The notes beneath the pieces are model-generated. The model did no database searches. It saw nothing but the letters and a program-made list of their open reading frames with translations, and was not told where the DNA came from. Source: Evansella sp. LMS18 (lineage in GTDB: Bacteria > Bacillota > Bacilli > Bacillales > Salisediminibacteriaceae). Taken from it: 64,000 bases of DNA. The DNA lies in assembly GCF_024362785.1 (NCBI RefSeq), contig NZ_CP093301.1, positions 2,232,001 through 2,296,000 of the forward strand, in the 5' to 3' direction. Below are positions 1 to 64,000 of the stretch, in pieces (positions within the stretch are counted from its first letter, which is position 1; each line of letters starts with the position of its first letter). Made by a program: the position numbers and the translations under genes.

Positions 1-348
1 TTCAGCATTCATGAAAGCTTTGTGATTTCCGCTTTGCTCAAAAATACGACTACACCTGTGGCCATTGATATTGCAGCTATTTACGGAGGAATCCCTCCAT
101 TGACCGCAGTCATCTGCACCATGTCGGGAATGCTTGGAGCGATAGTGGGGCCGGCGGTTTACCGGAAGTTCCAGGTGAAAAATGACATTGCCAAGGGTGT
201 GGCGATGGGTGCAGCCGGGCACGCAATCGGCACAGCGAGGCTTATGGAAGATAATGATTATGCCGGTGCTGTCAGCACGATATCCTTTCTGCTCATGACA
301 GTGCTTATGACGGTATTGACGCCGGTTGTGGTGTTTTTGCTGTATTAA
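1..348 (+). CDS. lrgB: LrgB/CidB family protein, 3' end (partial at window start)
   Basis: The reading frame is open from base 1, so the gene begins outside the window; about 115 C-terminal residues are visible. They show the LrgB signature: a GAIVGPAVYR loop, then a glycine/alanine stretch ending GHAIGTAR, followed by a hydrophobic C-terminal helix. The family comprises polytopic membrane proteins that act with LrgA/CidA in holin/antiholin-like control of murein hydrolase activity or in export of small organic acids. The partner lrgA is usually immediately upstream and would lie outside the window. A hairpin terminator follows at 369-406. Confidence 0.85.
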   Translation, partial: FSIHESFVISALLKNTTTPVAIDIAAIYGGIPPLTAVICTMSGMLGAIVGPAVYRKFQVKNDIAKGVAMGAAGHAIGTARLMEDNDYAGAVSTISFLLMTVLMTVLTPVVVFLLY

Positions 349-368
349 AGTTGCAGATATAATGGGGT

Positions 369-406
369 GGTTGATAGATTGTGTCAGGTCTATCAGCCAT
401 TTTTAG
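369..406 (+). terminator. Rho-independent terminator after lrgB
   Basis: GGTTGATAG (369-377) pairs with CTATCAGCC (390-398), with one G-U pair, followed by ATTTTTAG. It sits 20 bases after the lrgB stop. Confidence 0.7.
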
Positions 407-553
407 TTTATCTGGTGAGCTTGTTGCGGCAGTGGGGCCTATCAGAATGTTTTGGTTAATTGCTGTGAGAAAGTTGAGATAGAAGTGTTTATTTTAAAAA
501 AATGAATTTCTCCTCAGTTTTCTGGAAGTAATATACATATTTTGGATTTCGGG

Positions 554-612
554 AGCCTGGCTGATTGTTATTCTCCCCTGCAACATGGAGGCCAGGCTGT
601 CCAATGCCTCCA
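554..612. repeat. Nested inverted repeats between lrgB and the HTH-TPR regulator
   Basis: AGCCTGGC at 554-561 is the exact reverse complement of GCCAGGCT at 591-598, and ATGGAGGC at 585-592 of GCCTCCAT at 605-612. The two pairs overlap and so exclude each other as stems. They lie upstream of the presumed promoter at 673-701, so an operator or an upstream RNA is possible; no function is known. Confidence 0.45.
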
Positions 613-672
613 TAAAATAAAAAATACCTAGTAAAATAGACTGCTTTTCTGTTTGGTTTCTCTATAATTAAT

Positions 673-701
673 TGTTTGTAAATTCAGACATCGGGTATTA
701 T
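673..701 (+). promoter_or_regulatory. Candidate sigma-A promoter of the HTH-TPR regulator gene
   Basis: TTGTTT (673-678), 17 bases, then TATTAT (696-701), about 35 bases before the start codon at 737. The match is good but not consensus. Confidence 0.45.
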
Positions 702-736
702 AATGGCAATTCAGCTGAGGTAACGGGGGTGTTGAA

Positions 737-2026
737 ATGCTTGGAAACAGGATAAAACAACTGAGAATGAAAAAAGGCTATACTCAGGAACAGCTTGCCA
801 GTGGAATTATCTCCACTTCTTATTTATCTGAGATAGAGAACAATCATAGGAGCATACCTGATTATATAGCACCTTCTCTGGCTGAAAAGCTTGATGTAAC
901 AGAAGATTATATACTGGGCAAAGATGTGGAAGAAAGAATCGAACTCCTGAGAAAAGAAATTCGCGGTATTTTTGAACGGCTTAGTGAAGATCTTGATTAT
1001 GACTTTATGTCCGGCTGTCTTCTTATAAAGAAAAAGTATGGGGACCTGAAGGGGAACGAGATCGCCGAGCAGTACTTTTTCGCCATGGAGATGTTCGGGG
1101 AATTTAAATACAGCAAACATAAGGCTGCAGAAACGGAGAACAAAATAAAATCCTATTTAACGGGAACTTCCAGCATTGACTCTTATCCTCTTCTGGTCCT
1201 TAACAGAATCAGAGGTGTAATTGAGTACAGGAAGCGAAATATACAGAGGAGCATTACATATTTCGAGAGGGCGATTGATAACGCGTTGAACAACCAGTAT
1301 AAAGAGCATTTAAGCATCCTTTTTCAGAATATAGGGACATGCTATTTTACAGCGGACAGGTACCAGCGGGCTGTGCATTATTTCAGCAATGCGCTGGAAA
1401 TGTACCAGAAGAATGCCAACCTGAAAGGGCAGCTGAAAGTGTGTATCCACCTTGCGAACAGTATGTCCGCCCTTGGCGATGAGCAGGAGGCGATTTCCAA
1501 ATACAATCAGGCGATCAACCTGCTGAAGTATATTAATGACCCTTTACTGGAGTCCTCAGCTAAATATAACCTTGCCCACTCTTATTTAAAAACAAAAAAT
1601 TACAGAGACAGCATCAAAATGGCTATCAACGCACTCCGGCTCAAGGAAAAACTGAAGGATAAGGAAGGGGTGCTGAGATGTTATTTACTAATAGCCGAGA
1701 TTTACTTGCTGGAAGAAAAGCATGATAAATTTTCGGAGATAGTCCCGATAGCTTCCCTTAACACAATAGGCACGAAAACCCCTGGTGTCCTGGGGAAATA
1801 TCACTATCTGCTCGGCAAGTACTTTTCATTAAACAACAACCTGGAACAATTCAAAGCAAACCTTGAAAAGGCAATTTCCTATTTTTCCAAAGCTGGAAAT
1901 TTTAAAATGGCTGGGAAAATATCATTTGAGCTTGCCGAGAAAGAGAAGAATGAAACACACTACCGGAGATCAGCGGAGTTTTTCGACAAAGCATTCAAGG
2001 AGAAAGAGGAAGGAGGGATACAATGA
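737..2026 (+). CDS. RRNPP-type regulator: XRE helix-turn-helix plus TPR repeats (NprR/PlcR-like)
   Basis: A 429-residue protein. Residues about 6-60 form an XRE helix-turn-helix (IKQLRMKKGYTQEQLA, then LSEIENNHRSIP). The rest is helical with clear TPR units, for example around residues 195-225 (FQNIGTCYFTADRY), 235-265, 275-300 and 355-385. The length and architecture match NprR, a Bacillus cereus-group regulator that senses a re-imported peptide (family knowledge). It overlaps by ATGA a 39-codon secreted-peptide gene, the normal arrangement for a pheromone and its receptor, and faces a subtilisin gene as NprR faces nprA. Inference: it is a cytoplasmic quorum sensor that activates extracellular protease and/or sporulation genes. 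The target and the mature peptide are unknown. Confidence 0.85.
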   Translation: MLGNRIKQLRMKKGYTQEQLASGIISTSYLSEIENNHRSIPDYIAPSLAEKLDVTEDYILGKDVEERIELLRKEIRGIFERLSEDLDYDFMSGCLLIKKKYGDLKGNEIAEQYFFAMEMFGEFKYSKHKAAETENKIKSYLTGTSSIDSYPLLVLNRIRGVIEYRKRNIQRSITYFERAIDNALNNQYKEHLSILFQNIGTCYFTADRYQRAVHYFSNALEMYQKNANLKGQLKVCIHLANSMSALGDEQEAISKYNQAINLLKYINDPLLESSAKYNLAHSYLKTKNYRDSIKMAINALRLKEKLKDKEGVLRCYLLIAEIYLLEEKHDKFSEIVPIASLNTIGTKTPGVLGKYHYLLGKYFSLNNNLEQFKANLEKAISYFSKAGNFKMAGKISFELAEKEKNETHYRRSAEFFDKAFKEKEEGGIQ

Positions 2027-2142
2027 AAAAGGCAGTCATTATCACACTACTGATGGTCCTTATGCTTGCAGTGCCGCAAGCAGTATTCAGTTCAGACAAG
2101 GAAGTACCTGATATGGATTCCGTGGAAGAGAATGAAAGCTGA
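2023..2142 (+). CDS. Small secreted propeptide, candidate signalling peptide of the HTH-TPR regulator
   Basis: A 39-residue ORF starting in the ATGA overlap with the regulator's stop. It has a strong ribosome binding site (GGAGGG, 2012-2017). The N-terminus MKKAVIITLLMVLMLAVPQA is a compact signal peptide. The remaining tail (VFSSDKEVPDMDSVEENES) is polar and acidic, the layout of Phr, PapR and NprX precursors. In those systems the exported tail is trimmed to 5-10 residues and re-imported by Opp. Here the mature peptide would lie within KEVPDMDSVEE (inference). A hairpin terminator at 2166-2203 closes the two-gene operon. The gene is easily missed because of its size. Confidence 0.75.
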   Translation: MKKAVIITLLMVLMLAVPQAVFSSDKEVPDMDSVEENES

Positions 2143-2165
2143 TTGAATGAAGCCGAACAAGAAGA

Positions 2166-2203
2166 CACCTCTTATGCCACAGGGACATAAGGGGTGGATT
2201 TTT
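2166..2203 (+). terminator. Terminator of the regulator-propeptide operon
   Basis: CACCTCTTATG (2166-2176) pairs with CATAAGGGGTG (2186-2196) with one mismatch, followed by GATTTTTCG. Confidence 0.6.
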
Positions 2204-2216
2204 CGTAGCAAATTAA

Positions 2217-2253
2217 AAAGCACCTGCCCCCTTATTGGGGAAGCAGGTGCTTT
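2217..2253. terminator. Bidirectional terminator between the propeptide and subtilisin genes
   Basis: A perfect 11-bp stem, AAAGCACCTGC (2217-2227) with GCAGGTGCTTT (2243-2253). It terminates the minus-strand subtilisin gene, and T-runs exist on both sides. Confidence 0.8.
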
Positions 2254-2265
2254 ATGTTTATTTAA

Positions 2266-3387
2266 TTATTGAACCGACCGGACGGCTGCCTCTACATCAA
2301 CAAGGCCATTGCCATAGTACCAGGAATCTCCAAGAGGGCTGGCAGTATTATTCAGCACCTGGCGGATCTGCTCGTTTGATAAGGATGGATTTGCAGCTTT
2401 AACAAGGGCTGCTGCTCCGGCAACATGAGGAGAAGCCATAGACGTCCCATTTAAGGAAGCATAGTCATTTCCGATGTAGGTGCTCAGTACGCTGACTCCC
2501 GGAGCGGAAATTTCAAGCTCTCCTCCTACACTTGAGAATGAAGCCCGGTTGTTATTTGAATCAATTGCAGCAACAGCCATCACGGAATCGTAGCGGGCCG
2601 GGTAGCCGATTGTATTGAACCAGGCGAATTCACCGCTGTTTCCGGCAGCTGCAATAAGGAGCACTCCCGCATTATTCGCATTGTTTGCGGCGGTTTCCAG
2701 GGCGCTGGAACCTGAGCTAGAACCAAGGCTCATATTGGCAATATCAATATCGTTGTCGATTGTCCATTCAATTCCCTGGGCGATCCCGCTTATTGTCCCG
2801 CTGCCATCTGCACCGAGCACTTTAACAGCGTAAAGATCCACATCAGGGGAAACGCCAAGAACCCCGTAATTGTTATCAAGAGCAGCAATTGTTCCGGCAA
2901 CATGGGTACCGTGGCCGTTGTAGTCAATATAGTCCGGCTCCCCGCTTACAAAGCTTACACCCCCTGCAACGTTCAGGTCTTCATGATGTTCGATTCCTGT
3001 ATCAAGGACGGCAACAGAAACCCCGCTCCCAAAGTTTCCATAGTTGTTCTGGACATCATCAGCGTTAATATGAGGGATGCCCCATGGCACATCTTGATTG
3101 TACGCTTCCACTTCCGCGTTTTCTTCGATAAATTCTATGTTTGGATTGTTTTGAAGTCCTTGGACTGCCTGCTCAGGAAGAGTGACTTCAAGGACATTCA
3201 TATGTTGGAATTCATGCTTTACTTCCCCGCCTAATGCTTCAACCGCCTTGTGGTCCGGCCCGCCGCTGAACCCGATTAAATAGCTTCCATGGTCAGGTGA
3301 AGCGCTGGCCGACAGACCTCCTGCGAACAGTGCCGCCCCTAAAACGACAGATGAAAATACAGACATAAGTTTCGTTGATTTTTTCAA
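2266..3387 (-). CDS. aprE: Alkaline serine protease, subtilisin family (S8)
   Basis: A 373-residue preproprotease. It has a signal peptide (1-29, cleaved after ASAS), an I9 propeptide (about 30-95, with YLIGFSG), and a mature domain from about residue 97 ([11 protein letters not shown]). The catalytic triad is visible: Asp129 (VAVLDTGI), His159 ([10 protein letters not shown]) and Ser316 ([11 protein letters not shown]), with oxyanion Asn250. The mature part resembles the high-alkaline Savinase/M-protease group ([12 protein letters not shown] before the His motif). It is richer in Asp/Asn and poorer in Lys/Arg, suggesting salt adaptation (inference). The start is TTG with AAAGGAGC upstream. 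It converges on the peptide-pheromone operon, which probably controls it, directly or indirectly (inference). Confidence 0.95.
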
Positions 3388-3760
3388 TGTTTCCCCAGCT
3401 CCTTTTAAGATTTTTTCGATCTTTTACAAGTTACCACAAATGCGAGTTTGCTAGAGCACTTCGCTCGTTTTATGAGATTTATAGAAGAAATGGGAAGAAA
3501 TTCAACTTATAAACGGGAACAAAGGAGGGGTTTTTGTCGAAAAATGTTGTGAATTTCATAAAAGAAATGAAAGAAACACCTGATTTTCATGATTAAAAAC
3601 AGGAGTAAGCGGGTAAAGGGGTAGTTGTAATATATTTAATGTTTATTTTAAAAGCGGTGTTTTGCTTAATGTACATAGAATGGTAACAGTGAAATCTTTG
3701 TATGGTAGACGAACGTTTTGTAAAATATATTTATGACTAAACAATTTTCTGGGGGATCTA
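3388..3760. other. Divergent intergenic region, subtilisin / V4R-STAS gene
   Basis: 373 AT-rich bases that must hold the promoters of both flanking genes. I see no convincing consensus promoter, operator or coding frame. Confidence 0.4.
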
Positions 3761-4807
3761 ATGAAGAATGATAATGTGAAAATGCAGGTTGACAGCACTC
3801 AGTTCATCTGGGATAAAAATGAAGGGCTGTTCACATTCGACGGAGCTCCGGCTTTATTATTCTGGGACGCGGCAATCGAAGTTTTTCTCGAGACAATGGA
3901 AGAGGTTTCAGGGAAAGAAGCTTCTAAAACGGTGTATGAGGCAACTGGGTATCGAATGGGGACACTTGTGAGTGATTACTACGAAGGAAGAACAGATGTA
4001 GAGAACCTTCTTGAGGAATACAGAGATATATACAGGAACGCTGGCTGGGGAAAATTTAAGGTAATATCTTACTCCTTTGAGGAAAAAAGAGCGGTTATCC
4101 GGTTAACTAACAGCTGGGAACACCGTATTTTTAAAGATAAAAATAAGGACCATGCCGGGGTGCTGCTCCCGAGTCACTGGGCTGGAGTTTTCACCGGAAT
4201 TTTTAATGAAAACATGTGGTACAGAATAAACCAGAGCCAGCTTAATGGCCATGAATATGATGAGGTTGAGATTTTTCCTTCAGATATAACTCCGGCTAAC
4301 AACATCCACGAACTGGCAAGGGAAAAAGAACAGCAGAATATTATGGAACTGGAGCGAAAAGTGGAAGAAAGAACAGGCGAACTAACATCGCTCATAAAGG
4401 AACTGTCTTCCCCTGTCATTCCGGTGCTTGAAGATATTCTCGTTATTCCTATGGTGGGCAAATTTAATGAAAACCGGCTGTCAGATTTGATGGAAAAGGC
4501 AATGGTGGAGTTATCGAGGCATAAAGCAAAGTTCTTGCTCATCGATTTCACAGGCATTAAGAATTTTGATAATTATACGGTTCATAAGATTCACCAGCTG
4601 ACGCATGCGATCAGGCTGCTCGGCGGCACGTGCTACCTGGTGGGAATTTCGTCTGAACTAAGTATTCACATAACAAATTCTGATATGGATTTGAGGGGCA
4701 TCCAGACATTCTCCACTTTGCAGCAGGGAGTGGAGCATGCTATTGTTCAATGCGGTTTCGAGCTTGTGAGGAAGAAGGACAATAAAACAAAGCATAAGTT
4801 CTATTAG
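3761..4807 (+). CDS. V4R-like sensor domain fused to an RsbR-type STAS domain
   Basis: 348 residues. The N-terminal half (about 25-175) has the pattern of V4R/XylR-N small-molecule-binding domains (NAGWGKFKVISYSFEEKRAV, then SHWAGVFTGIF). A short coiled coil (about 190-215, ERKVEERTGELT) links it to a C-terminal STAS domain (about 220-335: SSPVIPVLEDILVIPMVG, LLIDFTGI, ALRLLG-like RLLGGTCYLVGI). RsbR proteins sit in the stressosome and are phosphorylated on Thr in a D-T motif of the STAS domain. Here that position reads FDNYT, so the acceptor is Asn. It may be a non-phosphorylatable stressosome component or a sensor outside the SigB pathway (inference). A terminator follows at 4821. Confidence 0.7.
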   Translation: MKNDNVKMQVDSTQFIWDKNEGLFTFDGAPALLFWDAAIEVFLETMEEVSGKEASKTVYEATGYRMGTLVSDYYEGRTDVENLLEEYRDIYRNAGWGKFKVISYSFEEKRAVIRLTNSWEHRIFKDKNKDHAGVLLPSHWAGVFTGIFNENMWYRINQSQLNGHEYDEVEIFPSDITPANNIHELAREKEQQNIMELERKVEERTGELTSLIKELSSPVIPVLEDILVIPMVGKFNENRLSDLMEKAMVELSRHKAKFLLIDFTGIKNFDNYTVHKIHQLTHAIRLLGGTCYLVGISSELSIHITNSDMDLRGIQTFSTLQQGVEHAIVQCGFELVRKKDNKTKHKFY

Positions 4808-4820
4808 AGTTTAGTTCAGG

Positions 4821-4876
4821 GGATATCCGGAAGGCGGGCGCGGCGAGGCGCTAAAGCCAGCGGATGTCCTTTTTTT
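4821..4876 (+). terminator. Terminator after the V4R-STAS gene
   Basis: GGATATCCG (4821-4829) pairs with CGGATGTCC (4861-4869), followed by eight T residues. The loop is GC-rich. Confidence 0.75.
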
Positions 4877-4929
4877 TGTGGTGGTTGCTGGGAGGGTGTG
4901 AGGGATGAATGATTATGCGGGGGGAGGTT

Positions 4930-5412
4930 GTCCTGAAAGCTGGATATGCTGGACAAATTTGAGAGAGTTAGGTGAGATTTGTCCAGTAAAAAGAGAATGC
5001 TGGACAAATAACATGGAAAGCGTAAATATTTGTCCAGTAAAAGTTACTAAAATTTCTATAAAAGTAAAGCAATGTAATTAATCAGGGGAAATCTTCAATC
5101 TGAAGGAATAATTTGTCCTGAAAGCTGGATATGCTGGACAAATTAAAGTGAGTTAGATGAAATTTGTCCAGTAAAAAGAGTATGCTGGACAAATCTAATC
5201 AAAATCACAAAGATTTGTCCAGCAACTTCGACTTATTTTAACATAAAAGTAAATTAGTGGAATTAATTGAAGGGTATTAACAATTAAATGGAAGATTCAT
5301 CCTGAAAAAGGGGATTTGCTGGACAAATTAAGCTGAGGGGAGTGAAATTTGTCCAGTAAAAAGAAAATGCTGGACAAATCCCACCAAAACCACAAATATT
5401 TGTCCAGCAACA
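4930..5412. repeat. Array of alternating 9-mers with exact 51-bp phase (three ~185-bp units)
   Basis: TGGACAAAT and its reverse complement ATTTGTCCA alternate twelve times, starting at 4950, 4977, 5001, 5028, 5135, 5162, 5186, 5213, 5320, 5347, 5371 and 5398. The spacing is 27/24/27 inside each unit, giving 51 bp between like copies, and 185 bp between units. The sequence between the words is only partly conserved, so the words and their phase appear to be what is maintained. It lies between convergent genes. No function is known to me. Confidence 0.9.
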
Positions 5413-5448
5413 ACCCACGAGTGCCATAATATAGAACTTTAGATAGCC

Positions 5449-5850
5449 CTAAGGAACAAACCTCTCCACATTAAACAGCAGTTCCTCCAGAATGACTTCT
5501 TTTCCTCCAATTGTTTCTATTGCTGAGCCTAATGACTGCAAGGCATTTCCGTTAACTGCAAGTTGCTGGGCTGTGAGGAGCAGCTGAGGGTCGACAGCAG
5601 CATGCTGTTTTGTAGCCCCAAGTGCTTCGAGACTCTGGCCAATCACCTGAACCCACTGGCCGAGGGAAATCTTCTGCTCCCCTTCCGATTCATCATCGAG
5701 CGCAAATAATTGGGCTGAATAATAAGCTTCAGCAAACTGGCCCACTGCCTGAAGCCACAGAGCCGCTATTATTTTTTGTTCAAGCTCTTCTCTTAGTTGT
5801 TCTTTTTCTTCCGGTGCTATATTTTTTCCTTTACCTGTCCTCTCAGCCAT
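5449..5850 (-). CDS. Conserved hypothetical protein with W-x-Q-x-x-G repeats
   Basis: 133 residues from an ATG preceded by GGGGGT; a GTG three codons further upstream is possible. The protein is helical with repeated modules, ALWLQAVGQFAEA, QWVQVIGQSLEALG and NALQSLGSAIETIG, each about 35 residues apart. This is typical of a small Bacillales family of unknown function (possibly DUF6944, unverified). There is no signal peptide or membrane segment. Its 3' end borders the inverted-repeat array. Confidence 0.65.
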   Translation of the reverse strand: MAERTGKGKNIAPEEKEQLREELEQKIIAALWLQAVGQFAEAYYSAQLFALDDESEGEQKISLGQWVQVIGQSLEALGATKQHAAVDPQLLLTAQQLAVNGNALQSLGSAIETIGGKEVILEELLFNVERFVP

Positions 5851-6090
5851 CACTATCACCCCCAGCTGTAAATGCTTCGCACTACCGATTTTCCTAACGT
5901 AACTTATAAAACTAAGCTTTTTCAGCAGCTTTAGTACAGCTTATGAAACTGGCTGGAATGCGTTTGGACAAATCGTTCGTTATGAAAAATCGCTGACATT
6001 TTCCAACAACACCCCAGTTTGAAACTATTTCCAGACAGCTCCGTATATAAGTCATACTGAATAATCAGAAAACAATAAAGGGGGAGGAAA

Positions 6091-6381
6091 ATGTTAAATA
6101 AAGCGTTTCTGTTTGGGCTGATCTTTCTGGCCATCATGGGAATCATAGCTCTCTTCACCACATGGGACATTTTCATCGCAGCTGCTGGTATCGTTGCCAT
6201 TGGTTCAATAATAGGGACTGCAATTTTTTACGGGGTGCTTCTCAGCGGGGATGGGGTGAGGGGCAGCTACAACACGGAAACAAAAAGTGACAGGGACAAG
6301 AGGACAGGATATGGAAATATGATTCTTGTTTTCGGACTTCCGAGTTTGGTAGTCACGGCGGTTTATGTGTTTCTTTTGTAG
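6091..6381 (+). CDS. DUF5316-like small membrane protein
   Basis: 96 residues with three membrane segments (about 4-22, 27-50 and 77-95). A polar loop between the second and third reads SGDGVRGSYNTETKSDRDKR. That loop is the signature of the DUF5316 family of Bacillaceae membrane proteins of unknown role. The ribosome binding site is GGGGGAGG seven bases upstream. The gene is single and followed by a terminator. Confidence 0.7.
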   Translation: MLNKAFLFGLIFLAIMGIIALFTTWDIFIAAAGIVAIGSIIGTAIFYGVLLSGDGVRGSYNTETKSDRDKRTGYGNMILVFGLPSLVVTAVYVFLL

Positions 6382-6417
6382 CTCTGCAGTCTTAAATATA
6401 ATAATAGCTTGAAGAGC

Positions 6418-6450
6418 AGCCAGTTTTAATTTTGGCTGTTTTATTTTTAT
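6418..6450 (+). terminator. Terminator after the DUF5316-like gene
   Basis: CAGCC (6418-6422) and GGCTG (6434-6438), flanked by A- and T-rich arms and ending TTTTATTTTTAT. Confidence 0.65.
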
Positions 6451-6549
6451 TCGAAAAAATATTATTTTGAATATTTGTACTTTTCAGTAGTTTTTTGTGG
6501 GTCCTAATTAAAATGGAAGTGTAATCAAAAAACTTAAGGAGGTAATAAG

Positions 6550-7728
6550 ATGTCTATCCGAAAAGTAAGTTTTATGTTCCTCGCTCTTTTACTCATGATT
6601 ACTCAGCTTCCATTTGCAGCTATGGCGCAAAACGGCAATGCAGACTGCAGAAATCTGTCTGACCCGTCAGTAGAAGGGTGGGTTGATTACGAGCAGATGC
6701 AGAATCGATTAACCCAGATTGAGCAAACAAGCCATGGAAGGGTAGAAGTGGATGTGATCGGCCAGTCTCAGCAGGGCCGTGATATTTACGCAGCCCGTGT
6801 CGGCACAGGGGACCGAGTTCTCCTTGTTACAAGTGAAATTCATGGTAATGAAAAAACAGGTACGGAAGCATTGCTTCAAATGTTAAAGGAGCTTGGATCC
6901 GGAAATTCCCCGGCAATACAGGAAATCCGTGATAACATCACACTCGTGGCAGTGCCGAAATTCAATCCGGATGGTGCAGAACTGAACATCCGCCAAAACG
7001 TATTTCCGTGGGATGATGTAGTATCCGAATTTCCTCAGCTGGAAGGGGCTCCCCGGGCTTACTATTACAATAATAGCAGGGCAGGGTTTGATATTAACCG
7101 TGACTTCAATCCTGATTTAAGCTATGAACCTTCCGCAGAAGATCTGAGAGTAAGAAATTCTGTTGAGAACCCAGGTTTCTTCCTGTCAAATGAATCCCGC
7201 ACGCTTCGTGACCTCTATGTCGATCTTAAGGAAGAGTTTGGTGAAGTTGAAGCTTATGTAGACCTTCACCATATGGGAGCATGCAACCAAAACGAGGACA
7301 CTGGCCAGTACGTGACAGTGGCATTAGATTATCCTCCGCTTGGACCAGATAATAATCCTAAATATTCTGAGTATGAGCTTGACCAGGAAAAATCAAGACG
7401 CTATGCACTTTCTGCCGCACTTGGCATGGAAGCTCGCGCAGGAAACGGCAATGGTGAGCCATCACCATTATGGGGCGGGGCAAGCCGCTATTTCCATCCG
7501 TCTGAACGGGATATGCCTGGCCAGGCAAGGTCTTCTTTTGCTCTGAACGGGACATCGACAATTCTTTTTGAAGTCCGCGGCCAGCAGCAAAACTGGGGAC
7601 AGAAACAAAAAGGAATGCTGACAAGAGCAGTAAAGAACGGACTTTATGGTATCGCCGAGCGTATGGCGGACGGATCTGTTGACGAGATGAATGGGGATGA
7701 TTTCTACGATCTGCCTAAATACTGGTAA
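6550..7728 (+). CDS. Secreted zinc carboxypeptidase, peptidase family M14
   Basis: 392 residues with a signal peptide (1-26, ending AAMAQ). The zinc site motif H-x-x-E is at His98/Glu101 (SEIHGNEKTG), the third ligand is in VDLHHMG, and the catalytic Glu is in TILFEVRGQ. The substrate-binding segment FNPDGAELN and the INRDFNPD stretch are also typical. It removes C-terminal residues from peptides outside the cell (family knowledge), complementing the secreted subtilases in this window. It is monocistronic, with AAGGAGG before the ATG and a terminator behind. Confidence 0.9.
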   Translation: MSIRKVSFMFLALLLMITQLPFAAMAQNGNADCRNLSDPSVEGWVDYEQMQNRLTQIEQTSHGRVEVDVIGQSQQGRDIYAARVGTGDRVLLVTSEIHGNEKTGTEALLQMLKELGSGNSPAIQEIRDNITLVAVPKFNPDGAELNIRQNVFPWDDVVSEFPQLEGAPRAYYYNNSRAGFDINRDFNPDLSYEPSAEDLRVRNSVENPGFFLSNESRTLRDLYVDLKEEFGEVEAYVDLHHMGACNQNEDTGQYVTVALDYPPLGPDNNPKYSEYELDQEKSRRYALSAALGMEARAGNGNGEPSPLWGGASRYFHPSERDMPGQARSSFALNGTSTILFEVRGQQQNWGQKQKGMLTRAVKNGLYGIAERMADGSVDEMNGDDFYDLPKYW

Positions 7729-7789
7729 TCTATCTCCTGAAATGGGAATAGTCTGCCAGATTTAAAAGTATACATGATATCAAATGAAG

Positions 7790-7840
7790 CACCTCCGAAA
7801 GCAGTACTTCCAGTCCGGTACACTCTCGGAGGTGTTTTTA
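7790..7840 (+). terminator. Terminator after the M14 carboxypeptidase gene
   Basis: CACCTCCGA (7790-7798) pairs exactly with TCGGAGGTG (7826-7834), followed by TTTTTA. Confidence 0.8.
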
Positions 7841-7927
7841 AAAGCCTTTGCGGGAGGTGAAAGCATATATTAAGCCACAAGGACCCGGGGATTATGCACA
7901 AAATTGAAAAGGGGAGTAGCTGACAAA

Positions 7928-9166
7928 ATGAAAAAACTGAATTTATTAACACAAATTTTAATTGCTTTTGTTGCGGCTATCATTCTTGGGGCAATTTTCG
8001 GCCCGCGAATAGAAGTTGTCCAGCCATTAGGTGATTTCTTTATCCGTCTTATCCGGTTTATCATTGTACCATTAATACTGGCGACACTTGTTGTTGGTGT
8101 GGCAGGAACAGGAAATATTAAAAAGCTCGGGCGAATGGGCGGGAAAACAGTGGCCTATTACCTGGCCACATCCGCAATCGCTATCACTATTGGTCTTGGA
8201 ATTGGTTTCGCATTCCAGCCGGGAGCAGGGGTAGATATTCCGGCGGAAGCAGTGGGGGAAGAGCCGGCAGTTCAGGAAACGAGCTTAGTAGACACGCTGC
8301 TGAATATCATTCCAACAAATCCATTCCAGTCGATGGTCGAAGGGAATATTCTGCAGATTATCTTTTTTGCCCTGTTTCTGGGAGTTGCTATATCCCTCGT
8401 CGGGGAGAAGGCACAGCCTGTTTACCGTTTCTTTGAAGCTTTTTCAGAAGTCATGTACAGAATTACAGGGATCGTTATCCGGTTAGCGCCAATCGGTGTA
8501 TTTGGTCTGATTGCTCCTGTGGTCGGGCAGTATGGAGTATCGGTGCTCCTACCGCTTCTGAAAGTTATTCTCGCTGTCCTTGTCGCCTGTCTGATTCACG
8601 CAGGAATCACATACTCGATTGCCGTAAAAACCTTAGGAAAAATGAGTCCGTTTCAGTTTTTCAAAGGGATCGCTCCTGCCGGTCTGTTTGCATTCAGTTC
8701 AGCGAGCAGTGCGGGAACATTACCGCTTACAATGAAAAATACAGAAGAAAACTTAGGAGTATCTAAGAGAACGAGCAGTTTTGTCCTTCCTCTCGGGGCG
8801 ACAATTAACATGGATGGAACCGCCATCTATCAGGGTGTTGCTGTTCTGTTCATTGCCCAGTTTTATGGCATTGAATTGACGATGACACAACTATTGTTAG
8901 TAGTGCTTACAGCTACATTAGCATCAATCGGAACTGCTGGCGTACCAGGTGCCGGAATGATCATGCTTACCCTCGTTCTCACAACAATAGGGCTTCCTCT
9001 CGAAGGAATTGCCTTGGTTGCCGGGATTGACCGTATTCTTGATATGTTCCGGACTTCTGTTAATGTCATCGGGGATGCTGCAGGAGCGGTGGTTGTGGAC
9101 CGTACTGAGAAGAACAATGAAGAAAGTCTTGAAGAAAGGGAGCATGAAATTAAACTGAATGCGTAA
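7928..9166 (+). CDS. Glutamate/dicarboxylate:cation symporter (DAACS family, GltP/GltT-like)
   Basis: 412 residues from the ATG that follows GGGGAG; a TTG eight codons upstream is less likely because it precedes that site. The polytopic membrane protein has the DAACS hallmarks: the serine-rich re-entrant loop (FSSASSAGTLPLT), the NMDGT motif and the C-terminal GIDRILDMFRTSVNVIGDA that holds the substrate-binding Arg and Asp. The family imports glutamate, aspartate or C4-dicarboxylates with Na+ or H+. The convergent GlnK/GlnL-like two-component system next door probably regulates it (inference). The exact substrate cannot be read from the sequence. Confidence 0.9.
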   Translation: MKKLNLLTQILIAFVAAIILGAIFGPRIEVVQPLGDFFIRLIRFIIVPLILATLVVGVAGTGNIKKLGRMGGKTVAYYLATSAIAITIGLGIGFAFQPGAGVDIPAEAVGEEPAVQETSLVDTLLNIIPTNPFQSMVEGNILQIIFFALFLGVAISLVGEKAQPVYRFFEAFSEVMYRITGIVIRLAPIGVFGLIAPVVGQYGVSVLLPLLKVILAVLVACLIHAGITYSIAVKTLGKMSPFQFFKGIAPAGLFAFSSASSAGTLPLTMKNTEENLGVSKRTSSFVLPLGATINMDGTAIYQGVAVLFIAQFYGIELTMTQLLLVVLTATLASIGTAGVPGAGMIMLTLVLTTIGLPLEGIALVAGIDRILDMFRTSVNVIGDAAGAVVVDRTEKNNEESLEEREHEIKLNA

Positions 9167-9175
9167 TAGCTTCCA

Positions 9176-9228
9176 GCCCCAGTGTTCTCCTGCGCAATAG
9201 TAAGAAAGCAGGAGGAACTGGGGCGTTT
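9176..9228. terminator. Terminator between symporter and response regulator genes
   Basis: GCCCCAGT (9176-9183) pairs with ACTGGGGC (9217-9224); an inner CTCCTGC/GCAGGAG extends the stem. The T-tract on the plus strand is weak. Confidence 0.65.
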
Positions 9229-9237
9229 ATCAATGAA

Positions 9238-10158
9238 TTACATTAACCGCTTCGCTTCAAAATACAGTATCTGAATAAATTTTTTGGCGTTAATACGGAT
9301 CTGAGTGGTGGATAATGCCTGCTCGTTTTTCAGCTCGGCCATTCTTTCTCTGACTATGGCGAAGTCAAAAAACTTAGGTGCATAGCTTTCAAATATTGGA
9401 TTAGTAAAGTCATCAAGCCCTAGGGAAGAAAGGTGGTTCAGTGACTGGAAAATCGTCCTTCTCACTCGCTGTTCAGATGCTTTAACCTCTCTTGCAATTT
9501 CTTTCCCGGAAGCGGAAGAACCGAGCCGCTGCTTCGCAAGCATTGTAAAAATATCTTTCACACGGGGAAATCCCTTTTTGAAAGTCTCCGTCGTCTCCAG
9601 CCAGTATAAGTAATCGAGGATCTCCAGCAGGTCCTTGCAGCCGTTTTCTCCCAGAACCCCTAAATCTGACAGGAGAATTTGGCCGGAATCTGTAATCTTT
9701 GGCTGCAGGGCAGGAGCTTGCTCCTGGACGGCATTGCCAAGGGAAAGGGCATGACTTAATGACTGGTGGATATGCAGCATAGACCTCTCCAGGCGTATAC
9801 GTTCTGTCACCTTCTTAATTACTGAGATTACTTCGATCCTGTTAACAGGCTTCGTAACATAGTATTCCGTACCAAGTGAATAGGCTTTGCTAATAAGTTC
9901 TTTTGATTCCACCTGTGAGATCATAATAATTTTGCCGTTGAAAAATGGTTTTATGGTCCTGATTGTCTCAATTCCGTCAAGATTGGGCATTAGCAGGTCG
10001 ATGAGAAGAATATCTGTCTTTTTAAAGGCGGAAATGTTATTACATAACTCAGACCCGTCATTAACTTCCCCTGTTACAGCTCCGAGATCCTCATCCTCAA
10101 TAATCTCTGTTAACATGGAGCGGACTGCTGCGTCGTCATCAACAATGTAAAAGAACAT
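9238..10158 (-). CDS. glnL: Response regulator, GlnL/YcbB family
   Basis: 306 residues from an ATG preceded by AAAGGG; a GTG nine bases upstream overlaps the kinase stop. The receiver domain (1-120) has the acidic pocket VDDD, phospho-acceptor Asp54 (LLIDLLMP) and Lys103 (VTKP). The C-terminal half is the helical YcbB-type DNA-binding region (SGKEIAREVKASEQRVRRT), as in Bacillus subtilis GlnL, which controls glutamine utilisation genes. It forms an operon with the kinase upstream and converges on a glutamate-type symporter, its likely target (inference). Confidence 0.85.
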   Translation of the reverse strand: MFFYIVDDDAAVRSMLTEIIEDEDLGAVTGEVNDGSELCNNISAFKKTDILLIDLLMPNLDGIETIRTIKPFFNGKIIMISQVESKELISKAYSLGTEYYVTKPVNRIEVISVIKKVTERIRLERSMLHIHQSLSHALSLGNAVQEQAPALQPKITDSGQILLSDLGVLGENGCKDLLEILDYLYWLETTETFKKGFPRVKDIFTMLAKQRLGSSASGKEIAREVKASEQRVRRTIFQSLNHLSSLGLDDFTNPIFESYAPKFFDFAIVRERMAELKNEQALSTTQIRINAKKFIQILYFEAKRLM

Positions 10159-10163
10159 CCGAA

Positions 10164-11474
10164 TCACCCTTTCTTTACCAGGTTTTGAACTGGCAGCTGA
10201 ATAGTGAAGACTGTACCTATTACTTCCGGAGTGCTTTTCAGGCTGATTTTTCCATGAAGTTCCTCTACGACTCTTGTTACATAAGAAAGTCCTATGCCGG
10301 TGGAAGGTGCGCCGCTGTTATCATATTTAGATGTAAATCCAGGTTGAAAGATGATTTTCCGGCGTTTTTCAGGGATACCCGGGCCGTCATCGCTGATGTG
10401 TAAATGAACCCAGTCTCCTTTTTTCTCGGCAACGAGCTTTACGCGGCCTTTATTTTCTATTGCTTCAATGGCGTTTGCCACAAGGTTATTTATAATCGAG
10501 AGCATACTGTACACATGATATTCTGGCTGAGTTCCTTCCGCCTCGAATGCGATTAAAATCTCTTTTTTCAATGAAGCAGCATATTTTTGATTTGCTTTCG
10601 CCACCAGATTAAGCAAGGATTTAATTTCCATATATTCCGATAAATTCTCATCGGATATAAGTTTGGATAGTCCGGAAAAAATTCTTTGATTATCCTTTTT
10701 TATGTCGTGTATTTCCCCTACAATTTTCAGTGTTTTTGCAGGCAGATAACCAGGTACAGGCTGTCCCTGATTTTCCAGTTTTTTCAGTGACTCGTACAGG
10801 AGGTAAGCATCTCTCGTAATTTTTTCACTGTTCTTCAATGTTTTATCTAAGTGAATTGTTTCTTCATACAGATTGGAAATAACTATAAGCAGATGTGCAT
10901 TTTGTGCCCGTGTCTGCTGTACTTTTATTTTGGCGGTGTAAAGCTTCATCAGATTAAAGAATCCTACCGTAAAATAGCTTCGGAAAATAGCTATAACACT
11001 TATTTTATGCAGATCTGCCAGAGTAAAAGCAGCACCAAATGATATGTACTGAAAAGAGATTTCGGCAATACTGGAGAAAACCTCGGTAACAATCCCTAAA
11101 AAGCCAATCAGCAAAGGGCGGTGGTGGAGTCGATTTATACGGAATAAACCGAAAAGACAAGCGAAAGTAATATAATAAAAAAAGGTAGGGTAACGGGTTT
11201 CAAAAGCTTCTGTAAAACCATAGGAATAAAAAGAGACGTCTAATAAAATTCTGAACAGCACGACCATAGTTCCTGCTGATAAACCTGAAATTACGGGATG
11301 GATTCTTCTAAGAAGCAATAAGGAAAAGAAAAATGTCGGGGTCCCGAAGCTTACACGGAACGAATCATTAAAAGGATGAAAATACAGCTGGCCGGCCAAA
11401 GGAACAAGCATGAGCATTAAAACAAAGATTTGAGTCTCCTTGTTGAATGTACGAATGAATGCCAACACCGCCAT
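10164..11474 (-). CDS. glnK: Sensor histidine kinase, GlnK-like
   Basis: 436 residues. Five or six membrane helices lie in the first 180 residues, then a coiled region with the presumed phospho-acceptor His256 (IVGEIHDIKKDNQRI) and an ATPase domain. The ATPase domain shows the N box (NNLVANAIEAI), G1 (DDGPGIP), F box (FQPGFTSK) and G2 (GIGLSYV). The architecture is that of GlnK/CitS-like kinases with membrane-embedded sensing. It is the first gene of the kinase-regulator operon, with the regulator start five bases after its stop. Confidence 0.85.
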   Translation of the reverse strand: MAVLAFIRTFNKETQIFVLMLMLVPLAGQLYFHPFNDSFRVSFGTPTFFFSLLLLRRIHPVISGLSAGTMVVLFRILLDVSFYSYGFTEAFETRYPTFFYYITFACLFGLFRINRLHHRPLLIGFLGIVTEVFSSIAEISFQYISFGAAFTLADLHKISVIAIFRSYFTVGFFNLMKLYTAKIKVQQTRAQNAHLLIVISNLYEETIHLDKTLKNSEKITRDAYLLYESLKKLENQGQPVPGYLPAKTLKIVGEIHDIKKDNQRIFSGLSKLISDENLSEYMEIKSLLNLVAKANQKYAASLKKEILIAFEAEGTQPEYHVYSMLSIINNLVANAIEAIENKGRVKLVAEKKGDWVHLHISDDGPGIPEKRRKIIFQPGFTSKYDNSGAPSTGIGLSYVTRVVEELHGKISLKSTPEVIGTVFTIQLPVQNLVKKG

Positions 11475-11639
11475 TCTGACTTCCTGTATTTAACGTGTTC
11501 TTATTATATAATACCGGCTAATATATATTGCTTTATCCAGGCAAGTAAATAAATTAGAACTAGGCGCTTTCTCCATAACAGGGACAGGAGAATCATCAGT
11601 TTTAGGAAAATAATAGGAATAAATATTGGCATGAGAGTG

Positions 11640-11924
11640 TTAGTGGAAAATCAACGGGCTCCTTCCATCCCCTTCTACCGAAAAGTAGATAAAAAAAATG
11701 AACGCAAGGAGCATAACGGAGGTAATAATCAGAAGAGCGGACCAATAATACTTGTTCATAAAAGAATAAACACTGGAAATCAGGCTTAAGGTGCCGAGTG
11801 AAAAACAGACGGAAAAGCCAGTGATACCGCTCATCCTCGGCAGCGTAGCGGTGAAAAATAATGTGAAAAAAGCAGCCTGGAAAGCTATACCTGCGATAAA
11901 GGAAATTCTTCCACGGTTATACAA
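11640..11924 (-). CDS. Small three-helix membrane protein, unknown
   Basis: 94 residues from a TTG seven bases after GGAGG; the ATG two codons earlier sits too close to that site. There are three hydrophobic helices (about 8-27, 33-54 and 59-82) and a short polar tail. No family is recognised. It lies next to two further small membrane protein genes on the same strand. Confidence 0.55.
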   Translation of the reverse strand: MYNRGRISFIAGIAFQAAFFTLFFTATLPRMSGITGFSVCFSLGTLSLISSVYSFMNKYYWSALLIITSVMLLAFIFFIYFSVEGDGRSPLIFH

Positions 11925-11956
11925 AGTCATTCCTCCTTACCGGCGGTCCGGGATTG

Positions 11957-12181
11957 TTAGAATAAAGATGCGATTTGGAGTCCGATCAGCAAGGTTATGA
12001 TGAACAGACCGAAAATGGCGCTGGCTCTGTGCAAGCGCAGGGCTGCTTCTGTTATTTCAGGTTCTTTTTTGAACATCCACCGTCTGCCCCATAAATAGCT
12101 TTCTTCCGGCTCAATAATCCCCCAGATTAATAGTCCATAAAAAGGAACCATCAGCACAATTAATATAATTGTTTCAGCCAA
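11957..12181 (-). CDS. Small membrane protein, possibly DUF6199-like
   Basis: 74 residues from a TTG start placed nine bases after GGAGAGG. It has two membrane helices around a central motif with WGRRWMFKKEPEITEAALRL, the layout of the small DUF6199-type proteins (resemblance only). Function unknown. It is separated by 32 bases from the next small membrane protein gene and may be cotranscribed with it. Confidence 0.55.
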   Translation of the reverse strand: MAETIILIVLMVPFYGLLIWGIIEPEESYLWGRRWMFKKEPEITEAALRLHRASAIFGLFIITLLIGLQIASLF

Positions 12182-12290
12182 ACAATCACCCTCTCCGTTA
12201 GTCTCACAGTTTAATTTTACCAAAGATTACCTGGAGGTTCATTGCTCAGCAGCAAGAAGCCCATTCTGAATCTCGGTTGCTTCAGCAAAT

Positions 12291-12333
12291 TAAAAACAGC
12301 TGTCCGGCCCTGGAAGCAGGGCAGTAACAGCTG
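12291..12333 (-). terminator. Terminator after the HEAT-like gene (minus strand)
   Basis: A two-part stem, CAGCTG (12297-12302) with CAGCTG (12328-12333) and GCCCTG with CAGGGC inside, followed on the minus strand by TTTTTAATTT. Confidence 0.8.
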
Positions 12334-12340
12334 AAAATAG

Positions 12341-12895
12341 TTAATGGGTATTTTTCCAGAGAGCAGCGTACTTTTTCCGGTACTTATCGTCGGTTTCTTC
12401 TGCAATTAACTCAAGGGCCGTGATTTTAATCGCCTCATCGTGCAAGGCATCAAACAAATGCCGTAACCCCTGGGTAATATCAAACCGGATCAGTGTGTAA
12501 TTTTTTTCTCCTTCGCACTCCCGGTAGCGGTTAACAAGATGATCAACCACAAGCTCCTTCTGCTGCTCGCCTGCCAGGCCGATCCTCCAGACTGCCTGCA
12601 AGCTGTGCCGGGCGGTGACAAACTTTTTATCCTTTGTAACTCCCCAGATGGCTGGGAAATCATGCAGTACTCTCTTTTCAGGATCGCTCACCGCCAGATA
12701 AGACAGAAACTGAGCTGCTCTCGACCTCCTGTGATTATCCATGTGCGTTAAGTCTTCTACCAGCTGGTCCCACACTTCATACGCCCAGTCCACTTCCTTT
12801 TCAGCAGCAGCAAGAATATTTTTATAGGCTTCATACTGCTTCTCTCTGTCATCCGATTCCAGATCATTAAAGTAATCTTTTATTTTTTCATCCAT
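12341..12895 (-). CDS. HEAT-repeat-like helical protein
   Basis: 184 residues from the ATG behind AGGAGCTGATAAC; an ATG ten codons upstream has no site. The sequence is entirely helical with alternating hydrophobic pattern (RSRAAQFLSYLAVSDPE, LIRFDITQGLRHLFDAL), suggesting stacked HEAT-like helices that bind another protein. No catalytic motif is seen and it is presumably cytoplasmic. It follows a membrane protein gene by 36 bases and may share its operon. Function unknown. Confidence 0.65.
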   Translation of the reverse strand: MDEKIKDYFNDLESDDREKQYEAYKNILAAAEKEVDWAYEVWDQLVEDLTHMDNHRRSRAAQFLSYLAVSDPEKRVLHDFPAIWGVTKDKKFVTARHSLQAVWRIGLAGEQQKELVVDHLVNRYRECEGEKNYTLIRFDITQGLRHLFDALHDEAIKITALELIAEETDDKYRKKYAALWKNTH

Positions 12896-12931
12896 GTTAT
12901 CAGCTCCTGGCTTTATTTTTCCCAAGAAGAT

Positions 12932-13321
12932 CTAGGCGAATTTCATTACTGCTTCGTTAACGATAAAAAATACAGCTGAGCAGATTAGAAAAACAGGTAA
13001 CATTCCGAGGAAACTGAGCCAATCGGTAAAAGCCCCTGGTCCAAAAATCAGCCCTGCCGGCAGGATAAATGCAGCTCCAAAGGCAAGGTGGAAGAAAAAC
13101 GATAATGTCCTTTTATACTTCCATTTTGCCCTGCGGCTGAGGAAGTCTGAGAGCATAGAGGTGAGTATGCCGTAAGTGAAAATTACCGGAGCTCCGTATA
13201 AAGCATAGAGAAAGATGTTCTGGAAGTAATTGAACTCTGTATAAACCGGCATTACGGCAGGCAGAAGCAAAGAGGTAATGATGGAGGTGAGCAGCGCTAT
13301 AGTAACCTTTGGAAACATCAT
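12932..13321 (-). CDS. Four-helix membrane protein, unknown
   Basis: 129 residues with four membrane segments (about 5-25, 33-55, 75-95 and 100-122) and a basic loop SRRAKWKYKR on the cytoplasmic side. No family is recognised. It is the first gene of a likely two-gene operon with the HEAT-like protein. Confidence 0.6.
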   Translation of the reverse strand: MMFPKVTIALLTSIITSLLLPAVMPVYTEFNYFQNIFLYALYGAPVIFTYGILTSMLSDFLSRRAKWKYKRTLSFFFHLAFGAAFILPAGLIFGPGAFTDWLSFLGMLPVFLICSAVFFIVNEAVMKFA

Positions 13322-13395
13322 CTGGCACGCCTTCTTTCAGGAAGATTATTGTTGGAATAATTATACTACCAAACAGTTCCTTATGGAGGTGGAAA

Positions 13396-13524
13396 ATGAG
13401 AATTGCGGGGAAAGAGCTGAAGGGCGTATACTCTTTTTTCCTTTTCCGGCCCGTAGATAAAAAGATTCAGGCTGAGGAATTTTTGCTGAAGGAAATACGA
13501 TATGAAGGGCGAAGTATACTTTAA
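13396..13524 (+). CDS. Possible 42-residue protein
   Basis: ATG with a good site (GGAGGTGG, 13385-13392). The product is basic and helical with ends MRIAGKELKG and RYEGRSIL. There is no recognised family and no terminator behind it, so it may be a gene fragment. Confidence 0.3.
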   Translation: MRIAGKELKGVYSFFLFRPVDKKIQAEEFLLKEIRYEGRSIL

Positions 13525-13903
13525 TATATTTGAGAAGCGGAGGTGGGGGGCAGTTTAAGTAAATACTGTTATGCACACGAAATGCAGAGGAACGAGAATG
13601 GATCAGTGTTTGTAAAACTGAATGAACCAGCGACCTTAAAATGGCTGTTTATTAATCGCCCCTCCAATAATTTCAAAATACACTGCCTCATTCAAAACAC
13701 AAATCCGGTTGATCAGGAACCAGGCATGTTTATACCTAATTACCAGCACATCTGCAGCTGCCCTTTTTACAGCAATTTTTACTTCTTATTTTCTTCTTAT
13801 TAGCTTCAATAAGTTTTTATCCTTTAAAAAATGAATGGAATCCATCCGCCGGCTGGCTATACCTGGCCTGACGGTTATTTGCTGAACCATCCTGCCAGAT
13901 ATT
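13525..13903. other. Intergenic stretch without recognisable content
   Basis: About 380 bases. An 86-codon frame (13543-13803) lacks a family match and has a poor start, so I do not call it. Confidence 0.35.
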
Positions 13904-13927
13904 AAAAACAGGCTGAACTGTTCAGCC
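13904..13927 (-). terminator. Terminator overlapping the stop of the 58-residue gene
   Basis: GGCTGAA (13911-13917) with TTCAGCC (13921-13927), read on the minus strand and followed by TGTTTTTAAT. Confidence 0.7.
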
Positions 13928-14098
13928 CTTTTTCGTCAGTAAAGTTAAAACATAAATGATTGGGACAGCCGGTGCAGCTAGAGCCACAATGCTCGTTACC
14001 GCGGGGTGGAAGTTTAAAAGCGGCCCAAAATAAAGTGTCAGAACGGAAACCGCGAGCCCGGCAACCAGGGCAATAATACTTTTCAATGTTGAACTCAT
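13922..14098 (-). CDS. 58-residue two-helix membrane protein
   Basis: ATG with AAGGAGT seven bases upstream. The product has two hydrophobic segments (IIALVAGLAVSVLTLYFG and VTSIVALAAPAVPIIYVL) joined by a short loop and ends LLTKKG. A terminator hairpin overlaps the stop. The strong site and own terminator make it a real gene. Function unknown. Confidence 0.65.
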   Translation of the reverse strand: MSSTLKSIIALVAGLAVSVLTLYFGPLLNFHPAVTSIVALAAPAVPIIYVLTLLTKKG

Positions 14099-14292
14099 TC
14101 GAAAGACTCCTTATTAATCTTCTTGATTATTAAAGTTTACCTAAACGGCCCGGGAGTTTGCAAATTTAGGACAAGCGTTTCTCTTGTGAAAAGGGGACGG
14201 AAGCTTTGGCTGCCGCAGTACAGGAAGAAAAAATGAACATAATTGAATGAATTTCATTTATAGACTCTGGATAAAAAAGACGAATGTTTCTT

Positions 14293-14425
14293 TTCGATTG
14301 CAGCGTAAGACGGCGACTCGTGCGGGAATAGCGCGAGCTGAAAATCCATTTTTGACGTCGTTCAGCCGTCAAAAATTAGTTGAAGCCGTGCCCGCAGAAC
14401 GCGTCCGTCTGTAGCGTGAATCGAA
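14293..14425. repeat. ~133-bp imperfect hairpin element (REP/MITE-like)
   Basis: The ends are inverted: TTCGATT (14293-14299) with AATCGAA (14419-14425), then CGTAAGACGG with CCGTCTGTAGCG. The centre holds a second hairpin, TTTTTGACG with CGTCAAAAA. The segments GCGACTCGTGCGGGAATAGC and GCCCGCAGAACGCG resemble the abundant 'GCGACTCCTGCGGGA' intergenic repeats I know from Bacillus genomes (recalled, not searched). It is GC-rich compared with its surroundings. Confidence 0.6.
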
Positions 14426-14505
14426 CAACAAAGAAACCTGAATTATGAAATGGATTCAACTAAACAACAAAACACAAAATTAAATAAAAAATTGAGGTGA
14501 AGGAA

Positions 14506-14895
14506 GTGGCCAAATTTAGCGAAACACTGGCAAATGCTTTTAAAGAGCACGCGGTTATATTTGCGGAAACACAGGAAACGGGCGACTCCCAGCGTGGTCA
14601 TGATTCTTCTGAAGTGCTTCTCAGGATCGGCAAGCTGCTGAAACGAAACAGAAAAGAGGCAAGGGAAGTTATCAATGAATTAATGAAAAGTGATAACCCG
14701 GCTGTATTAGCCGCTTGCTGTGTGGAGGCCTTCCTAGTAAAATATCGGGAGAAGGAAGCAGAGCAGGTTCTGGAAAAAATCGCCGCCTCTGGTCTTGGTA
14801 CGGTAAGCCTGAATGCTGAAATTATCCTGGAATTATACAGGTCGGGGGAACTATACGAGCTGGACTTGGAAAAAGCAAGCAAGCTTCAACGTTAA
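14506..14895 (+). CDS. Hypothetical helical protein (HEAT / DUF2019-like)
   Basis: 129 residues from a GTG seven bases after GAGGTG; the in-frame GTG three codons upstream overlaps that site. The C-terminal 70 residues (NPAVLAACCVEAFLVKYREK, then ASGLGTVSLNAEIILELY) look like a pair of HEAT-type repeats as in DUF2019 proteins. There is no signal peptide. The next gene begins 30 bases downstream and is probably cotranscribed. Confidence 0.6.
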   Translation: MAKFSETLANAFKEHAVIFAETQETGDSQRGHDSSEVLLRIGKLLKRNRKEAREVINELMKSDNPAVLAACCVEAFLVKYREKEAEQVLEKIAASGLGTVSLNAEIILELYRSGELYELDLEKASKLQR

Positions 14896-14925
14896 CAGGC
14901 GGCTGGACGAAATGAGGGAGTTATC

Positions 14926-15411
14926 ATTAAATTTTTAAGCAAAAAAACGGTCGTGCCGGTGCTGGCAGTTATAATTCTTGCTGCTGCAGGGATAAACCAG
15001 AGTACGGGAGGAACGACATACTCAACATTTGAAGGAATACTGGAAAACAGGCTGGATGGCGACCAGGCTGAAAGAATTAGCATTACCAGGTATGATGACC
15101 AGAACAGAACGGAAGATTTTGTAATCATAGAAGACACTGACACGATAAATAGTATCCTTGCTGATTTATCAGAGGTGGAGCTGGAGGAAGTGCCATACAG
15201 TGAGCTTACTGATGAAGAGAGACAGAGCAGGCATACACACACGGTCAGAATAAATGGTACCAGCCGCAGTATGGTCGCGGTGGAAATCTTTGAGAGCGGC
15301 TTCTGGCATATAACCGGACCGGGGTACGCTTACCGGTTATTAAACCAGAACGAGGCAGGATATCTAAGGACGATTGAAAAAGAAGAGTTAGAGTGGATGG
15401 AGACTGGGTGA
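14926..15411 (+). CDS. Membrane-anchored hypothetical protein, possible ATT start
   Basis: The only well-spaced site (GAGGGAG, 14914-14920) precedes ATT at 14926. This gives 161 residues that begin with a basic-hydrophobic anchor (KFLSKKTVVPVLAVIIL). The first standard codon, GTG at 14953, would remove the basic part and has no site. The external domain is acidic and ends in a compact motif (VEIFESGFWHITGPGYAYRL). No family is recognised. A terminator follows at 15484. Confidence 0.55.
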   Translation: MKFLSKKTVVPVLAVIILAAAGINQSTGGTTYSTFEGILENRLDGDQAERISITRYDDQNRTEDFVIIEDTDTINSILADLSEVELEEVPYSELTDEERQSRHTHTVRINGTSRSMVAVEIFESGFWHITGPGYAYRLLNQNEAGYLRTIEKEELEWMETG

Positions 15412-15483
15412 AATTTAATTAAACGTTTGATTAAAATTTTATAGAGAGAATGACACTGTTGTCGGATGCAATGTATATTTCAG

Positions 15484-15518
15484 AAAAACCTGCAGAGAGT
15501 GAGTCTGCAGGTTTTTTG
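15484..15518 (+). terminator. Terminator
   Basis: AAAAACCTGCAG (15484-15495) pairs with CTGCAGGTTTTTT (15505-15517). It closes the 14506-15411 operon. Confidence 0.85.
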
Positions 15519-15539
15519 ATGGAAAATTTTTATAGCTGC

Positions 15540-15680
15540 GCCCATTTAAGAGAGTGGTACGCACGAAAGGGTAATGTGTTCGCACGATTGGAAGGGCGGT
15601 TTGCACAACTTGCAGGGTGGTTCGCACGACATGAAGGATGCTTTGCACAACTTGGAGAGCCATTCGCACATCCTGAAATA
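15540..15680. repeat. 21-bp-phased repeat array (word TTCGCACAACTT)
   Basis: The core CGCAC/TGCAC recurs with GCAC at 15561, 15582, 15603, 15624, 15645 and 15666, exactly every 21 bases, with a degenerate first unit at 15540. The units alternate TTCGCACGA and TTTGCACAA. The same word makes the array at 23.96-24.11 kb and, reversed, the start of the one at 53.87 kb. It lies between a terminator and a lipoprotein gene. Confidence 0.85.
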
Positions 15681-15842
15681 ATTCTAATTAACTAACCGCT
15701 TCGAAGCAATGGATACTATCAACATATGTTCTTAAACATGAAAATTCGTTTGTTTTGCTCAGAAATAAGGAAATAGTCCTTATAATACATTTTCCTGCCA
15801 GAATGATGCAGACAAACTATTTTTTTCGAGGAGAGATAAGCT

Positions 15843-16523
15843 ATGAAAAGGCTTCTGATCACTTTGTCTTTTTCAACACTTATGGTCGTTACGGCCTGCG
15901 GGGACGATAATACCGGAGGCAGCGGGGATGACAATGCCGGCACACCTGGTAATAATAATGGAGCGCCTGAAGATACAGATAACATACCCGCAGATAATAA
16001 TAATGAATTTAATGCTGTGGAGGAAAATAACGATGAGACGATAGATGAAACTGGGGAAGAAGGAGATATAATAGAAAATGAAGCAGGCGTATTCACCCTC
16101 CACAGTCGGGCGGACGATATTGATCCCGTTGAAACCGGTCCGATTGTGCTGGAAATCGAGCAAGTCCTTGCTGCGTCGGGGACACTAAGTGAAGAGATGA
16201 CCGAGGTAATGGAAGCAGATGAAGTTGAATATATACAAGTCGATATGACAGTAGAAAACACAGCGGAGGAAGATATCACCTTCTTTGCAGGGTCAGGAAC
16301 AATGCAAACGGATACCGGCGAGCAGCTTGATGGTGATATGTGGCTCAGCGAGCATATTGAAGAACTATTGATGGCCGGGACGACTCAGAGCGCCAGTTTT
16401 TATTACGTACTGGAAAACTCCAGTGCAGAAGACGTGGAATCGGTGCGGTTAATCTGGGAAGCGCCGGTAAATGTAGACTATGAAGAAGTGGGGGAAGAAC
16501 CAGAAATCGAGGTTGACTTTTAG
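15843..16523 (+). CDS. Acidic lipoprotein, DUF4352-like domain (paralogue 1)
   Basis: 226 residues. The lipobox VTAC places the lipidated Cys at 19. A strongly acidic, low-complexity linker (20-75) is followed by a C-terminal beta domain (about 80-226; IENEAGVFTLHSR, VEYIQVDMTVENTAEEDITF, SVRLIWEAP). That domain resembles the Ig-like DUF4352 fold of surface lipoproteins. Four relatives in this window share the same N-terminus with Cys19 (25282, 41521, 42537, 52289). They are presumably anchored on the outer face of the membrane. The acetyltransferase gene follows after 18 bases. Function unknown. Confidence 0.75.
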   Translation: MKRLLITLSFSTLMVVTACGDDNTGGSGDDNAGTPGNNNGAPEDTDNIPADNNNEFNAVEENNDETIDETGEEGDIIENEAGVFTLHSRADDIDPVETGPIVLEIEQVLAASGTLSEEMTEVMEADEVEYIQVDMTVENTAEEDITFFAGSGTMQTDTGEQLDGDMWLSEHIEELLMAGTTQSASFYYVLENSSAEDVESVRLIWEAPVNVDYEEVGEEPEIEVDF

Positions 16524-16541
16524 TGATTTGAAGGAGATAGA

Positions 16542-17105
16542 ATGGTGGAGACAGAAAAAGAAAAGATGCTGGCTGGAGAAATGTACAATCCTTCAGACCC
16601 GGTATTAGCAAAAGAACGTGAGGAAGCAAGGCGTATAGTCAGGATATATAATCAAACTTTAGAGACTGAAGGAGAAGTACGGACAGAGCTATTGAAGGAA
16701 TTGCTCGGTTCCACCGGAGAAAACGTGTATATGGAACCAAATATCCGTTTCGACTATGGCTATAATACACATGCAGGTGAAAACTTTTTTGCAAACTTCG
16801 ACTGTACTATACTGGATGTATGTGAAGTGCGGTTCGGGGATAATTGTATGCTTGGTCCTGGCGTGCATATCTATACTGCCACACATCCCCTGGATCCAGC
16901 AGAACGTAACTCCGGTAAAGAATTTGCGAAGCCGATCAGATTTGGAAATAATGTCTGGATCGGGGGTAGCGCGGTAATAAATCCAGGCGTGAATGTAGGG
17001 GACAATGTTGTTATCGCCTCTGGCGCGGTAGTTACGAAGGGCGTGCCGGATAACGTAGTCGTCGGCGGTAATCCGGCAAAAATAATTAAACGCCTTGAGA
17101 TATAA
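16542..17105 (+). CDS. maa: Maltose O-acetyltransferase
   Basis: 187 residues of the left-handed beta-helix hexapeptide acetyltransferase family. The N-terminal helical cap ([16 protein letters not shown]) is characteristic of maltose/galactoside acetyltransferases. Hexapeptide turns follow from about residue 60, with the catalytic His in YTATHPLDP and the CoA-binding segment [11 protein letters not shown] at the end. It transfers acetyl from acetyl-CoA to sugars in the cytoplasm. The ribosome binding site is GAAGGAG. Confidence 0.9.
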
Positions 17106-17224
17106 TGGCTTTCTGATTTTTAAGTGAGGATGTAGGCGGTCCGGGGAGGAGCTTTAGCGGCGAATGGAGTCGTGGGGCTTCTCCAGATTACATAATAATT
17201 TTTTGAAATATAGGAGGAAACGAG

Positions 17225-17596
17225 ATGGAAGTATTTGAAGATTTTCTGACAGGGATTGATAACCCTGACCATCGGGAGCGGATGGAAGAAATTTTGGGAT
17301 GGATCAGGAACAAATTCCCCACTTTAACACCGGTTATAAAGTGGAATCAGCCTATGTTCACTGATCACGATACGTATATTATTGGGTTCAGTGTTTCGAA
17401 ACAGCATATAGCTGTCGCTCCTGAACAGGCAGGAATTAATCGCTTTTCTGAAGAGATTGAACAGGCTGGCTACGATCACACGAAGGAGCTTGTCCGTATC
17501 AAGTGGAAGAATGAGGTTGATTACTCACTCCTCGAGAAAATGATCGAGTATAATATTATGGATAAGGCAGACTGTACAACCTTCTGGAGGAAATAG
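17225..17596 (+). CDS. fra: Frataxin-like iron chaperone (YdhG/Fra, DUF1801)
   Basis: 123 residues, close along the whole length to Bacillus subtilis YdhG/Fra as I remember it: KWNQPMFTDHDTYIIGFSVS, HIAVAPE and ADCTTFWRK. In B. subtilis Fra delivers iron to Fe-S cluster and haem biosynthesis. It is a cytoplasmic single gene with AGGAGG eight bases before the ATG. Confidence 0.85.
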   Translation: MEVFEDFLTGIDNPDHRERMEEILGWIRNKFPTLTPVIKWNQPMFTDHDTYIIGFSVSKQHIAVAPEQAGINRFSEEIEQAGYDHTKELVRIKWKNEVDYSLLEKMIEYNIMDKADCTTFWRK

Positions 17597-17727
17597 AAAG
17601 CTTTTCTGATTTGCAGGAAGGCGAGTTATCCTCGTTCTGCTTCAGAGGCCAGGGCGCTCTGATGACTTCGTATTGCACCCCGGCTGAGGGTGAGAACTAA
17701 ATGACTGATTGATTGGAGTGTCACTTT

Positions 17728-17916
17728 TTGAAAACCTATTCCATTTTATTTATCATTACTGCATTAATGCACTTAGTTACCCTCGTAAATATTACTTTTT
17801 TTGACGGAGAGTGGAACGGAATTGCATTATTCCTCTCTTCTATGTTGTTTTTAACTGCTGCCGTGTATTTTGGAATTGAGCGCCGCGCTCATAAAAGGGC
17901 AGGCAGTCATACATAA
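17728..17916 (+). CDS. Small two-helix membrane protein
   Basis: 62 residues from a TTG preceded by GGAGTG. It has two hydrophobic helices (about 3-21 and 31-51) and a basic tail (ERRAHKRAGSHT). Unknown family. A terminator follows at 17973. Confidence 0.5.
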   Translation: MKTYSILFIITALMHLVTLVNITFFDGEWNGIALFLSSMLFLTAAVYFGIERRAHKRAGSHT

Positions 17917-17972
17917 TTTATTTTGGGCGAGGCCCTGGATAAAAAATATACCATCTGCTGCTTTTGCAGGAG

Positions 17973-18002
17973 AACGGCTCCTTTTAAAGGGAGCCGTTTG
18001 TT
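17973..18002 (+). terminator. Terminator
   Basis: AACGGCTCC (17973-17981) pairs exactly with GGAGCCGTT (17990-17998), followed by TGTTATT. Confidence 0.7.
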
Positions 18003-18006
18003 ATTA

Positions 18007-18057
18007 TCCCGATGCAACCGTCCGTAAAACCCCCACTGATTGAACGTACACTTTATA
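18007..18057 (+). repeat. 51-bp dispersed repeat, copy 1 (second copy at 46710)
   Basis: The core GCAACCGTCCGTAAAACCCC and the following CCACTGAT are identical at 46718-46745, and the flanks (CCCGA before, CACTTTAT after) also match. Both copies lie beside a terminator. Confidence 0.75.
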
Positions 18058-18352
18058 TAATTGGTTGTTTTTTGTCTGTAAACTCAAAGAAAAATGGCAG
18101 GGCCAGGATGGTGAGAATCAGCAGCCCCACGGTAACTGAAAGGTACTGGAGAAACGGCAGGTCAAGAAAAATGCGGATCAGAAAGCCGGGCAGAAAGATG
18201 ATGATTACAGCAGGAAGTGCGGTTCTCAGATTGCTTCTTGTAGTTAAAAACTGCTTTTTTCCGCACTGCGGGCAATCCTTTTTCAATAAATATTTGATTG
18301 CTTCAGCGTATGTATAGGAATGGCCGCAGCATGAGCATTGAGGAAGCTTCAT
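18053..18352 (-). CDS. TIGR04104-type zinc-ribbon membrane protein
   Basis: 99 residues. The N-terminal pair CSCC and CPQC about 20 residues apart forms a zinc ribbon, and two membrane helices follow (about 45-66 and 71-92). This is the layout of the 'CxxC-20-CxxC' proteins (TIGR04104) common in Bacillaceae; function unknown. The start is ATG with AAGGAGTG. Its 3' end overlaps the end of the 51-bp repeat. Confidence 0.75.
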   Translation of the reverse strand: MKLPQCSCCGHSYTYAEAIKYLLKKDCPQCGKKQFLTTRSNLRTALPAVIIIFLPGFLIRIFLDLPFLQYLSVTVGLLILTILALPFFFEFTDKKQPII

Positions 18353-18491
18353 AATGTATCACTCCTTAGAAAAATGGTATAGATATAGATACCCTTGCTA
18401 AATGGCATCATTTTATATTGATATCACTATTGTAAATGCAGTTTCGGTCGTATGAACATTTTAAATAACCTCGGTCCTATTATACATGCCA

Positions 18492-19217
18492 CTATCCGAA
18501 GTAGTAGTTGAACAGTATGTACACTGCAAACAGCAAATATGCTTCTTCTTCAGGCAGCTCATCCACGTTAAGCTGGTACAAAGATTTTATTGATGTGTCC
18601 AGTCTTCTTCCAGCGGCAATGACTGACCCTTCATGAAAAATTTCCATGTCCGATTTCAGAGCTCGGGACTGAAGCTGATACTTCTTGCCGTCCAGATCGG
18701 CCTCCAGTTTTTCACGCAGCCTTTTCGCATTTTTAACAGACAGATCTGTCCGTATCTCACCGATTACCTGATCATTTTTATAAACAATCCATTCACTGTT
18801 GCCGTACAGCTTCGTCTCATTAACCCCTTTAATGACAATGGCGTCTCCATTCGAAAAATTAAATTGCAGGTTCAGATACCAGAGGCCGGGATTTCTCGCC
18901 AGTCCGGCTATGAAGCGTTTCCAGCCTTTATCATAAAATCGAAAGTATGTACCGACATGATTTTCACCAAGAAAAATTTGTTTTTCCCCACTGGCAACTC
19001 GTTCACCCAGCCTTGTTTTAAAGGCAATATCAGTAGTTTCCGGCTGAAAACTTCTGTCCTTGTTCTTCTGCCATTTGGAAATGAAAAATACTGCGATTAA
19101 AGCAGCTAGTATTACCAGTACAAAGCCTAGTTGTTCAATCCCGAACTCCCCGGTATAAAAATAATGATAAAGAAAGATAACAAGAAATCCAATAAATAAC
19201 ACAAATAACATACTCAC
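18492..19217 (-). CDS. Membrane protein with tubby C-terminal-like (LURP-one) domain
   Basis: 241 residues from a GTG about ten bases after AAGGA. Two membrane helices (about 3-22 and 28-47) precede a beta-rich cytoplasmic domain (about 70-235; IVIKGVNETKLYGNSEWIVY, SDMEIFHEGSVIAAG). That domain is similar in pattern to tubby-like/LURP-one proteins such as B. subtilis YxjI. The last residues are hydrophobic (LLFAVYILFNYYFG). Function unknown. Confidence 0.6.
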   Translation of the reverse strand: MSMLFVLFIGFLVIFLYHYFYTGEFGIEQLGFVLVILAALIAVFFISKWQKNKDRSFQPETTDIAFKTRLGERVASGEKQIFLGENHVGTYFRFYDKGWKRFIAGLARNPGLWYLNLQFNFSNGDAIVIKGVNETKLYGNSEWIVYKNDQVIGEIRTDLSVKNAKRLREKLEADLDGKKYQLQSRALKSDMEIFHEGSVIAAGRRLDTSIKSLYQLNVDELPEEEAYLLFAVYILFNYYFG

Positions 19218-19564
19218 ATGAAAACATCCTTCCTAAAAAGTCACTGTCTCTGGTTACGGAATGGGAGGGGGAGAGGTTTCGGGGATGAAAGCAATCTGAC
19301 TCATCACCAGCACCAAACTAAATTTTAGAATCATTAAGAAATGACTAGGCACATATCCATAACTGTAACCCTGACTATTTAACTTAAAGGTACTGGGAGA
19401 AAGTAAGTGTTTTTTGAATTATTATGTTATTATATTAATGGATTATATTAACATCTGGCAGCAGATTTTTTAACTCTAAAACTAGTATTAAAGTGTATCG
19501 TCGAGATATTTGCATAGATTCCCGGGTTCAGTAAAAATACTTCTAAGAAGGTTAGTGATGCGTT
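19218..19564. other. Divergent intergenic region before the sugar-utilisation operon
   Basis: 347 bases, AT-rich toward the right end. It presumably carries the promoter of the 19565-23954 operon; I cannot point to a convincing box, catabolite-response site or coding frame. Confidence 0.35.
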
Positions 19565-20830
19565 TTGTTAAAAACAATAACAGCAGGTGTAATCGGGGCA
19601 GGCAACCGGGGAAATGACCATGGTGATTTCACTCTGTTTAAAGAAGGGCAGCTGAAAGTCACAGCGGTGGCAGAGCCAAGCCAGGACCGAAGAGAACAAT
19701 TTGCGGATAAGTTTAAAATACAGCAGGATCATGTCTTCAGTTCATGGGAGGATTTTTTTGCCGGTCCGAAACTCTGTGATGCTGTTATTATAACGACCCA
19801 GGATAACAATCACTATGAGCCGGTGATGGCCGCTCTGGAAAAAGGCTATCACGTGCTGGTTGAAAAGCCGATGAGCCCCAGTGTTATGGAGTGTAAGGCA
19901 ATGGTAGACAAGGCTAATGAGAAGGGAAAAATGCTCCTGCTGGCGTATGTGCTAAGGTACACGCCGTTTTTCCAGAAAATAAAAGAGCTGATCTCCGTAG
20001 GCAAGATTGGAGAAGTGCGGCATATTTCTATCGATATGGAGGTGGGCTACTGGCACCAGGCTCACAGCTTTGTACGTGGTAACTGGCGGAAATCGACAGA
20101 CTCTTCACCAATGATTCTCGCAAAAGCTTGCCATGACTTTGATATCCTTCATTATTTGCTGGAAAGTCCTTGCCTCTCTATTTCTTCCTTTGGAGATTTG
20201 ACCCACTTCAGAATGGAAAATGCTCCGGAAGGTTCGGCTGACCGCTGCATGGATTGTTCCGGAGAAGAAAGCTGCCCTTATTCCGCAACGAAAATCTATT
20301 TAACTGATAATACTGGCTGGCCTGTGAATACGATCAGTACGGACCTGTCTTTCGAAGGAAGGAGAAAGGCACTGGAAACAGGGCCGTACGGGCGTTGTGT
20401 TTACCACTGTGATAATGATGTGGTGGACCATCAAATCGTAAATTTACAGTTTGGAAATAAAGCAACCGCAGTGATCACTATGAGTGGTTTTACAAACAAA
20501 CTGGAAAGGACAGTACGGGTTCTGGGCACTCATGGAGAAATTGCAGGAACATTCAGCGATAACCAGCTTACACTTCAGCAATTCGGAAAAAGTAAGCAAG
20601 CTATTAATATAAAACCATCCTCCTTTGGAAGGCACGGTGGTGGAGACTATGGGATAATGACGGAGTTCAGCCGGCGTCTGGCAGATCAGAATCCAGCACG
20701 GTATAATACGTACGAAACTATTTACAGCCATATTTATGCCCATGCGGCCGAGGAAGCAAGGGTAACAAATAAAGTGATTAACCCTGAGATTTATATAGAT
20801 AGTCAAAATAATATAAAACTACATTCATAG
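19565..20830 (+). CDS. Gfo/Idh/MocA family sugar oxidoreductase
   Basis: 421 residues. The N-terminal Rossmann motif GVIGAGNRGNDHG binds NAD(P), EKPMSP is the catalytic Lys motif, and a C-terminal alpha/beta substrate domain follows. An unusual Cys cluster (CMDCSGEESC, later CVYHCDND) may bind a metal. The family oxidises or epimerises sugars, inositols or their amino derivatives. The start is TTG; the site is weak (GAAGG, 14 bases away). It heads the operon with the ABC importer, so the substrate is probably the imported sugar (inference). Confidence 0.85.
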   Translation: MLKTITAGVIGAGNRGNDHGDFTLFKEGQLKVTAVAEPSQDRREQFADKFKIQQDHVFSSWEDFFAGPKLCDAVIITTQDNNHYEPVMAALEKGYHVLVEKPMSPSVMECKAMVDKANEKGKMLLLAYVLRYTPFFQKIKELISVGKIGEVRHISIDMEVGYWHQAHSFVRGNWRKSTDSSPMILAKACHDFDILHYLLESPCLSISSFGDLTHFRMENAPEGSADRCMDCSGEESCPYSATKIYLTDNTGWPVNTISTDLSFEGRRKALETGPYGRCVYHCDNDVVDHQIVNLQFGNKATAVITMSGFTNKLERTVRVLGTHGEIAGTFSDNQLTLQQFGKSKQAINIKPSSFGRHGGGDYGIMTEFSRRLADQNPARYNTYETIYSHIYAHAAEEARVTNKVINPEIYIDSQNNIKLHS

Positions 20831-20845
20831 AGGAGTTCTGGAAAA

Positions 20846-22132
20846 ATGAAGAAATTCACCACACTTTTTTTCAGCACAGCGATTCTGCTCACTGCTGCTG
20901 CGTGTAATAACAATGACGGTAATGAAGCCGGAAGCGGAAATGAAAACGAGAGCGGGAATAATAACGCCGCAGAAGAAGATGTGACACTGAGTGTATGGGT
21001 AATGGGAACCGATGAGTACTGGAGAAGCTATCACGACGACTTAGTAGACCGGTTTCATGAGGACCATCCGAACATAACTGTGGAGTTGGATTATATTCCA
21101 TGGGATGAAGGGGAGAGCCAGTTAATTAACTCATCAGCAAATAATACACTCCCGGATGTGTCTACCATTGCCGGGCGCTGGACAGCACAAATGGTTGCCA
21201 TGGATGTGGTGGAGCCGTTAGATGATTATTATAATGAGGCTTATCCGGAAGAGTTTGTGGATGCGGCCTGGAATACTACCCAATATGAAGGCAGTACATG
21301 GGGACTTCCTGCAGGCTTTACGACGACAGGTTTATTCTACCGTGCCGACTGGTTTGAAGAAGAAGGCATAGAAGAGCCGCCGGCAACATGGGACGAGCTC
21401 CTTGAAACAGCAAAAACATTTACAGATGGAGAAAGATACGGATTTGGCATCGTTGGCGATGGCAGCATGGAAACGACACTGTTCTGGGCTCCGTTCCTTT
21501 GGGGTAACGGAGGGGACTTTCTTACAGAAGACATGACAGAAGCAGTTTTTAACTCCCAGGAAGGTGTAGAAGCGCTGGAGTTTTACACAGAGCTTTACAG
21601 AGAAGCGGCTCCTGAAGGAAGTATTAATAACAGCAGAGGGGATTCCCAGAACCTGTTTTTAGCAGATTCTGTGGCTATGACTACAGTTGGCCCGTGGTTC
21701 CCTAAGTTTATTGAGGACGATGCTCCGGATATGGACTACGGAATTACAGAGTATCCTGTGAAGGAACAGGCTGCAAACTTAGGTACAGCTGACCACATTG
21801 CGATGTTCAATACTTCTGAGCACAAGGAAGCGGCATGGACATTTATGGAGTATTTCACCAATGAGGAAAACGACTTAACCTGGGCAAAACACCAGGGTTT
21901 CATTCCTTATCGCAGTGCAAATCTTACAGATGATGAAATTCTGAATGACCCGGATATGGCATTTTTCCTGGATGTAGCGGAGGATGCTGTTTCTTATCCT
22001 ACTTTGCCGGAATGGCCGCAGATTGACCAGGCTGTTGCGGACGCAGTCCAGCAAGCATTAATGGGTGCGAAATCACCGGAAGAAGCGTTAAACGATGCTG
22101 CCGAAGCAGTGAACCAGCTGCTGGAAAATTAA
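20846..22132 (+). CDS. ABC sugar importer, substrate-binding lipoprotein
   Basis: 428 residues of the extracellular solute-binding protein family 1 (MalE/UgpB type). The lipobox is TAAAC with Cys20, followed by an acidic linker. The mature domain has the typical hinge and aromatic ligand positions (VWVMGTDEYWRSYHDDLVDR, WDELLETAKTF, HIAMFN). It is anchored outside the membrane and delivers a sugar or oligosaccharide to the two permeases downstream. A hairpin behind the gene probably keeps its mRNA in excess. Confidence 0.9.
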   Translation: MKKFTTLFFSTAILLTAAACNNNDGNEAGSGNENESGNNNAAEEDVTLSVWVMGTDEYWRSYHDDLVDRFHEDHPNITVELDYIPWDEGESQLINSSANNTLPDVSTIAGRWTAQMVAMDVVEPLDDYYNEAYPEEFVDAAWNTTQYEGSTWGLPAGFTTTGLFYRADWFEEEGIEEPPATWDELLETAKTFTDGERYGFGIVGDGSMETTLFWAPFLWGNGGDFLTEDMTEAVFNSQEGVEALEFYTELYREAAPEGSINNSRGDSQNLFLADSVAMTTVGPWFPKFIEDDAPDMDYGITEYPVKEQAANLGTADHIAMFNTSEHKEAAWTFMEYFTNEENDLTWAKHQGFIPYRSANLTDDEILNDPDMAFFLDVAEDAVSYPTLPEWPQIDQAVADAVQQALMGAKSPEEALNDAAEAVNQLLEN

Positions 22133-22143
22133 AATATTGTGGT

Positions 22144-22174
22144 GGTCGTGCTCCTGTTTTAAAGGAGGACGGCC
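22144..22174 (+). terminator. Intercistronic hairpin in the sugar importer operon
   Basis: GGTCGT-CTCCT pairs with AGGAG-ACGGCC and is followed by TTCTGATTT. The weak T-tract suggests partial termination or 3'-end protection of the binding-protein message (inference). Confidence 0.5.
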
Positions 22175-22260
22175 TTCTGATTTACATAACTTTTTTAAGC
22201 AGATGCCCTAAAATAAATTAACAGCTGATTTTACAGAGCTGGTGTAAAAGATGTGATCAT

Positions 22261-23139
22261 ATGAGAAAAAAAGATAATTTAACAGGATTCTTGTTCATTC
22301 TTCCGGCACTCATCGTGTTATTAACGGTCGTGTTTTACCCGCTGCTCTGGACATTCTGGCTGAGCTTTCAAGAGAAAATCCTGATAGCTCCCCAGAGGGA
22401 TGGGTTTATTGGTGTGGAACACTACCAGGGTATATTCCAGTCAGATGTTTTCTGGCGTTTTCTGGGGATAACGTTGATTTTTACTTTGTCCTCTGTGGCA
22501 ATCAAAATTATTTTCGGCTTGGTGGGGGCGCTGCTGTTAAATAAAAATCATCCAGGGACTAATGTTTACTGGTCCATCCTTGTTATCCCATGGCTTATTC
22601 CGTCTGTAGTCGGGGCCTTAATCTGGCGCTGGATGCTCCATGAGCAGTTCGGGATCATTAACAGGGTTTTTGTCCACCTTGGTGTTCTGGAGTCTGCAGT
22701 CCCCTGGCTAAGCAGGGAGTTTACAGCTCTGTTATCGGTAATCATTGTTGACGCCTGGGTTGGACTGCCGTTTATGATTATCGTTTTCCTTGCAGGGCTG
22801 AAGACAATTCCCAGCACCTTATATGAGGCAGCAAAAGTGGATGGAGCGGGCTTTTTTCAGCAGCTTCGGTTTGTTACAATTCCAGGCTTAAAATCGGTTC
22901 TACTTGTCATGGGGACCCTCAGCCTTATTGGAACGTTCAACAGCTTCAATATCATTTATGCCATGACAGGCGGAGGTCCTGTTAACGCGACAAACACACT
23001 GGTCATCCATATCTACCGGACGGCCTTTACCCAGTATAATTTCGGCCTGGCTTCCGCGTTGGCAGTTGTTACGTTTATCATCATTTCGTGCTTTGTCATC
23101 TTCTATATAAGGCAGCTTGATAAGGAGGGAGAAATGTAA
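22261..23139 (+). CDS. ABC sugar importer, permease (MalF/UgpA type)
   Basis: 292 residues with six membrane helices and the EAA loop for ATPase contact (YEAAKVDGAGFFQQLRFVTIP). The C-terminus fits the CUT1 family (GGGPVNATNTL). It is translated from an ATG with a poor site and ends in TAATG, overlapping the second permease by one base. No ATPase gene lies in the operon, so a shared MsmX-like ATPase is expected (inference). Confidence 0.9.
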   Translation: MRKKDNLTGFLFILPALIVLLTVVFYPLLWTFWLSFQEKILIAPQRDGFIGVEHYQGIFQSDVFWRFLGITLIFTLSSVAIKIIFGLVGALLLNKNHPGTNVYWSILVIPWLIPSVVGALIWRWMLHEQFGIINRVFVHLGVLESAVPWLSREFTALLSVIIVDAWVGLPFMIIVFLAGLKTIPSTLYEAAKVDGAGFFQQLRFVTIPGLKSVLLVMGTLSLIGTFNSFNIIYAMTGGGPVNATNTLVIHIYRTAFTQYNFGLASALAVVTFIIISCFVIFYIRQLDKEGEM

Positions 23140-23954
23140 TGAAAAAAGCATTATGGTACGCAGCCATTTCCATTTATGCACTGTTCATGGTTTTCCCTCT
23201 GTTATGGATGCTGTCAACAGCATTGAAACCGTCCAGTGAGATCTTTTCTCTCGCTCCTTCCTTTATACCGGACAATCCCACTCTGGATTCGTTTAAAACT
23301 GTCCTCAGTATGGGCGCTTACAGGGGCTATCTTATGAACAGCTTGTTTGTAGCCATGTCTGCCACAATCATAACAATTGTCCTTTCAACACTTGCGGGAT
23401 ACGGTTTTTCAAAATTTCGTTTTAAAGGAAGAAGGCAGATACTGTATTTATTTTTAAGCGCTCAGATGATACCGGCTGTCATTCTGCTGATGCCGATCTT
23501 TTTTATCATGACAAACCTGGGGTTAATCGATACTTACCTAGGGCTGATTCTTGCCTATGTAACTTTCTCCCTTCCTTTCGCAACATGGGTAATGACCGCC
23601 TTTTTCAAACGGATTCCAGGCGACTTAGTATCAGCGGCTTTGATTGATGGAGCCTCCCACTGGCAGGCTTTCAGAAAAATTGTCCTTCCGTTAGCTGTAC
23701 CGGGAATGATATCCGCCGGCATCTTTTCCTTTCTGGTCGCATGGGACGAGTTTATTTTTACCTTGACGTTAACAACTACTGAGGAAAAAAGAACGTTGCC
23801 GTACGGGCTGTACAGCTTTATGGGGCAGTACGGGGTGGAGTGGAACCAGCTGATGGCGGCCTCCCTCATCGCTGTCATCCCGCCATTAATTATCTTCCTG
23901 TTCCTCTACAAATACTTCCTGCGTGGGTTTACCGGAGGGGCTTTGAAAGATTGA
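23139..23954 (+). CDS. ABC sugar importer, permease (MalG type)
   Basis: 271 residues with six membrane helices and the EAA-type loop (SAALIDGASHWQAFRKIVLP). It begins in the TAATG overlap with the first permease, and GGAGGGAG in the end of that gene serves as its ribosome binding site. It is the last gene of the operon; a phased repeat array and a terminator follow. Confidence 0.9.
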   Translation: MKKALWYAAISIYALFMVFPLLWMLSTALKPSSEIFSLAPSFIPDNPTLDSFKTVLSMGAYRGYLMNSLFVAMSATIITIVLSTLAGYGFSKFRFKGRRQILYLFLSAQMIPAVILLMPIFFIMTNLGLIDTYLGLILAYVTFSLPFATWVMTAFFKRIPGDLVSAALIDGASHWQAFRKIVLPLAVPGMISAGIFSFLVAWDEFIFTLTLTTTEEKRTLPYGLYSFMGQYGVEWNQLMAASLIAVIPPLIIFLFLYKYFLRGFTGGALKD

Positions 23955-23957
23955 TGT

Positions 23958-24110
23958 GTCCGATTCAGGGTTGATTGACCCGATTATAAAGGGGGGATCT
24001 CACGACTTGGAGGGGCAATCGCACAACCTAGATGGTGATTCGCCCAAGTTTGACGGTTATATGCACATCTGAGAGGTTCCTTCGTACAACTTAGACGGTG
24101 GTTCGTACAG
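23958..24110. repeat. 21-bp-phased repeat array (same word as at 15.54 kb)
   Basis: CAC, CCC or TAC cores at 24001, 24022, 24043, 24064, 24085 and 24106 are exactly 21 bases apart, in words such as TCGCACAACC, TTCGTACAACTTAGA and CACGACTTGGAGGGG. Two looser CCGATT copies, 20 bases apart, precede it (23960, 23980). It lies between convergent genes, before their common terminator. Confidence 0.85.
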
Positions 24111-24132
24111 ATAGATATATCTTTATAAAAGC

Positions 24133-24157
24133 GTGCGGCCTTATGATAAGGCCGCAC
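24133..24157. terminator. Bidirectional terminator
   Basis: GTGCGGCCTTA pairs exactly with TAAGGCCGCAC around a TGA loop, followed by ATTTCTGTT on the plus strand and TTTTATAAAG on the minus strand. Confidence 0.75.
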
Positions 24158-24164
24158 ATTTCTG

Positions 24165-25067
24165 TTAATCATGATGTTCTTCCGCAGCGAGGGCCTCCGC
24201 TTTCGTTTTATGGACAGTGCCGAATGGATGCTGAGGCGGTGCGTAAATGGAATAAAGCTTCAGGGGAACGTTGCCTGTATTGGTTAAATTATGCCACTTT
24301 CCAGCAGGAACCATGATGGCGAAATCCTGAGAAGCCTCCTGCCGGAAGTTTAAATTGTTTCTGCTGTCGCCCATCTGGACAAGGCCCTTACCCTGCTCAA
24401 TCCGGAGGAACTGATCAAGATGAGGGTGTACCTCCAGTCCGATATCATCGCCAACATCTATGCTCATTAACGTCACCTGTAAATGCTCTCCTGTCCATAA
24501 AGCAGTGCGAAATGTATTGTTCTGCTTCGTTGCTGTTTCAATATTAACTACAAAAGGCCTCGAACCGTAATCCTGCCCTCCAGTATTTCCATCCATTGTT
24601 TCAAATCGTGCCAGATTTTCCTGTTCACAGGCGGAAGCATGCCAAAAGATATTCTGCACCATGGGATGCGGGGTGTGAAAAGCGTTATTTCGGTAATTTT
24701 CATAGTTTTCAGCACCTGCTTCCTGTGCTTTTTGGAGCCCGTCCCGATAGCTGTCAAAAGCAATCCGGTGAGTCTCGTATACAGGCTGCTGCCCTGTAAG
24801 GTTCATATAAAGGATTGTAAACTCATTTATATTGGCTCGTTTATGATTCAGAGCCTGCAGCATTTCGTTTTTCTGCTCTTCGTCTGGAGCTGCCTCGGCA
24901 AGCCGGCTGTATAAATCAGCTGATGCAGACTCTCTTTTTAACCCGTCAAGTACTGCCCCGGCAACTTGGGAGTAAGTATCCTGGCTCTGTGATTCTGTAC
25001 TCCCGGAACGATTCATGGGCATGTTGGAAAAATACGGGTATTGATATGGGTTAGGATTGTAGTACAT
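24165..25067 (-). CDS. Cupin protein with N-terminal ferritin-like helical domain
   Basis: 300 residues from the ATG nine bases after GGAGGG; a further ATG six codons upstream lies before that site. The first 20 residues (MYYNPNPYQYPYFSNMP) look like a spore-coat leader. Residues 35-150 are helical with E/H residues spaced as in ferritin-like proteins. The C-terminal domain (about 165-285) is a cupin with motif 1 HPHLDQFLRIEQGKG and motif 2 PAGKWHNLTNTGNVPL. It may be spore-associated (inference); the substrate is unknown. Confidence 0.75.
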   Translation of the reverse strand: MYYNPNPYQYPYFSNMPMNRSGSTESQSQDTYSQVAGAVLDGLKRESASADLYSRLAEAAPDEEQKNEMLQALNHKRANINEFTILYMNLTGQQPVYETHRIAFDSYRDGLQKAQEAGAENYENYRNNAFHTPHPMVQNIFWHASACEQENLARFETMDGNTGGQDYGSRPFVVNIETATKQNNTFRTALWTGEHLQVTLMSIDVGDDIGLEVHPHLDQFLRIEQGKGLVQMGDSRNNLNFRQEASQDFAIMVPAGKWHNLTNTGNVPLKLYSIYAPPQHPFGTVHKTKAEALAAEEHHD

Positions 25068-25281
25068 TATGGCTGTTCCCTCCATGAGATTGATAGGAGC
25101 ATTCTATGCGGCTGCCTTCAGAGGGGAAGTTGGCCTATGGAAGGATGGGCGGATGTCCTTGGAGAGGGCTGGAAATGCAGGGGGAAGATTTAATTAATTT
25201 GTGGTTTTAAATAACACTGCGTAAGGAAACAGACAAGTAGTGTCTGACTACATATGTTTTTTTTGAAAGGGGAACTTGCAG

Positions 25282-25968
25282 GTGAAAAGATTTTTAACAG
25301 CTTTGTCTCTCACAACAATCATGGTCCTTTCCGCGTGCGGCGGGGAGGAAGATAATGAACATCCTCAGGACAATGAGGGGAACCCAAGTAATGCTGATGA
25401 AAATCAGATTGATGATAATGATGAAGGCGAAACTGCCCAGGATAGTGATGAAGAAAATGGCGATGCCGCTGACGACTTAGCAGCGGATGGAGCGGAAACA
25501 GATGCAGGAGAAACAATTGAAAACGAAGCTGGCGAATTCACCGTGCAGCAGCGTCAGGAAGATACAGAGACGATTGAAAGTGGTCCTGTTGTGCTGGAAA
25601 TAGAACAGGCAGTCACTGCATCTGGAGATATTAGCGGCGAGCTTGCGGATCAGCTGCGGGAAGATGAGATGGACTATGTGCAGGTGGACATCGCCGTCGA
25701 AAACACCGGTGATGAAGAAGTTAACTTTTACGTAAGCCAGCCCATGTTAATAACAGACAATGGTGAAGAGCTCCGGAGCAACAGGTGGCTTAATGACCAT
25801 CTTGCTGGTGAGCCGCTGGAGGAAGGCACACAGAGCGGCAGCCTGTTCTTCGTACTGGAGGAAACAAGCGCTGAAGAAATCGAATCAGCCACCTTAGTAT
25901 GGGACGCCCCGTTTGACGAAGACTGGGAAGACGTGGGCGATGATGTGGAAGTAGAATTGGTTTTTTAA
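25282..25968 (+). CDS. Acidic lipoprotein, DUF4352-like domain (paralogue 2)
   Basis: 228 residues from a GTG preceded by AAAGGGGA; a TTG two codons upstream is too near that site. The lipobox is LSAC (Cys19). An acidic linker to about residue 75 precedes the same beta domain as paralogue 1 (IENEAGEFTVQQRQ, MDYVQVDIAVENTGDEEVNF, ATLVWDAPFDEDWEDVG). A phased repeat array begins about 50 bases behind the stop. Function unknown. Confidence 0.75.
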   Translation: MKRFLTALSLTTIMVLSACGGEEDNEHPQDNEGNPSNADENQIDDNDEGETAQDSDEENGDAADDLAADGAETDAGETIENEAGEFTVQQRQEDTETIESGPVVLEIEQAVTASGDISGELADQLREDEMDYVQVDIAVENTGDEEVNFYVSQPMLITDNGEELRSNRWLNDHLAGEPLEEGTQSGSLFFVLEETSAEEIESATLVWDAPFDEDWEDVGDDVEVELVF

Positions 25969-26015
25969 ATATTGTAGGGAAATCAGGTATGAATATCTTT
26001 GAAGAAAAAACCTTA

Positions 26016-26190
26016 TTGCGAAAAGAAGGAGCTTACTTGCGAAATCCGTGGTTCTACTTGCGAAATAGGGAGGTCTATTTGCGAAATCAGTAGTTCTATT
26101 TGCGAAACGAAAGCCAACCTGCGAAATCCGCCGCTCAATCTGCGAAAACAGGGAGCCAACTTGCGAAATCGCCCCCTCCATTCGCGATAC
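26016..26190. repeat. 21-bp-phased repeat array (word TTGCGAAAT)
   Basis: Nine copies start at 26016, 26037, 26058, 26079, 26100, 26119, 26140, 26161 and 26181, with steps of 19-21 bases and mostly 21. The dozen bases between copies vary. It lies between convergent lipoprotein and dehydrogenase genes, directly before their shared terminator. Confidence 0.9.
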
Positions 26191-26209
26191 GAGATTATAT
26201 ATCAGGGAT

Positions 26210-26253
26210 AAAAAAAGCTGCTTACAGTGTCTGGCACTGAAACAGCTTTTTTT
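26210..26253. terminator. Bidirectional terminator
   Basis: AAAAAAGCTG (26211-26220) pairs with CAGCTTTTTTT (26243-26253), with an inner CAGTG/CACTG stem. It serves the convergent genes on both sides. Confidence 0.85.
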
Positions 26254-26267
26254 ACGCTAATTTAATT

Positions 26268-27050
26268 TTAGTATTTATTAGACTGTCCGCCGTCAATGTT
26301 GATGACAGAACCATTGATAAAGCTGGCTTCGCCTGAGAGCAGGAATGCTACAAGGCTTGCCACTTCTTCCGGCTTGCCGAAACGTTTCATTGGGTTAACG
26401 CTGACAAACTCTTTTCCAGCTTCTTCCCAGTTGTCTCCGGCCATTTGTTTCAGAGAACCTTCGACCATTGCTGTCATGATTGCACCTGGAGCAATCGCAT
26501 TAATGCTGACTCCAAACTGGCCGTACTCGATGGCTGAGTTTTTCGTTAATCCCACAACCCCATGCTTGCTCGCCGCGTAGCCTGACTGGTTGCCTACTCC
26601 GCGGATTCCTCCTACAGAAGCTGTGTTGACAACAGATCCGGAGCCTTGCTCTTTCATTACTTCCAGCACATATTTCATGCCGTAGAAGACGCCGTTTAAG
26701 TTAATGTCGACTACTTTTCTGAACTCGTCGCTTCCGAAATCTTCTGTGAGATTCTGTTTTCCCTCAATACCTGCATTGTTGAAAAAGCCGTCGATCCTGC
26801 CGAATTTCTCCTTCGTAACCTGGACATAATTTTTAACATCCTCTTCTTTTGCCACGTTTGCCTCAACAAGTTCAACCTGTGCCTCGGGAACGGCTTCGAG
26901 GATCTCCTTCTTGCTCCCCTCAAGCGCCTCACTATTTAAATCTACCAGCACGAGGTTTGCGCCCTCTTGAGCAACTCTTACTGCAGCTGCTTTTCCAAGA
27001 CCGGAACCTCCTCCGGTGATTATTACTGTCTTATTTTCGTATCTGTTCAT
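26268..27050 (-). CDS. Short-chain dehydrogenase/reductase (SDR)
   Basis: 260 residues of classical SDR type. The coenzyme motif is TGGGSGLG, NNAG follows in FFNNAGIEG, the catalytic Tyr-Lys pair is in SGYAASKHG, and the C-terminus INGSVINIDGG is typical. Asp in VLVDLNSE after strand 2 suggests NAD preference. The substrate is unknown. It is divergent from a TetR regulator gene 168 bases away, which probably controls it (inference). Confidence 0.9.
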   Translation of the reverse strand: MNRYENKTVIITGGGSGLGKAAAVRVAQEGANLVLVDLNSEALEGSKKEILEAVPEAQVELVEANVAKEEDVKNYVQVTKEKFGRIDGFFNNAGIEGKQNLTEDFGSDEFRKVVDINLNGVFYGMKYVLEVMKEQGSGSVVNTASVGGIRGVGNQSGYAASKHGVVGLTKNSAIEYGQFGVSINAIAPGAIMTAMVEGSLKQMAGDNWEEAGKEFVSVNPMKRFGKPEEVASLVAFLLSGEASFINGSVINIDGGQSNKY

Positions 27051-27218
27051 CAGTATCAGCTCCTGTTTTAAGATGTGATAAAATAAGTTTTAGGTTTCTA
27101 TATTCAGTGTAAACGCATACACAATATTGTCACAATCAGTAAAAAGACTGCGTTTGTTGACCAAATCGACAGTTTCACTTTTTTTGTTGAGGTATTTTTT
27201 AATTAGGAGGAAAGAAGG

Positions 27219-27839
27219 ATGAAGGCAAAGAAGGATAAGCTTTCAAAGCAGAGCGAACGGACGAAATCCCATTTGAAAAAAGCTTTTACAGAATTGATAA
27301 ATGAAAAAGGGTACAGCCATGTCTCCATTACGGATATTGTAACGAGAGCCCAGTATAACCGGACTACTTTTTATCTACATTACACGGATAAAGAGCATAT
27401 AACAGAAGAGCTGCGGAAAGAGATGTTCACGCAGGTTAAATGTAAAAGTGTTGATCGTTATGTAAAGGGAAAAGAAGTCTATGTCGCTTCTATGGGTCCA
27501 CGTTCCTTTGACCTCATCCATTATATATTTGAAAATAAAGATTTCTTTAATCTCTACCTGAAGGAAGATACGATTCCGGGGCTGTATCAGGATCTTCCCC
27601 GGGCTATTTATGAAACGCTTGAGGAAGAGTTTATTTTGTCTGCCGCCGGAAAAAACAATATAAATTCCGCTCAGCAGAAGCTGTACATGGCTCATGGAAC
27701 CGCAGGGCTGATTCTGGAGTGGATAAGGACAGGCTACGAGGCTTCAGCAGATGAGGTTTCGCTTCAGTTAGTGGAAATACTAAAGTCTTTTGCTAAAGGA
27801 TTTAAGATTAGTTTTAACGGACGGGAGGCCTATGAATAA
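27219..27839 (+). CDS. TetR/AcrR family transcriptional regulator
   Basis: 206 residues. The N-terminal helix-turn-helix (about 15-60) reads FTELINEKGYSHVSITDIVT, then NRTTFYLHY. The C-terminal ligand and dimerisation domain (about 75-200) matches the pattern often found in regulators next to dehydrogenases. It has a very basic N-terminus and GGAGG eight bases before the ATG. It is expected to repress itself and the divergent SDR gene (inference). Confidence 0.85.
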   Translation: MKAKKDKLSKQSERTKSHLKKAFTELINEKGYSHVSITDIVTRAQYNRTTFYLHYTDKEHITEELRKEMFTQVKCKSVDRYVKGKEVYVASMGPRSFDLIHYIFENKDFFNLYLKEDTIPGLYQDLPRAIYETLEEEFILSAAGKNNINSAQQKLYMAHGTAGLILEWIRTGYEASADEVSLQLVEILKSFAKGFKISFNGREAYE

Positions 27840-27974
27840 TCATGACACTATATAATGTTTGTCACATTAGAGTCGCACTGCGGTACCCTTGCCCTTAACT
27901 GCTGTATAAAACTTACATGAAAACTACGGTAAATGGAAAACCTGTCTGTATAGAGCATATTTGGAGGTATTTCC

Positions 27975-28532
27975 ATGACTTTCAGAGAGTATTGGGAGCA
28001 AATATACATCAATCAGGACGAATTAAGTTCATTAATATTTTCTTACTGGAATGAGTACTCGGCCCCGGGGACATGGGGTTTTTCGATCGTTCTTTCTCTG
28101 ACAATCTTACCGCTCATTTTAGTTTATTTTTTTGTGGACCGGAAAAGGATATTTGAAATATTTTTCTTCGGATATACCGTGCATATGCTCTGGACGTACG
28201 CTTCCCTGCCGCTGGAAAACAACGGGTATTTTACCCACCATTATTTTTTAACACCGTATCTCCCGTTTTCTTTAAATATGACTGTTTCCGTTCTTCCTGT
28301 AGGCTTCCTGTTTGTATATCAGTATTGCACCAATAAGGGCAAGAACTTCTACTTGTATGCCGCCGCCTTAAGCGCGTTGTTTGCCTTTGTTTTTGCAACC
28401 ATCGAGGTATATGTCGGGTATGCGGAATTCAGAGGATGGATGAACCAGTTTTATTTATTCCTGATTGACATGGTCATAGCTGTCATAGCGTACTGGTTCA
28501 CAAGGCTGCTGCTGAAAGTGCAGCGGGGGTGA
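27975..28532 (+). CDS. CBO0543-type membrane protein
   Basis: 185 residues with five membrane helices and the motif pattern of the CBO0543 family: an aromatic N-terminal helix (YWEQIYINQDELSSLIFSYW) and short loops with YTVHMLWTY. The family is frequent in spore-formers and its function is unknown. The gene is single with TTGGAGG upstream, and a copy of the 49-bp element begins six bases after its stop. Confidence 0.65.
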   Translation: MTFREYWEQIYINQDELSSLIFSYWNEYSAPGTWGFSIVLSLTILPLILVYFFVDRKRIFEIFFFGYTVHMLWTYASLPLENNGYFTHHYFLTPYLPFSLNMTVSVLPVGFLFVYQYCTNKGKNFYLYAAALSALFAFVFATIEVYVGYAEFRGWMNQFYLFLIDMVIAVIAYWFTRLLLKVQRG

Positions 28533-28538
28533 GGTGCC

Positions 28539-28587
28539 GGTGCCTGTCACCGCCCGAAAAATCTTGTTTCACAGCGATTGTTTCACG
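28539..28587 (+). repeat. 49-bp dispersed element, copy 1
   Basis: The head GGTGCCTGTCACC can form a stem and is followed by CCCGAAAAATCTTG. The tail has two TTGTTTCAC words 14 bases apart. This copy lies six bases behind a plus-strand stop codon. All ten copies in the window have this orientation. Confidence 0.9.
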
Positions 28588-28627
28588 CCCCCAGCCCTCA
28601 GCGGCAAGGTTGAACCTGAACATACTG

Positions 28628-28657
28628 AACCCCCGTCCCAATACATGGCCGGGGGTT
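28628..28657 (+). terminator. Terminator
   Basis: AACCCCC (28628-28634) pairs with GGGGGTT (28651-28657), followed by TTC. Confidence 0.65.
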
Positions 28658-28701
28658 TTCTGGTGAAGTCAGCGGCGGATCACCGATACTCACTCATTGA
28701 A

Positions 28702-29835
28702 TTAGTTAATGATCCCATGATGTATAATTTCAACCTCCACATTTACGTTTATGGCCATTTCGGCAAATGATTCTTTCCAGACCGCTTCCTCTTCTTCAAA
28801 CTTGTCATTGTGAAACGCCATGATTTCCCTCCGTATCCCCAAAAGGTCTGTTCTGGATTCCTGAAGTTTTTTCACTGTATTATCCGTTACAGTCTGAAGA
28901 TCTTCTTCAATATCCTGATTTAATTTTGCTACGGTATTATGTTCACTAAGCTTATCGGGAGGGTATTCCAGTACATTTAAAAATAATTGCAGATTCACCT
29001 CTGTTTCGTATATGCCTTCTCTTGGAACGATATGCATTTTTGTTTTGTACTCATCAATCTGATAAGTAATATAGCCGTGGCTCTCGCTTTGGCCATTATC
29101 CGGCAAACTTGTTGTCATGATTATCTTCTCGTTATTTGAAACTAAGTCACTTAAGAGGTTTGCTATTATGCTTTCCTTATTATTAAGCTGGCCAGCCATC
29201 TTTTTGCCGTTAAAAAGGGCTGAGCCAGTGATTAAAGCGTTGTTGCCTGTAGGGGATAATGAGCTGATTAACGGCAGATGGAAATCCCTCCCCTTATCCA
29301 GCATTACAGGGCAAATGTTCTGCAGGTTCACGATAGGTACTATCGCGTCTCTTTCAGCACTTTGAACCAGGTCTACGAAATACTCGCTAATTAACTCGGG
29401 TTTACCGGTAATTGCCTGGAACAGTTCTTCCGCCGTTCCTTCCGAAATTAATATTTTTGACGCCAGTGGTGCTCGTGGGTCGCGATAGAAACTATCCAAA
29501 ATCGTGTAGAGATCTTCTTCCGCTAAAGTTTTTTGAACGAGGATGGCCCTGATTTTTGAGGAATCAAGCAGTCCGCCAATGGTATTATCAAGGTTTACTC
29601 TCAGCTCCCTTATCGTCTTTCCTGTAGTGGAGAAGGTGTCGGAAGTCAGGTGCTCGCTGTCCTGTCCTCCGCTGCTTCGGGGAACACTTACGGTGGCTTT
29701 GTAATCCCCTTCTTCCGTTTTATCAATTCCCATGGCATAAATTAAATCCACGTCATTCAGCCTTAACTGGTCCCAGCAGCCAGCTGTAAGTATCAGTAAT
29801 ATACATAGCAGGAGAAGCTTCATCGTATACCTCAT
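28702..29835 (-). CDS. Ger(x)C family spore germination lipoprotein (GerAC-type)
   Basis: 377 residues. The signal peptide ends in lipobox LTAGC (Cys20) followed by WDQLRLND, the start typical of GerAC proteins. The rest is the three-domain Ger(x)C fold (YAMGIDKTEEGDYKATVSV near the N-terminus). It is the C subunit of a germinant receptor in the inner spore membrane. The start ATG overlaps the stop of the permease gene (ATGA), so translation is coupled. A SigG-dependent forespore promoter is expected for the operon (family knowledge) but I could not find one with confidence. Confidence 0.9.
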   Translation of the reverse strand: MRYTMKLLLLCILLILTAGCWDQLRLNDVDLIYAMGIDKTEEGDYKATVSVPRSSGGQDSEHLTSDTFSTTGKTIRELRVNLDNTIGGLLDSSKIRAILVQKTLAEEDLYTILDSFYRDPRAPLASKILISEGTAEELFQAITGKPELISEYFVDLVQSAERDAIVPIVNLQNICPVMLDKGRDFHLPLISSLSPTGNNALITGSALFNGKKMAGQLNNKESIIANLLSDLVSNNEKIIMTTSLPDNGQSESHGYITYQIDEYKTKMHIVPREGIYETEVNLQLFLNVLEYPPDKLSEHNTVAKLNQDIEEDLQTVTDNTVKKLQESRTDLLGIRREIMAFHNDKFEEEEAVWKESFAEMAINVNVEVEIIHHGIIN

Positions 29836-30929
29836 ACACTCACCTTTTGTTTTTTAAATAATAGAGCAATCAGGAAAACAAGTACCGGAACAGCAATTGT
29901 AAAGGCGATGCTTAGGATTGAGACCTGGCCCAGAAACTTTTCAACGGTCAAATCATTTCTTGGGTAAAGGGCGATCAGCGTACAGAGAGCCATCACATAC
30001 GGTGCCGCTGTCTTATGGTGCTGCAGTCGAAGTGTCTGTTTTACCCCGAGTGCTGTAAGATAGGCGTAACTAACCAGAGAAGTGGATATCAGAACCGTCC
30101 ATGTGGACAAAAATAAGATATCCACTCGCTCGAATACCGGAAAAGTAAAAGCTTTTAAAATGTAAAGCACTGGCTGTGGAACTAATTTCAACTCTTCCGG
30201 ACTGAAAAAAATATAAGTCAAAATGGAGAAATATGTAGTGTAGACTGTGAAAAAAATATTAGAGTACGTTGCCGCTAAATATTTCTGCTTGTTTGTGCCT
30301 TTTACGAAAGGATATAAAAATAACATCACTTCAAAGCCTATAAAGGACAGGAAACCATCCGGTATTTTACTTAAAATAGTGAAAAGTCCGCTCCCCCCGA
30401 CTGGCAGCAGGTAGCGAAATTCCACATTTCCATATGCAGGAAGTGATAAAACAGGGAGGATAAATAATAAATAACAAATAACTGTGTGATAACGGGTGAT
30501 AATCTGCAGTTTTTCCTTCACCAGGTATAACGCGACCAGGCTCATGGACGAAATAATTACCCAGTCAGGTGTTTGCGGGAAGACCCATACTTCAATAACC
30601 GTACAGTATACTATTAAGATATGGGCCGCTATAAGCAGGAAAAATAATATATAAGCAGCTGATATGGCTTTGCCGATGAACTTTCCGAAAACAGCTGTCG
30701 TGATTTCAAAGAAAGTCAACGATGGGAAGCGCTTAGCTAATAAAGTGTATAAAGTAATCAGGATCTGGATGATAATCCCAATCAGGAGCACCGTTATCCA
30801 GCCATCGGAGCTTCTTTCAGAAGTATGCACAGAAAAGGGCAGAGAAATAAAGCCTGCCCCTATTTGTGTCTGGATAATAAAAATCATAAATTGCCGGGGA
30901 GAAATGAATTGTTTATTCTCCTGAATCAT
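29832..30929 (-). CDS. Endospore germination permease (GerAB-type)
   Basis: 365 residues with ten membrane helices, of the amino-acid permease fold. The N-terminus is ISPRQFMIFIIQTQIGAGFI, as in GerAB/GerKB proteins that bind the germinant. It is the second gene of a GerA-type operon, starting eight bases after the A-subunit stop and overlapping the C-subunit start. The germinant is not predictable from sequence. Confidence 0.9.
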   Translation of the reverse strand: MIQENKQFISPRQFMIFIIQTQIGAGFISLPFSVHTSERSSDGWITVLLIGIIIQILITLYTLLAKRFPSLTFFEITTAVFGKFIGKAISAAYILFFLLIAAHILIVYCTVIEVWVFPQTPDWVIISSMSLVALYLVKEKLQIITRYHTVICYLLFILPVLSLPAYGNVEFRYLLPVGGSGLFTILSKIPDGFLSFIGFEVMLFLYPFVKGTNKQKYLAATYSNIFFTVYTTYFSILTYIFFSPEELKLVPQPVLYILKAFTFPVFERVDILFLSTWTVLISTSLVSYAYLTALGVKQTLRLQHHKTAAPYVMALCTLIALYPRNDLTVEKFLGQVSILSIAFTIAVPVLVFLIALLFKKQKVSV

Positions 30930-30936
30930 TCTTACC

Positions 30937-32397
30937 CTACTCTCTGTTAGTCCCTTGAGATGTTTTTTTCTCGGGATGCACTTCTTTCGGCCTTTTAGAC
31001 ATTTTCCAGTTAGGAAACCTTATCAGACTATCCTTCAGGCCGCTTAATTGCAGAGGGGCCAGAGGAGCAAAATAAGGGGAACCAAAAGGCTCCAGCTTAC
31101 ATAAATTCATAACCATTAAAATAAAGCATAAAGAGATCCCGATATAACCAAAGGATGCTGCGGCAAACATAAATGGAAACCTCAGCATTCTTACTGTCGT
31201 ATTCATTTCCGGAGAGGGGACGACGAAGGAGGCAACAGCTGTACTCGCTACTACGATTATCGTAATGTTGGAAACTAATCCAGCTTGTACGACAGCATCC
31301 CCGATAACGAGCCCGCCCACGATTCCGATCGTCTGCCCGATTGGACTAGGAAGTCGTATCCCTGCTTCACGAATCAGCTCAATGGTTAATTCCATTATCA
31401 AGGCCTCTATTATTGGAGGGTAGGGAATTCTCTCAATAGAACTCTTAATTGGAATGATTAATTCACCGGGTATTACCTCTAAATGATAAGAGACGGTTGC
31501 AATATAGAGCGCTGGGAAAAAAATCGCGATAAAAAAGGCAACCATGCGAATCATTCTGTAGAAAGAGCCTGCAATAAAGCGGCTGTTATAATCATCAGGT
31601 GACTGGTAAAATGTAAAGAAACCGGACGGTAAAATAAGAGCGGTAGGACTATCAGCGGACAATAGTGCTACTCTGCCATCAAGAATATTTGCCATCGCCC
31701 GGTCAGGCCGTTCTGTCATCAGCATCTCCGGGAACGGGGAAGAGGGCTGATCTTCAAGAAATTCTTCCATATAACCAGGATTGAAGATCATGTCTGACTC
31801 AATGGCCCTGATTCTTTTCTCAATTTCCTGGACTATTGATGGATTGGCAATCTCCTTCATATAGAGAATTGCTATATTAGTATTTGTTTTCTTACCGACT
31901 TTAAAGTATTTCACTGCTAAATTTTTATTGGCGATCCTTTTTCTTATTAAGTGGATATTGGTATTAAGATCTTCAATGAATCCGTTATGTGCTCCACGGA
32001 TGACCATCTCATTGCTCGGTTCCTGCATATCTCTTGAAAGGTTCTCTGGAACGGAAAAGCAAATAGCCTGGTCACTACCTTCTGAAAAAATAACGACATA
32101 GGCATCCAAGAGTTTGTCGACAATATTATCTACGTTTTTTTCCGTTGTAACAGTACTTGAGGAAAATACTTCACTGATCTCATCAGGATTGTTCTCAACA
32201 CCAGGCAGACGCTCAAAGAGAATTTTTGACAGCTTTTCTTCGTTAATTAATGTTTCAATAAAAATAGCTGCGGCTTTCTTGTTCTTGAAGGTAAAATAAC
32301 TGGTTTTAATGTCCTGGGAATCTTTAAACTCATTCTCAATAAACGACGTATTTTCATTTAATGATAAACTGATCTCTCGTTTTTCGTTGTTATCCAT
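30937..32397 (-). CDS. GerA family germinant receptor A subunit (GerAA-type)
   Basis: 486 residues. The large N-terminal cytoplasmic domain (1-280) contains VLLEGRVALLSADSPTALILPS-like sequence (DGRVALLSADSPTALILPSG). Five or so membrane helices follow (about 285-445), with the conserved VIPGELIIPIKSSIERIPYP loop and a basic tail rich in Lys. The protein carries the ligand signal with the B subunit and helps form the channel for ion release at germination. It is the first gene of the operon, with AGGAG seven bases upstream. Confidence 0.95.
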   Translation of the reverse strand: MDNNEKREISLSLNENTSFIENEFKDSQDIKTSYFTFKNKKAAAIFIETLINEEKLSKILFERLPGVENNPDEISEVFSSSTVTTEKNVDNIVDKLLDAYVVIFSEGSDQAICFSVPENLSRDMQEPSNEMVIRGAHNGFIEDLNTNIHLIRKRIANKNLAVKYFKVGKKTNTNIAILYMKEIANPSIVQEIEKRIRAIESDMIFNPGYMEEFLEDQPSSPFPEMLMTERPDRAMANILDGRVALLSADSPTALILPSGFFTFYQSPDDYNSRFIAGSFYRMIRMVAFFIAIFFPALYIATVSYHLEVIPGELIIPIKSSIERIPYPPIIEALIMELTIELIREAGIRLPSPIGQTIGIVGGLVIGDAVVQAGLVSNITIIVVASTAVASFVVPSPEMNTTVRMLRFPFMFAAASFGYIGISLCFILMVMNLCKLEPFGSPYFAPLAPLQLSGLKDSLIRFPNWKMSKRPKEVHPEKKTSQGTNRE

Positions 32398-32474
32398 TGA
32401 AGTTACTCCTGACTTAAGAATTATAAGAATAGGCTAACCAAGAAGCCGGGAAGTATGCGTGTTTTGAAGTATGG

Positions 32475-32523
32475 GGTGCCTGTCACCACCCGAATAATCT
32501 TGTTTCACAGTGATTGTTTCACG
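32475..32523 (+). repeat. 49-bp dispersed element, copy 2
   Basis: Full-length copy (GGTGCCTGTCACCACCCG to TTGTTTCACG) in the divergent region between gerA and pcp. Confidence 0.9.
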
Positions 32524-32550
32524 GGGCTGTGTAAGTGAAGTTATGACTAA

Positions 32551-32620
32551 TCGGCGAAAAATTAATTATATCGGCGAAATACTGAGGTTTATCGGCGAAA
32601 ATCAATTTTTATCGGCTAAA
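32551..32620. repeat. 20/21-bp-phased array (word TATCGGCGAAA)
   Basis: TCGGC at 32551, 32571, 32592 and 32612, with AT-rich spacers, upstream of pcp. The last copy reads TCGGCTAAA. Confidence 0.8.
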
Positions 32621-32680
32621 CCGGGTTTCCACATATAATTAAGAGGAAAAACTCATTAATCAGCGAGGAGGAATTTTAGC

Positions 32681-33280
32681 ATGAAGACATTATTATTAAC
32701 CGGATTTGAGCCATTTCTCGATTTTCCGGTGAATCCAACTATGGAAATTGTGAATGAGCTTGATAACGAAGTAATTAACGGATATAAGGTGGCAGGCAGA
32801 ATTTTAACGGTGGATTTTAAACGTAGCGGCGACCAGCTCGTTGAAGAAATCGACAGGGTGAATCCTGATGCGGTCATTTCTCTTGGCCTGGCAGGGGGCA
32901 GGTTCAAGATCACGCCGGAAAGAATCGCCATCAACTGCAATGACGGGGAGCCTGACAATACTGGCTACAAACCTGACGGGGAGAAAATCGATGAGGCAGG
33001 AGAGGACGGCATTTTCACTACTCTACCTGTAAAGCAAATGGTTGCTGCCCTTGGAGAAAAAGGATATCCTGCGGAAATATCAAACACAGCCGGAACATAC
33101 TTATGCAACAATGTGATGTACCGTGGGCTGCGTTACTTTCAGCAGCAAGGGCGCCAAGTCCCATCCGGATTTATACATATCCCGGCATCTCATGACCTGG
33201 CAAAAAGGCATGGTAAAATTCCTGGCTGGGCCCAGCGGGATCTGACGGACAGCATCCGGGTATGCATCGGGTGCCTGTAG
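32681..33280 (+). CDS. pcp: Pyroglutamyl-peptidase I (family C15), C-terminus altered by repeat element
   Basis: 199 residues. The catalytic residues are all present: Glu80 (TPERIAIN), Cys142 (GTYLCNNVMY) and His166 (GFIHIPASHD). It removes N-terminal pyroglutamate from peptides in the cytoplasm. Bacillus Pcp is usually about 215 residues. Here the reading frame runs into the dispersed element at 33268, which supplies the last residues (CIGCL) and the stop. The final helix is therefore replaced. The active site is intact, so activity is likely but stability may be affected (inference). Confidence 0.9.
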   Translation: MKTLLLTGFEPFLDFPVNPTMEIVNELDNEVINGYKVAGRILTVDFKRSGDQLVEEIDRVNPDAVISLGLAGGRFKITPERIAINCNDGEPDNTGYKPDGEKIDEAGEDGIFTTLPVKQMVAALGEKGYPAEISNTAGTYLCNNVMYRGLRYFQQQGRQVPSGFIHIPASHDLAKRHGKIPGWAQRDLTDSIRVCIGCL

Positions 33281-33336
33281 TTCGGGTGGTGACAGGCACC
33301 ACCCGAAAAATCTTGTTTCACAGCAATTGTTTCACG
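33268..33336 (+). repeat. 49-bp dispersed element, copy 3, with an extra partial head
   Basis: A partial head CGGGTGCCTGTAG (33268-33280) lies inside pcp and contains its stop. It is followed by a full copy with an extended stem, CGGGTGGT-GACAGGC-ACCACCCG (33283-33305), and the usual tail to 33336. Confidence 0.9.
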
Positions 33337-33344
33337 GGTGAACA

Positions 33345-33386
33345 TAAAAAAGCTAGTGATTTGGTCATCCAATCACTAGCTTTTTA
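33345..33386. terminator. Bidirectional terminator between pcp and the acyl-CoA dehydrogenase gene
   Basis: AAAAAGCTAGTGATT pairs exactly with AATCACTAGCTTTTT (33371-33385). Confidence 0.9.
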
Positions 33387-33393
33387 AGATTCT

Positions 33394-35007
33394 TTACTTT
33401 ATTTCTGACAAAGCAACTTCCTGATAAGCTTTGAAGAAGGCGTTGCAAAATGCGTCCCACTCCAGTGCTGCATCAATAGATGCTTCAGATACTTCCCCAA
33501 GAACTGGTTTTTGTAATAAGTCCTCAAGCTGCTCGGAGAATCCCTCAATCGTTTCCTGAGGTGCTCCGGCAAGAACGTTACTCACAAAATCCGCTGGCGG
33601 GTACCACTCGGCAACGCGGCTGATATCACGGTAAATTTGCGTTAATAAAAGGTTCCGTGGACCTTCCCATTGTTCATTTACAGCTACATCACGGAATATA
33701 CGCGGCAGGGAGGAGAATTCCTCCATGACCCCGTGGCCTGCAAATACGGAGATAGCCTCACGCAGCACTTCCACGCCTTCTTTGGTCGCAGAAATTTTCT
33801 GAAGTAAAATGAGCTCCCTCAGGTTAAACAGCTGTTTTCTCGTTTCAAGAGGATGATCTGATTTAAGCCCTGGATTAAGCGGCTTATCTAGTTGCAGAAA
33901 CAGGTCATAAATTTTGAATGCACCTGCAGTTGTCCTTTCAGCAGCGTTTTCCATTAATTTCAGCTTGCTTGCCGCAAGAGGGTATTCCTTTATTTTTTTC
34001 CCGAAAACGGAACGGAAATCACTATAGAGGTTTGCTTCCCTTGATGCACGCAGCATGAATCCAGCACAAGCAATGCCAATTTCAAGCCGGGACAGAGTAA
34101 GGACGATGCCCACTGCCACGGCAACCCCTTTATCCTTCGGAGCGACAGGGTAGGCCAGGGCGCCATTATACTGAATTTCCCCGGTTGGAACCTCTGCAGT
34201 ACCCATCTTCCATTTAATTCGGTTTATTTCATAGTTATTTCTCTTCTCTTTTTCTTTATCACCCTGCAGCCATGAAGGAACAATGAAGGTAGAAACTTTA
34301 TCAGAACCAGTGATTTTGGCAGTGACGACAGAATAATCCGCATGGGCTACTGAGCAAAAAAACTTATTTCCGTATAATCGGTAGTTTTTTCCGTCCGGCA
34401 CGGCTTCTAACACATTAGCAGGAAGGTCAGAACCGCCCTGGATCTCTGACATGAACTGGGCGCCGATAGCAAAATCGCCGTTTATGCCTTCTTTTGTATG
34501 CATTAAAATTTCCTGTAGTTCCGGGTGTTCCTCGTCTGGAAATTCCTCTAACAATGCAATTAAACCGTGCGTGCATGTTAATGGGCAGGTAACCCCAGCT
34601 TCTCCAACCTGATGAATGAGCAGCCGCTTCACAAAGCTTTCCCAAGTTAACTGCCGGCTGGAAAAGAGGCCTTCACCGAAAACTTCTTTTTCCAGCTGAA
34701 GCGTTTCCCCGGAGCGTACAATTCTATCGATTCTGTGATTAAAAGCATCGTAGTGGAGTAAGTATGGACGAACTTCGGGACGGGCGCCCTCGGCCGCTAA
34801 ACGATTGAAGAGGGAGGAGACAGTGGGCGAAAAAACAGAAACCTTTTCATGAACCTCCTCATACTCGGTACCGGCAAATTTTTTCACAGCTTTTTGCAAA
34901 AATGGTTCATCCTTATACCAGTCAAGCGCTTCGCGCCTAGAAACGAACTCATCAAAACTATAAGTATTTTTTCCTCTTACGCTAGTATCCTGGGAAATTA
35001 CGCTCAT
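33394..35007 (-). CDS. Acyl-CoA dehydrogenase family protein (AidB-like)
   Basis: 537 residues from the ATG about eleven bases after GAGG; an in-frame GTG four codons upstream overlaps that site. The acyl-CoA dehydrogenase fold is extended as in AidB-like enzymes: flavin-binding segment QFMSEIQGGSD, middle beta domain (NKFFCSVAHADYSVVTAKI) and C-terminal helices with FAGHGVMEEF. Its gene is divergent from a MerR regulator and acyl-CoA synthetase pair through overlapping promoters. A role in catabolism of an unusual acyl-CoA is likely (inference); the substrate is unknown. Confidence 0.85.
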   Translation of the reverse strand: MSVISQDTSVRGKNTYSFDEFVSRREALDWYKDEPFLQKAVKKFAGTEYEEVHEKVSVFSPTVSSLFNRLAAEGARPEVRPYLLHYDAFNHRIDRIVRSGETLQLEKEVFGEGLFSSRQLTWESFVKRLLIHQVGEAGVTCPLTCTHGLIALLEEFPDEEHPELQEILMHTKEGINGDFAIGAQFMSEIQGGSDLPANVLEAVPDGKNYRLYGNKFFCSVAHADYSVVTAKITGSDKVSTFIVPSWLQGDKEKEKRNNYEINRIKWKMGTAEVPTGEIQYNGALAYPVAPKDKGVAVAVGIVLTLSRLEIGIACAGFMLRASREANLYSDFRSVFGKKIKEYPLAASKLKLMENAAERTTAGAFKIYDLFLQLDKPLNPGLKSDHPLETRKQLFNLRELILLQKISATKEGVEVLREAISVFAGHGVMEEFSSLPRIFRDVAVNEQWEGPRNLLLTQIYRDISRVAEWYPPADFVSNVLAGAPQETIEGFSEQLEDLLQKPVLGEVSEASIDAALEWDAFCNAFFKAYQEVALSEIK

Positions 35008-35033
35008 TATCGTGCTCACTCCTCAATTTTTAT

Positions 35034-35091
35034 TTGACAAGTCATATTATTCAGAATTATTATAAGTGTAAGTTAACGTTAGTGTCAACTT
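35034..35091. promoter_or_regulatory. Overlapping divergent promoters with a MerR-type operator
   Basis: Minus strand: TTGACA (35083-35088), 18 bases, TATAAT (35059-35064), a perfect consensus driving the acyl-CoA dehydrogenase gene. Plus strand: TTGACA (35034-35039), 18 bases, TATTAT (35058-35063), driving the MerR gene. The dyad AAGTTAAC-N6-GTCAACTT (35070-35091) lies inside the minus-strand spacer, the position where MerR proteins bind. Confidence 0.75.
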
Positions 35092-35104
35092 AGGAGGAAA
35101 ATAA

Positions 35105-35542
35105 ATGACAGAAGAACGTCTTTTTTCAATTAGCGAACTTGCATCGATGTTTGATATCAGCTCCAGAACAATTCGGTACTATGAGGAAGTAGGAATGCTG
35201 ACTTCCGAAAGGCGTGAAAGTTTGAGTAAGCAGCGAAGCTACACAAACCAGGAACGGAGAAGATTAAAAATGATCCTCCGGGGAAAAAAACTAGGCTTCA
35301 GTCTGCAGGAAATAAAAGAAATGATTGAGCTTTATGAATCCAATCCTGAAGGAGTTGAGGAGAAGAGCAGGATCATTGAGCATGCTGACCGAAAGATTGC
35401 GGAAATTGATGAACAGATGTCCCAGCTTCAGATTTTAAGAGATGAAATCGTGGCCCACAAGGAGAAGTATCAGCAGCAAAGTGATGATTCTTCCTCTGAT
35501 GATGCAGCAGGTGACGAAAAACAATCAAAGGAGATGGTGTAA
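35105..35542 (+). CDS. MerR family transcriptional regulator
   Basis: 145 residues. The N-terminal winged helix (8-75) reads FSISELASMFDISSRTIRYY, then an arginine-rich wing. A long dimerisation coiled coil (about 80-130) and an acidic tail without metal-binding Cys pairs follow. It resembles regulators of fatty-acid or branched-chain catabolism. Its stop overlaps the acyl-CoA synthetase start by one base (TAATG). It likely controls itself, the synthetase and the divergent dehydrogenase through the dyad at 35070-35091, with an acyl-CoA as effector (inference). Confidence 0.85.
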   Translation: MTEERLFSISELASMFDISSRTIRYYEEVGMLTSERRESLSKQRSYTNQERRRLKMILRGKKLGFSLQEIKEMIELYESNPEGVEEKSRIIEHADRKIAEIDEQMSQLQILRDEIVAHKEKYQQQSDDSSSDDAAGDEKQSKEMV

Positions 35543-37029
35543 TGGGAGCTACCGTACATGGATTGCTTGAGAGGAATGCGAGGAAATATCCGGAAAAGGA
35601 AGCGTTTATCACTTCCTCAAACCGCCTTACCTATGCGGAAATGAACAGTAAGTGTAATCAGATTGCGAGGCTTTTGCATGACCGGGGCATCAAACAAGGG
35701 GACAGGGTGGCTGTGATGTCCAGGAATAACGAGCATTATTTTTACGCCTTCTTTTCGTTGATGAAACTTGGCGCTATTCCTATGCCGGTAAACATCCGCT
35801 TAACGCCAAACGAGATTGTCGCTATTCTTAAAGGGACAGAAGCAACTGGTATTTTTTACGAAGAGGAACTGCAGGATAATGTAAACGAGGTGGAAAACCA
35901 CCTCAGCCTTAACTATACGTTCGCTATTCAGAGTGCGGCTGAACTGGCAGCTGATTATCCGGATGAAAATCTGGAGCTGCCGATCGATTCACGGGATGTG
36001 TGTGAAATCCTGTACACTTCCGGAACTACCGGGACACCAAAAGGGGCAGTATTTAACCATGAACGAGTTTTGGCTATTGCATCTGCCATTTCAATCAAAT
36101 TTAATCTTACAAATGAAGATGTAATGCTGACTCTTATGCCGCTGTCACATTCGGCTCCAATTAACACATTCTTCATGGGCGGCTTATACAGCGGTTCGTC
36201 CCATGTGATTGGAGATTTTGCACCTAAGACATTTTTAGAACTCATTCATCAGGAAAAAGCAACGTTTGCTTTTGCTGCGCCTATTGCGTATTTACTTTCA
36301 TCGCAGGACCCGGATATAGACCAGTATGACCTGTCGAGTATGCGTGTTTTTGCATACGGGGGCGGCCCTCTTGCACTAGCTTCTTACCAGCGGGTGGTGA
36401 AAGCCTTTAAAAATGAAAACTTCTATCAAGTGTATGGGTTAACAGAATCCGGACCTAACGGTATTCTTCTGAACCCGGAGGAGCATCATACAAAGGCGGG
36501 AAGTATCGGCAAATATCCGACGGTGAATATGGAACTCAAGATTGTCCACGCTGATGGTGAGGAAACAAAGCCAAATGAATTCGGAGAAATTATTTTATCC
36601 GGGGATAGTTTGATGCTCGAGTATTATAAAAAGCCTGAGGAAACGGAAGTTACGATCAAAAATGGCTGGTTGTATACAGGGGACATGGCTTACAAGGATG
36701 AAGACGGCTATATCTATATTGTCGACCGTAAGAAAGATATCATTATTTCCGGCGGAGTTAATATTTACCCAAGGGAAATCGAGGAAGTCCTGGCAAAACA
36801 TGAAGCTGTTTCTGAATCCTGTGTTATAGGCGCCGCCCATCCGGAATGGGGAGAGACTGTAAAAGCTGTCGTAGTTGCGAAGGAGGAGGTAACAGAGGAA
36901 GAATTGCGAGCCTTTGTGAGCAACTATCTGGCAGATTATAAATGTCCGCGAATCTATTCCTTTGTAGAGGAGCTGCCACGAAACGCAAGCGGAAAAATAT
37001 TAAAGCAGCAGGTGAAGCAGCTGGTGTAG
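35542..37029 (+). CDS. Acyl-CoA synthetase (AMP-forming)
   Basis: 495 residues of the ANL superfamily. The P-loop-like motif is YTSGTTGTPKGAV, A5 is YGLTESGP, A7 is YTGDMAYKDEDGY, A8 is DRKKDIIISGGVNIYP, and the C-terminal catalytic Lys lies in PRNASGKILK. It activates a carboxylic acid to its CoA thioester through an acyl-adenylate, and the divergent acyl-CoA dehydrogenase could take over the product. The ribosome binding site AAGGAG lies in the end of the MerR gene. Confidence 0.9.
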   Translation: MGATVHGLLERNARKYPEKEAFITSSNRLTYAEMNSKCNQIARLLHDRGIKQGDRVAVMSRNNEHYFYAFFSLMKLGAIPMPVNIRLTPNEIVAILKGTEATGIFYEEELQDNVNEVENHLSLNYTFAIQSAAELAADYPDENLELPIDSRDVCEILYTSGTTGTPKGAVFNHERVLAIASAISIKFNLTNEDVMLTLMPLSHSAPINTFFMGGLYSGSSHVIGDFAPKTFLELIHQEKATFAFAAPIAYLLSSQDPDIDQYDLSSMRVFAYGGGPLALASYQRVVKAFKNENFYQVYGLTESGPNGILLNPEEHHTKAGSIGKYPTVNMELKIVHADGEETKPNEFGEIILSGDSLMLEYYKKPEETEVTIKNGWLYTGDMAYKDEDGYIYIVDRKKDIIISGGVNIYPREIEEVLAKHEAVSESCVIGAAHPEWGETVKAVVVAKEEVTEEELRAFVSNYLADYKCPRIYSFVEELPRNASGKILKQQVKQLV

Positions 37030-37040
37030 GGGTTTTTGAC

Positions 37041-37089
37041 GGTGCCTGTCACCACCCGAATAATCTTGTTACACGGCAATTGTTTCACG
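37041..37089 (+). repeat. 49-bp dispersed element, copy 4
   Basis: Twelve bases after the stop of the acyl-CoA synthetase gene. The tail reads TTGTTACACGGCAATTG, with small changes from the consensus. Confidence 0.85.
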
Positions 37090-37180
37090 GTCTGTGTGTG
37101 TGGAATAGATTAAGAGAATCTATGTAAAGAAATGAAGCTTGCTGCCGGAGGTGAGAGGGGCACCTTACTTGTAGCAACTA

Positions 37181-37226
37181 AAAAAGCCGGTCAGCCGCGG
37201 AGTCCTCGCGAGTGACCGGCTTTTTA
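37181..37226. terminator. Bidirectional terminator
   Basis: AAAAAAGCCGGTCA pairs with TGACCGGCTTTTTA, with an inner CGCGGAG/CTCGCG. A close relative stands at 38243. Confidence 0.85.
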
Positions 37227-37300
37227 CGTATAGAAATATAAATAAACAAAGCCCGCACCGTAGCACCTCGGCAATGGTCCAGGCCACTGACTTGCCCCTC

Positions 37301-38077
37301 TTAGTCAAGCTGGGATGGATACAGGGTCATTCCCCCGTCCACAAATAATGTTGTACCTGTAACATAATCTGCTTCCGAGGAGGCGAGCCATGCAGCAGCG
37401 GCAGCGATTTGCTCAGGTTGGCCTATACGCCTCATCGGTATTTTACGAAGAACCTTTTTCTTCTCTTCCCCGTCCTTATCCTCTGCAGGATTGGCAGGTG
37501 TATCAATCGTGCCCGGAGCAATGGAATTCACCCTGATTCCATACTCAGCATATTCCAGAGCCATCGTCTCTGTCATTCCCTTCAGTCCGGACTTCGTCGC
37601 GGTATAATGGGAATTAGACACTTTAGGGATTTGCTGATGAACACTTGTGATGTTAATGATATTTCCTTTTATTTCATTCTCCATCATGTATTCCAGAGCG
37701 GCTCTGCTTCCGAGGAAAGCGCCTGTAAGATTTACGTCGATGACTCTCTGCCAGTCTTCCAGGCTTAGCTTATGCGAAGGAGAATCCACACTGAAACCCG
37801 CATTGTTTACCCATACATCCAGGCTGCCAAACTCTTTTACCGCCGTTTGCAGGAGTTCCCTGACCCCCTCTTCTGTAGAAACATCTGCTTCATTCATAAG
37901 AGCTTCGCCGCCATTTTCCTTTATAACTTCTGCTGTTTTTTCGGCACCGGCTGAATCACTATGAAAATTAACGACCACTTTCATTTTCTCACGGCCGAAA
38001 CGCTCTGCAATCCCCTGTCCGATACCTTTAGATGAGCCAGTAACAACGGCGGTTTTTCCTTGCAAATCTGGATACAT
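37301..38077 (-). CDS. gdh: Glucose 1-dehydrogenase-like SDR
   Basis: 258 residues. The N-terminus MYPDLQGKTAVVTGSSKGIG and C-terminus FVDGGMTLYPS match bacillar glucose 1-dehydrogenases, along with VNNAGFSVDSP and the catalytic pair in SHYTATKSG. The enzyme oxidises glucose to gluconolactone with NAD(P), typically in the forespore (family knowledge). The match is weaker in the middle, so another sugar dehydrogenase is possible. The start has AGGAGGG. The gene is bracketed by two copies of the 49-bp element plus terminator. Confidence 0.8.
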   Translation of the reverse strand: MYPDLQGKTAVVTGSSKGIGQGIAERFGREKMKVVVNFHSDSAGAEKTAEVIKENGGEALMNEADVSTEEGVRELLQTAVKEFGSLDVWVNNAGFSVDSPSHKLSLEDWQRVIDVNLTGAFLGSRAALEYMMENEIKGNIINITSVHQQIPKVSNSHYTATKSGLKGMTETMALEYAEYGIRVNSIAPGTIDTPANPAEDKDGEEKKKVLRKIPMRRIGQPEQIAAAAAWLASSEADYVTGTTLFVDGGMTLYPSQLD

Positions 38078-38154
38078 GACAAATCCCTCCTATTTATCTT
38101 TGAAAAACTGTACCCCCTGCCAGTGATGGGAAAACACTCGGGGGGGCTCCCGCT

Positions 38155-38208
38155 CGGGTGGTGACAGGCACCACCCGAAATATCTTGTTTCACAGCGATT
38201 GTTTCACG
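38155..38208 (+). repeat. 49-bp dispersed element, copy 5 (extended head)
   Basis: An extended stem CGGGTGGT-GACAGGC-ACCACCCG followed by the usual tail, upstream of the gdh start. Confidence 0.9.
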
Positions 38209-38242
38209 GAGGGGTTCGAGGGGGCCCTTGCGTACAGAAACG

Positions 38243-38284
38243 AAAAAGCCAGTCACCCGCGAACCCTGTGAGTGACCGGCTTTT
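38243..38284. terminator. Bidirectional terminator, relative of 37181
   Basis: AAAAAGCCAGTCAC pairs with GTGACCGGCTTTT with one mismatch. It ends the minus-strand gene at 38291. Confidence 0.8.
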
Positions 38285-38290
38285 ATTCGT

Positions 38291-38941
38291 CTAAAGCCTT
38301 CTGTGGCCTTGTTCTGAATATATGATTAAACTTATCTCGTAAATGATATATTCCCCACCAAAATCATAGCCTGAAGCGAACGAATCAATGTCTGTCTCAA
38401 TTTTAACTGTTCTCCGCTCTTTTCCTTTCAATTCAACTTCGTAAGGCGCACCGTTATTCATGAGTGACAGGGACCGAAAATCTTCTTCAAACCAGTATTC
38501 TTCATGAAATTCAATCGTAAACTGAACTTCTTCACTGGAATGGTTTTCAAACACAAGCTCACATGCTCCGCGGCCAGCCTGTGCAAATTCGCAATGACTC
38601 TCGGTGGAGTCGTAAGAAACTGCATATATATCTTTCGCAAGTGTGTTTTGATAGAAGCTGATAAGAACCAGGGGTAAAAAAGTAAATAACAGCAGGGCAG
38701 CAAGAAGCAACCGCCAATGATATTTTTCTAAAGAGCTCAAAAAGAAATAGAGACTTCCTAAAAAAATAATAAGAGTAATAATACCGAAACTATTAACACC
38801 GTGCATCGTTGTAAGGGTAATAGTGAAAAAAGAGCTTTGTCCCACAGCCTCGCCGTAACCATGAGGGAAAGGGAAGTTTATAGCCATGGCAATGAGAAAA
38901 AGTATACCGGCTATGTATAAATACTTTCTGTTTTTGATCAT
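38291..38941 (-). CDS. Membrane protein with external beta domain, unknown
   Basis: 216 residues. Three membrane helices (about 8-25, 48-68 and 77-96) precede a domain of about 110 residues with a Cys pair (SHCEFAQAGRGACELVF) that could form a disulphide outside the cell, followed by beta-rich sequence. No family is recognised. AGGAAGGGG is the nearest site but lies about 14 bases from the ATG. Confidence 0.55.
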   Translation of the reverse strand: MIKNRKYLYIAGILFLIAMAINFPFPHGYGEAVGQSSFFTITLTTMHGVNSFGIITLIIFLGSLYFFLSSLEKYHWRLLLAALLLFTFLPLVLISFYQNTLAKDIYAVSYDSTESHCEFAQAGRGACELVFENHSSEEVQFTIEFHEEYWFEEDFRSLSLMNNGAPYEVELKGKERRTVKIETDIDSFASGYDFGGEYIIYEISLIIYSEQGHRRL

Positions 38942-39180
38942 TGGTCACGCATTCCCCTTCCTGAAATTTCCTGTGCTTTTATTTTACCATAAAAATCCCA
39001 GGTGGCTCATCATTCTATATATCTGCTTTTGTTTATTTAGGGGGCGAGCGGGAGGGGGAAGGTAAGGAAAGAGGGACCAGATAAAGTATTCATTACAACT
39101 ATGGAGCGGCCAAGGAGATTTGAGAATAGGACGCTGGCAATCTACAATGTAGGTAGAACCTATTAAAAGGGAGGCTGCTT

Positions 39181-39975
39181 ATGTTTATTAAAGGACTGAG
39201 TATAGCGGCTGTATTTTTGACCGGGATTATGTTGGTTTCGGCATGCGGACAAACAGATACAGATGAATACCAGGAGGAGACGGGAGCTGGCAATCAGGAA
39301 GGGCAACAAAATGATGGGAACGGGGATAAGTGGGAAGAAGCCTTTAATGCTGACCATCATTATACGGAAGAAGTTGTGAAAACGTATTTCCTGCAAGCCA
39401 CGGATGAGACGATAGAGCTGAACATCTCGGAAGCACGAGCTGACTATCACTTTGAAGAATTAGGGGCGGATGGCGTGGACGACATGCTGTATAGTCTTTC
39501 GGTGAGGAAAACTGGGGATTTAGAAATCGTAGATACAGAAGGAGAGGAGCTCTCAGTGAATGACCTGCACGAAGGGGATATCATTTATCTGGAGTATGAT
39601 ATTTCGGCATATGACCGGCAGTCGGATCACCAGTTCGAAACAGATTTATTAGTGAAGGAGGCTGTTTCCAGCGAAGAGATGCTTCGTAATGTGGCGCCCC
39701 CTGAAGGGTCGGACGAGCTATATATAGGTATTGTTTCCGAGGAAGGTGAAGGCTGGGGAGGGCTTGATGAAACAGATCTGGAATTTCTTTTCGAATACGA
39801 AGCGGTGAGAGGCTTCGGGGATATTATCCATCGCCCAGGTGTTCCTGCCTACGATTATGTGGAAGCATTCGGTATAGATGAGGAGCTCCCGGTCTTTTTT
39901 ATCGTAAGTGAAGCGGGGCTGGAGTATCAATCAGACGACCTGGACGAGATTGTGGAGTTTATTGAGAGCTGGTAA
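39181..39975 (+). CDS. Acidic lipoprotein, unknown
   Basis: 264 residues with lipobox VSAC (Cys22), an acidic/Gln-rich linker (23-55) and a globular external domain. The N-terminus is unrelated to the DUF4352-like family. The domain includes LNDLHEGDIIYLEYDI-like sequence (VNDLHEGDIIYLEYDISAYD). No family is recognised. The site AGGGAGG precedes the ATG. Confidence 0.65.
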   Translation: MFIKGLSIAAVFLTGIMLVSACGQTDTDEYQEETGAGNQEGQQNDGNGDKWEEAFNADHHYTEEVVKTYFLQATDETIELNISEARADYHFEELGADGVDDMLYSLSVRKTGDLEIVDTEGEELSVNDLHEGDIIYLEYDISAYDRQSDHQFETDLLVKEAVSSEEMLRNVAPPEGSDELYIGIVSEEGEGWGGLDETDLEFLFEYEAVRGFGDIIHRPGVPAYDYVEAFGIDEELPVFFIVSEAGLEYQSDDLDEIVEFIESW

Positions 39976-40126
39976 ACGGTTGAGGGGAATGGTGAATTTG
40001 GTAGAGGAACAGGATACTCGGGAAAAAATATGGAAAGATTCCACATCTTATTTTTCAAATTAACATCAATTCCCAATTTATGTTAAACTAGAATTATAGA
40101 TTTTTTGAAGAAAAGAGGGTACTACC

Positions 40127-40756
40127 GTGGTTAAAAAGGCATTAATGCTATTAACGTTATTTACGCTGGTTTTCCTCCTGAGTGCCTGCAATGATGATGA
40201 GGCGACTTCCTCTGGTCCGGAGGAATTAAGGGAAGACCTTATAAGGATTCACCAGCTGGAGCCCGTTGGGGAACTGGATAAAACGATGATTGATGACGGG
40301 ATAAGTGACGCTGAGGAGTTAAATCTTCAGGGAGAAGACAGGGATTGGTTTATGTTCTATCATCTGATTTACGCTACTACTGGCCAGGAAGCGGATAGAG
40401 AGCAGGTTTATGAAGACAGCCAGCTCAGGATACAGTATGAACAAGCATGGCATGACCTGGCTTCAGAACGGTACGGTGTGGAAATGGATGAAGAAAGGCT
40501 GGAGGAAATCATCGAGAGGCGTTTACCTCCTTTACAGGAAAGTGTGGAAAGGCAAGACCTGTATGCTTATCTCGCAGATGAACTGGGATACAGCCTTGAC
40601 GAATTTTTCTACAACTTCACTCTTCATATTTATGAAAGACGAGCAGTGGAAGAAGAGCTGCACCCGCTGTTAGAGGATGAATATGAAGAGGATGCGGAAG
40701 ACGAGTTTATCAGGCTTCAATATCGCATGGAAGTCATTGACGAGATGGTGAGTTAA
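40127..40756 (+). CDS. Lipoprotein, SurA/PrsA-N-like helical domain
   Basis: 209 residues from GTG with AGAGGG eight bases upstream. The lipobox is LSAC (Cys21). The mature part is helical and acidic, with a repeated ER/YA pattern (YGVEMDEERLEEIIERRLPP, LYAYLADELGYSLDEFFYNF). This is reminiscent of SurA-type peptidyl-prolyl isomerase N-domains, but no isomerase domain is present. The 49-bp element starts one base after the stop. Confidence 0.6.
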   Translation: MVKKALMLLTLFTLVFLLSACNDDEATSSGPEELREDLIRIHQLEPVGELDKTMIDDGISDAEELNLQGEDRDWFMFYHLIYATTGQEADREQVYEDSQLRIQYEQAWHDLASERYGVEMDEERLEEIIERRLPPLQESVERQDLYAYLADELGYSLDEFFYNFTLHIYERRAVEEELHPLLEDEYEEDAEDEFIRLQYRMEVIDEMVS

Positions 40757-40757
40757 C

Positions 40758-40806
40758 GGTGCCTGTCACCACCCGAAAAATCTTGTTTCACGGTAATTGT
40801 TTCACG
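40758..40806 (+). repeat. 49-bp dispersed element, copy 6
   Basis: It begins directly behind the stop codon of the lipoprotein gene; the tail variant is CACGGTAATTG. Confidence 0.9.
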
Positions 40807-40861
40807 CGGAAAGTTTGTGGGGAAACGGCTGGTACGGGGATAACAAAAACCACCCAGATGA

Positions 40862-41008
40862 TGGTGGTCAGTTAATTCGGAGACTTTTCTTTTTTCAGAA
40901 GAGGCAAAAGTTTGTAACCATACAATTGAAGTGCTGGTGAAAGATGAAACCAACAGCAACTGCAAAAAAGTTAATTGGCTGATTTTTATAAAAAGAGACA
41001 AGAATTGA
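40862..41008 (+). pseudogene. Possible 3' remnant of a degraded gene
   Basis: An open frame without a usable start (tail EVLVKDETNSNCKKVNWLIF) ends in TGA at the edge of a strong terminator. The upstream part may have been lost next to the 49-bp element. Weak evidence. Confidence 0.25.
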
Positions 41009-41033
41009 CGTATGGACTAGCATACGTCTTTTT
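41007..41033 (+). terminator. Terminator without a clear gene upstream
   Basis: GACGTATG (41007-41014) pairs exactly with CATACGTC (41021-41028), then TTTTTC. Confidence 0.75.
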
Positions 41034-41126
41034 CTTATTAATGAGTCTTAATTCGGCCGTGGAGTGTATGGATTACTCCCTCAGGATTTGTAAATGTTGG
41101 TGATACCACCCTTGAGTACAGGGAAT

Positions 41127-41158
41127 GCTTGCAAAGGATTCCTGAAACCTTTGCAAGC
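41127..41158. repeat. Perfect 11-bp inverted repeat
   Basis: GCTTGCAAAGG (41127-41137) and CCTTTGCAAGC (41148-41158), with no T-tract on either side. It could be an operator or the base of a small RNA hairpin. Confidence 0.6.
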
Positions 41159-41177
41159 AAGTCTGTCTGGTTCTAAT

Positions 41178-41360
41178 AGACGGAAAAATTCCGGTTAACA
41201 ATTAATTATTAATAAAAAACGCTAAAATAGACGGAGAGATTCCGACTATTGACTCGAAAAATGCGAAAATATTAGATTTTGCCTTACATAACCGGAAAGC
41301 CTCCCCTTAAATTACCCCTAAATGAGTTCCAGCCTATCTATAACCGGAAAATCTTCGTTT
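41178..41360. repeat. 51-bp-phased array (word CGGAAA...TTCCG)
   Basis: AGACGG at 41178 and 41229 (51 apart), each followed by a reverse partner (TTCCG), then AACCGGAAA at 41290 and 41342. The CCGG-type cores at 41190, 41241, 41292 and 41344 are 51, 51 and 52 bases apart. It lies upstream of lipoprotein paralogue 3. Confidence 0.7.
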
Positions 41361-41520
41361 ATTATTATGGCAGCTTCGATGTAAACCAGGGAAAAAAAGT
41401 AGATTAGCAGACATAATTTTTTTCAAACAGATTCCTTGTTTAACTTGCAGAAATTACGTATATTTCTAATTGAGGAAATTAAATTCCAATTACATTTTCA
41501 CTCACAAGGAGGATTCTGCG

Positions 41521-42288
41521 ATGAAAAAGTTATGTACTACTCTTTCATTATCTACACTATTAGTCGTGGCAGCCTGCGGCGGTGAAGAAGCTGGTGTGGA
41601 TGAAGACAACAGAAATGAGCAAAACATGAATAACAATACCGAGTACAATCTCGACGATGACACCGATGACGGAAATGATAATGAAGAAGACGGGACGAAC
41701 AACAACGGTCTGGAGGATACTGACCCTGACCTGAACGACAATGAGACGAACGAGGAAGCCGCCGGGGACGAGAACGATGAGGATCTTGGCGAAGACCTGG
41801 CTGACGACACCTGGGAAACAGAAGTGGGCGACACGATTGAAAACGAAGGAGGCGTGTTTACACTTCATAACCGTCAGGACGACATTGATACTATTGAAAC
41901 TGGACCGATCATCATGGATATTCAGCAGGTGGCAGCTGTGTCTGGAGAATTAACCGGTGAAATGGCCGATTTCCTTGAAACGGACGAGCTGGATTACATC
42001 CAGGTTGACATACAGGTAGAAAATACGGCCGACGAAGACATTACTTTTTACGCCGGGCAGGCAAGAATGTCAACGAGCACAGGAGAGCAGCTGGAAAGCG
42101 ACATGTGGCTGAGCGACCATATTGACGGTGAAATGATGGCCGGCACCAGCCAGAGCGGCAGCTTCTTTTTTGTTCTGGAGAACTCTAATGCGGAAGACGT
42201 AGAATCCGTAAGGCTAGTCTGGAGCGCCCCGCATGACGACGACTGGGAAGACGCAGGAGAAGAAGTGGATATTGAGGTGGAGTTTTAG
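41521..42288 (+). CDS. Acidic lipoprotein, DUF4352-like domain (paralogue 3)
   Basis: 255 residues from the ATG nine bases after AAGGAGG. The lipobox is VAAC (Cys19). A long acidic linker (20-105) of Asp/Glu/Asn precedes the same beta domain as at 15843 and 25282 (IENEGGVFTLHNRQDD, LDYIQVDIQVENTADEDITF, VRLVWSAPHDDDWEDAGEE). It is the longest member because of the extended linker. The 49-bp element begins two bases after its stop. Confidence 0.75.
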   Translation: MKKLCTTLSLSTLLVVAACGGEEAGVDEDNRNEQNMNNNTEYNLDDDTDDGNDNEEDGTNNNGLEDTDPDLNDNETNEEAAGDENDEDLGEDLADDTWETEVGDTIENEGGVFTLHNRQDDIDTIETGPIIMDIQQVAAVSGELTGEMADFLETDELDYIQVDIQVENTADEDITFYAGQARMSTSTGEQLESDMWLSDHIDGEMMAGTSQSGSFFFVLENSNAEDVESVRLVWSAPHDDDWEDAGEEVDIEVEF

Positions 42289-42290
42289 TA

Positions 42291-42339
42291 GGTGCCTGTC
42301 ACCACCCGAATAATCTTGTTTCACAGTAATTGTTTCACG
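42291..42339 (+). repeat. 49-bp dispersed element, copy 7
   Basis: Directly behind the stop of lipoprotein paralogue 3; full length. Confidence 0.9.
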
Positions 42340-42357
42340 CTCATAGAAAGCCAATAT

Positions 42358-42396
42358 AAAAGCCTCCCAGGATCTATGAATTCTGGGAGGCTTTTT
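42358..42396 (+). terminator. Terminator of lipoprotein paralogue 3
   Basis: AAAGCCTCCCAG pairs with CTGGGAGGCTTTTT; the 49-bp element copy 7 is therefore part of the 3' untranslated region. Confidence 0.85.
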
Positions 42397-42406
42397 GCAA
42401 GAAAAA

Positions 42407-42446
42407 CGGGTGGTGACAGGCACCGCCCGAAAAATCTTGTTTCTCG
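42407..42446 (+). repeat. 49-bp dispersed element, truncated copy 8
   Basis: The extended head CGGGTGGT-GACAGGC-ACC and the first tail word are present, then the copy stops at TTGTTTCTCG (42446). Confidence 0.8.
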
Positions 42447-42536
42447 AAATATCCTGTCATCAACCAAATACCATGTTTAAATTTATGAAAAAAAGTTATA
42501 TGTACTAATAGGGTCAATTAACGAGGAGGGTTCGAA

Positions 42537-42743
42537 ATGAAGAAATTAGTTACTGCATTGTCAATATCCAGTTTGTTAGTCGTGGCAGCGTGCGGCGGCG
42601 AAAATGCGGATGTGGACGAGAACGACAGAGAACAACAAAACATGAACGATAATTTAGAATATAATCTTGATGACAATGAAGGCGAGGCACCGGAAAATAA
42701 CGAAACAGATGACATGAACGACGACAATGATATGAATGGATAA
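42537..42743 (+). CDS. Mini-lipoprotein (paralogue 4, signal and acidic tail only)
   Basis: 68 residues. The signal region is nearly identical to paralogue 3 (MKKLVTALSISSLLVVAACG, Cys19), followed by about 49 residues of Asp/Glu/Asn-rich tail, and the beta domain is missing. It has a strong ribosome binding site (ACGAGGAGGG) and its own terminator, so it appears functional rather than decayed. The product would be a short, highly negative lipopeptide on the membrane surface. Its gene-terminator arrangement recurs at 52289. Confidence 0.7.
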   Translation: MKKLVTALSISSLLVVAACGGENADVDENDREQQNMNDNLEYNLDDNEGEAPENNETDDMNDDNDMNG

Positions 42744-42769
42744 GAAGCAGCTGATTTTTCGAAATAAGA

Positions 42770-42807
42770 AGCACACTCTCCCTTAAATCCAGAGTGTGCT
42801 TTTTTTG
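42770..42807 (+). terminator. Terminator of the mini-lipoprotein gene
   Basis: AGCACACTCT pairs with AGAGTGTGCT, then TTTTTTTG. Nearly the same hairpin follows the gene at 52289. Confidence 0.85.
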
Positions 42808-42839
42808 TTTTTTCTAAAAAGTTAAGCGGGTCTAAGTTT

Positions 42840-43865
42840 TTATAAAACGCTCTGCACTGCTTTATTCATCGTCCACGCACCTTCGCTTTTATTGGAAGAG
42901 ACCACTAAAGTGACCTCAGCTTCAGGATAATATGCGGAGTGGAAGCTCACGCCCGGGTCGTAGCCCATCACGTGATACTTAGAGATGCTGCCATCATCCT
43001 TTTTCACGATCCAAACGCCATACCCGTAATAATCATCTTCCTCCACATGAGCATGCGGGGTGAGGAGCAGCTGCGTTGTGTCCTCATTTAGCAGCCGGAA
43101 GGAAAGGAGTGCTTCCCACAGCTTCAGCATATCCCCTGAAGTAGTGAACGCCCCTCCATCTGCGCCGCCTTTAACAGGAATGGAATACACATTTGTTTTC
43201 CAGCTCCCGTCCTCATGGTCGATATAGCCAAGTGCAGTATTATGCGGCAGCTGATCGAGGGAAAAATAACCGGAGTCAGCCATGCCTGCAGGCTTGAATA
43301 TATTCTCAACAATGTAATCTGAGAATGGCATGCCCGTTTTTTCCTCCACAACTAACCCGAGCAATATAAAAGCAGCATTATTGTAATGGAAGCCCTCTCC
43401 GGGAGAAAACATCATCTCTTTTTTCTGGAACATGGGCAAAAATGCAGCCAGGCTGTCCAGCAAATACATGGGCTGCTCCTTCCAGAGATCGGCGAAATCG
43501 TCCATCACAGCTTCATCAAAATAATCAGGAACACCAGAAGTGTGAGTTAACAGGTGGTGGATCGTCACGTCAGGATCAAAATGAGGAAACTCTATATCCA
43601 GACAGTCTGCAAGCTTTGTTTCAAAGCTTACCACCCCTTTCTCCACCAGCTGGCAGATGCCGATAGCCGTGAAAAGCTTACAGCCAGAAGCAATGCCGAA
43701 TCTAGTATCCATCTTGTTCTCCAGTTTCTCCGCCCTGTTCGCAAAACCATGGGCTGTCTGAAAAACAACCTCATCTTTCTCTTTAACAACGACAGTACCG
43801 GAGAAACCCACCTCACGGGCAGCATCAGCAAGCAGTTCATTTAATTGTTTACTAGTTTTAAGCAA
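42840..43865 (-). CDS. Serine hydrolase, beta-lactamase/DD-peptidase fold
   Basis: 341 residues from a TTG that follows AAAGGGTG; a GTG four codons upstream abuts that site. The S-x-x-K motif is SGCK, the Y-x-N motif is YNN (GEGFHYNNAAF), and HHLLTHTSG is typical of the class C/esterase-like family (PF00144). There is no signal peptide, so it is probably a cytoplasmic esterase or peptidase rather than a resistance enzyme (inference). Confidence 0.8.
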   Translation of the reverse strand: MLKTSKQLNELLADAAREVGFSGTVVVKEKDEVVFQTAHGFANRAEKLENKMDTRFGIASGCKLFTAIGICQLVEKGVVSFETKLADCLDIEFPHFDPDVTIHHLLTHTSGVPDYFDEAVMDDFADLWKEQPMYLLDSLAAFLPMFQKKEMMFSPGEGFHYNNAAFILLGLVVEEKTGMPFSDYIVENIFKPAGMADSGYFSLDQLPHNTALGYIDHEDGSWKTNVYSIPVKGGADGGAFTTSGDMLKLWEALLSFRLLNEDTTQLLLTPHAHVEEDDYYGYGVWIVKKDDGSISKYHVMGYDPGVSFHSAYYPEAEVTLVVSSNKSEGAWTMNKAVQSVL

Positions 43866-43964
43866 GGAAACGCACACCCTTTGAATGTATTTTAAGCTTC
43901 AATGACAAGGGTAACGGACAACTCTAATAGGTTCAGGGACTCAAGTTAAGGATACTACAGTTGG

Positions 43965-44013
43965 GGTGCCTGTCACCACCCGAATAATCTTGTTTCACAG
44001 CGATTGTTTCACG
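43965..44013 (+). repeat. 49-bp dispersed element, copy 9
   Basis: Full-length consensus copy between a divergent start and a minus-strand terminator. Confidence 0.9.
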
Positions 44014-44028
44014 CCAAGCCAACAGAAC

Positions 44029-44062
44029 AAAAAAGGAAGCCGGTAAAATGCCGGCTTTCCTC
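44029..44062 (-). terminator. Terminator of the second SLH subtilase gene
   Basis: On the minus strand GGAAAGCCGG pairs with CCGGCTTCC, followed by TTTTTTG. Confidence 0.8.
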
Positions 44063-44086
44063 TCTGAACATGGTTATCCAGTGTGA

Positions 44087-46552
44087 TTATTTAAGATAAG
44101 CATTATAGAATCTTGTCATTGCTACCGCAAATTCGCCTCTGGATACTGCCTCTTCAGGGGAAAAAGCAGCATGAACGGTGGGTCTTAAGTCAAAACGTCC
44201 CTGGGACACTGTAAAACCTGCATTTAGTATATTCAAATCAAGAGCGACCTGTACATAGCCTTTATATTTATCCGAAACTTGATCGCTGTCATCGAGAGTG
44301 ATTCTTTTATCATTGTACTGCACTGTTATATCACCGGAATGCTCAAGCGCTTTTTCCTCCAGCCCCAGGCTCTGAACTAATGAATATGCGAGCTGCTCTC
44401 TGGTTACAGACCCTGAAGGTGCGAATTCCCCGTTGTCCAACGGTGTAATTACAGGCTGCTGTCGCTGAACAGTGTCTTTTAAAGCAGACCCTTGAGCTGT
44501 CGCAGCTTCAATATATGCCGTTTCGATATTACCTAAATCGGTAAATTGGTGTCCTTTTGCCTGGCGGATGCCTGCTCCCATAACTAAGTATTCAGCAAGG
44601 TCTTTTCGGGAAAGATCTGCATCAGGTGAAAACTCGCCATTTTCCAGCCCGTCAAAAAGTCTGTTTGCAACACCAAGCTTAATAGCTCCTTCCGCAGGAT
44701 GTCCTTCAATGTCATCGAGCCCTGTAAAATCACTTACTGAGGAAAAAGACAGGGTACCTGTAACCTCATCAGGGAGTGCCAGACCAAGAGGATTTAATTC
44801 ACTTCCGCGCAGGCCGCGGATTTCAGCTTTCCAAGTCCCGGGAAGGGGAGAGCTTACGGAAGCCGTTCTTGTGAATTCAAGCGGAAACAATAGGCTGACA
44901 CCGGAGCTGTATTCTTCTCCATCAGGAGATATGAGGACGAGGTTAACAGGATTCCCTGTTTCCTCCAGCAGTCCTTTCGCATCTATTCTCGCAGTCAAAT
45001 GGGCAGTATCGTCCTCCACTTGAAATTCATACGCATTCTCAGAAATGAAAGTTAGTGGATTGAAATCAACTGAAAAGTCCTGAGTTTCTGTTGTTGCTGA
45101 TGCATCAGCGTTAAAATCTTTATCCATCGTTAATGTCTGGCCATATTCGGTGCCGTTAAAAGCAGCCTCAACTGCGGCATAGGCATTAACATATCCTGCT
45201 CCCACTTCCCATGGTTCATGCCCAGGCATATTAGTAGCCGTTTTTTCGAGAATAGATTTAACTTCATCTGGCGAAAGGAGCGGATTCGCTTCCAGCATAA
45301 GAGCAACGATCCCTGCTACATGAGGAGTTGCCATGGATGTTCCGCTCATTGTTGCATAATAAGGAAGATAAGCCGGCTCTATCATTTCAATATCTTTCTC
45401 AGCAGACAACGCAGAAAGGGGTGCGATTACCCTCGTTGAAATGATATCCACTCCAGGAGCTGTGACTGTTGGACGGTCTTCCCATGTCCATTCTTTCCCT
45501 TCAAAATCAAAGGTTCCTCCTTTATCCTTTGTTCCTCTGGATGAGAAGTCAGCTAAAGAACCATCTTTCACACCAGCGCCGACTGAAATAACCCAGGGAG
45601 CTTTTGCATATGGATTATGTGTATTTTCACCAGGACCTGAATTACCTGCCGCAAAGAGAACAGTAATTCCTCTGTCATATGCTTTTTTACTGGCTATATT
45701 TATAGGATGATGCGGGTCAAAGTCACCCTCCGAACCCCAAGAGTTTGTAATAAGCCTAATATCATATTTCGACTGGTTAGTAATGGCATAATCAAAGCCG
45801 CCGATCCCGTCAAGGACAAGAAGAACTCCGCCGGAACCATAGCCAATCAAATCAGCTCCAGGCGCGACACCTTCGTATTTCCCGCCGGACTGGGCACCTG
45901 TGCCGCCTACCGTTCCCGCCACATGAGTGCCATGTCCTGAATTAGTGTCTGTGTTGATTACATTTTCTTTATAGGTGATTGGCAGAAGAGAAGATACCGC
46001 ATTAAGGTTTGTGGAGCCAAGTACATTCTGGACCAGGTTTTCGCCAAATTTATGGTCGTTATGTGTACCATCCACGCCACTGTCGTTTACGACTACTCCA
46101 ATGCCTTTACCAGACACAGGCATTCCGCCATTTGCTTTTCTCATCTCATCGTCTGTGCGGACTTTCTCCACTCCTGTGAGACTGTTGGAATCCCCGTTAA
46201 AATATTGAAGTTCTTCGTTTAAATAAATGGACAGTACTTCGTCACTTTCACTGAGCTTTTCAATCTGCCCCTTTGTAGCAAGCACTCCTGCTATTGGCAG
46301 GTTGTTCATGACAACCCCGGTGTCAATTCCGAGAGTATCAAGAATACCCAGCTGATCATCTGAAGGGGCAGCATCGCCCTTAAAGGTTACTATAACTTCG
46401 GCAGTTCCTGTTAAAGCCGGCAGTACCTCCTGCAAGTTTGGATCAAGGACTTTGCTCAAAGTGCTTGCCTGGGCCTGGGAACCAGGGACGGAAAAAGAGA
46501 ACACAGGCATTACCAGCACTAAGATTAAAAACAGCGATAACAATCGATTCAT
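44087..46552 (-). CDS. Subtilisin-like protease with S-layer homology domains (tandem copy 2)
   Basis: 821 residues. It has a signal peptide (1-29), an I9-like propeptide (about 50-118) and an S8 catalytic domain with Asp157 (VVVNDSGVDGTH), His207 ([10 protein letters not shown]), Asn304 (AAGNSGPG) and Ser406 (GTSMATPHVAG). A beta domain (about 480-615) and three SLH-like repeats (about 620-821; ending AVAMTRFYNAYLK) follow. SLH repeats bind pyruvylated cell-wall polymer, so the protease stays on the cell surface. It has an 819-residue paralogue immediately upstream. AAGGAGATG precedes the ATG. Confidence 0.9.
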   Translation of the reverse strand: MNRLLSLFLILVLVMPVFSFSVPGSQAQASTLSKVLDPNLQEVLPALTGTAEVIVTFKGDAAPSDDQLGILDTLGIDTGVVMNNLPIAGVLATKGQIEKLSESDEVLSIYLNEELQYFNGDSNSLTGVEKVRTDDEMRKANGGMPVSGKGIGVVVNDSGVDGTHNDHKFGENLVQNVLGSTNLNAVSSLLPITYKENVINTDTNSGHGTHVAGTVGGTGAQSGGKYEGVAPGADLIGYGSGGVLLVLDGIGGFDYAITNQSKYDIRLITNSWGSEGDFDPHHPINIASKKAYDRGITVLFAAGNSGPGENTHNPYAKAPWVISVGAGVKDGSLADFSSRGTKDKGGTFDFEGKEWTWEDRPTVTAPGVDIISTRVIAPLSALSAEKDIEMIEPAYLPYYATMSGTSMATPHVAGIVALMLEANPLLSPDEVKSILEKTATNMPGHEPWEVGAGYVNAYAAVEAAFNGTEYGQTLTMDKDFNADASATTETQDFSVDFNPLTFISENAYEFQVEDDTAHLTARIDAKGLLEETGNPVNLVLISPDGEEYSSGVSLLFPLEFTRTASVSSPLPGTWKAEIRGLRGSELNPLGLALPDEVTGTLSFSSVSDFTGLDDIEGHPAEGAIKLGVANRLFDGLENGEFSPDADLSRKDLAEYLVMGAGIRQAKGHQFTDLGNIETAYIEAATAQGSALKDTVQRQQPVITPLDNGEFAPSGSVTREQLAYSLVQSLGLEEKALEHSGDITVQYNDKRITLDDSDQVSDKYKGYVQVALDLNILNAGFTVSQGRFDLRPTVHAAFSPEEAVSRGEFAVAMTRFYNAYLK

Positions 46553-46709
46553 TTAGACATCTCCTTTAAAAATTAATAAAAGCTTATATAAATATTGTGT
46601 CAATTTCAGTCAATTCCAACAATTCTGCAAAGGGAGTAATTTAGCAGGCATAAGTAGTAGCCGAGGATTATACGAAAGATGTATGATGCTTTTAAAATAT
46701 AGTTTTTAA

Positions 46710-46760
46710 TCCCGAGGCAACCGTCCGTAAAACCCCCACTGATGGAAGTTTCACTTTATC
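46710..46760 (+). repeat. 51-bp dispersed repeat, copy 2 (first copy at 18007)
   Basis: CCCGAGGCAACCGTCCGTAA and the run to CACTTTATCT match 18007-18057 with few changes. It is located between the two subtilase genes, upstream of a terminator. Confidence 0.75.
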
Positions 46761-46783
46761 TGGCGGGTTCTGAAGGGAACTGG

Positions 46784-46812
46784 AAAAAAGGCCTGCCATG
46801 AGGCAGACCTTT
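46784..46812 (-). terminator. Terminator of the first SLH subtilase gene
   Basis: On the minus strand AAAGGTCTGCC pairs with GGCAGGCCTTT, followed by TTTCC. Confidence 0.75.
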
Positions 46813-46818
46813 ACATTT

Positions 46819-49278
46819 TTATTGTAAGTAAGTGGCGTAAAAACGAGTTATTCCCACAGCGAAGTCTGCTCTTGTCATTGTCTCTTCCGGTTCGAAAACA
46901 GCTTCCACTGTCGGTTTTAAGTCAAAGCGGCCCTGAGAAACAGAAAACTGCGCATTTAGTATATTCAGGTCAAGAGCAAGCTGCACGTATCCTTTGTATT
47001 GTTCGGATATACTGTCTGAATCTGTTAATTTAACTCTGTCGTTTTCATATTGAACGGTTACATCTCCAGAGTGTTTTTCCGCTTCTTCCTGAAGCCCGAG
47101 AGACTGCACCAGGCTGTATGCAAGCTCTTCCCTTGTAACGTTTTGGTTCGGAGCAAACTTACCATTTTCCCTTTCCAGCATTACCCCGTTAAATACCTGA
47201 TTTCCGTCTTTCAGAGCGGCTCCCTGAGCAGTTACCGCCTGGATAAACGGTATGTCGGCTCCTTTGACATCCTGCCAGCTGCCTTGAGCTGATTGGCGGA
47301 TGCCGTTCCCCACCGCTAAATACCTGGCAAGGTCTTTCCTTGTGAGTCTGTGGTCAGGCCTGAAATTATTATCATTGTGGCTGTCTACCAGTTTATTTTC
47401 TACAGCAACTTTAATGGCCTCTTCCGCTTCGTGTCCTGCTATATCATCCAGCCCGGTAAAGCTCCCGGAACGCTTAAATGTCAGCTGTCCCTCTATTTTT
47501 TCAGGGAGGGCTATTCCTTCCAGGCCTTCCAGCTTCATATGCCAGGTTCCAGGCGTTGGCGAAATCACCTGTACTGTCCTGTCAGTGAAGAGGGTAAACA
47601 AGGCGGAAATGCCACTTCGGTATTCGTTACCTTCAGGGTCCTCCAGAATTAAATTGATAGTGTTGCCAGTCAGCCCTAAAAGACCATAAGCGTCAATTTT
47701 TGCCGTCAGTTCAGACAAGCCTTCCTCCACTGTAAAGCTTTTACTGTTACCGTTGAGGGACAGAGGATTATATTCAATTATTACCTCTTCCTGATTCACT
47801 TCCATTTCGGTGCTTGCATTAAAATCATAATTCATTTTTAAGGTACTGCCGTACTCCGTTCCATTTAAGATCTGATCCACAGCTGCATGTGCGTTCACAT
47901 ATCCCGCACCCGTTTCCCAGGCCTCGTATCCAGGCATGTTCGTAGCCGTCATTTCAAGTATTTCTTTTACTTCAACCGGTGAAAGGGTTGGATCTGCTTC
48001 AAGCATTAAAGCGACTATACCAGCTACATGGGGAGCTGCCATTGAAGTACCGCTCATCGTTGTATAATAAGGCAGGTAAGCTGGTTCAATCATCTCGATA
48101 TCTTTGTCGGCGGATAATACAGACAGAGGAGAAACCACCCGGGTAGATATAATATCGACTCCCGGTGCTGTAACCGTCGGGCGGTCTGTCCAGGTCCATT
48201 CTTCACCATCCACGACAACTGTGCCGCCGTTACCATCCAGGCCTCGGGAAGAGAAGTCTGCAAGCTTGCCGTCTTTTGTCCCTGCGGCAACTGTTATGAC
48301 CCATGGGGCCTTTTTATAATTCCCTGAAATCGTTGCTTCTCCAGGCCCGGAGTTTCCTGCTGAAAAAACTGTTACTATTCCACGGTCATACAGCTTTTTT
48401 GTTGCTACATTGATAGGATCATCCGGATTAAAATCGGTTCCTGCGTCAGCAGTGGAGCCCCAGGAATTCGTGATTACCCGAATGTCATAACGGTGCTGAT
48501 GGGTAAGAGCGTAGTCAAAGGCACCGATCGTATCCAGTATTGCTACACCTGCTCCTGAGCCATAACCTACAAGATTTGCACCTGGAGCGACACCTTCATA
48601 TTTTCCAGATGACTGGGCGCCTGTCCCACCAACGGTTCCAGCCACATGTGTTCCATGGCCCGAGTCAGAGTCCGTGTTAGGGACATTCTCTACATAAGTA
48701 ACGGGAAGAAGACCGCTGATTGCATTCAGGTTTGTTGCACCCATCACATTCTGGATAAGGTTTTCCCTGAATTTGTGATCATTATGGGTCCCGTCAACCC
48801 CGCTGTCATTAATAACCACTCCAACGCCCTTACCTGAAACAGGCAGACCGCCATTCGCTTTTCTTAAACTGTCGTCTGTCCGGACTTTATCTACTCCTGT
48901 CAGTGCAGTAGAAGAAGCATTTTCATATTCGAGTCTTTCATTTAAAAACAAAGAACGTATCTGTCCCGATTCTTCCAAAGAAAGGATCTGTTCTTTCGTT
49001 GCGACCACACCAGCAATTGGGAGATTTTCAAAGGTTATCCCTGCTTCAATTCCCAAATTGCTCAATAAGCTTACATCTTCATCGGATGGAGCACCGTCCC
49101 CCTCAAAAGTAACTATTACTTCCAGCGGACCGGTAACCGTTGATATAGCATCCCTTAATTTGCTGTCGATTGCGTCTGTAATTTCTGATGTATTGCTGCC
49201 CTGGACGCCTGTTCCGTATGGCAGAAAAACAGAAAATACAAGTAAAAAAGCCAGAGTTATCTTTACGTAATTACGCAT
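46819..49278 (-). CDS. Subtilisin-like protease with S-layer homology domains (tandem copy 1)
   Basis: 819 residues with the same layout as its downstream paralogue: signal peptide (1-27), I9-like propeptide, and S8 domain with Asp158 (VVINDSGVDGTH), His208 ([10 protein letters not shown]), Asn309 (SAGNSGPG) and Ser412 (GTSMAAPHVAG). A beta domain and three SLH-like repeats close the protein. The two are strongly similar throughout, so they are a tandem duplication, each with its own terminator. The gene lies directly downstream of a NarL-type two-component system, which may regulate both (inference). Confidence 0.9.
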   Translation of the reverse strand: MRNYVKITLAFLLVFSVFLPYGTGVQGSNTSEITDAIDSKLRDAISTVTGPLEVIVTFEGDGAPSDEDVSLLSNLGIEAGITFENLPIAGVVATKEQILSLEESGQIRSLFLNERLEYENASSTALTGVDKVRTDDSLRKANGGLPVSGKGVGVVINDSGVDGTHNDHKFRENLIQNVMGATNLNAISGLLPVTYVENVPNTDSDSGHGTHVAGTVGGTGAQSSGKYEGVAPGANLVGYGSGAGVAILDTIGAFDYALTHQHRYDIRVITNSWGSTADAGTDFNPDDPINVATKKLYDRGIVTVFSAGNSGPGEATISGNYKKAPWVITVAAGTKDGKLADFSSRGLDGNGGTVVVDGEEWTWTDRPTVTAPGVDIISTRVVSPLSVLSADKDIEMIEPAYLPYYTTMSGTSMAAPHVAGIVALMLEADPTLSPVEVKEILEMTATNMPGYEAWETGAGYVNAHAAVDQILNGTEYGSTLKMNYDFNASTEMEVNQEEVIIEYNPLSLNGNSKSFTVEEGLSELTAKIDAYGLLGLTGNTINLILEDPEGNEYRSGISALFTLFTDRTVQVISPTPGTWHMKLEGLEGIALPEKIEGQLTFKRSGSFTGLDDIAGHEAEEAIKVAVENKLVDSHNDNNFRPDHRLTRKDLARYLAVGNGIRQSAQGSWQDVKGADIPFIQAVTAQGAALKDGNQVFNGVMLERENGKFAPNQNVTREELAYSLVQSLGLQEEAEKHSGDVTVQYENDRVKLTDSDSISEQYKGYVQLALDLNILNAQFSVSQGRFDLKPTVEAVFEPEETMTRADFAVGITRFYATYLQ

Positions 49279-49459
49279 TATTATTCCTCCTGCACAGAAT
49301 TTTTTGAAATGTTACTCAAATTATCACAATTTCTTGCGGAGTAATCTATTCTGCAGAAGGAGTAAACAAGTAAGCGTAAGTTTTATTTTCAACTAATACT
49401 AAAGTATTAGCGCCAGCTGCCGGGCTGCAGGTTGTGGGTTTATCAGTCTTCGGCTTTAC

Positions 49460-50098
49460 TTATGGAAGAGGGACAAGGTTTTGCTGGACCGCGTGGATAA
49501 CCGCCTGGGAACGGCTCTTAACATTCAGCTTTCTGAAGATTTTGCTTACGTGGATCTTGACAGTTTTTTCACTGATAAATAATTTCTCCCCGATTTCTCT
49601 GTTACTCAGCCCTTCCACGAGGCAAACGAGCACTTCTTTTTCCCTCTCTGTGAGTTCTGATTCTTTTTCCTGCTTTTCCTCCTGATGATGAAAACTCAGG
49701 AGTTTTTTTGTCATAACGGGGTGGATAACAGACTCTCCCCGCATCACAGTGCGCACTGCCTCTACAACCTGTTCAGAAGGGGCGTCTTTCAGTAAATAGC
49801 CGTCCGCCCCTTCACGTATCGCAGACATGAAATACTCTTTATGGCTGTGCATCGTAAGAATTAATATTTTCACATCTTTGTATTTCTGTTTCATTTCTTT
49901 CGTGATTTCCACTCCGTTTTTATCAGGGAGATTAATATCAAGCACTACGATATCAGGCTTTGCTTTATCCATTTTTCTCAATGCTTCTTCTCCGGAAACA
50001 GCTTCCTCGATAACTTTCAGATCTTCTTCCAGATGCAGTATATTTTTCAGCCCATCCCTTAACACACCATGATCATCAACAAGCATGATCTTAATCAT
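49460..50098 (-). CDS. Response regulator, NarL/LuxR (FixJ) family
   Basis: 212 residues. The receiver domain has VDDH, phospho-acceptor Asp54 (VVLDINLPD) and LLKDAP near residue 105. The C-terminal LuxR-type helix-turn-helix (about 150-205) reads [20 protein letters not shown], then [13 protein letters not shown]. Its start overlaps the kinase by eight bases. No terminator was recognised between it and the first SLH subtilase 181 bases further. Confidence 0.9.
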
Positions 50099-51908
50099 TC
50101 TCCTCGTCCCCTCTCATTTTTTCAATCGGTACCGTTAACGATATCTCCGTCCCTTCACCAGGTTTGCTGTCTATTTGCAATGAACCTTCAATTTCCTCCG
50201 CTTCTTCATTCATGCTTAAAAGACCGAAGTGGGGTTCATTTTTTGATTTCAAAATAGCATCGTACAGGGAAAAGCCTTGCCCATTATCTTTAATCTTTAA
50301 TAAAACATGTTCGCTTTGATAGCTGAGCAGAACTTCCGCTTTGGTTGCCTGGCCGTGCTTAATTGTATTTTGAATGCTCTCCTGGAAAGTATCAAACATT
50401 ACTTTCTCAACGTACAGAGGCATCGGGAAGGGATTGCCGCGCACTTCAAAATCGAGCCTGAAGGTTTGCTGGTTTCTTATAACTTCCACACGTTTTTGGA
50501 TTGCTTCCTGGAGTGTCACTCTTTCAGTGGGCTTTGGCCTCAATGCATAAATGGATTCCCTCACCTGCTTCAATCCCCCTCGAAGGCCGTGAAGACTCCT
50601 GTCCATAAGCAGCAAGGCTTCATCAGGCTTCTCTGAAAACTTCTTCTTTGCCGTTTCCAGATTCATCACCGCCCCTGCCAGTGTCTGAGCTACTCCATCA
50701 TGAATCTCCCGGGCAATTCTGTTCCTCTCTTCAAGGACTCTTTTCTCTTTTTGCTCGGTAATTAAAGATTTGGTTTTCAACGCTACTGCAAGCTGATTGG
50801 CCAGGGTAGCAATAGAGCGGATATCCTGAGGCTCGAAACTGTATGTTCTGGTCCGCCCAACCGCTAACACGCCAATGCAGTCTTCTTCAAGGGTTAGGGG
50901 AGAATAGACTACGGACCTGATGCCTTTATGGAAATAGTAATCAAGGGGGCCGGACATCTTCTTTCTGTTCTCTATCACAAGTACGTCTTTGATTTCCTCG
51001 ACGTGGGCTGGTTCCAGAGGTCTATCTGTATCTGCAGTCATTCCGTCTTTAAAATCGAATTTCCAGGTGCCTTCTTTTCTGATTAAGAACACTGCCTGCG
51101 CGTGAAACAACTCCTGAATATGATTGGTCAGGCCGTCTTTCCATTCTGCCGTATGTACCGTCTGATTTAAATCCTTTGTGAAAGAAAACATTGCGTTGAG
51201 GCGGTTTTTCTCTATTTTCAGACGTGCTATGGTTGAGGAAAGAAGGGACAGGCCGACAAGGGGAGAAAAAAAGAAAAATGCGGCAAAGACATCAAGGTTG
51301 CCCCGGTTTTCCTGGCTGCCTAAAAAGAACATCAGGGAAATATAGAAAAAGGATATAAAAGCGCTGAAGACTTCTGAAGCCCACTTCTGCATCCAGACCG
51401 AAAAGCGGTACGGCTGTGGTCGGATCCATAAAACAATATCCACGAGAAAATTGTTAATCAGATAAAATAAAACGATTAACACTGCCAGTTCACTCATTGG
51501 AACCAAATGATCCGCAAAAAAACCTCCGCTGAAGAATAATTCCGCAGCTCCTTTTGCTGCAGCGTAACTGATTACAAGCTGTGCCGGGTTAAATAATATA
51601 ATTCTTAAAGGCCGCCTGTGAAGGAGATTCACAGTCATAACTACCAGAGCATAGCTGAAAATAACGGCCGGGAAGCCAAAAACCAGATCCAGTGAAAAAA
51701 TAATCGGGAAGCTTAAAGAGCTGCTTCCTTTCCATACGGGAAGGGGAAAATACTCCGTAAAGCCAAGAAAGATTACGAGCATAAAATACAGCAGGTAATG
51801 TTCAGGCGGAGTCAGAAAAAACATGCATAGGAGCACGAGTATCCAGCCCGCAGCAGAAAGGGAGCCCATATATATTCCCGCTTTTTGTTCTCTCCTGATA
51901 GTATTCAT
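50091..51908 (-). CDS. Sensor histidine kinase with membrane domain, GAF and HisKA_3 (NarL-partner type)
   Basis: 605 residues. The N-terminal membrane domain (seven or so helices to about 228) is followed by a GAF-like domain (about 255-380), a HisKA_3 helix pair with phospho-acceptor His403 ([12 protein letters not shown]) and the ATPase domain ([13 protein letters not shown], then DNGQGF). It forms an operon with the response regulator. The GAF domain and multi-helix membrane part suggest sensing in or near the membrane; the signal is unknown. GAGGTG precedes the ATG. Confidence 0.9.
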
Positions 51909-51963
51909 AACGGCACCTCTGTTATCTGAATTTTCTGCACCTAAATTATACTAAGCTCTCCTG

Positions 51964-52020
51964 AAAAAAACAAAATCCCGGACTGGTCAAATGGCTGCCC
52001 ACTAACCAATACCGGGATTT
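51964..52020 (-). terminator. Terminator-like hairpin in the leader of the kinase operon
   Basis: On the minus strand AAATCCCGG pairs exactly with CCGGGATTT, followed by TGTTTTTTTC, 55 bases upstream of the kinase start. No minus-strand gene ends here, so it could act as an attenuator, if the promoter lies upstream of 52020. Confidence 0.5.
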
Positions 52021-52123
52021 CGAACTTTACCGAAAAGTAAAGTTAAGTATTATTCTCCTGCTTCCTCCTGCAAAATTCAATTACCCCTAAGTGATATTTC
52101 CTATAATACTTTAGGACTATAGT

Positions 52124-52172
52124 GGTGCCTGTCACCACCCGAATAATCTTGTTTCACAGCGATTGTTTCACG
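52124..52172 (+). repeat. 49-bp dispersed element, copy 10
   Basis: Full-length consensus copy, 116 bases upstream of the second mini-lipoprotein gene. Confidence 0.9.
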
Positions 52173-52288
52173 CTGGATCCACCGCCTTACTCAAAACCGA
52201 TGTTTCAAATGTATGGAAAAAAGTTATAAGTACTAACAGAGGAACTAATCATCTAATATTTTTATTCATTCACTTAGGAGGTTTTGCG

Positions 52289-52450
52289 ATGAAAAAGTTA
52301 CTTACTGCATTGTCTATATCGGGCCTGTTAGTCGTGGCAGCCTGCGGCTCGGAAACGGACGTGGAAGAAGACCACAGAGACGTGAATATAGAAATCAATG
52401 AGGAGGAAAATGGCCTGGATGGCCTGAACGACAATGATACGAACGGTTAA
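52289..52450 (+). CDS. Mini-lipoprotein (paralogue 5, signal and short acidic tail)
   Basis: 53 residues from the ATG after TAGGAGG. The signal is nearly the same as at 42537 (MKKLLTALSISGLLVVAACG, Cys19). The tail is only 34 residues, acidic and ending LNDNDTNG. A terminator almost identical to that at 42770 follows. The conserved signal, site and terminator argue for a functional short product. Confidence 0.65.
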   Translation: MKKLLTALSISGLLVVAACGSETDVEEDHRDVNIEINEEENGLDGLNDNDTNG

Positions 52451-52465
52451 AACATTAGAAATAAC

Positions 52466-52500
52466 AAAAAGCACACTCTGAAAAAGGAGTGTGCTTTTTT
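52466..52500 (+). terminator. Terminator of the second mini-lipoprotein gene
   Basis: AAAAAGCACACTC pairs with GAGTGTGCTTTTTT. Confidence 0.85.
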
Positions 52501-52604
52501 CACGTAATTGTCTCCCAGATATATATTTAAAGGATTTCTTTGCGGAAAAAGAGAATTGGTGATTATGATGCATCGCCTATTTTTTTAAAAAAGGAGCTTG
52601 CCCC

Positions 52605-53729
52605 GTGCTATCTGATTCGCTGTCGAAAAAAATAATTTTGGAAGTTAAGAAGCTCATAGATGAAGAGATTATTGTGGTTAACCTGGATGGAATCATCATT
52701 GCCAGTACGGATGAAAAGCGAACTGGCAGCTTCCACGAAGGAGCGCTCATCTGTATTCAGGAAAAACAGAAGATTTTTATCAACAAAGAAGATGAAAAAC
52801 GATTAAGAGGAGTAAAGGTTGGCTTAAACTTACCGGTCTTCTTTTTAAATAAAGTGGTTGGCGTTATTGGGATCACAGGGGAGCCTGCACAGACCGAGCC
52901 GTATGGTGAGTTACTGAAAAAAATGACGGAGCTGTTAATCCAGGAAAGTTACTATTCCGAACAGACACAGCTCCGTTCGCGGATGACAGAGGCTTTTGTT
53001 TTTGACTGGCTGCAGCCGAAAAACAAACGGCCGGAGCTTTCAGAACGGGCCAAAGTACTGGATATTTCTTTGGCAGACCCAAGGCAAGTGATCTTAATAC
53101 AAGTGCTCAATAAGACCGGGCTCATGTATACGGGCATATGGCAGCTCACCACTGTATGGAAAAATTCCTTTCCGAAAGACATTTTAATTCCATGGGGCGA
53201 AGACCGAATCCTCCTGATACATAGTGTGGATGAGCAGCATAATGCCAGTATTTTAAACCAAAAAATAAGCCAGCTGAAAGCATTTGTAAAGAGCTCCTGG
53301 GAAACAAAAATAGCGGCCGGGATTGGGCGGCGAGCAGACAGCGATGCTCTGGCAGACAGTTTTGAGCAGGCAGAGAAAGCTCTGCAAACGGCTATTCGTG
53401 AAAAAAAAGAAGTTGTATATGAAGAAAATCTGCGGCTGGAGCTCTGTTTAAATGAAGTTAGCCCCCGAACCCAGAAAGAGTTTACTCGCCGTACTTTAGC
53501 TCATGTCCAAAATAACGAGGAGCTGCTGGAGACATTCCGGGTGTTTTTTCAGAAAAACATGTCAGTGAAATTAACGGCATCAAGCCTTCATATTCATGTG
53601 AACACGCTGCATTACCGGATAAAAAAGCTGGAGGAACTAACCGGCCTGAACTTAAAGCATTTTCCTGATGCAGTAAATCTTTATATGGCTCTTTACTTTT
53701 TGGATAATCATACAAAAAACAACGGATAA
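52605..53729 (+). CDS. CdaR/PucR family transcriptional regulator, probably of glycolate/glycerate use
   Basis: 374 residues from a GTG behind AAGGAGC. The N-terminal diacid-recognition domain (about 3-135; VVNLDGIIIASTDEKRTG, GVIGITGEP) and C-terminal PucR-type helix-turn-helix (LTASSLHIHVNTLHYRIKKL) are those of CdaR. CdaR proteins sense sugar diacids or glycerate. The position ahead of glcDF suggests it activates glycolate oxidation genes, as its homologue beside ysfCD in Bacillus subtilis is thought to (inference). Confidence 0.85.
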   Translation: MLSDSLSKKIILEVKKLIDEEIIVVNLDGIIIASTDEKRTGSFHEGALICIQEKQKIFINKEDEKRLRGVKVGLNLPVFFLNKVVGVIGITGEPAQTEPYGELLKKMTELLIQESYYSEQTQLRSRMTEAFVFDWLQPKNKRPELSERAKVLDISLADPRQVILIQVLNKTGLMYTGIWQLTTVWKNSFPKDILIPWGEDRILLIHSVDEQHNASILNQKISQLKAFVKSSWETKIAAGIGRRADSDALADSFEQAEKALQTAIREKKEVVYEENLRLELCLNEVSPRTQKEFTRRTLAHVQNNEELLETFRVFFQKNMSVKLTASSLHIHVNTLHYRIKKLEELTGLNLKHFPDAVNLYMALYFLDNHTKNNG

Positions 53730-53873
53730 AACGGCTGTATTTCTTATTTATCTCTATAGAAGGAGGGGCGTTTTTAGACTAATCTACTAATTAAGAAGAA
53801 TAGATCCTCATGATGGATGCTTCGAAGTAGTGCCGGTCAAGTAAGCATGGAAGTTAGTTAATAATTACTCTAA

Positions 53874-54200
53874 GTTGTGCGAATGACACGGTGAATCGCG
53901 CGAACCAGGTGGGAAGTTGTGCGATTGCACCTCCAATCGTGCCGAACGAAGAGGTTATCGCGCGGAACAGAAGGTCAATCACGCCGAATGAGGAGGTTAT
54001 CACGCGGAACAGAAGGTCAATCACGCCGAATGAGGAGGTTATCGCGCGGAACAGAAGGTCAATCACGCCGAATGAGGAGGTTATCGCGCGGAACAGAAGG
54101 TTTATCACGCCGAATGAGGAGGTTATCGCGCAGAACTGAAGGTTAATCACGCCAAAAAAGAGGGTTATCGCGCCAAACTCAGTCCCAATCACCCCAAATT
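53874..54200. repeat. 21-bp-phased array (about 16 units) in front of glcD
   Basis: Units start at 53874, 53895, 53916, 53936, 53957, 53978, 53999 and onward every 20-21 bases. The first units carry AAGTTGTGCGA, the reverse complement of the word in the arrays at 15.54 and 23.96 kb. Later units alternate ATCGCGCGGAACAGAAGG and ATCACGCCGAATGAGGAGG, giving a 42-bp higher-order repeat with high identity. The array ends about 30 bases before glcD, so it would be in its promoter or leader. Confidence 0.9.
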
Positions 54201-54232
54201 TAAAAGTCACACACATATAAAGGAGGACGACG

Positions 54233-55645
54233 ATGCTTAAGAAACGCCCCAGGAAGAAATTGATAGAAATTGTTGGCCCGGAAAACTTTGATGACTCCTC
54301 GGCAGGCTGCCTTGTATACTCCTATGACGCGACACCGAACTTTCAGTCGATGCCAGATGCGGTGGTCGCTCCCCGCAATACGAAAGAAGTTTCAGAGATT
54401 GTGAAAGTCTGCCGGAAAGAAAAAATCCCTATTGTCCCAAGGGGGTCAGGCACGAACCTGTGTGCAGGCACGGTGCCGACGCAAGGGGGGATTGTCCTGC
54501 TTTTTAAACATATGGACCGAATCCTCGAAATTGATGAAGAAAATTTAACCGTCACTGTGCAGCCGGGTGCCATTACACTCGACCTCATTAACGCAGTAGA
54601 GGAAAGAGGCTTGTTTTACCCGCCGGATCCGAGCTCCATGAAAATCTCCACCATCGGAGGGAACATCAATGAAAATTCCGGAGGGTTAAGGGGCTTAAAG
54701 TACGGGGTGACCCGGGATTATGTCATGGCCCTGGAAGCTGTCCTTCCTAACGGTGAGATTATCCGGACAGGAGGGAAGCTTGCGAAGGATGTTGCCGGCT
54801 ACGATTTGACCCGCCTTTTCGTCGGATCCGAGGGGACACTCGGTGTGATCACAGAAGCAACGTTAAAACTGATTCCCATGCCGGAAACGAAGCAGACGAT
54901 GATTGCCATGTTTCATGATATGGACACAGCGGCAAAAACAGTGTCCGAAATTGTTGCAGCTAAAATTATCCCCGCCACACTGGAGTTTTTAGACAAGCCA
55001 ACATTAGTCGCTGTGGAAGACTTTGCAAGAGTCGGACTGCCGACAGACGTGGAAGCAGTACTGCTGATCGAACAGGACGGCCCCCAGGAAATCGTAGAAC
55101 GGGATATGAAAAAAATAGCTGATATTTGTATGCAAGAAAATGCGATAGCTGTCCAGGTTGCCAATTCTGAGGCGGAAGCCCAGGCATTGACCACCGCCAG
55201 AAGAGCTGCCCTTTCCGCCCTCGCCCGTCTAAAGCCCACAACAATTCTGGAGGATGCTACAGTCCCACGCTCACAAATTGCCAACATGGTTAAAGCGATT
55301 AATGAGATTGCACGAAAATATGACGTCACCATTTGTACATTCGGCCATGCAGGGGACGGAAACCTGCACCCAACCTGCCCGACGGATGCACGGGACAAAG
55401 ACGAAATGAAGCGGGTGGAAGAAGCGTTTGAAGAGATTTTTCACAAAGCCATTGAACTTGGAGGAACGATTACCGGCGAGCATGGGGTAGGGGAGATGAA
55501 GGCTCCTTACCTGGAGTGGAAAGTTGGCGAAGAAGGCCTGGCCATCATGAGAGGGATTAAACATGCCTTTGACCCGGCGAATATTATGAATCCCGGTAAG
55601 GTGTTCACTGAAAACTCACGGAAAAGGCTGGTGCTGTCATCATGA
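54233..55645 (+). CDS. glcD: Glycolate oxidase subunit GlcD (FAD-linked oxidase)
   Basis: 470 residues. The FAD-binding PCMH domain (about 40-220) has PRGSGTNLCAGTVPTQGG, EENLTVTVQPG and NINENSGGLRGLKYG. The C-terminal domain ends with the FAHAG-like GHAGDGNLHP and the GTITGEHGVGEMK motif with the catalytic His. It oxidises glycolate (or D-lactate) to the 2-oxo acid and passes electrons to GlcF. A very strong ribosome binding site (AAAGGAGGACG) is present, and its stop overlaps glcF (ATGA). Confidence 0.9.
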   Translation: MLKKRPRKKLIEIVGPENFDDSSAGCLVYSYDATPNFQSMPDAVVAPRNTKEVSEIVKVCRKEKIPIVPRGSGTNLCAGTVPTQGGIVLLFKHMDRILEIDEENLTVTVQPGAITLDLINAVEERGLFYPPDPSSMKISTIGGNINENSGGLRGLKYGVTRDYVMALEAVLPNGEIIRTGGKLAKDVAGYDLTRLFVGSEGTLGVITEATLKLIPMPETKQTMIAMFHDMDTAAKTVSEIVAAKIIPATLEFLDKPTLVAVEDFARVGLPTDVEAVLLIEQDGPQEIVERDMKKIADICMQENAIAVQVANSEAEAQALTTARRAALSALARLKPTTILEDATVPRSQIANMVKAINEIARKYDVTICTFGHAGDGNLHPTCPTDARDKDEMKRVEEAFEEIFHKAIELGGTITGEHGVGEMKAPYLEWKVGEEGLAIMRGIKHAFDPANIMNPGKVFTENSRKRLVLSS

Positions 55646-57024
55646 CTGTGAAAATGACAAAGAGGGAACAAAAGATCCACGAGTCCTTTCGTGAGCAAAT
55701 GGACGAAGCGGAACTGCTTAATTGCATGAGATGCGGCTTTTGCCTGCCATCCTGCCCCACATATATTGAGACGGGATATGACGAAGCCCATGCCCCTCGC
55801 GGCAGGATTGCATTGATGAAAGCCGTCCATGACGGCCTCGTTGCTCCAGATGATGACGTGGAAAGATCGCTGAACTTATGCCTGGGCTGCCGTGCGTGTG
55901 AACCGGTTTGCCCTGCCGGTGTAAATTACGGCCATCTTTTAGAAGACGCCAGAGATATTTTTAACAATCATAAGCGCCATTCTCCCCACGTGAAAGCAGT
56001 GAGAAAAACGGTTTTCAACGGTCTGTTCCCCCACCAAAACCGGATGGAAAAAGCAGTTGGGCTGCTGGGATTCTACCAGAGAAGCGGGTTGCAGAACGTG
56101 ACGCGGAAAATCGGGTTTATGAAGCTATTCCCGAAAAGCATGCAGGATATGGAGAAGGTTCTCCCGGCAGTCTCCCGAAAACGGGGCAGGAAAAGTGAAT
56201 CTCCCTACCCGCCGGTTACAAGCAAAACAGCCACAGTCGCTTTCTTCAGCGGCTGCCTTATGGATACAATGTTTAAAGAAACGAACGAGGCCACCATTAA
56301 GCTCCTGCAGCTGGCAGGGTGTGAAGTAGTCATACCGCAGAACCAGAACTGCTGTGGCGCCTTGCATGGGCACAGCGGGGAAAAGGATACAGCGAAAGAA
56401 CTCGCCAAAAGGAATATCGATGCGTTTGAAGACTTGAACGCCGATTATATCATCAGTAACGCTGGCGGGTGCGGGGCTTTCCTCGTGGACTATGCCCATT
56501 TGTTAAAAGATGATGCAGAGTACGGGGAACAGGCAAAAGTCTTCACTGCAAAAATAACGGACATTTCTCAGCTATTATATGAACTGAATTTTTACGAAAA
56601 AATAAAGCTTACCGTTCCTTCCCAGACAGTCACTTACCAGGACTCCTGCCATCTACGGAATGTGATGCATACAGCGGAAGCGCCACGGGAGTTACTGAAG
56701 GCTATCGAAGGAGCAGACTACCGTGAAATGGAAAGGGCGGACAGCTGCTGCGGCTCCGCCGGTATCTATAATATCGTGGAATCAGAAATGTCGATGCAAA
56801 TACTCGATCATAAAATGGAAGACGTCGTCGCAACGAATGCCCATACAATCGTGACCGCAAACCCGGGCTGCCTGCTGCAAATGAAATTAGGAATCGAACG
56901 GGAGGGACTGTCCGATAAAGTGCGGGCGGTTCATATCGTGGATTTACTGCTGGAGGCCTGCAGCGATACTCAGGTGAACGCGGATAAAGAAACGGATGAA
57001 AAAACGGAAGTATATCAAACATAA
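55642..57024 (+). CDS. glcF: Glycolate oxidase iron-sulfur subunit GlcF
   Basis: 460 residues. Two 4Fe-4S ferredoxin motifs (CMRCGFCLPSCP and CLGCRACEPVCP) are followed by two CCG domains (CCGALHGHSG and CCGSAGIYN with their upstream SGCL and DSCH). It carries electrons from GlcD toward the membrane quinone pool. The tail KETDEKTEVYQT is encoded by a segment that recurs 969 bases downstream, behind the nucleotidyltransferase gene. The original end of the protein may have been different (inference). Confidence 0.9.
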   Translation: MTVKMTKREQKIHESFREQMDEAELLNCMRCGFCLPSCPTYIETGYDEAHAPRGRIALMKAVHDGLVAPDDDVERSLNLCLGCRACEPVCPAGVNYGHLLEDARDIFNNHKRHSPHVKAVRKTVFNGLFPHQNRMEKAVGLLGFYQRSGLQNVTRKIGFMKLFPKSMQDMEKVLPAVSRKRGRKSESPYPPVTSKTATVAFFSGCLMDTMFKETNEATIKLLQLAGCEVVIPQNQNCCGALHGHSGEKDTAKELAKRNIDAFEDLNADYIISNAGGCGAFLVDYAHLLKDDAEYGEQAKVFTAKITDISQLLYELNFYEKIKLTVPSQTVTYQDSCHLRNVMHTAEAPRELLKAIEGADYREMERADSCCGSAGIYNIVESEMSMQILDHKMEDVVATNAHTIVTANPGCLLQMKLGIEREGLSDKVRAVHIVDLLLEACSDTQVNADKETDEKTEVYQT

Positions 57025-57031
57025 AGTAAGA
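56985..57031 (+). repeat. Direct repeat at the glcF end, copy 1 (copy 2 at 57954)
   Basis: TAAAGAAACGGATGAAAAAA plus the next base are identical at 56985-57005 and 57954-57974. Similarity continues at about 80% for some 20 further bases. The 969-bp interval contains the nucleotidyltransferase gene. Confidence 0.8.
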
Positions 57032-57125
57032 ATAAAATCAGAAAAAAGCTAAGCGTGTTCGGTCAGTCTGCATGGCGGGCAGTACCAACAGGAAAGTACC
57101 GGAGTGACAGTAAGAGGGGAGTGAA

Positions 57126-57932
57126 ATGGTGATTTTAAAAGCAGGATATGGCCTTGACTCTAATGGATTTATTGTAAGCGATGTAAGTAAAGACAAGATT
57201 GATAATATGTATGTGCCTTGTATACGCAAATCTGTCGCCTGTCTTGAAAAATTGTTTCCTGAACAATTGCACAGTGTGTATGTGTACGGCAGCGTAGCCA
57301 GAGGGGAAGCCATAGCTATAAATTCAGATTTAGACCTTATCGCTCTGTTTGAGGGCAAACTGAGTGCCGGCAATAAGGCTGAGTTAAAGAAGCTGACAGA
57401 GGAACTGTCACAAAAGTATCGTTCTGTAGTTCGTGAGGTTGGCATTGCTGTTGCATATTACGATTATACGATGGACCCCTCCAATTACTACGAAAATGCT
57501 TTCCTGAAGGAACTGTCTGTTTGTGTGTCCGGAGATGATTTAGGGGCTCGGTTTGGTCCTTACAAACTTACATCAGAGATTGCCATTCGCTTCAATGGAG
57601 ATATTTGTGAGAGCCTTGCCCGGACGTTAAATAAGCTTAACTCAGCTTCAAACGAGGAGATTAGGACGATTTCCCAAGGATTCTCCCGTAAACTCATTAG
57701 AACATTCTATTCAATGGTGATGGTGCGTTCCCAGGTTTGGTCGACACGGCTTCACGAACAAGCGGAAGTCTTTATTCACCACTTCCCGGATAAAAAATCA
57801 GTTATTCTTACCTTGCAAGAATGGATAGAGGAACCACCAGCAGACCGTGAGGCTGTATATGAATTGTTTAAAAGAGAGGGTGAGTGGGCTTGTGCGAACT
57901 TTGAAGACGAAGCTCAACTCTCTTATTGCTGA
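57126..57932 (+). CDS. Nucleotidyltransferase (aminoglycoside adenylyltransferase-like), possibly frameshifted at its end
   Basis: 268 residues. The polymerase-beta-type motif is YGSVARGEAIAINSDLDL (two catalytic Asp), then a helical C-terminal half as in adenylyltransferases. The true substrate is unknown and a resistance function is not shown. The frame stops at AQLSYC. Removing one T there would continue into LIAEFEKVKAGKETDEKTEV, so a late frameshift is possible. The gene lies between direct repeats of the glcF end, suggesting insertion or duplication. Confidence 0.7.
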   Translation: MVILKAGYGLDSNGFIVSDVSKDKIDNMYVPCIRKSVACLEKLFPEQLHSVYVYGSVARGEAIAINSDLDLIALFEGKLSAGNKAELKKLTEELSQKYRSVVREVGIAVAYYDYTMDPSNYYENAFLKELSVCVSGDDLGARFGPYKLTSEIAIRFNGDICESLARTLNKLNSASNEEIRTISQGFSRKLIRTFYSMVMVRSQVWSTRLHEQAEVFIHHFPDKKSVILTLQEWIEEPPADREAVYELFKREGEWACANFEDEAQLSYC

Positions 57933-57953
57933 ATTTGAGAAGGTGAAAGCAGG

Positions 57954-57998
57954 TAAAGAAACGGATGAAAAAACAGAAGTGTAACAGGTATAAAGAAG
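57954..57998 (+). repeat. Direct repeat at the glcF end, copy 2
   Basis: Second copy of the segment at 56985. In frame it reads KETDEKTEV followed by a stop. Confidence 0.8.
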
Positions 57999-58028
57999 GC
58001 AATACCCCGCCACGTGAGTTAGTAAAGC

Positions 58029-58056
58029 GGAGCATCTTCATTGGATGCTCCTTTTT
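58029..58056 (+). terminator. Terminator after glcDF / nucleotidyltransferase
   Basis: GGAGCATC (58029-58036) pairs with GATGCTCC (58044-58051), then TTTTTAA. Confidence 0.85.
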
Positions 58057-58164
58057 AATTTGCAAGCTTTATACACAATTTGTTCTCCAGTCCACCATCC
58101 CCCACCCGAATTGAATTTTTTATCATAAAATAATGCAAGTTTAAAAATGAAAGGGGGATGTATT

Positions 58165-58542
58165 ATGCCTGATATTCCTATCACTGGCTTTATCATGGAT
58201 TCAGATGACAGCGGATCACGTCATTCTCATACGTTGTATATTACCTCCTGGGATGGTGTCCCGGTCCACGACCATGAATTCAGAGGGATTACTTCTTTTG
58301 ATGTGGGGCATGACCACAGATATGCCGGCACAACGGAGCCCGCACGAAGCGGAGTTCAGCACACGCACAGATATATGACTATTACTTCTTTTGATGCAAG
58401 GCACAGGCACAGAATCCGGGGTGTAACAGGTCCGGCAATCAGCTTACCTGGCGGCGGTCATTACCATGAGTTCAGAGGTGTAACATCAGTAGACGGGGAA
58501 ACACCGCACAGCCACAGATACAGCGGAAGAACAAGCGGGTAG
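58165..58542 (+). CDS. ymaF: YmaF family histidine-rich protein
   Basis: 125 residues from the ATG six bases after AAAGGGGGATG. The sequence consists of about five repeats of the form GH-x-H-x-x-x-G-x-T (GHDHRYAGTT, RHRHRIRGVT, GHYHEFRGVT, PHSHRYSGRT), the YmaF pattern. The dense His pairs suggest metal binding on a beta scaffold (inference). There is no signal peptide. It lies next to a tyrosine/glycine-rich coat-like protein, so a spore-coat role is possible. Confidence 0.85.
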   Translation: MPDIPITGFIMDSDDSGSRHSHTLYITSWDGVPVHDHEFRGITSFDVGHDHRYAGTTEPARSGVQHTHRYMTITSFDARHRHRIRGVTGPAISLPGGGHYHEFRGVTSVDGETPHSHRYSGRTSG

Positions 58543-58761
58543 AGTTTATTACTTTTAAAAATAGAGGGTATTATCGTTACTTCCTTAATGATAACTTTTG
58601 TTAATTCAAATACTTTCAATGCTATCTTTTCAAAAGTTATTATTCACATTTCATTCTCCTGTTTCTGTATAATGGTCATTGAAGCTAACATCGAAAATGA
58701 TTCAGTCACCTCATTATCCTGGGTGAATACCATGGTATTGGGAAAGGAGATGAGGTGCAAA

Positions 58762-59145
58762 TTGAGTACAGAAGGACAGGAGTATCAGAACTACTCGCGG
58801 AATATGCATGACCAGTGCAGAAGCCTTATGTATTATCACGTCACCTTTACGATGGCGGACGGGACCAGCTTTGACGGCATCATAGAAGGAGTAGACGGAG
58901 ATGAGGTCACTGTACTGGCAGGTGAAGACGTGATGGATCGGGAAAGTGAGACAGACGAGGACAGCCGGCAATATTACGGTGGGTATGGAGGATATGGGGG
59001 CTACGGAGGTTATGGTCGCCCGCGTAGAAGGTTCCGCCGCTTCAGGCGCAGGAGGTTCCCAGTTGGCAGCTTAGCAGCTTTAGCTCTGTTACCGTATCTT
59101 GCTCCGCCGCCATATCCTTATTATGGTGGTTACCCTTATTACTAA
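58762..59145 (+). CDS. Gly/Tyr- and Arg-rich coat-like protein
   Basis: 127 residues from a TTG behind AAAGGAGATGAGGTG. An N-terminal small beta domain (about 24-58, HVTFTMADGTSFDGIIEGVD) is followed by a (GYG)n stretch, an arginine block (RPRRRFRRFRRRRF) and a hydrophobic Pro/Tyr tail (PYPYYGGYPYY). Such low-complexity Tyr/Gly/Arg sequences are typical of spore-coat proteins (inference). Longer in-frame starts exist upstream but have no ribosome binding site. Confidence 0.65.
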   Translation: MSTEGQEYQNYSRNMHDQCRSLMYYHVTFTMADGTSFDGIIEGVDGDEVTVLAGEDVMDRESETDEDSRQYYGGYGGYGGYGGYGRPRRRFRRFRRRRFPVGSLAALALLPYLAPPPYPYYGGYPYY

Positions 59146-59185
59146 GAGGGCAGACATAAAGTTTAATATAATTTACGTTGAAAAA

Positions 59186-59213
59186 GGCACGAAGATTATT
59201 CTTCGTGTCTTAT
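59186..59213. terminator. Bidirectional terminator
   Basis: GCACGAAG (59187-59194) pairs with CTTCGTGT (59201-59208), with an A-run on the left and TCTTATTAG on the right. Confidence 0.65.
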
Positions 59214-59296
59214 TAGTACTCGTAAATGGTTGTATGAAGCAGTCATACCACCAAAACTAGCTTTGCAGACGTGAAAAACGTTCGTATGACCATTAC

Positions 59297-59509
59297 TCAT
59301 TCCATATTACAGTGAAAATAAGTCATCCTCAGTCCGGACTTTTCAACCACTGGAAGGCCGCCCTTATCAAAACAGCGGTTAGCCGCTTCTGTCACTTCTA
59401 AATAACCAAAATATGACTGGGTTGCAATCAGGGCTGCTGCCACAATCACCACCGCCGTACCAAATATTACTAATCCTTGCACTGGTGTCATCTTTTTTAT
59501 CCAATCCAT
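59297..59509 (-). CDS. Small single-helix membrane protein
   Basis: 70 residues. One membrane helix (about 10-32, VIFGTAVVIVAAALIATQ) is followed by an external tail with two Cys (NRCFDKGG and FHCNME) that may pair. TAGGAG lies seven bases before the ATG. Unknown function. Confidence 0.6.
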   Translation of the reverse strand: MDWIKKMTPVQGLVIFGTAVVIVAAALIATQSYFGYLEVTEAANRCFDKGGLPVVEKSGLRMTYFHCNME

Positions 59510-59656
59510 ATGAAAACTCCTAGCTTCTGAAGGTTTTTTAAAATGACCTTAACTTAATCGAATTTTGTTCTCTATCCTTGTTTAAGTATAGAATTGGTAA
59601 GGCAAAATTGAAATGATAAAATAATAAATACTAAATGAAATAGAAGGAGCGATCGT

Positions 59657-60034
59657 ATGATCAACAAGATTGGCAAGGTAACTGTTTATGTAAACGACCA
59701 GGAAGAAGCGAAGGATTTCTGGCTGAACAAAGTGGGGTTCGTCTTAAAGTTCGAACAGGAAATGGCACCTGGCATGGCCTGGATTGAGGTGGGCCCGAGT
59801 GAAGAGGAATTCACCACGCTTGTCCTTTACTCCAAGCCGGCAATGGAGCAGCATAACCCATCCGCGGTGGCTCATCCTTCGATTCTGTTCAGTACCACGG
59901 ATATTGAATCTGCTTATGAAAAAATGCAGCAAAACGGCGTGGAAGTAGAAGAAATGCAAAGAATGCCTTATGGCACAATGTTCTCCTTTAAAGACCAGGA
60001 CGGCAACAGTTACTTACTCCGGGAAGATAAATAA
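59657..60034 (+). CDS. VOC family protein (glyoxalase/bleomycin-resistance fold)
   Basis: 125 residues with the paired beta-alpha-beta modules of the vicinal oxygen chelate fold: KVTVYVNDQEEAKDFWLNKV at the start and SFKDQDGNSYLLRE at the end. The metal-ligand positions are not all obvious, so lyase, dioxygenase or binding function is open. GAAGGAG precedes the ATG; single gene. Confidence 0.8.
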   Translation: MINKIGKVTVYVNDQEEAKDFWLNKVGFVLKFEQEMAPGMAWIEVGPSEEEFTTLVLYSKPAMEQHNPSAVAHPSILFSTTDIESAYEKMQQNGVEVEEMQRMPYGTMFSFKDQDGNSYLLREDK

Positions 60035-60275
60035 CAAACAGGCTATATGCAAAAAGCATGTTTTTTTAATACGGGTTCGGTTTTGGGAGACAAAATCAAA
60101 AATAACACATCAATTAACGGACCAATTCACAGTGAATTGGTCTTTGTATTTTTGTTGGTATTTAAGGATTTTTACTCTAGCGATAGGAATTATATTTAGT
60201 TTGTGAAAGAATGTACTTAAAGTAACGGAGGAGGTTAGATAAAAAATCTTAGTAGTGAGAAAGGAGGAATTTATT

Positions 60276-60614
60276 ATTATCGTTCCAATTACAATGGCTT
60301 TTATCACCTTTATATTAGTAATTGAATATTTCTTAAAGAAAAAATTTAATGTCAGTAATGAAGACTATGGTGTTGTAAACAAGTTTCATATGTATATACG
60401 TATTGTCCTCGCAGTTATAACCATCTTACTAATACTCGTAGTAGAAAAATTCATTTTGTTGGCCGCTGGTTCTGCCGCTATATTCTTCTTAATGGAGACT
60501 TTTGTGTCTAGGAGGTATAAAAAAGAGGTTAAGGTTTGGATTATTGACCTTTACTTTAGCGTTATGTGTTTGAGTTTGTTTATCATTAACCTTGTAGTTA
60601 TATTGAAGTACTAA
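60276..60614 (+). CDS. Small membrane protein, DUF4181-like, possible ATT start
   Basis: AAGGAGG (60261-60267) points to ATT at 60276. The only ATG in reach, 60294, is 27 bases from that site and cuts into the first helix, while GTG at 60255 precedes the site. From ATT the protein has 112 residues, four helices and the ending of DUF4181-type proteins (FLMETFVSRRYKKEVKVWII). A clearer family member lies at 63221. Function unknown. Confidence 0.5.
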   Translation: MIVPITMAFITFILVIEYFLKKKFNVSNEDYGVVNKFHMYIRIVLAVITILLILVVEKFILLAAGSAAIFFLMETFVSRRYKKEVKVWIIDLYFSVMCLSLFIINLVVILKY

Positions 60615-60844
60615 AAGCGAAATCGGGAAAGACGTCAGTTTACTATTGGTGGTGGAAAAAGAAATCTCTCAGCAGAAAGCTTTATAAAAATATTTATAAA
60701 ACACGATGAACCCCATCTAAAGCAAATCACTCAGAAATTACAAAATTATTAATCTGATGGCAAACCACCAACCAGGGAACAACGATGGTAGCTATCATCA
60801 GAGTATTCTGCTAATATAAAAATGAAGTGTATAAACTTTCCAAC

Positions 60845-60886
60845 ATATTCTTCTGTGGGGGCCCGCAGCCATAAACAGAAGAATAT
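60845..60886 (+). terminator. Terminator-like hairpin upstream of the cobalamin riboswitch
   Basis: ATATTCTTCTGT (60845-60856) pairs exactly with ACAGAAGAATAT (60875-60886). It is followed by ATTATGATT without a clear T-run, so termination is uncertain. Confidence 0.5.
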
Positions 60887-60933
60887 ATTATGATTGAGTT
60901 ACAATAGCATACTGATATTAACCAATAACCATG

Positions 60934-61077
60934 GTGTCTGATAAAGACTTAATAGGGAATCCGGTGCAAATCCGGAACTGTCCCCGCAACTGTAAGTGCT
61001 GACGAAATAATCAAATCCACTGTCATTAGACGGGAAGGGATTAAAGTAGGCAGAGGCACAAGTCAGGAGACCTGCCA
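60934..61077 (+). ncRNA. Cobalamin (B12) riboswitch
   Basis: All conserved blocks occur in order: AATAGGGAATCCGGTGCAAA, TCCGGAACTGTCCCCGCAAC, TGTAAGTGC, CCACTGTC, GACGGGAAGG and the B12-box end GTCAGGAGACCTGCC. A terminator (61180-61215) follows. The first gene behind it is an acyl-CoA thioesterase, an unusual target for this class. Confidence 0.93.
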
Positions 61078-61179
61078 TTGTTATCCGTATTATCTTCTTC
61101 GGGAGCTGGGAAGGTATAGCGAGGTGCACATAAACGACAGTATATTTCACTGTCTGGTTGAAGCTGCCCCGTTATTCAT

Positions 61180-61215
61180 AAACCCATCCATTGTGATGGT
61201 TTTTTTAGTGGGTTT
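61180..61215 (+). terminator. Expression-platform terminator of the cobalamin riboswitch
   Basis: CCATC (61184-61188) with GATGG (61195-61199) followed by seven T; the outer arms AAACCCA and TGGGTTT lengthen the stem in the DNA. Confidence 0.65.
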
Positions 61216-61273
61216 AACTTTCCTTCCTCCCCAGAAGTTTCAACTATCAATCTACAGAAACGAGGAATGAAGT

Positions 61274-61762
61274 ATGGAAGGGAAATTACCTGCGAGTATA
61301 TCTCGAACAACAATCACAAAGTTGGTTTTGCCGCCGGATACTAATCATTTAGGCACTATTTTTGGAGGCGTCATACTCTCTTATATTGATGAGATAGCTG
61401 CCATAACGGCAATGAAGCACAGCCAGGAAGTGGTGGTGACCGCTTCTATTGATACAGTGAACTTTCTGTCATCTGCTAAAGTTGGGGACATATTGTATTT
61501 AGAAGGCGTTGTTATTTCCACTGGCAGAACTTCGATGGAAGTTTACGTGAAAGTAGAGACTCAAAGCTTAAAATCAAGAAAAAAAACGGTGACCACAACA
61601 GCTATCCTGACGATGGTTGCGGTAGATGAGAAGGGCAGACCGACCCCAGTGAGCGGCGTGGAGCCTGAAACAGAAGAAGAGAAAAAGTTATTCCAAAACG
61701 CCCAGGCAAGAAAAGAAAGAAGATTGCGGATCAATGAACTTTCGAACGAATGCGGAGTCTGA
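61274..61762 (+). CDS. Acyl-CoA thioesterase (hotdog fold, YkhA-like)
   Basis: 162 residues. The hotdog-fold motif is TNHLGTIFGGVILSYIDEIA, as in BFIT/YkhA acyl-CoA hydrolases, with VVTASIDTVNFLSSAKVGDI as the next strand. It cleaves acyl-CoA to free acid and CoA in the cytoplasm. The gene follows a cobalamin riboswitch with terminator, so it should be expressed when B12 is scarce (inference). GAGGAATGA precedes the ATG. Confidence 0.88.
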   Translation: MEGKLPASISRTTITKLVLPPDTNHLGTIFGGVILSYIDEIAAITAMKHSQEVVVTASIDTVNFLSSAKVGDILYLEGVVISTGRTSMEVYVKVETQSLKSRKKTVTTTAILTMVAVDEKGRPTPVSGVEPETEEEKKLFQNAQARKERRLRINELSNECGV

Positions 61763-61873
61763 ACAATAGGAGTAAGCCAGCTTGCCTCCTGATCACCTGA
61801 AGGGAAAATCAAGATGGTCAGGAGGCAGACGTGTGGTAATATAAGGTAAACTGCCGTGCTGGAGGTATATTAA

Positions 61874-62374
61874 ATGTTCTCAGTTGAAAGTTATATTCGT
61901 TCAATTAAAACAAATCTTGATAAACAATCGGATTTATTAACAGAAAATCTGAAAAAAGTCTTCGCATATAACTTCTCTCCAAAGACAGATTTGCTGGAGT
62001 TCTCCGCATTCATGGAGCCTACCAGATTTGAGATAGCAATAAGAATGTTCTCCATGGATAAAGAAGCTAACGAAGTTTTTGATAATGGAACAGACAGTAC
62101 AGTTTTTGCAGGCAGCATCGATGTCCTGCCGGAAGTTGTATATTATCAATTAAACGAAAACCAGCTGAATGATTTCTTTGATTTTTACGAGGAGAACGAA
62201 GAAAAGGTAGTTCAGCAAGAACAAAAAGCAGTTGCTGACTGGTTCAGAGGGTGCTGGGAAAAAGCAGGTGGAGATAAAATTAACTTACCATCGTATTTTA
62301 TTTTCCCGGATGACTATAAATCATATGACTTAAAAAACAATCAATGGATTGATGATGAAGAAAAGTGGTCTTAA
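61874..62374 (+). CDS. Hypothetical acidic protein
   Basis: 166 residues, alpha/beta and acidic, with no signal peptide or membrane helix. Notable segments are FSPKTDLLEFSAFMEPTRFE and NLPSYFIFPDDYKSYDLKNN near the end. It might be a small immunity or regulatory protein but no family is recognised. GGAGG lies eight bases before the ATG; the terminator at 62394 ends it. Confidence 0.55.
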   Translation: MFSVESYIRSIKTNLDKQSDLLTENLKKVFAYNFSPKTDLLEFSAFMEPTRFEIAIRMFSMDKEANEVFDNGTDSTVFAGSIDVLPEVVYYQLNENQLNDFFDFYEENEEKVVQQEQKAVADWFRGCWEKAGGDKINLPSYFIFPDDYKSYDLKNNQWIDDEEKWS

Positions 62375-62393
62375 ACAGCCGGTAGCTGCACGC

Positions 62394-62429
62394 AAAAAGC
62401 ATGGTCTCCTAGGGAAATCCATGCTTTTT
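62394..62429. terminator. Bidirectional terminator
   Basis: AAAAAGCATGG (62394-62404) pairs exactly with CCATGCTTTTT (62419-62429), between convergent genes. Confidence 0.9.
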
Positions 62430-62440
62430 CAGGTCTTCTT

Positions 62441-63043
62441 TTATACGGGCTTGATACCGCTTGCTAAAAACATAGAAGCATCCTCATTCACAAAAATACG
62501 TTCTCCGTGATAGAAGGTCTTCATTTCTATGGAGGTAAATCCAACGTCAGATAATACTTTCTTCAGTTCTTGATGGGAAAAACCATTATGAACTTTCGGA
62601 TGGGTTACTTTTTCATTTTTATCAAAATCCACAATGATCAGTTTGCCATCCTTATTTAGAATATGGAACAGTTCCTGTAAAATCAATTTCGTGTCCGGGA
62701 TATGCAGAAGGACGAGCGACATGATAATGATGTCTGCCTTTAGCTCAGGAGTTTCCTGAGTGAAATCGGAATAAAGCACTTTCGCGTTGGGTATTTCCCG
62801 ATGAGCTATCTTAGCTTCCGCAACCTCAAGCATCTGTTTTGATGAATCTGCAAGCAAAACAGAGTCAACTAGATCAGCCAGCTCTAAACTGACCAGACCG
62901 GTGCCGCTTCCATAGTCAATTAACGATTTTGACCTGCTGTTTTGTAACTCCGGCTTTATTTCCTCAACGATAACTTCTGCTAGTTTGATTCTTTCTTCTG
63001 AATCATATCTTTTTGCCATCTCTTCAAAAACGTTATTTTCCAT
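62441..63043 (-). CDS. Class I SAM-dependent methyltransferase
   Basis: 200 residues. Motif I is SLIDYGSGTGLVSLELA, the acidic ribose-binding residue is in LLADSSKQML, and motifs II/III are IIIMSLVLLHIPD and NKDGKLIIVDF. A C-terminal extension carries VGFTSIEMKTFYHGERIF. The substrate is unknown; the layout is close to small-molecule methyltransferases. GGGAGCG precedes the ATG; single gene. Confidence 0.85.
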   Translation of the reverse strand: MENNVFEEMAKRYDSEERIKLAEVIVEEIKPELQNSRSKSLIDYGSGTGLVSLELADLVDSVLLADSSKQMLEVAEAKIAHREIPNAKVLYSDFTQETPELKADIIIMSLVLLHIPDTKLILQELFHILNKDGKLIIVDFDKNEKVTHPKVHNGFSHQELKKVLSDVGFTSIEMKTFYHGERIFVNEDASMFLASGIKPV

Positions 63044-63220
63044 ATGTCACGCTCCCGTATTTACATAGTGGCCATTATAGCAAAAGCAAAGCCTGGAGGC
63101 ACGTTTCATTGGCTAACAAAGTGGCAATTAGGAAATAATCGCCTGCAAAAGGACTTTTCCATGCTCGTGGTGAATACATAGGTTCAGGAATAATTTGGCA
63201 ACGGCCGAGGGGGCGGGAAC

Positions 63221-63664
63221 ATGGGCGGACTTGGGGTGGATTTTTGGTTTAAGTTAATTTTTTTAATGGCTATTCTTGTTATCATTTTAAATTCTTTTGG
63301 CGCACTGATGAGAAAATGGCTGAAAGTGGAGAAAAAACGGGGATTCTTTTCTTACAACTATGTAAATAAAAAGCATGAAAAAATCGACTGGACGATTCGG
63401 GTTATATTTATTCCTTTGGTTTTTTTCCTCATGCTTATTCTCTCTGCAAGAGCAGAGGTGGCAGGTGGCACCGGTTGGTACACGTGGCTGCACCCGTTTT
63501 ATCTATTTATAGTTTTCATGGTTGCAACAGAAGGTTTAAAAGCCTTCATGGAATGGAAGTATGCTGAAAACAAAAGAGCCTATATCGTCACATTAAGCGA
63601 ATTGGGGTTCGGGTTCACCGTAATAATTTCCATGATTATGACTGACTTTTGGGGATTGCTGTAA
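63221..63664 (+). CDS. DUF4181 membrane protein
   Basis: 147 residues, four membrane helices (about 7-27, 62-80, 88-106 and 127-145). The DUF4181 features are the first-loop LMRKWLKVEKKRGFFSYNYV, then VNKKHEKIDWTIR and the conserved EGLKAFMEWKYAENKRAYIV. The family is common in Bacillaceae and uncharacterised. GAGGGGGCGGGAAC precedes the ATG. Confidence 0.75.
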   Translation: MGGLGVDFWFKLIFLMAILVIILNSFGALMRKWLKVEKKRGFFSYNYVNKKHEKIDWTIRVIFIPLVFFLMLILSARAEVAGGTGWYTWLHPFYLFIVFMVATEGLKAFMEWKYAENKRAYIVTLSELGFGFTVIISMIMTDFWGLL

Positions 63665-63681
63665 TTACCAGGGACACAAAT

Positions 63682-63710
63682 AAAAACCATCAAAATAAAT
63701 GATGGTTTTT
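63682..63710. terminator. Bidirectional terminator
   Basis: AAAAACCATC (63682-63691) pairs exactly with GATGGTTTTT (63701-63710). Confidence 0.85.
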
Positions 63711-63721
63711 GTTTGGGATGA

Positions 63722-64000
63722 TTAGTTAGTATTTAGTATATTTATTTCATGTAAAGCCTGGTGGAGATTTCCTTTAACGGTTAACTCCTTCAAATTGAAT
63801 CCCAGGGCTACTATCGTTTGAGCTACTTCCGGACGGATACCAGTAATAATCGCTTCAACACCGATTAAAGATAATGTGCTTATAACCTTCAACAGTTCAT
63901 TAGCAACCATTGTATCTACAGTTAATACTCCTGAAATATCGATAATAAGGTGTGTTAGCCTTAGCTTCTCTGCCTGTCTTAGTGTTTCTTCCAGCAACAG
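63722..64000 (-). CDS. RsbR-like STAS domain protein, C-terminal part (partial at window end)
   Basis: 92 residues are visible; the frame stays open past the window edge. The sequence is the C-terminal STAS domain of an RsbR paralogue: LIIDISGVLTVDTMVANELL with the phosphorylatable Thr in the D-T motif, then SLIGVEAIITGIRPEVAQTI and GNLHQALHEI. RsbR paralogues form the stressosome that controls SigB or related outputs (family knowledge). Unlike the protein at 3761, the acceptor Thr is present. Confidence 0.85.
   Translation of the reverse strand: MLLEETLRQAEKLRLTHLIIDISGVLTVDTMVANELLKVISTLSLIGVEAIITGIRPEVAQTIVALGFNLKELTVKGNLHQALHEINILNTN

Follow-up and report, generated by a model that had tools for sequence, protein, structure and literature searches.

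A putative RRNPP-type receptor/pheromone pair beside an AprE-type subtilisin gene in Evansella, and the linkage of such protease genes to receptor-like genes in Bacillales

A 64,000-nucleotide stretch of DNA (the window; 2232001–2296000 of the 4.9-Mb single-contig genome of Evansella sp. LMS18) contained a two-gene unit that is very probably a genuine receptor/pheromone system of the RRNPP type, adjoining a gene for an AprE-type subtilisin (designated aprE). We think it probable that the pair belongs to a distinct subfamily and that, of the genes it may control, the neighbouring aprE is the most likely main one. Among the loci surveyed in the order, AprE-type genes were statistically associated with receptor-like HTH genes. 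The features of the locus were:

676–704, + strand: sigma-70-like promoter candidate, ~30 bp upstream of the receptor gene; weak
737–2026, + strand: receptor gene, 429 aa; XRE-type HTH, then TPR hairpins
2023–2142, + strand: propeptide ORF, 39 aa; signal peptide and acidic tail SSDKEVPDMDSVEENES
2101–2124, + strand: EVPDMDSV (codons 27–34), most likely pheromone region, as judged from an ungapped block common to relatives
2217–2253, − strand: inverted repeat (15-pair stem) in the convergent intergenic space; resembles a terminator of aprE, by consensus match only
2266–3387, − strand: AprE-type subtilisin gene aprE, 373 aa; TTG start; Peptidase_S8

The sequence-only reading had described a 429-aa XRE-HTH and TPR gene, a secreted 39-aa ORF joined to it by an ATGA overlap and a convergent AprE-type subtilisin, and all three were present. 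The ATG of the propeptide ORF overlapped the TGA of the receptor gene. Since the receptor gene and aprE face each other across a terminator-like repeat, they have no common promoter. Terminator-like sites numbered 5 in this region (mean of shuffled sequences, 3.1); sigma-70-like promoter sites numbered 8 (shuffled mean, 6.8), i.e. not above shuffles, so the promoter call at 676–704 is weak, and this stretch was largely conserved in E. clarkii. No operator common to the aprE and receptor promoters was found on comparing the window, E. clarkii and a relative from another genus of the family (G013). A weak CCTGTT...AGG palindrome, considered as a shared operator, was present in two of these three, was not kept in E. 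clarkii and was dropped. A mobile-element origin of the receptor was also rejected: none of 25 matching plasmid records and none of 16 phage records had one place covering 80% of the receptor.

RRNPP receptors, encoded next to a gene for a small propeptide exported by Sec, bind the mature signal peptide in the groove of a TPR domain, which alters their activity, and mostly carry an N-terminal HTH. The window receptor matched Pfam HTH_3 at residues 6–59, as well as TPR_12 and other TPR families, and its AlphaFold (AF2) model from four sequences (mean pLDDT 88.3) showed the HTH and nine helical hairpins, counted manually from the helix list. Fold matches of the model included apo RapI (TMt 0.79) and apo NprR (TMt 0.76), LGN-type eukaryotic TPR proteins ranking ahead of both by E-value. 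When the profile of the receptor clade was compared with the PDB, the RRNPP chains scored close together (Rap3T 58 bits, RapF 52, NprR 48) and all were outscored by designed and eukaryotic TPR proteins; the RapF and NprR matches spanned the greater part of the TPR domain. Nothing useful came from searching the PDB with two pieces of the receptor, its C-terminal 130 residues and its 70–200 segment. RNPP_C (PF18768) did not match the window receptor and was not among the 25 families listed for the locus; the genome had two matches to this family, neither of them the window receptor.

Codons of the window receptor were compared with those of E. clarkii. Residues 131–350 differed by 44 silent and 6 replacement changes, residues 351–429 by 18 and 7, and residues 1–130 (737–1126; HTH and linker) by 8 and 15. 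Between these two strains the HTH and linker evolve faster than the TPR core.

Membership of the NprR family, to which the sequence-only reading had likened the circuit, was not supported. Twelve NprR residues with roles in peptide contact, closure, tetramer formation or Spo0F contact (as assigned in PMC4970707) were compared, and the window receptor kept 0 of 12 in either of two alignments, which agreed on 10 of the 12 positions and are uncertain because identity was only 18–19% in the structural matches. The NprR chain was taken from the printed alignment of another query, its numbering being checked on the 12 residues. At R126, Y165, W167, H201, F225, N306, D309 and R343 (NprX-contact, closure and tetramer residues) the window had H, R, I, T, L, K, a gap, and V or G, respectively; clade relatives kept R126 in 2/8, Y165 in 1/8 and D309 in 2/8 (D309 in one alignment). 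The Spo0F-contact residues D107, Y118, E188 and Y223 were likewise all absent from the window receptor, and relatives kept Y118 in 2/8, E188 in 4/8 and D107 in 3/8 (D107 in one alignment). A receptor of the bifunctional Rap/NprR type, also inhibiting the sporulation phosphorelay through Spo0F, would agree with the extent of the RapF and NprR profile matches and with the single contact residues seen in some relatives, such as E188 in 4/8; with none of the four in the window protein itself, we regard this as very improbable.

The gene order invites comparison with known systems. NprA-type neutral proteases are M4 enzymes. According to PMC4147580, the NprR propeptide gene lies directly downstream on the same strand with a protease gene nearby, NprR adjoins the neutral protease NprA, and NprR-NprX controls nprA. 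The window is alike in its HTH and TPR receptor, same-strand downstream propeptide gene and nearby protease gene, and differs in having none of the 12 residues, in an S8 protease in place of the neutral M4 protease NprA, and in its peptide, the tail SSDKEVPDMDSVEENES being no NprX-type peptide SKPDIVG (the NprX sequence of PMC5641580). The one M4 match of the window genome lay at 341884, in a locus (L254) with no receptor-like gene.

Rap proteins are not known to carry a DNA-binding HTH, and PlcR is an HTH and TPR transcription factor with a secreted peptide. The likeness to Rap/Phr thus concerns the TPR superhelix, the clade profile scoring higher with Rap3T and RapF than with any other RRNPP chain, and the HTH_3 domain of the window receptor sets it apart. 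It shares with PlcR/PapR the HTH and TPR domains and a secreted peptide, and a PlcR-like pair adjoined the second AprE gene of the genome (see below); in contrast to the window receptor, the PlcR-like proteins surveyed were ~300 aa long and in most cases accompanied by a divergently oriented peptide gene, and the window receptor lacked RNPP_C. By the features tested the receptor would work like an RRNPP transcription factor and falls outside NprR, PlcR and Rap. The candidate subfamilies of RRNPP_detector, of which 21 were reported as novel (PMC10075063, main text), follow the same gene-pair logic as the window pair, and that main text had no match for Evansella, subtilisin, protease or aprE. 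The window receptor is a candidate for a new RRNPP subfamily.

The propeptide gave no matches in Pfam or family searches. Compared with E. clarkii, 14 of its 39 codons differed (12 silent, 2 replacement), and its tail (residues 23–39) had 2 silent and no replacement changes; judging from these codons, the propeptide is under purifying selection. A comparable downstream ORF was found behind 2 of 343 genes (those of the window and of 400 kb sampled arbitrarily in related genomes), namely the window propeptide and one weak case with a TTG start. The rule required a Shine-Dalgarno-preceded, signal-like ORF of 28–60 aa starting at −12 to +30 of the gene's stop; the Sec signal was judged by composition, and the signal rule is conservative, since it recognised only 4 of the 6 propeptides of the family on which it was checked. 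Tails of seven species, cut by hand, formed an ungapped block scoring 455 against a shuffle maximum of 171 (0 of 300 shuffles reached it; shuffling ignores kinship), with the near-identical E. clarkii left out and the broken tail of E. halocellulosilytica included. Examples in relatives were SSDREWVEPD, SSDHDYVEPD and ASDPDWVRPT, and some of the relatives' tails carried a PDWV core. The SSD part may be the signal-peptidase site. The fit of the window tail to the block formed by the other six was weak (equalled by 419 of 5000 shuffles), and therefore the pheromone code of the window has diverged; by position in the block, the mature pheromone probably lies within EVPDMDSV.

The 39-aa ORF might instead have arisen by chance or encode a small secreted protein other than a signal, the receptor sensing something else. 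The lack of family matches and the loss of the intact ORF in E. halocellulosilytica agree with this. The silent-biased substitutions, the ATGA coupling, the conserved position and the tail block, together with the single other such ORF among 343 genes, speak against it, and we find it scarcely credible.

The clade receptor occurred in 8 of 35 genomes of the family (E 1e-20 or better). In a profile search of the same genomes these 8 scored at least 577 bits, every one of them being itself a row of the search profile, and the next match scored 118 bits. In an order-wide sample of 397 genomes, at least three genomes had a match at 1e-40, all of the same family; this search was shallow, the best 4 candidates per genome being scored, so members may have been missed. 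Scanning contigs with a single HTH pattern gave 50 loci, of which only those of E. clarkii, E. vedderi and E. halocellulosilytica matched over the whole receptor; one (L018) matched over 116 residues and the remainder essentially in the HTH only.

An intact downstream secreted ORF was present in seven of the eight clade members, the window included. E. halocellulosilytica kept the receptor and had a propeptide remnant (L017, after 6260) with an internal stop and without a usual start, in which the tail and some of the signal sequence could still be recognised. Relatives holding the receptor with no secreted ORF downstream were thus confined to this broken remnant, and free drift of the tail was not seen, the tails forming an ungapped block and the window tail having no replacements against E. 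clarkii. The sequence-only proposal of an RRNPP-type quorum-sensing pair with a new pheromone code, adjoining a protease gene, is supported. The genome of E. halocellulosilytica has another receptor, peptide and AprE locus (L127).

AprE genes adjoined the receptor in three of the eight clade members, in two arrangements. E. clarkii DSM 8720 had a 93%-identical receptor with the same propeptide and, as in the window, a convergent aprE, one extra ORF lying between the pair and aprE; in G013 a 53%-identical AprE gene lay next to the receptor gene in divergent orientation. The other five had no adjoining AprE gene, and their genomes had AprE genes elsewhere. Behind the pair of E. vedderi lay a gene for a 437-aa secreted-looking protein without a Pfam match (L016:6621-7931), and beside the receptor in a genus g3 relative a ZIP transporter gene (Pfam being run on one of three, L066). 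The window genome has two further HTH-TPR receptors with downstream secreted ORFs, one of 424 aa with a 44-aa ORF (L072:7097-8371) and one of 427 aa with a 39-aa ORF (L073:5319-6602); several relatives of the former have a GD.PRPHST-like tail in common. By the S8 coordinates in the genome, no S8 gene lay beside either.

The window protease matched Peptidase_S8 at E 8e-63 and fitted the AprE type, whose members are short secreted proteins (~370–440 aa) with a Peptidase_S8 domain. Its genome contained 16 S8 genes, of which by coordinates only two adjoined any of the seven receptors that were identified. The second of these, an AprE-like gene of 364 aa, lay 226 bp downstream of a PlcR-like receptor with RNPP_C, accompanied by a divergent 38-aa secreted ORF ending APPPYTHG (L070:5611-8079; G000:C1:4367610-4370078), and E. 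clarkii had the same PlcR-like receptor-AprE locus (L124).

AprE-type loci were then surveyed for a receptor-like gene, i.e. an ORF of at least 230 aa with an N-terminal match to the HTH profile of the family receptors, or a similar C-terminal part (L167 had no C-terminal match and L177 a weak one). Such a gene was found within 1 kb of 37 of 74 loci in 35 genera, the loci from outside the family being among the matches listed. Within the family the count was 24/34 loci and 6/6 genera; outside it, among the matches listed, 13/40 loci and 12/29 genera, the other 27 of the 40 having no receptor-like gene within 1 kb. The family set comprised all 37 AprE-type genes, in 34 loci, that reached an E-value of 1e-90; of three weaker matches left uncounted, two were used among the controls and the third (G022, 492 aa) was omitted, and some loci ended at contig ends (e.g. 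L137, just past the protease). The outside set comprised 40 loci among the matches listed, one genome in each of 29 genera (those of G148, G150 and G206 being left out), with the best 5 candidates per genome scored, so that members may have been missed. The receptor of L164, 2154 bp away, was excluded from the count, and two loci (L121 and L015) had an ORF between receptor and protease.

By the same rule, no receptor-like gene was found near longer subtilases (0/42 loci, as 0/7 and 0/35) or in 400 kb of arbitrary DNA from related genomes. All 17 genomes supplying the 35 control loci also held a receptor-positive AprE locus, and two of the five supplying the other 7 did not. Fisher tests, whose P values are optimistic because the loci are related, gave P 6e-10 by locus (37/74 vs 0/42) and 2.5e-4 by genus (18/35 vs 0/15), the AprE loci and genera being partly among the matches listed; outside the family, among the matches listed, P was 2.7e-5 by locus (13/40 vs 0/42) and 2.5e-3 by genus (12/29 vs 0/15). 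M4 protease controls had a receptor-like gene in one of five loci. There (L251, genome G114), a 417-aa HTH receptor-like gene adjoined the M4 protease gene in an NprR-NprA-like arrangement, and no signal-like ORF was seen directly behind it. No earlier report of AprE-type genes linked to such receptors was found in the open-access literature searched.

The AprE-linked receptors fell into two, three and five clusters at 1e-12, 1e-20 and 1e-30, and the window receptor stood apart from the others at 1e-20 and 1e-30, not at 1e-12. Relative to the protease gene they were placed in upstream tandem, divergently, convergently and, once, downstream. The receptor of L150 (299 aa, of the PP.YTHG kind) matched PlcR and that of L169 had NprR as its best match; the AprE link is therefore common to known and unknown receptor kinds. 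Candidate secreted propeptides were found in 31 of the 37 receptor-positive loci by a lax rule (either strand, within 500 bp, no background rate), some of the picks looking like chance. By eye, nine ended at or near a PapR-like DLP[YFHL] (PapR contains ADLPFEF), ten in PP.Y[TV]HG and two in LPNQH, four had HPDP or DHPKIV (repeated in tandem two or three times in two of the four), three were of the window kind and three were singletons. The candidate propeptides beside the AprE genes of L169, L180, L149 and L154 had pheromone-like units (EPDHPKIV, AGDAEHPDPTSI, DLPYED) in tandem, two or three to a propeptide.

From these data we infer the following scheme for the window. The 39-aa propeptide would be exported by Sec and cut back extracellularly to a short peptide in the region of EVPDMDSV, which would be re-imported via an oligopeptide permease and sit in the TPR groove of the receptor, altering DNA binding by the HTH. 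The adjacent aprE would be the most likely main target and, in that case, the alkaline protease would be made in a dense population. The association found in the survey lends comparative support to the proposed control of aprE.

Alternatively, the pair could be a genuine RRNPP system of which aprE is not the target, the neighbourhood being a relic or chance and the receptor controlling other genes. This is where the findings against aprE control belong: AprE adjoined only three of the eight clade members and was missing beside five, with an unrelated secreted-looking protein in E. vedderi and a ZIP transporter in the genus g3 relative in its place, the window genes are convergent with a terminator-like repeat, and no operator shared by aprE and the receptor was found. 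Two different gene orders, however, place one protease type next to one receptor clade, and a receptor-like HTH gene lies near every second AprE-type locus of the survey, among the matches listed, so we consider this reading improbable and prefer aprE as the target.

AprE might also act on the propeptide as its maturation enzyme, perhaps being a target too, in a self-contained loop compatible with the preferred reading. Subtilisin-family proteases mature PhrA (PMC4147580), and extracellular proteases mature Phr3T, AprE being postulated for other Phr peptides (PMC11343458); the linkage also recurs with several receptor clusters. Against this, different propeptides use different proteases according to PMC11343458, each genome has other subtilases (16 S8 genes in that of the window), and five of the eight clade members lack the linkage, which makes such a role unlikely. 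As subtilisin-family proteases can mature some Phr propeptides according to these two papers, a wider loop model is opened, in which AprE and the RRNPP pair would form a recurrent three-part Bacillales module, repeatedly assembled with several receptor lineages, whose protease is both the density-controlled product and the propeptide-ripening enzyme of a self-amplifying loop. We hold this model to be quite unlikely.

In the relatives examined, AprE-type genes adjoined receptor genes of this kind far more often than expected by chance, which suggests that population density commonly controls these proteases. Among the secreted proteases of such bacteria, alkaline subtilisins are important ones, and they form a major class of industrial enzymes. 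The survey yields candidate pheromone codes (PP.YTHG and DLPYE endings; repeated EHPDP and EPDHPKIV) with their receptors, and a likely reporter gene adjoins each surveyed receptor that has such a code. If many AprE-type genes are paired with a dedicated receptor, their control would commonly be by private peptide signals, which is directly testable in several species with short synthetic peptides.
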